From: Roseburia sp.
GTDB taxonomy: Bacteria; Bacillota; Clostridia; Lachnospirales; Lachnospiraceae
DNA: 10,273 nt
Assembly (NCBI GenBank): GCA_030844625.1
Contig: JAUUNJ010000065.1
Coordinates: forward strand, 1-10,273
Direction: 5' to 3'
How positions within the stretch are numbered: position 1 is the stretch's first letter; each line of letters begins with the position of its first letter. Under the pieces are notes generated by a model that had not been told where the DNA came from, did not search any database, and was given only the letters and a program-made list of their open reading frames with translations. Position numbers and translations under genes: made by a program. This document shows, piece after piece, positions 1 to 10,273 of this stretch.

Positions 1-219
1 AGCCAATCCCTGAGTAGATTTTCTGACAGTATAAATGTTCATTCTATTGGTTCCTGCACCGATAACACCACGCAGACCTGCTGTTCCGAATTCAAGCTCT
101 GTATAAAATCTGTCTTCAATTTCTTTTTCATCGTCTTTAATTGCTTCCAGTTCCGCTTTTGTTTCCGCATCATAATATGGATTTGTTAACCATTCATTAT
201 ATAATTCTTTGTAGCTCAT
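1..219 (-). CDS. pgcA: Phosphoglucomutase/phosphomannomutase family protein, N-terminal fragment
   Basis: This is the first 73 codons of an alpha-phosphohexomutase that continues beyond the left edge. Members interconvert glucose-1-phosphate and glucose-6-phosphate (or the mannose equivalents) in the cytoplasm, linking glycolysis to cell-wall and glycogen precursors. The visible part has the typical acidic N-terminal helix followed by the family signature EFGTAGLRGVIGAGTNRMN (about residues 45-63) and then IYTVRKSTQGLA, which closely resembles the start of B. subtilis PgcA. The catalytic serine and metal-binding motifs lie outside the window, so the substrate cannot be decided. The ATG is preceded by GGAGGTG at 223-230, three bases before the start codon, and by a sigma-A-like promoter at 256-284. 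The gene therefore appears to be transcribed separately from the CotS-like gene upstream. Confidence 0.88.
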   Translation of the reverse strand, partial: MSYKELYNEWLTNPYYDAETKAELEAIKDDEKEIEDRFYTELEFGTAGLRGVIGAGTNRMNIYTVRKSTQGLA

Positions 220-255
220 ATTGCACCTCCAAAGTTTATTTTTTCATTTGGAATA

Positions 256-284
256 ATTATAATACAAAACATCTGCAATTGGAA
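256..284 (-). promoter_or_regulatory. Candidate sigma-A promoter for pgcA
   Basis: A perfect -10 box TATAAT (256-261, minus strand) lies 17 bases from a weak -35 TTCCAA (279-284). The start codon is about 37 bases beyond the -10 box, which leaves room for a short leader with GGAGGTG. The sequence TTGGAATAAT (plus-strand reading) occurs twice, at 248-257 and 279-288, one copy touching the -10 and the other covering the -35. Confidence 0.5.
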
Positions 285-291
285 TAATAAA

Positions 292-323
292 AAAACATTT
301 TCAGTGCTTTTTTTAAATGTTTT
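292..323 (-). terminator. AT-rich hairpin at the end of the CotS-like gene
   Basis: A perfect 9-bp inverted repeat (292-300 with 315-323) has a 14-base loop. On the minus strand it overlaps the stop codon of the CotS-like gene and runs into a T-rich tail (TTTTTTTATT). The stem holds only one G-C pair, so it is thermodynamically weak. It is the only terminator-like structure between this gene and the pgcA promoter. Confidence 0.4.
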
Positions 324-1296
324 CAATAAAATTCCATCGCAAATCCTCCTGTTTTTGAAATTGTTTTAATTTATCCTCATTTTTTTCAGAATACCATGCC
401 TTATTTGAATTGTAATAATAATTTATTATTTTCCAAAATTTTTCAGGGTAACGGAACATGATTTTCAACATTTTATATTCTGAGGATGAAATCATGCGCT
501 GGCTGTCATAAATATCTAAAATTTTTTTCCCGATTTCCAGATTCCAGTTATTTTTTTCCATGATTTTTCTCAAAAAATCATATAAATCCTGTATCTGTGG
601 AGCATAATTGATTTTCATCATATTGATCATTACTGTTCTTTCTCCGTCCAATAAAATATTATGATGATTGTAACTTCCATGATTTAAGGACTTATTTCTT
701 AAAGCTGTCTCATATTCCTCCCCATATTCAGATTTTTTCAATTCCTCCAATGCAGATATTGCCTGAGTGTTATATGAACCAATAATTTTTTGCAGTGAAA
801 TTTCAAAATAGTTTTTATTTTTTCGTTTTTTTATATAGTTTTTTATTCTGATGATTTCTTTGTTATGCCTTTCAAATGACTGCAGCATATTCTCTCCCGG
901 ATGAAATCCCTTGTCTTCCTGCCATAACATTTCCGTATTTTTGCAGCATTTATGGAATTTCCCCAATTGCTCTGTTCCTAAACATATATGTTTCATGTTA
1001 TTTATATTACATTCTTCTCCCTCAAACCACCTTTTTAATATATAAGTATATCCATCTTCGCTGACAGATATAAACTTTCCTTCTTTATTTTCAATTACAT
1101 AGTCCGTGTGGAAACCTGAATTTTCCAGATAATTGTACAAAATCTTCATGGTGACCATTTTTTCATTACTGTTATTATACTCCTGAAGAATATATTTACC
1201 CGTAGATGTATCACACCCATAATTTCCTTTGGTCCTGTATGTTCCTTTTATTTCCAGATTATATTGTTCCAGTACCCCCAATGACTTCTCGTTCAT
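313..1296 (-). CDS. CotS-family spore coat protein (kinase-like fold, altered catalytic motif)
   Basis: This 327-residue protein belongs to the CotS/YtaA group of clostridial and bacillar spore coat proteins, which share the aminoglycoside-phosphotransferase/protein-kinase-like fold. Supporting features are the kinase N-lobe region (about 35-90), the C-lobe motif LNHGSYNHHNILL (204-216), and the family C-terminal signatures DLYDFLRKIMEKNNWNLEIG (237-256) and PEKFWKIINYYYNSNKAW (284-301). In active relatives the first motif reads HGDxxxxN; here the catalytic Asp is Ser208, while Asn213 is kept. The usual metal-binding Asp position is Asn225 (INM), a change I recall as common in this family. 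The protein is therefore probably a structural or non-catalytic coat component, made in the mother cell during sporulation. The ATG has GGGAGGGG at about 6 bases. A clear sigma-E or sigma-K promoter was not recognised upstream. Confidence 0.8.
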   Translation of the reverse strand: MNEKSLGVLEQYNLEIKGTYRTKGNYGCDTSTGKYILQEYNNSNEKMVTMKILYNYLENSGFHTDYVIENKEGKFISVSEDGYTYILKRWFEGEECNINNMKHICLGTEQLGKFHKCCKNTEMLWQEDKGFHPGENMLQSFERHNKEIIRIKNYIKKRKNKNYFEISLQKIIGSYNTQAISALEELKKSEYGEEYETALRNKSLNHGSYNHHNILLDGERTVMINMMKINYAPQIQDLYDFLRKIMEKNNWNLEIGKKILDIYDSQRMISSSEYKMLKIMFRYPEKFWKIINYYYNSNKAWYSEKNEDKLKQFQKQEDLRWNFIENI

Positions 1297-1323
1297 TCTC
1301 TGCCCCTCCCATACGTCTTTACC

Positions 1324-1386
1324 GCATTATGGCAGGCTGACTTCTATTTACTGCAGTTTTCAGAAAGTTTCATTTGCCCATAATGC
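1324..1386 (-). repeat. Inverted repeat in the leader of the CotS-like gene
   Basis: GCATTATGGCA (1324-1334) is mirrored by TGCCCATAATGC (1375-1386): 11 paired bases with one bulged base, around a 40-base loop. It lies in the 195-base gap between the cca stop codon and the CotS-like start, about 30 bases before that start. It could be an RNA stem in the leader or a split DNA operator. Nothing else convincing was seen in the gap, neither a terminator for cca nor a clear promoter. Confidence 0.4.
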
Positions 1387-1491
1387 TGCATATATCAGTA
1401 ATACTTGTGTATTTAAACATATGAATATCAAAATAAAGATAGAACAACAAATAATATACAAAAATAACTTTTCCAAACATACACTTTCCTT

Positions 1492-2865
1492 CTAATCCGG
1501 AATTAGTTTCTTTGCTTCTTTTATTAAATTTTCATGGGTATTAAACTGGGGATCGCATAATGTCCTTTCAAGAAGTGCATCCAGTATGTCTCCTATAATG
1601 GAACCGGTAGGACAACCCATCCCAATTAAATCTTTTCCTGTAATGTTCAGTTCTTTTGTAGAGGTACATATATTGTCTCTCATAATAAGTTCAAACTGTT
1701 CACAGGTATATAAATAACCCTCATATCCCTTTTCTTTTCCATAATCACTTTTTCCCTGAAAATCAGCGTATACCAGTTGAAGATATTCTTTATAAATGTC
1801 TTTTCCTATCTTGTTTACACTCCGGCGTACCGCTTCCGTTGTGCATCCCTGTTCCGTAGGTCTGTCATCATGACAGGCAATTAATCTGGATGCCGTTTTT
1901 ATTGTTTTATTATCCATTTTCAAACGTCTCATGATTTTCGGTGCCATTTCACTTCCTGCCAGAGCATGTCCCTTAAAATGAGTCCTCCCATTTTTCTTAT
2001 CTATGAACATCACATCCGGCTTCGCCACATCATGAAATAATGCTGTCCAACGCATCAGCCTTGTCTTTGGAACATTTTCCACTACTTTTACTGTATGCTC
2101 CCCCACATTGTATTTGTGGTATGGTGTATTTTGGGGACATTCCATCATTCTGTCGAACTCGGGCAGTATCACTTTAGTAATTCCTGCGTTATAAGCGGTT
2201 ATGAGCTTATCCGGATGATCTGATAAAATCAATTTTTCAAGCTCCGTCTGAATTCTTTCTGCACTGATATATTTCAGGGTGGGCGACATTTTTTCTGCCG
2301 CCTTCATTGTTTCATTGTCTATTTCAAATCCTAATTGTGCAGAAAACCGAACCGCCCGCAATATTCTAAGAGCATCTTCTCCAAATCTTTCCTCCGGTTT
2401 TCCTACACACCTTATCAGCTTCTTTTCAAGATCACCCATTCCGTCAAACGCATCTACAAGCCCCACTGTAGGATTATATGCCATTGCATTAATTGTAAAA
2501 TCCCTGCGTCTCAAATCTTCAACAAGATCAGCAGTAAACTCTACCGACTCCGGATGTCTGCTGTCATTATACTCACCGTCTATTCTGTAAGTGGTTACTT
2601 CGTATCCCACTCCTTTCATCATCACCGTTACTGTTCCATGTTGAATTCCCGTATCCAGGGTTTTATGGAACAGATTTTTTACCTGTTGCGGCAGTGCGGA
2701 TGTGGTAATATCCCAATCCTGAGGATTTCGGTTTAAAATCGTATCCCGGACACATCCTCCCACTGCAAATGCTTCAAAGCCATTCTGCTCTAATATGCTG
2801 ATAATCAGTTTCACGCTGTTTGGAATATTTATTTTAAATTCTTTATTTCCGTTATATTGAATCAT
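1492..2865 (-). CDS. cca: CCA tRNA nucleotidyltransferase with HD domain
   Basis: This class II nucleotidyltransferase adds or repairs the 3'-CCA end of tRNAs in the cytoplasm, using CTP and ATP without a template. In the 457-residue product the order is: GGCVRD (36-41) for nucleotide binding, the metal-binding QDWDIT with Asp50 and Asp52, RRDFTINAMAYN (120-131), the base-selecting EDALR (163-167), and ERIQTEL (203-209). A C-terminal HD phosphohydrolase-like domain follows, with GEHTVK (255-260) and HDVAKPD (278-284). The length and HD tail fit the Firmicutes form. Whether it adds all of CCA or only part cannot be told from motifs alone. The start has TAGGAGA at 8 bases. The gene follows the mocR stop by 47 bases with no hairpin between, so the two are probably co-transcribed. 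Confidence 0.95.
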   Translation of the reverse strand: MIQYNGNKEFKINIPNSVKLIISILEQNGFEAFAVGGCVRDTILNRNPQDWDITTSALPQQVKNLFHKTLDTGIQHGTVTVMMKGVGYEVTTYRIDGEYNDSRHPESVEFTADLVEDLRRRDFTINAMAYNPTVGLVDAFDGMGDLEKKLIRCVGKPEERFGEDALRILRAVRFSAQLGFEIDNETMKAAEKMSPTLKYISAERIQTELEKLILSDHPDKLITAYNAGITKVILPEFDRMMECPQNTPYHKYNVGEHTVKVVENVPKTRLMRWTALFHDVAKPDVMFIDKKNGRTHFKGHALAGSEMAPKIMRRLKMDNKTIKTASRLIACHDDRPTEQGCTTEAVRRSVNKIGKDIYKEYLQLVYADFQGKSDYGKEKGYEGYLYTCEQFELIMRDNICTSTKELNITGKDLIGMGCPTGSIIGDILDALLERTLCDPQFNTHENLIKEAKKLIPD

Positions 2866-2912
2866 CTATCAAATCTCCTACTATCTTTTTCCATGTTTTC
2901 CCCAAAAGATAC

Positions 2913-4304
2913 TTATCCATTCTCTAATGCCTTATCCATAATGTCTAATGCTCTTTCTAATTTTTTCTCTTCCACAGCGGAATAGTTTATTATAAATTTA
3001 TGTCTGAATTCTTCTAAATTATTATAGCAATACTCTGAAACGCTGGATATTTTTATATCATGCTCTCTTAAGGTTTTCACAAATTTCTCATCATCCATTT
3101 TATCCTTTATTCCCAGAATAAAATGAAGTCCGGCATTTTCTTCCTCAATGGTTACCTTGGAATAAATTGGCGACTGTTTAATGGCATTAATTATCCTGTT
3201 CCGATAATCTTTATAATAGTTTCTCATTCGGTTAATGTGTCTCTCGTAATATCCTTTTCTTATAAAATTAGCAAGGGTATATTGCTCAAAACTGGAAACT
3301 GTACTGGAATAAAAACCCAGCCTTTTATTGAATTTTCCCATTAATTTATCAGGCAGAACCATATATGCAATTCGAATGGACGGTGCCAGTGTCTTGGAAA
3401 AAGTATTCATATAAATTACCCTTCTGCCATCAATTCCAGCCATTGCAGGTATAGGTCTTCCCGAAAATCTAAATTCACTGTCATAATCATCTTCTATGAT
3501 ATAGCTTTTATTTTCGGATGCCCAGTTTAACAACTGATGCCTTCTTCCAACAGGCATAACCCGGCCGGTAGGAAAGTGATGAGAAGGCGAAATATGAACC
3601 GCACTCACATTACATCCTTCAAGATCATTGGTATTTAATCCTTCTTTATCAATTCTCAAATGAAGACACTTTACTCCATTGCTCTCATACACTTTCCCAA
3701 TTTTTTTATATCCCGGGTCTTCCACCGCAATCATTTTATTATGTCCCAGCAATTGGACAATAATACTATATAAATATTCAGTTCCTGCACCAACTATAAT
3801 ATTGTCCGGATTCACATCCATTCCACGAAAATGCTGTAAATGATCTGCTATGGCTTCTCTCAATTCTTTTACCCCATTAGGTGCAGGACTGGTAAGGAAT
3901 GAATTTTCCTGATCCAGAAGTGTCTGTCTCATTACTCTGGACCATGTGGCAAAAGGAAAACTATCATACATAATATGATTGGAATTAAAATCCACCAACC
4001 ACTGCTTTTTCTTTTCCTCCGGCTTTTTCCCTGATTTTATTTCAGGCTCTATATACTGCCGATTGACTTTTCCGGCAAAATATCCTTTTTTCTCCTTCGT
4101 ATAAACATAACCTTCCACCACAAGCTGGGCATAAGCGTTTTCCACTGTGATTACACTGATACCATGATTTCTTGCCATTTCCCGTTTAGACGGAAGTTTT
4201 TCCCCTGCCTTTATTTTCCCCCACAGAATATCATCTCTTATACATTTATACAAATATTCATATAATGATATTTTCTCTCTCTTTTCTAAATCATAGGTAA
4301 GCAT
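2913..4304 (-). CDS. pdxR: MocR/PdxR-family regulator (GntR-type HTH plus aminotransferase-like domain)
   Basis: This 463-residue regulator has a winged helix at about residues 10-75 (GEKLPSKREMARNHGIS, TVENAYAQL, EGYVY), a basic linker, and a fold-type I aminotransferase-like domain. That domain carries EDDYDSEFRF (271-280) and the PLP-lysine motif NTFSKTLAPS, with Lys304 as the expected internal aldimine. MocR proteins of this type bind PLP as effector. PdxR members activate B6 genes and repress themselves. Its divergent neighbour is a pyridoxal/pyridoxamine kinase, which supports that role. I chose the ATG at 4304 because AGAGGA lies 4 bases before it and the family N-terminus usually begins near MLTYDL. 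An in-frame GTG at 4319, five codons upstream, is an alternative and has AGGAG at 11 bases inside a hairpin. cca follows 47 bases downstream. The symbol is assigned by context. Confidence 0.88.
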   Translation of the reverse strand: MLTYDLEKREKISLYEYLYKCIRDDILWGKIKAGEKLPSKREMARNHGISVITVENAYAQLVVEGYVYTKEKKGYFAGKVNRQYIEPEIKSGKKPEEKKKQWLVDFNSNHIMYDSFPFATWSRVMRQTLLDQENSFLTSPAPNGVKELREAIADHLQHFRGMDVNPDNIIVGAGTEYLYSIIVQLLGHNKMIAVEDPGYKKIGKVYESNGVKCLHLRIDKEGLNTNDLEGCNVSAVHISPSHHFPTGRVMPVGRRHQLLNWASENKSYIIEDDYDSEFRFSGRPIPAMAGIDGRRVIYMNTFSKTLAPSIRIAYMVLPDKLMGKFNKRLGFYSSTVSSFEQYTLANFIRKGYYERHINRMRNYYKDYRNRIINAIKQSPIYSKVTIEEENAGLHFILGIKDKMDDEKFVKTLREHDIKISSVSEYCYNNLEEFRHKFIINYSAVEEKKLERALDIMDKALENG

Positions 4305-4321
4305 CTTATCCTCTTTCACCC

Positions 4322-4339
4322 GGACAGGTACTCCTGTCC
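4322..4339 (-). repeat. GC-rich hairpin in the pdxR leader
   Basis: A perfect 7-bp inverted repeat, GGACAGG (4322-4328) and CCTGTCC (4333-4339), has a 4-base loop, which is unusual in this AT-rich region. In the minus-strand transcript it lies 7 bases before the AGAGGA of the chosen pdxR start. It contains AGGAG, which could serve the alternative GTG start, so folding could influence start choice. There is no T-run after it, so it is not a normal terminator. Confidence 0.5.
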
Positions 4340-4359
4340 TGTTCCATAAGTATTGTATC

Positions 4360-4403
4360 TGGTCTTGAAAAATTATTCTAAAATGGTATTATTAACAAGA
4401 CCA
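4360..4403. promoter_or_regulatory. Putative PdxR operator between pdxR and pdxK
   Basis: TGGTCTTG (4360-4367) and its exact reverse complement CAAGACCA (4396-4403) form an 8-bp inverted repeat. A degenerate direct copy, TGGTATT, lies at 4384-4390. Mixed direct and inverted half-sites are typical of MocR-family operators, and a TGG(T)CTA-like core has been reported for the actinobacterial PdxR. The right half-site sits just upstream of the pdxK -10 box and at the expected start point of pdxR transcription. This fits activation of pdxK and self-repression of pdxR. Binding is inferred, not shown. Confidence 0.5.
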
Positions 4404-4410
4404 TATGTGA

Positions 4411-4439
4411 ATTATACTTGATAAAATCTGAAAAGTAAA
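4411..4439 (-). promoter_or_regulatory. Candidate sigma-A promoter for pdxR
   Basis: On the minus strand TTTACT (4434-4439) and TATAAT (4411-4416) are separated by 17 bases. Transcription would begin near 4404, at the edge of the right operator half-site, so bound PdxR could block it. A second, weaker pair lies closer to the gene (TAGAAT 4375-4380, TACAAT 4352-4357, also 17 bases apart). Confidence 0.5.
4413..4418 (+). promoter_or_regulatory. Candidate -10 box of pdxK
   Basis: TATACT on the plus strand overlaps the divergent pdxR -10 box. The sequence 17 bases upstream (TATTAA at 4390-4395) is a poor -35 element, as expected for a promoter that needs an activator. The operator half-site at 4396-4403 lies directly between. 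Transcription would start about 85-90 bases before the pdxK start codon. Confidence 0.35.
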
Positions 4440-4440
4440 C

Positions 4441-4511
4441 GGAGGTTATCTGGATTATAATCTCTGATTATTATTTATGCTGCTGACTCTTGCAGCAGAA
4501 TGGAGATAACT
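4441..4511 (+). promoter_or_regulatory. Structured pdxK leader with a second Shine-Dalgarno and short upstream frame
   Basis: GTTATCT (4445-4451) pairs perfectly with AGATAAC (4504-4510), which overlaps the pdxK ribosome binding site GGAG (4502-4505). Inside lies a hairpin TGCTGC/GCAGCA (4478-4483, 4492-4497). A strong unused GGAGG sits at 4441-4445 and a 10-bp palindrome GATTATAATC at 4453-4462. A ten-codon frame MLLTLAAEWR runs 4477-4509 and stops two bases before the pdxK ATG; it has no good ribosome binding site of its own. Translational control is a possibility only. Confidence 0.35.
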
Positions 4512-5345
4512 ATGAAACGTGTTATGAGCATACAGGATATTTCCTGCATCGGAAAATGTTCCCTTACAGCGGCACTGCCAATAATATCTGCTATGGGCGT
4601 GGAAACTTCCATCGTTCCAACTGCCGTTCTTTCCACCCATACCCAGTTTAGCGGTTTTACATTCCGGGATTTAACCGATGATATGGAATCCATTAAGGAG
4701 CACTGGTTAAAAGAAAATTTTCAATTTGATGCAATTTACACAGGATATTTAGGTTCTGAAAGACAGATTGAAATTGTATCCGATTTTTTTAGTGCTTTTG
4801 GTAACAAAAACAACTATATCGTGGTAGACCCTGCCATGGCTGACAACGGAAAAATGTATCCGGGATTTGATTCCCAGTTTGCGTTAAAGATGGCTTCTCT
4901 ATGCAGAAAAGCTGATATTATTCTGCCAAACATTTCAGAGGCTGCATTTATGTTGGGTGTTCCTTATCCCGGAGAAGATGCTTCAGCAGATGAGATAAAA
5001 GAACTGCTTCTGGGTCTGGCAGAACTGGGTTCTAAAAAAGTAGTTATTACGGGAGTTAAATCTGGTAATCATCAATTAGGTTTTATGGGATATGACACAG
5101 AAACAAAAGAGTTTTTCGATTATTATACAGAGCAGATTGCAATAAAATCCCACGGTACGGGAGATGTGTTTGCCAGCACCTTTACCGGAGCACTGGTGAA
5201 TGATTTCTCCATTTTTGATTCTTTAAAAATTGCTGCCGATTTTACCTGTGCATGTATCCGAAACACCTACAATGATCCGGATTCCGTGAATTATGCCGTT
5301 AATTTTGAGGCAGAAATACCATATCTGCTAAAATTAATAAAATAA
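4512..5345 (+). CDS. pdxK: Pyridoxal/pyridoxamine kinase
   Basis: This 277-residue ribokinase-fold enzyme phosphorylates pyridoxal, pyridoxamine or pyridoxine with ATP in the B6 salvage pathway, in the cytoplasm. It starts with the characteristic MKRVMSIQDISCIGKCSLT and has the substrate-loop region LSTHTQFSGF (40-49), GYLGS (78-82), VDPAMADNGKMY (105-116) and LPNISEAAFMLG (138-149). The anion-hole/catalytic motif HGTGD is at 214-218, with Asp218 the expected base. Family members include PdxY and the clostridial pyridoxamine kinases; the preferred vitamer cannot be read from the sequence. I chose the ATG at 4512 because GGAG lies at 4502-4505. An in-frame ATG at 4500 would overlap that site and add four residues. 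The gene is monocistronic, divergent from pdxR, and ends at a strong hairpin shared with metK. Confidence 0.92.
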   Translation: MKRVMSIQDISCIGKCSLTAALPIISAMGVETSIVPTAVLSTHTQFSGFTFRDLTDDMESIKEHWLKENFQFDAIYTGYLGSERQIEIVSDFFSAFGNKNNYIVVDPAMADNGKMYPGFDSQFALKMASLCRKADIILPNISEAAFMLGVPYPGEDASADEIKELLLGLAELGSKKVVITGVKSGNHQLGFMGYDTETKEFFDYYTEQIAIKSHGTGDVFASTFTGALVNDFSIFDSLKIAADFTCACIRNTYNDPDSVNYAVNFEAEIPYLLKLIK

Positions 5346-5351
5346 ACCATA

Positions 5352-5446
5352 AAAAAGAGGATTTAAGGTTATATAATAAGAATCCAACATGTTTATCAGA
5401 ACATTTGACCTGTTGGAGCAATTTATTATCCTTAACTCCTCTTTTT
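5352..5446. terminator. Long nested hairpin, probable bidirectional terminator of pdxK and metK
   Basis: The outer stem is AAAAAGAGGA/TCCTCTTTTT (5352-5361 with 5437-5446). It continues as TTAAGG/CCTTAA (5363-5368, 5430-5435) and ATAATAA/TTATTAT (5373-5379, 5423-5429). Then come TCCAACA/TGTTGGA (5383-5389, 5411-5417) and an apical TGTT/AACA. Transcripts from either side end in a T-run after the stem, which fits its place between convergent genes. At about 95 bases with several helices it is much longer than a normal intrinsic terminator. Confidence 0.75.
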
Positions 5447-5521
5447 GTGAATATATAATTTTTTGTTTTTTCCTGAATATCAGAAATCTCTTGGAACCGC
5501 TGTGATTTTTAAAGGAAAAAT

Positions 5522-6709
5522 TTATAAATATTCCTTTAGCATATCAGCCTTATCTATTTTTTCCCAAGGCAGGTCAAGATCATTTCTTCCAAAATGTCCG
5601 TAAGCTGCTGTCTGCTTATAAATTGGTCTTCTAAGGTCTAACATCTTGATAATTCCAGCCGGTCTCAAATCAAAGTTTTCACGAATGATTTCCACCAACT
5701 TTTCATCACTTAATTTTCCTGTTCCAAATGTATCCACCATAACTGATGTGGGATAAGCTACACCAATGGCATATGATAACTGAATTTCACACTTTTCCGC
5801 AAGTCCTGCACCAACAATATTCTTTGCAACATATCTTGCTGCATAAGCTGCTGAACGGTCTACCTTTGTACAATCCTTTCCTGAAAAGGCACCGCCGCCG
5901 TGACGGGCATATCCGCCATAGGTATCAACAATAATTTTACGTCCTGTAAGTCCACTGTCTCCATGAGGTCCTCCAATTACAAAACGTCCTGTCGGATTAA
6001 TAAAAAACTTGGTATTTTCATCAACCATATTCTGAGGAAGTACCTCATCAAATACATACTTTTTAATATCCTCATGAATCTGTTCCTGGGTAATATCAGG
6101 ATCATGCTGTGTGGAGAGAACCACTGCATCCAGTCTTGCAGGCTTTCCGTTTTCGTCATACTCTACAGTGACCTGACTTTTTCCGTCCGGTCTAAGATAT
6201 GATAACGTTCCATTCTTTCTGACCTCTGTAAGTTTTCTAGTCAGTTTATGTGCAAGTGAAATAGGATACGGCATCATTTCTTCCGTCTCATTGGTTGCAT
6301 ATCCAAACATCATTCCCTGATCCCCTGCACCAATGGCATCCAGTTCTTCCTCTGTCATTTTATTTTCTTTTGCTTCCAGTGCTCGATCCACACCCATAGC
6401 AATGTCTGCCGACTGCTCATCCAGTGCTGTAATAACGCCACAAGTATCACAATCGAAACCGTATTTGGCTCTGTCATAACCAATTTCTCTGATTGTCTCT
6501 CTGACAACTTTCTGAATATCCACATATCCCTCTGTCGTAATTTCTCCCATTACCAGAACCAGGCCTGTTGTGATGGATGTCTCACAGGCAACACGACTCA
6601 TCGGGTCCTGTCTCATAAGTTCATCTAAAATGGCATCTGAAATCTGATCGCAGATTTTATCAGGATGTCCTTCAGTAACTGATTCGGAAGTAAATAATCT
6701 CTTTTCCAT
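5522..6709 (-). CDS. metK: S-adenosylmethionine synthetase
   Basis: This 395-residue enzyme makes S-adenosylmethionine from methionine and ATP in the cytoplasm, as a homotetramer with two Mg2+ and one K+ per site. All signature regions are intact: [17 protein letters not shown] (10-26) with the ATP-binding His15 and Asp17, the hexapeptide GAGDQG (127-132) in [21 protein letters not shown] (251-259), and the glycine-rich GGGAFSGKD (271-279). Length and order match the bacterial family. The ATG is preceded by AAGGAG at about 7 bases. The gene has a long leader with a SAM-I riboswitch, so SAM should switch off its own synthesis. It ends near the long hairpin shared with convergent pdxK. There is no downstream gene in the same direction within its transcription unit. 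Confidence 0.98.
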
Positions 6710-6734
6710 TTGTTTTCTCCTTTTCTAAATAGTA

Positions 6735-6746
6735 TATCAATTGATA
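6735..6746. repeat. 12-bp palindrome in the metK leader
   Basis: TATCAATTGATA is a perfect 12-base palindrome about 25 bases upstream of the metK start, between the riboswitch terminator and the ribosome binding site. A small hairpin CCCT/AGGG lies next to it at 6755-6765. The rest of the 6710-6827 stretch shows no gene or further motif. A function is not evident; chance is possible in AT-rich DNA. Confidence 0.4.
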
Positions 6747-6827
6747 AGGCGCTCCCCTTTCAGGGAAAAAGTTTACCAATATTTATAGAACTCCTATCTG
6801 GACTTATATTTTACATAATAGCAAAAG

Positions 6828-6850
6828 AAAAATCCGCTCATATCAGCGGA
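6828..6850 (-). terminator. SAM-riboswitch terminator upstream of metK
   Basis: TCCGCT and AGCGGA (6833-6838, 6845-6850) form a 6-bp stem with a 6-base loop, followed on the minus strand by TTTTTCTTTT. The antiterminator is GGACTT (within 6866-6873) pairing with AAGTCC just before the terminator. That pairing overlaps both the aptamer's closing strand and the terminator's first arm. This arrangement gives OFF when SAM is bound. Confidence 0.85.
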
Positions 6851-6870
6851 CTTCATTTCAAGGTATTAAG

Positions 6871-6975
6871 TCCTCTTATTGATCGATTGCTCGCTCAGGC
6901 TGGCACCTTCCTGACTATGTCGGGGTTGCCGTGGCTTCACAGGTCCTTGTACCTCCACCACTCTGAATAAGAGTC
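6871..6975 (-). promoter_or_regulatory. SAM-I (S-box) riboswitch aptamer
   Basis: The P1 helix is CTCTTAT (6967-6973) with ATAAGAG (6873-6879). Between them, on the minus strand, are the conserved S-box elements: GGTGGAGG, GTGAAGCC, ACGGCAACC and GGTGCCAGCCTGAGC. The layout and sequences match the SAM-I class, which binds SAM and terminates transcription of methionine and SAM genes in Firmicutes. Here it controls metK, about 160 bases before the start codon. Confidence 0.95.
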
Positions 6976-6993
6976 TTTCTATATTGTAGTAAT

Positions 6994-7022
6994 ACCTTAC
7001 TATTTATCGGAGAATATGTCAA
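6994..7022 (-). promoter_or_regulatory. Candidate metK promoter
   Basis: A perfect -35 TTGACA (7017-7022, minus strand) lies about 40 bases before the riboswitch aptamer. At 17 bases the -10 would be TAAGGT (6994-6999), a weak match. No better -10 at standard spacing was found. The position fits a start site near 6987, just before the aptamer. Confidence 0.5.
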
Positions 7023-7053
7023 CAGTAAAATACTTACGATTATTGGGATAACG

Positions 7054-7097
7054 TAATACTGCCGCGACTCAACATTAATTTCATCACGGCAGTATTA
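7054..7097 (-). repeat. 11-bp inverted repeat downstream of leuA
   Basis: TAATACTGCCG (7054-7064) and CGGCAGTATTA (7087-7097) pair perfectly around a 22-base loop, 18 bases past the leuA stop codon. It is the only strong stem between leuA and the metK promoter, so it may end leuA transcription. The minus-strand sequence after it (CGTTATCCC) has no T-run, so it is not a classic intrinsic terminator. Confidence 0.6.
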
Positions 7098-7114
7098 AAA
7101 TTTGATATTAAATT

Positions 7115-9106
7115 TTATTTTTTCTCATTGCGAAATTGAACCGGTGTCTTTCCATATTTTTTCTTGAACAGTCTTGTAAAATGTTCAACATTCTGGTATC
7201 CTACTGCCTCAGCAATGGCTTCAACGGTCATATTTCCTCCCTTTAAGAGAGTCCTCGCCTTTTTCATTCTCACGTTTTTTACCAGTTCTCCAAAGGTCTT
7301 TCCCGATTTATCTTTAATATATTTTGACAAATATGGTTTTGAAAGGTGAAATTCTTCTGCCAGTTCATCTAATGTTACCGTCAGATAATTGGTATGAATA
7401 TAATTTAAAATTTCTGTTAATCTTTCATCCTGGCATTTTTTTTCACCTGTGGAAGACACTAACTGATTCACAGCCACAGTCAAAGCATGAATTGATGACT
7501 TGATAATATCTTCATCCAGTCCAACGCCCCAGTACATCTTTCCGTTACATATGATTCCAACATAGGAAACTGCCTTTGAAGACGAACCACGGGATAAGGA
7601 ATGCTCCTCATAAACGGACAACTCATAACTGATATTAAAATACTGTTTAAATGCATTGCTTACTGCATCCAGCCTTCCGTTACCTGTACTCTTAACAATT
7701 CTTGTACCGTCACTCTGCTTTATTGTAACTTCTGCCACAATACCGTGCTTCTGCTGGAAATGAGCCTCCGGAATGCTGAACACACTATTGTCATTTATAT
7801 ATTTATCTTCAAAAATCTGGTAAACCCATGCAGGTGATAATTCTTTATGTTCTTTGTCAGATACATCCTTAACGGAATAACCCACATCTTCTCTCATTTT
7901 TTCCGGAAGTGATAATCCAAAGTTCTGTTTCAAAATGTAACTTACGCCACCCTTACCGGACTGGCTGTTAATTCTGATTACGTCTGAATCATATGTTCTT
8001 CCCACGTCAACCGGATCAATTGGAAGATATGGAACAGTCCATTCATCACTATCGCTGGCTTCTCTGCATGCCATACCTTTTGCAATGGCATCCTGATGAG
8101 AACCCGAGAACGCCGTAAATACCAAATCTCCCGCATATGGCTGACGCGGTCCCACCTGCATTCTTGTCAATCTTTCATATACTTCACAAATCTGAGGCAT
8201 ATTGCTAAAATCAAGTTCCGGATCCACGCCGTGTGAAAACATATTCATAGCCAGTGTAATAACATCTACGTTACCTGTTCTCTCACCATTGCCAAACAAG
8301 GTTCCCTCTATTCTGTCAGCACCTGCCAATACGCTTAACTCTGCCGTAGCCACGCCGCATCCTCTGTCATTGTGCGGATGAACTGAAATGGTAACTGCAT
8401 CACGATATTTTAAGTTTTTATGCATGTATTCCACCTGTGTGGCAAAAACGTGAGGCATTGCATTCTCCACAGTTGCGGGGATGTTGATAATAACCTTGTT
8501 ATCTTTCTCTGGTCTCCACACATCAAGTACTGCATTACATACTTCCAGCGCATAATCCACTTCCGTTCCCGGAAAACTTTCAGGGCTGTACTCAAATGAG
8601 AAATTACCATCAACCTCATTTGCAAGTTTCTGTAATAACTCTGCACCGTCAATTGCAATCTGTTTAATCTCTTCTTTACTCTTTTTAAACACCTGTTCAC
8701 GCTGTGCAACAGATGTGGAGTTATACAGATGAATAACTGCATGCTTAGCACCTTTTACTGCCTCAAAAGTCTTTTTTATTATATGTTCTCTTGCCTGTGT
8801 CAGGACCTGTACGGTAACATCATCCGGAATCATATCCTTTTCAATTAACGCGCGCATAAAATTGTATTCTGTCTCTGAAGCGGCAGGAAAACCTACTTCA
8901 ATCTCCTTAAATCCGATATCTACCAGCATCTGGAAAAATTCTAATTTTTCATCCAGACTCATCGGCTCAATCAACGCCTGATTACCATCCCTTAAGTCTA
9001 CACTGCACCATATTGGTGCTTTATCAATATACTCCTTTTTCACCCAGTCATATGTTGGTGCAGGCGGCATAAAATACTGTCTCTTGTACTTTTTGTGATT
9101 CATCAT
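7115..9106 (-). CDS. leuA: 2-isopropylmalate synthase fused to a C-terminal AraC-type HTH domain
   Basis: This 663-residue protein has a complete LeuA of the longer (Mycobacterium/Corynebacterium-like) type plus an extra DNA-binding domain. LeuA condenses acetyl-CoA with 2-ketoisovalerate, the first committed step to leucine. The catalytic barrel has LRDGNQAL (38-45, metal ligand Asp40), HPHNDRG (243-249, metal-binding His243 and His245), GNGERTGN (272-279, Asn279), and SGSHQDAI with His337. The leucine-binding regulatory domain spans about 440-550 (STGNGRLDAVSNA, YWGVGLDEDI). From about 560 to the end follows a full AraC/XylS double helix-turn-helix: LDELAEEFHLSKPYLSKYIK (579-598) and VEAIAEAVGYQ...HFTRLFKKKYGKTPVQFR. 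Usual LeuA of this type ends near residue 555. The junction contains eight consecutive A bases (7436-7443). AAGGAG precedes the first ATG by about 9-10 bases. A T-box lies upstream. Confidence 0.95.
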   Translation of the reverse strand: MMNHKKYKRQYFMPPAPTYDWVKKEYIDKAPIWCSVDLRDGNQALIEPMSLDEKLEFFQMLVDIGFKEIEVGFPAASETEYNFMRALIEKDMIPDDVTVQVLTQAREHIIKKTFEAVKGAKHAVIHLYNSTSVAQREQVFKKSKEEIKQIAIDGAELLQKLANEVDGNFSFEYSPESFPGTEVDYALEVCNAVLDVWRPEKDNKVIINIPATVENAMPHVFATQVEYMHKNLKYRDAVTISVHPHNDRGCGVATAELSVLAGADRIEGTLFGNGERTGNVDVITLAMNMFSHGVDPELDFSNMPQICEVYERLTRMQVGPRQPYAGDLVFTAFSGSHQDAIAKGMACREASDSDEWTVPYLPIDPVDVGRTYDSDVIRINSQSGKGGVSYILKQNFGLSLPEKMREDVGYSVKDVSDKEHKELSPAWVYQIFEDKYINDNSVFSIPEAHFQQKHGIVAEVTIKQSDGTRIVKSTGNGRLDAVSNAFKQYFNISYELSVYEEHSLSRGSSSKAVSYVGIICNGKMYWGVGLDEDIIKSSIHALTVAVNQLVSSTGEKKCQDERLTEILNYIHTNYLTVTLDELAEEFHLSKPYLSKYIKDKSGKTFGELVKNVRMKKARTLLKGGNMTVEAIAEAVGYQNVEHFTRLFKKKYGKTPVQFRNEKK

Positions 9107-9138
9107 AATATCAAATCTCCTTTTCCATTGAAAATAAT

Positions 9139-9167
9139 ACTTTATATCCTTAGGAACTTTATGTCAA
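9139..9167 (-). promoter_or_regulatory. Candidate internal leuA promoter downstream of the T-box
   Basis: A perfect -35 TTGACA (9162-9167, minus strand) is followed after 17 bases by TAAAGT (9139-9144), which matches four of six -10 positions. It lies between the T-box terminator and the leuA start, so transcripts from it would escape T-box control. The spacer holds a 9-base palindrome, TCCTTAGGA (9147-9155, plus-strand reading). Confidence 0.4.
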
Positions 9168-9168
9168 G

Positions 9169-9187
9169 ATGGGAATGGTAATTCCAT
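9169..9187. repeat. Inverted repeat next to the internal leuA promoter
   Basis: GGAAT (9172-9176) and ATTCC (9181-9185) flank GGTA. Extended with one bulged base, the pairing is ATGG(G)AAT with ATTCCAT. It ends two bases upstream of the candidate -35, a typical activator or repressor position. It could equally be a chance leader hairpin. Confidence 0.35.
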
Positions 9188-9234
9188 AATTTAGAATTTT
9201 TGCATACATTGGTTCCAAACTTCTGTAAAAAAAG

Positions 9235-9270
9235 AAAAAATCTCTGTACTTCCAACCGGAAGTACAGAGA
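9235..9270 (-). terminator. T-box terminator hairpin upstream of leuA
   Basis: TCTCTGTACTTCC (9241-9253) and GGAAGTACAGAGA (9258-9270) form a perfect 13-bp stem with a 4-base loop. On the minus strand a run of six T's follows, then C and more T's. It lies 20 bases after the T-box sequence and is the OFF structure of the leucine T-box. Confidence 0.92.
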
Positions 9271-9508
9271 CGTAAGTTTGCTTTACCAACGCGGTACCAC
9301 TCTGTTTCATGTAATACATGCTCTCTAAGGATGCTCATGACATCCGCTCCCTGTAACGGTGGAATCCGTCCTGACCTACTCTATTTCGAACAATCATTTC
9401 AGCCGGAAGCTCCAAGGTGAGTTCATTATCTTACTTCTACTGTCTCGCACCCGCCGACAGCTCTCTGAAACCGCTTAATAATTACTATTCCTCTTCAACG
9501 CTTTTATT
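9271..9508 (-). promoter_or_regulatory. T-box leader (leucine specifier CUC) of leuA
   Basis: Stem I begins with GAAGAGGAATAGTAA (9482-9496) and contains the distal AGAGAGCTGTC (9456-9466). The specifier loop GAACTCACC (9416-9424) places CUC, a leucine codon, at 9419-9421. The T-box AGAGTGGTACCGCG (9290-9303) has the UGGU bulge, which pairs with an ACCA tRNA end and so with discriminator A, consistent with tRNA-Leu. Uncharged tRNA-Leu should therefore favour antitermination into leuA. Confidence 0.95.
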
Positions 9509-9532
9509 ATTTTTAGGATGACCTAATATTAA

Positions 9533-9561
9533 CATATGCATATTTCTTTGTGTAGTGACAA
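9533..9561 (-). promoter_or_regulatory. Weak candidate promoter of the T-box/leuA transcript
   Basis: TTGTCA (9556-9561, minus strand) is a fair -35. At 17 bases the -10 is CATATG (9533-9538), and at 19 bases TATGTT (9531-9536). Either would start transcription shortly before stem I of the T-box. The rest of the gap up to the beta-glucuronidase stop (9562-9631) is AT-rich and holds no recognisable gene or strong terminator. Confidence 0.3.
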
Positions 9562-9631
9562 AATTAATCAGTTTTATTGATTTTTTTTAATCTATTTTAA
9601 TGATATTCACAATTAAAAAACAGAAAATGCT

Positions 9632-10273
9632 CTATTCCCTTATACCCATCCACCTCTCTCTCAGCAGATGTGCTGCCATCTTGGGCTGTCGGTTTCTTGT
9701 AAAAATTCCCTTTTTATTTCCATCTACACGGTTAAGACCCTGCTTTGTCTGGAAATCCGCATAAGCCCATGGATGTTCTCCAATCATAAAATCCAGTTCA
9801 TCAAAAGCCTTATGATATTCATTTAAATATGCACACTGGAACTCCTCTGAGAATGCTACCGGCGGCCACTTGTGAAGCCCGGCAATTGTGTCCGCACCGT
9901 ACTCACTCATAATAACCGGCTTGTTGTATTTTTCATGCCAGCGGTTCATTTCGTTTTTAAGCTGCAATCCTATGAGTTCAAGATGACTGTGATCATTGTA
10001 CCATGCATAATATCTGTTGACACAGATTACGTCTACCCACTGGCTTACCTTGTCACCGTCAGGACCTGTTGTATGAACAATTGTGATTGGTCTTGTGGAA
10101 TCCAGCCCACGCATTGTTTCCGTTATTTTTTTGAAATAAGGAACAGCTCCTTCCTCATGAGTGGCAGCCTCATTTGCCACACTCCACATTATAACACAAG
10201 GGTGATTCTTGTCACGTTCGTACATTGCCTTCAACATGTCCATATGGTGATTCAATGTCTCATCATTTACTCT
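9632..10273 (-). CDS. uidA: Beta-glucuronidase (GH2), C-terminal fragment
   Basis: The C-terminal 213 residues of a glycoside hydrolase family 2 enzyme are visible; the rest lies beyond the right edge. Beta-glucuronidases remove glucuronic acid from conjugated drugs, bile compounds, steroids and glycans, and in gut bacteria supply sugar acids for growth. Counting from the window edge, the acid/base Glu is in SVANEA (Glu35), the nucleophile in MSEYGAD (Glu124), and the NKKG motif (186-189) is the carboxylate-recognition signature that separates glucuronidases from galactosidases. The ending GIFTRNRQPKMAAHLLRERW is also family-typical. The visible part contains no signal peptide or extra C-terminal domain. 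The true start is not in the window; the reading frame is open to the edge. No transporter or regulator of a gus operon is visible, and downstream lies the unrelated leuA leader. Confidence 0.93.
   Translation of the reverse strand, partial: RVNDETLNHHMDMLKAMYERDKNHPCVIMWSVANEAATHEEGAVPYFKKITETMRGLDSTRPITIVHTTGPDGDKVSQWVDVICVNRYYAWYNDHSHLELIGLQLKNEMNRWHEKYNKPVIMSEYGADTIAGLHKWPPVAFSEEFQCAYLNEYHKAFDELDFMIGEHPWAYADFQTKQGLNRVDGNKKGIFTRNRQPKMAAHLLRERWMGIRE

Follow-up and report, generated by a model that had tools for sequence, protein, structure and literature searches.

In a 10,273-nt stretch of Roseburia sp. DNA (hereafter the window), a single gene encodes a complete 2-isopropylmalate synthase (IPMS, LeuA) followed in frame by a complete AraC/XylS-type DNA-binding domain, and comparison across its relatives points to a predicted operator, O1, at the gene's own promoter. 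The protein is probably a fused trigger enzyme with intact active and leucine sites, whose AraC-type helix-turn-helix (HTH) domain would bind the predicted O1. The sequence-only reading of this DNA had proposed a trigger enzyme whose HTH reads DNA and had put forward no target. The comparative support for the proposal is strong, as O1 occurs with the HTH and is missing without it, and the predicted target is the leuA gene itself.

LeuA-AraC occurs frequently across a large family of gut bacteria, and the predicted operator makes the model open to gel shift. The gene exists in several natural states, with the HTH fused, apparently slippage-coded, split or lost, and these allow direct study of how an enzyme becomes a regulator.

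Domain architecture and distribution of LeuA-AraC

The gene occupies 7115..9106 on the minus strand. Its open reading frame, matched by both Pfam and NCBIfam, reads from an ATG at 9106 to 7115 and encodes 663 aa with zero internal stops. Every Pfam domain of the protein scores above its curated cut-off, including the three (HMGL-like, LeuA_dimer and HTH_18) for which a profile check had been suggested, and the earlier description of an uninterrupted frame from a complete LeuA into a complete AraC HTH is borne out. The protein belongs to an NCBIfam 2-isopropylmalate synthase subfamily (811.9 bits, cut-off 455). The HMGL-like catalytic TIM barrel spans residues 31-307 (8186..9016, minus; 242.9 bits) and is followed by the IPMS post-catalytic domain (IPMS_D2, residues 327-393; 7928..8128, minus) and the allosteric leucine domain (LeuA_dimer, residues 423-549; 7460..7840, minus; 75.3 bits), in which the GNGRLDA motif is retained.

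The active-site residues picked out from the letters alone (Asp40, His243, His245, Asn279 and His337) are present, and they align with the active-site residues of Mycobacterium tuberculosis LeuA. They show no variation in an alignment of 29 sequences, six of them unfused, and the leucine-site motif GNG..D is retained in the LeuA part of the same alignment. From its sequence, the LeuA part would be enzymatically active.

A short variable linker (residues 550-560; 7427..7459, minus) leads into the AraC/XylS double HTH (residues 561-660; 7127..7426, minus). HTH_18 matches residues 582-660 with 77.4 bits against a cut-off of 33.6, and HTH_AraC matches residues 623-660. In the predicted structure the HTH starts at about residue 561 and forms seven AraC-like helices across residues 561-660 (block pLDDT 79-90), in agreement with the placement of a double HTH at about residues 560-663 in the sequence-only reading. 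The arrangement of the domains in the model is uncertain (pTM 0.54), and the catalytic domain is partly poorly predicted. A structure search with this model returned LeuA and other enzymes of the same fold, and no AraC structure, among the 50 matches listed.

AraC/XylS regulators commonly, if not universally, carry a separate non-enzymatic sensor such as a cupin domain. The sensor part of the window protein is instead a full IPMS, and a complete enzyme and a complete DNA-binding domain share one chain, as in trigger enzymes with fused DNA-binding domains.

HTH_18 and HMGL-like are both present in the best 120 of 7984 scored homologues. Where the records of these 120 are named, they read just '2-isopropylmalate synthase', which conceals the regulator part. 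In a species-level genome collection, 32 of 78 loci have a LeuA frame of 659-665 aa with the HTH inside, and the fused loci of this collection include three from Sporomusa and one from Lachnotalea glycerini. We also ran the suggested search for the architecture across Lachnospiraceae (the family of L067). Among the matches listed, which are in E-value order with fused rows first, a full fused-length match was found in 67 of 270 LeuA-bearing genomes (299 searched); two of the 67 have one stop inside, and one further match is cut by a contig end. In the wider phylum, 45 of 398 genomes have this LeuA at E <= 1e-150, three of these carry the fusion, and a fourth, G018, shows the probable slippage form treated below. 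Recurrence across the homologues, the species-level loci and the family sample rules out an assembly or frameshift artefact as the source of the fusion.

For comparisons between loci, LeuA matches below about 500 residues were excluded (142 loci kept), duplicates were removed (131 left) and three contig-edge rows were dropped. L119, which has an internal LeuA stop at residue 71, contributes to the operator and selection counts but is excluded from the tree. In L030 the HTH is out of frame and no A-run is present; this locus was counted as HTH-bearing and 'split'. In the tree of 127 LeuA sequences, all 79 HTH-bearing rows and 16 HTH-less rows form one 95-row clade (support 89, not starred, with a poorly resolved interior). 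The HTH-less label needs seven changes on this tree, so the simplest reading is one gain of the HTH and several losses. Judged from these distributions, the LeuA-AraC fusion is an old, conserved family, found mainly in Lachnospiraceae and also in Sporomusa. The fused copy is the only close leuA in 17/17 fused genomes checked; three Sporomusa genomes additionally contain relatives at 25-26% identity.

The predicted operator O1 and its co-occurrence with the HTH

The predicted operator, GATTAAAAAAAATCAATAAAACTGATTAATTTTGTCACTAC, lies at 9552..9592 on the minus strand with a matrix score of 53.9, against a shuffle maximum of 4.6; the matrix was trained on 17 sites, this one included. It is the sole match above 5 in the window. 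The element was seen as a near-invariant stretch upstream of the T-box in the window's group, and the same element precedes T-box-less fused genes. It is 41 bp long and consists of the half-site ATTAAA-N4/5-TCA repeated at a spacing of 23 bp. Accepting A or T at the first base, the first half-site has 8 or 9 of 9 matches in 50 of 62 sites, and the second does so in 58 of 62.

This pattern would fit two HTHs reading adjacent major grooves, twice, and a LeuA dimer may bring two HTHs onto the two half-sites of O1. AraC itself has two HTHs per monomer and binds as a dimer to tandem direct repeats next to the -35 box. LeuA-AraC resembles it in having two HTHs per monomer and tandem predicted sites, and differs in carrying an enzyme with a leucine-sensing domain in place of the arabinose sensor. 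A tandem two-box site near the promoter, seen here at the level of sequence only, is as expected of AraC/XylS regulators.

We scanned upstream of leuA at 122 of 128 loci, excluding those with less than 200 nt of upstream sequence. A first scan with the 41-bp matrix from 17 sites, over 600 nt at the 99% shuffle level, found O1 at 56/64 fused, 11/11 split and 1/47 HTH-less genes, the last of these marginal and the 56 including L016, whose match falls on the opposite strand and looks fortuitous. In a strict scan over 1,000 nt, limited to the gene's strand and to scores >15, O1 is present at 66/75 HTH-bearing genes and at 0/47 HTH-less genes; once the 17 matrix-training sites are removed, 49/58 HTH-bearing genes retain it. 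The association between O1 and the HTH has a Fisher p of 5e-25, a value that ignores kinship. The concern over kinship is answered by the HTH-lost genes nested inside the HTH clade, since 15/15 of those tested lack O1.

Nine HTH-bearing genes score <15 for O1: L012-L016, L023, L026, L027 and L145. In L023, L026 and L027, visual inspection shows a site with one base fewer between the half-sites. L012-L016 have retained the HTH but have no standard O1, which counts against the O1 model. These five genes are also the only ones among 78 HTHs to carry P591T. They are close kin, so the substitution and the drift of O1 represent one event. All five carry H642N as well; this change is also present in L025 and L090, both of which have O1, and we count this against the model. 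The recognition-helix residues Y592, S594, K595, E641, F643, R645 and F647 are the same in 78/78 HTHs.

This invariance, the linkage of the operator to the HTH and purifying selection on the HTH in the slippage genus (pN/pS 0.17) make it very improbable that the fusion is a neutral C-terminal extension of what is just an IPMS, a reading in keeping with the apparent repeated loss of the HTH, with LeuA retained, on the tree.

Alternatively, O1 may be bound by another regulator, with the fused HTH acting on a different target or having only a structural role. Such genomes encode other AraC proteins, and sequence alone cannot assign sites to a protein. However, it would need to be lost with the fused HTH each time, and O1 is gone at all 15 tested HTH-lost genes. 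Moreover, O1 is close to chance level elsewhere in the genome, and the recognition helices are nearly invariant, with P591T only where O1 has drifted. We consider this explanation improbable. Binding of the predicted operator by the leuA-AraC protein is, in our estimate, very likely: because O1 is present and lost together with the HTH and is near chance level elsewhere, the enzyme most likely binds its own promoter.

We searched 46 genomes (41 with the HTH and five without) for the core pattern of O1, permitting two mismatches. The pattern matches the leuA promoter in 38 of the 41 HTH-bearing genomes, with some sites 600-800 nt upstream, and has zero matches in the other three (G013, G256 and G328). 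Away from leuA, the 41 genomes hold 14 matches, 13 of them with two mismatches, compared to nine for a reversed control; among the five fusion-less genomes, one has a two-mismatch match. Six of the matches away from leuA were inspected as three pairs, of which two lie inside or at the start of coding genes. An intergenic O1-like site with two mismatches is present in two close species (L286, about 1974-2002, and L287, about 2031-2059). It precedes a gene that by eye is nitroreductase-like and that is a possible second target.

Across 60 leuC/ilvC loci (238 kb; 30 genomes, including some with the slippage or split form), no O1 matrix score was >=3, and the best matches to the 17-base core are two with three mismatches, at L204 and L213. 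No wider leucine regulon was detected in the 46 genomes or at the 60 leuC/ilvC loci. The extra matches away from leuA appear to be near chance level, and no target other than the gene itself was found; as for direct control of pathway genes, the co-occurrence of operator and HTH is seen at the protein's own gene only. HTH-bearing leuA also tends to be separated from other branched-chain genes: among loci with >=3 kb flanks on both sides, an ilv/leu neighbour is present at 1/26 HTH-bearing loci compared to 14/30 HTH-less loci, with neighbour clusters named from one member each. L098, which is HTH-bearing with shorter flanks, has an ilvE-like gene nearby.

Promoter geometry and the proposed leucine control

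An extended -10 box, TGTTAATAT, lies at 9526..9534 (minus), with its hexamer 61 bp from the start of O1. Such a box was found in 47/62 promoters, and its hexamer is at offset 61 in 44 of these 47. With the start placed at the usual 7 nt after the -10 box, transcription in the window would begin near 9519, and O1 covers about -73 to -33 relative to this position. AraC activates araBAD from the corresponding place, which is the usual one for an AraC activator, and O1 may act from there in the same way. The -35 match is weak yet above shuffled sequence (mean 3.30 of 6 compared to 2.65), so activation may or may not be needed.

In the T-box-less group L082-L107, a second operator-like site, O2 (CAANNNANTTGAT), lies about 85-88 bp after the O1 start, directly after the -10 box. 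It has zero mismatches in 14/62 loci compared to 0/310 shuffles, and most of the 62 loci are without a clear O2.

The upstream position of O1 relative to the -10 box, ending near -33 in the usual place of an AraC activator, argues against a plain repressor that sits on O1 (and O2) and blocks its own promoter, whether or not leucine is a co-repressor. The weak -35 box and the scarcity of clear O2 sites point the same way. Such a repressor would suit the O2 of one T-box-less group, which directly follows the -10 box, and PutA and BirA, well-known enzyme-regulators, act as repressors (PMC6978683). We judge it unlikely, and we favor activation rather than repression as the reasonably likely mode of action at O1.

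In the window, a T-box leader follows the promoter (9263..9507, minus; Rfam 130.8 bits, gathering 93). Its specifier is presumably CUC (Leu), within GAA-CUC-ACC, as placed by eye from the T-box consensus. A consensus scan located a terminator-like hairpin and T-run at 9240..9271 (minus) that ends the leader. With a simple pattern, T-boxes were found at 24/64 fused, 0/11 split and 25/47 HTH-less genes; these are lower bounds because the pattern misses at least one Rfam T-box (L047). Rfam found no T-box in 18 pattern-negative loci. Since a leucine-type T-box already supplies leucine control in the window, the HTH there would add a second layer, giving the gene two likely layers of leucine control, one protein-DNA and one tRNA-RNA. 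The leader is a likeness to leu/ilv genes under leucine T-boxes; the T-box is a separate RNA layer and was not found at many HTH-bearing genes.

We hypothesize that when leucine is low, LeuA-AraC on O1 activates its own transcription, and that leucine in the LeuA_dimer domain weakens this activation. Leucine (or a substrate) in the LeuA part would thus alter DNA binding, and transcription of the gene would drop when leucine is plentiful. That the signal is leucine or another LeuA ligand seems fairly likely. In lineages with a T-box, such as that of the window, the HTH and O1 would set initiation and the T-box would govern read-through. In lineages without one, the HTH would be the only leucine-control element found, to which O2 could add repression in one group.

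PutA is a proline dehydrogenase that represses put, BirA is a biotin ligase that represses bio, and both carry fused DNA-binding domains. As in these proteins, one LeuA-AraC polypeptide would be both a metabolic enzyme and a regulator of its own pathway. It differs in that its enzyme is the leucine-committing IPMS and its DNA-binding part a C-terminal AraC double HTH, with no target found beyond its own gene. PMC6978683 describes PutA and BirA as enzymes that also bind DNA and regulate genes of their own pathways. In the open-access full texts searched, we found no description of an IPMS with an AraC domain that controls its own promoter, partly by way of slippage, in line with the earlier remark that no described regulator of this design is known. 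Proteins of the Ada type join an AraC HTH to a DNA-repair methyltransferase, are switched by covalent methylation and control a repair regulon. LeuA-AraC is likewise an AraC HTH fused to an enzyme, but its sensor would be an allosteric amino-acid enzyme. Few fused enzyme-regulators exist, and we know of none in which an AraC domain links an allosteric amino-acid biosynthetic enzyme to its own promoter.

The window contains a second enzyme-derived regulator, of a known kind: a PdxR/MocR-type gene (GntR HTH plus an aminotransferase-like part) at 2913-4319 (minus), adjoined by a divergent pyridoxamine kinase gene at 4500-5345 (plus). Downstream of leuA-AraC, a SAM riboswitch (6873-6973, minus; 70.3 bits) precedes metK (5522-6709, minus), and a metK-cluster gene is near leuA-AraC in 17/65 fused loci. 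The window also holds a CotS-family spore coat protein gene (313-1296, minus), whose score is exactly at the family cut-off, and the C-terminal part of a beta-glucuronidase gene (9632-10255, minus), the remainder of which seems to lie beyond the window.

Probable slippage, split and lost forms of the gene

According to the sequence-only reading, orthologs in close relatives that end near residue 555, with the HTH in a separate frame, would point to an assembly artefact. This arrangement does occur in one genus, that of G018. In 13 of its 20 genomes, LeuA stops at about residue 557-560, immediately past 8 or 9 consecutive A, and the HTH continues in a different frame. G011 (L024) has 10 A and the HTH in frame, and G322 and G336 are fused without an A-run. 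Two further genomes have LeuA with no HTH detected (one of them at a contig end), and two are without this LeuA. G322 and G336 also have a second, unfused leuA at 50% identity besides the fused one, which counts against our model. In the window copy, the linker has no A-run at the joint and the two parts are simply fused.

We compared the A-run in detail in 13 loci, where it is 9 A long in 11 loci, with one locus each at 8 and 10 A. At 9-A loci the HTH is in the -1 frame; at 8-A loci (L039 and L040), a -1 or +2 change would join the frames. Synonymous change in the genus is near saturation (median pS 0.64-0.68), yet the A-run stays pure A, and among the lysine codons of the LeuA parts AAG is commoner in 11/12 and equal in one. 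Read in its own frame, the HTH has a median pN/pS of 0.169 (76 pairs), compared to 0.136 for LeuA (64 pairs). Over the HTH region, the remaining two frames contain 2-7 stops. In the G018 genus, and not in the window, an out-of-frame HTH under purifying selection thus accompanies a conserved run of about nine A, as expected of programmed transcriptional slippage. Eight of the 11 split loci belong to this genus, and each of them has O1.

The conserved A-run and the purifying selection in the shifted frame suggest slippage rather than assembly error, and slippage likely gives both LeuA and LeuA-AraC in this genus. No convincing RNA structure that could act as a frameshift stimulator was found 3′ of the A-run (consensus -0.79 kcal/mol), and transcriptional slippage is therefore favored over ribosomal frameshifting at A-AAA-AAC, a less likely alternative. 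In dnaX and MxiE, the latter an AraC-family regulator, some nine consecutive A or T allow one gene to yield products in two frames through slippage. Unlike in those genes, slippage in the G018 genus would append an AraC domain to an enzyme and would set the ratio of enzyme to enzyme-regulator. Baranov et al. (PMC1088944) treat slippage at runs of 9A/9T and report selection against slippage appearing at run length nine in a large proportion of genomes.

The frame break could instead be a sequencing or assembly error, or the HTH could be a separate protein made from an internal ATG. The named loci belong to metagenome-assembled genomes, all 13 loci have a Met codon six or seven codons past the A-run, and L139, from another lineage, by eye resembles a split gene with its own ribosome site. 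An error would have to leave a run of 8, 9 or 10 A in 13 loci despite the near-saturated synonymous change, in mostly AAG-preferring genes, and to recur in a separate lineage: L145 (G102), beside Lachnotalea in the tree, has its own 8-A run where LeuA joins the HTH, which is again in the -1 frame. As for the internal ATG, inspection of the 13 loci by eye showed no consistent Shine-Dalgarno sequence ahead of the Met codon, and the equivalent residue is Met in 27/78 HTHs, some of them fused in frame. Taken together, we find error or internal initiation rather unlikely.

We lean slightly toward a broader picture in which one gene would yield a plain enzyme and, through slippage at the A-run, an enzyme-transcription factor that reports the end product to its own promoter. 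The lineages would represent different states of this gene: fused in the window, slippage-coded in the G018 genus and separately in L145, split in L139, and with the HTH lost along with the operator elsewhere.

In L139 (G085), LeuA and the HTH are in different frames without an A-run, and by eye the HTH has an ATG of its own, preceded by purine-rich sequence; this is perhaps a true split into two proteins. In L042, which is without a fused HTH, and in L122, an AraC-type HTH gene adjoins leuA on its upstream side (L123 is the same gene as L042).
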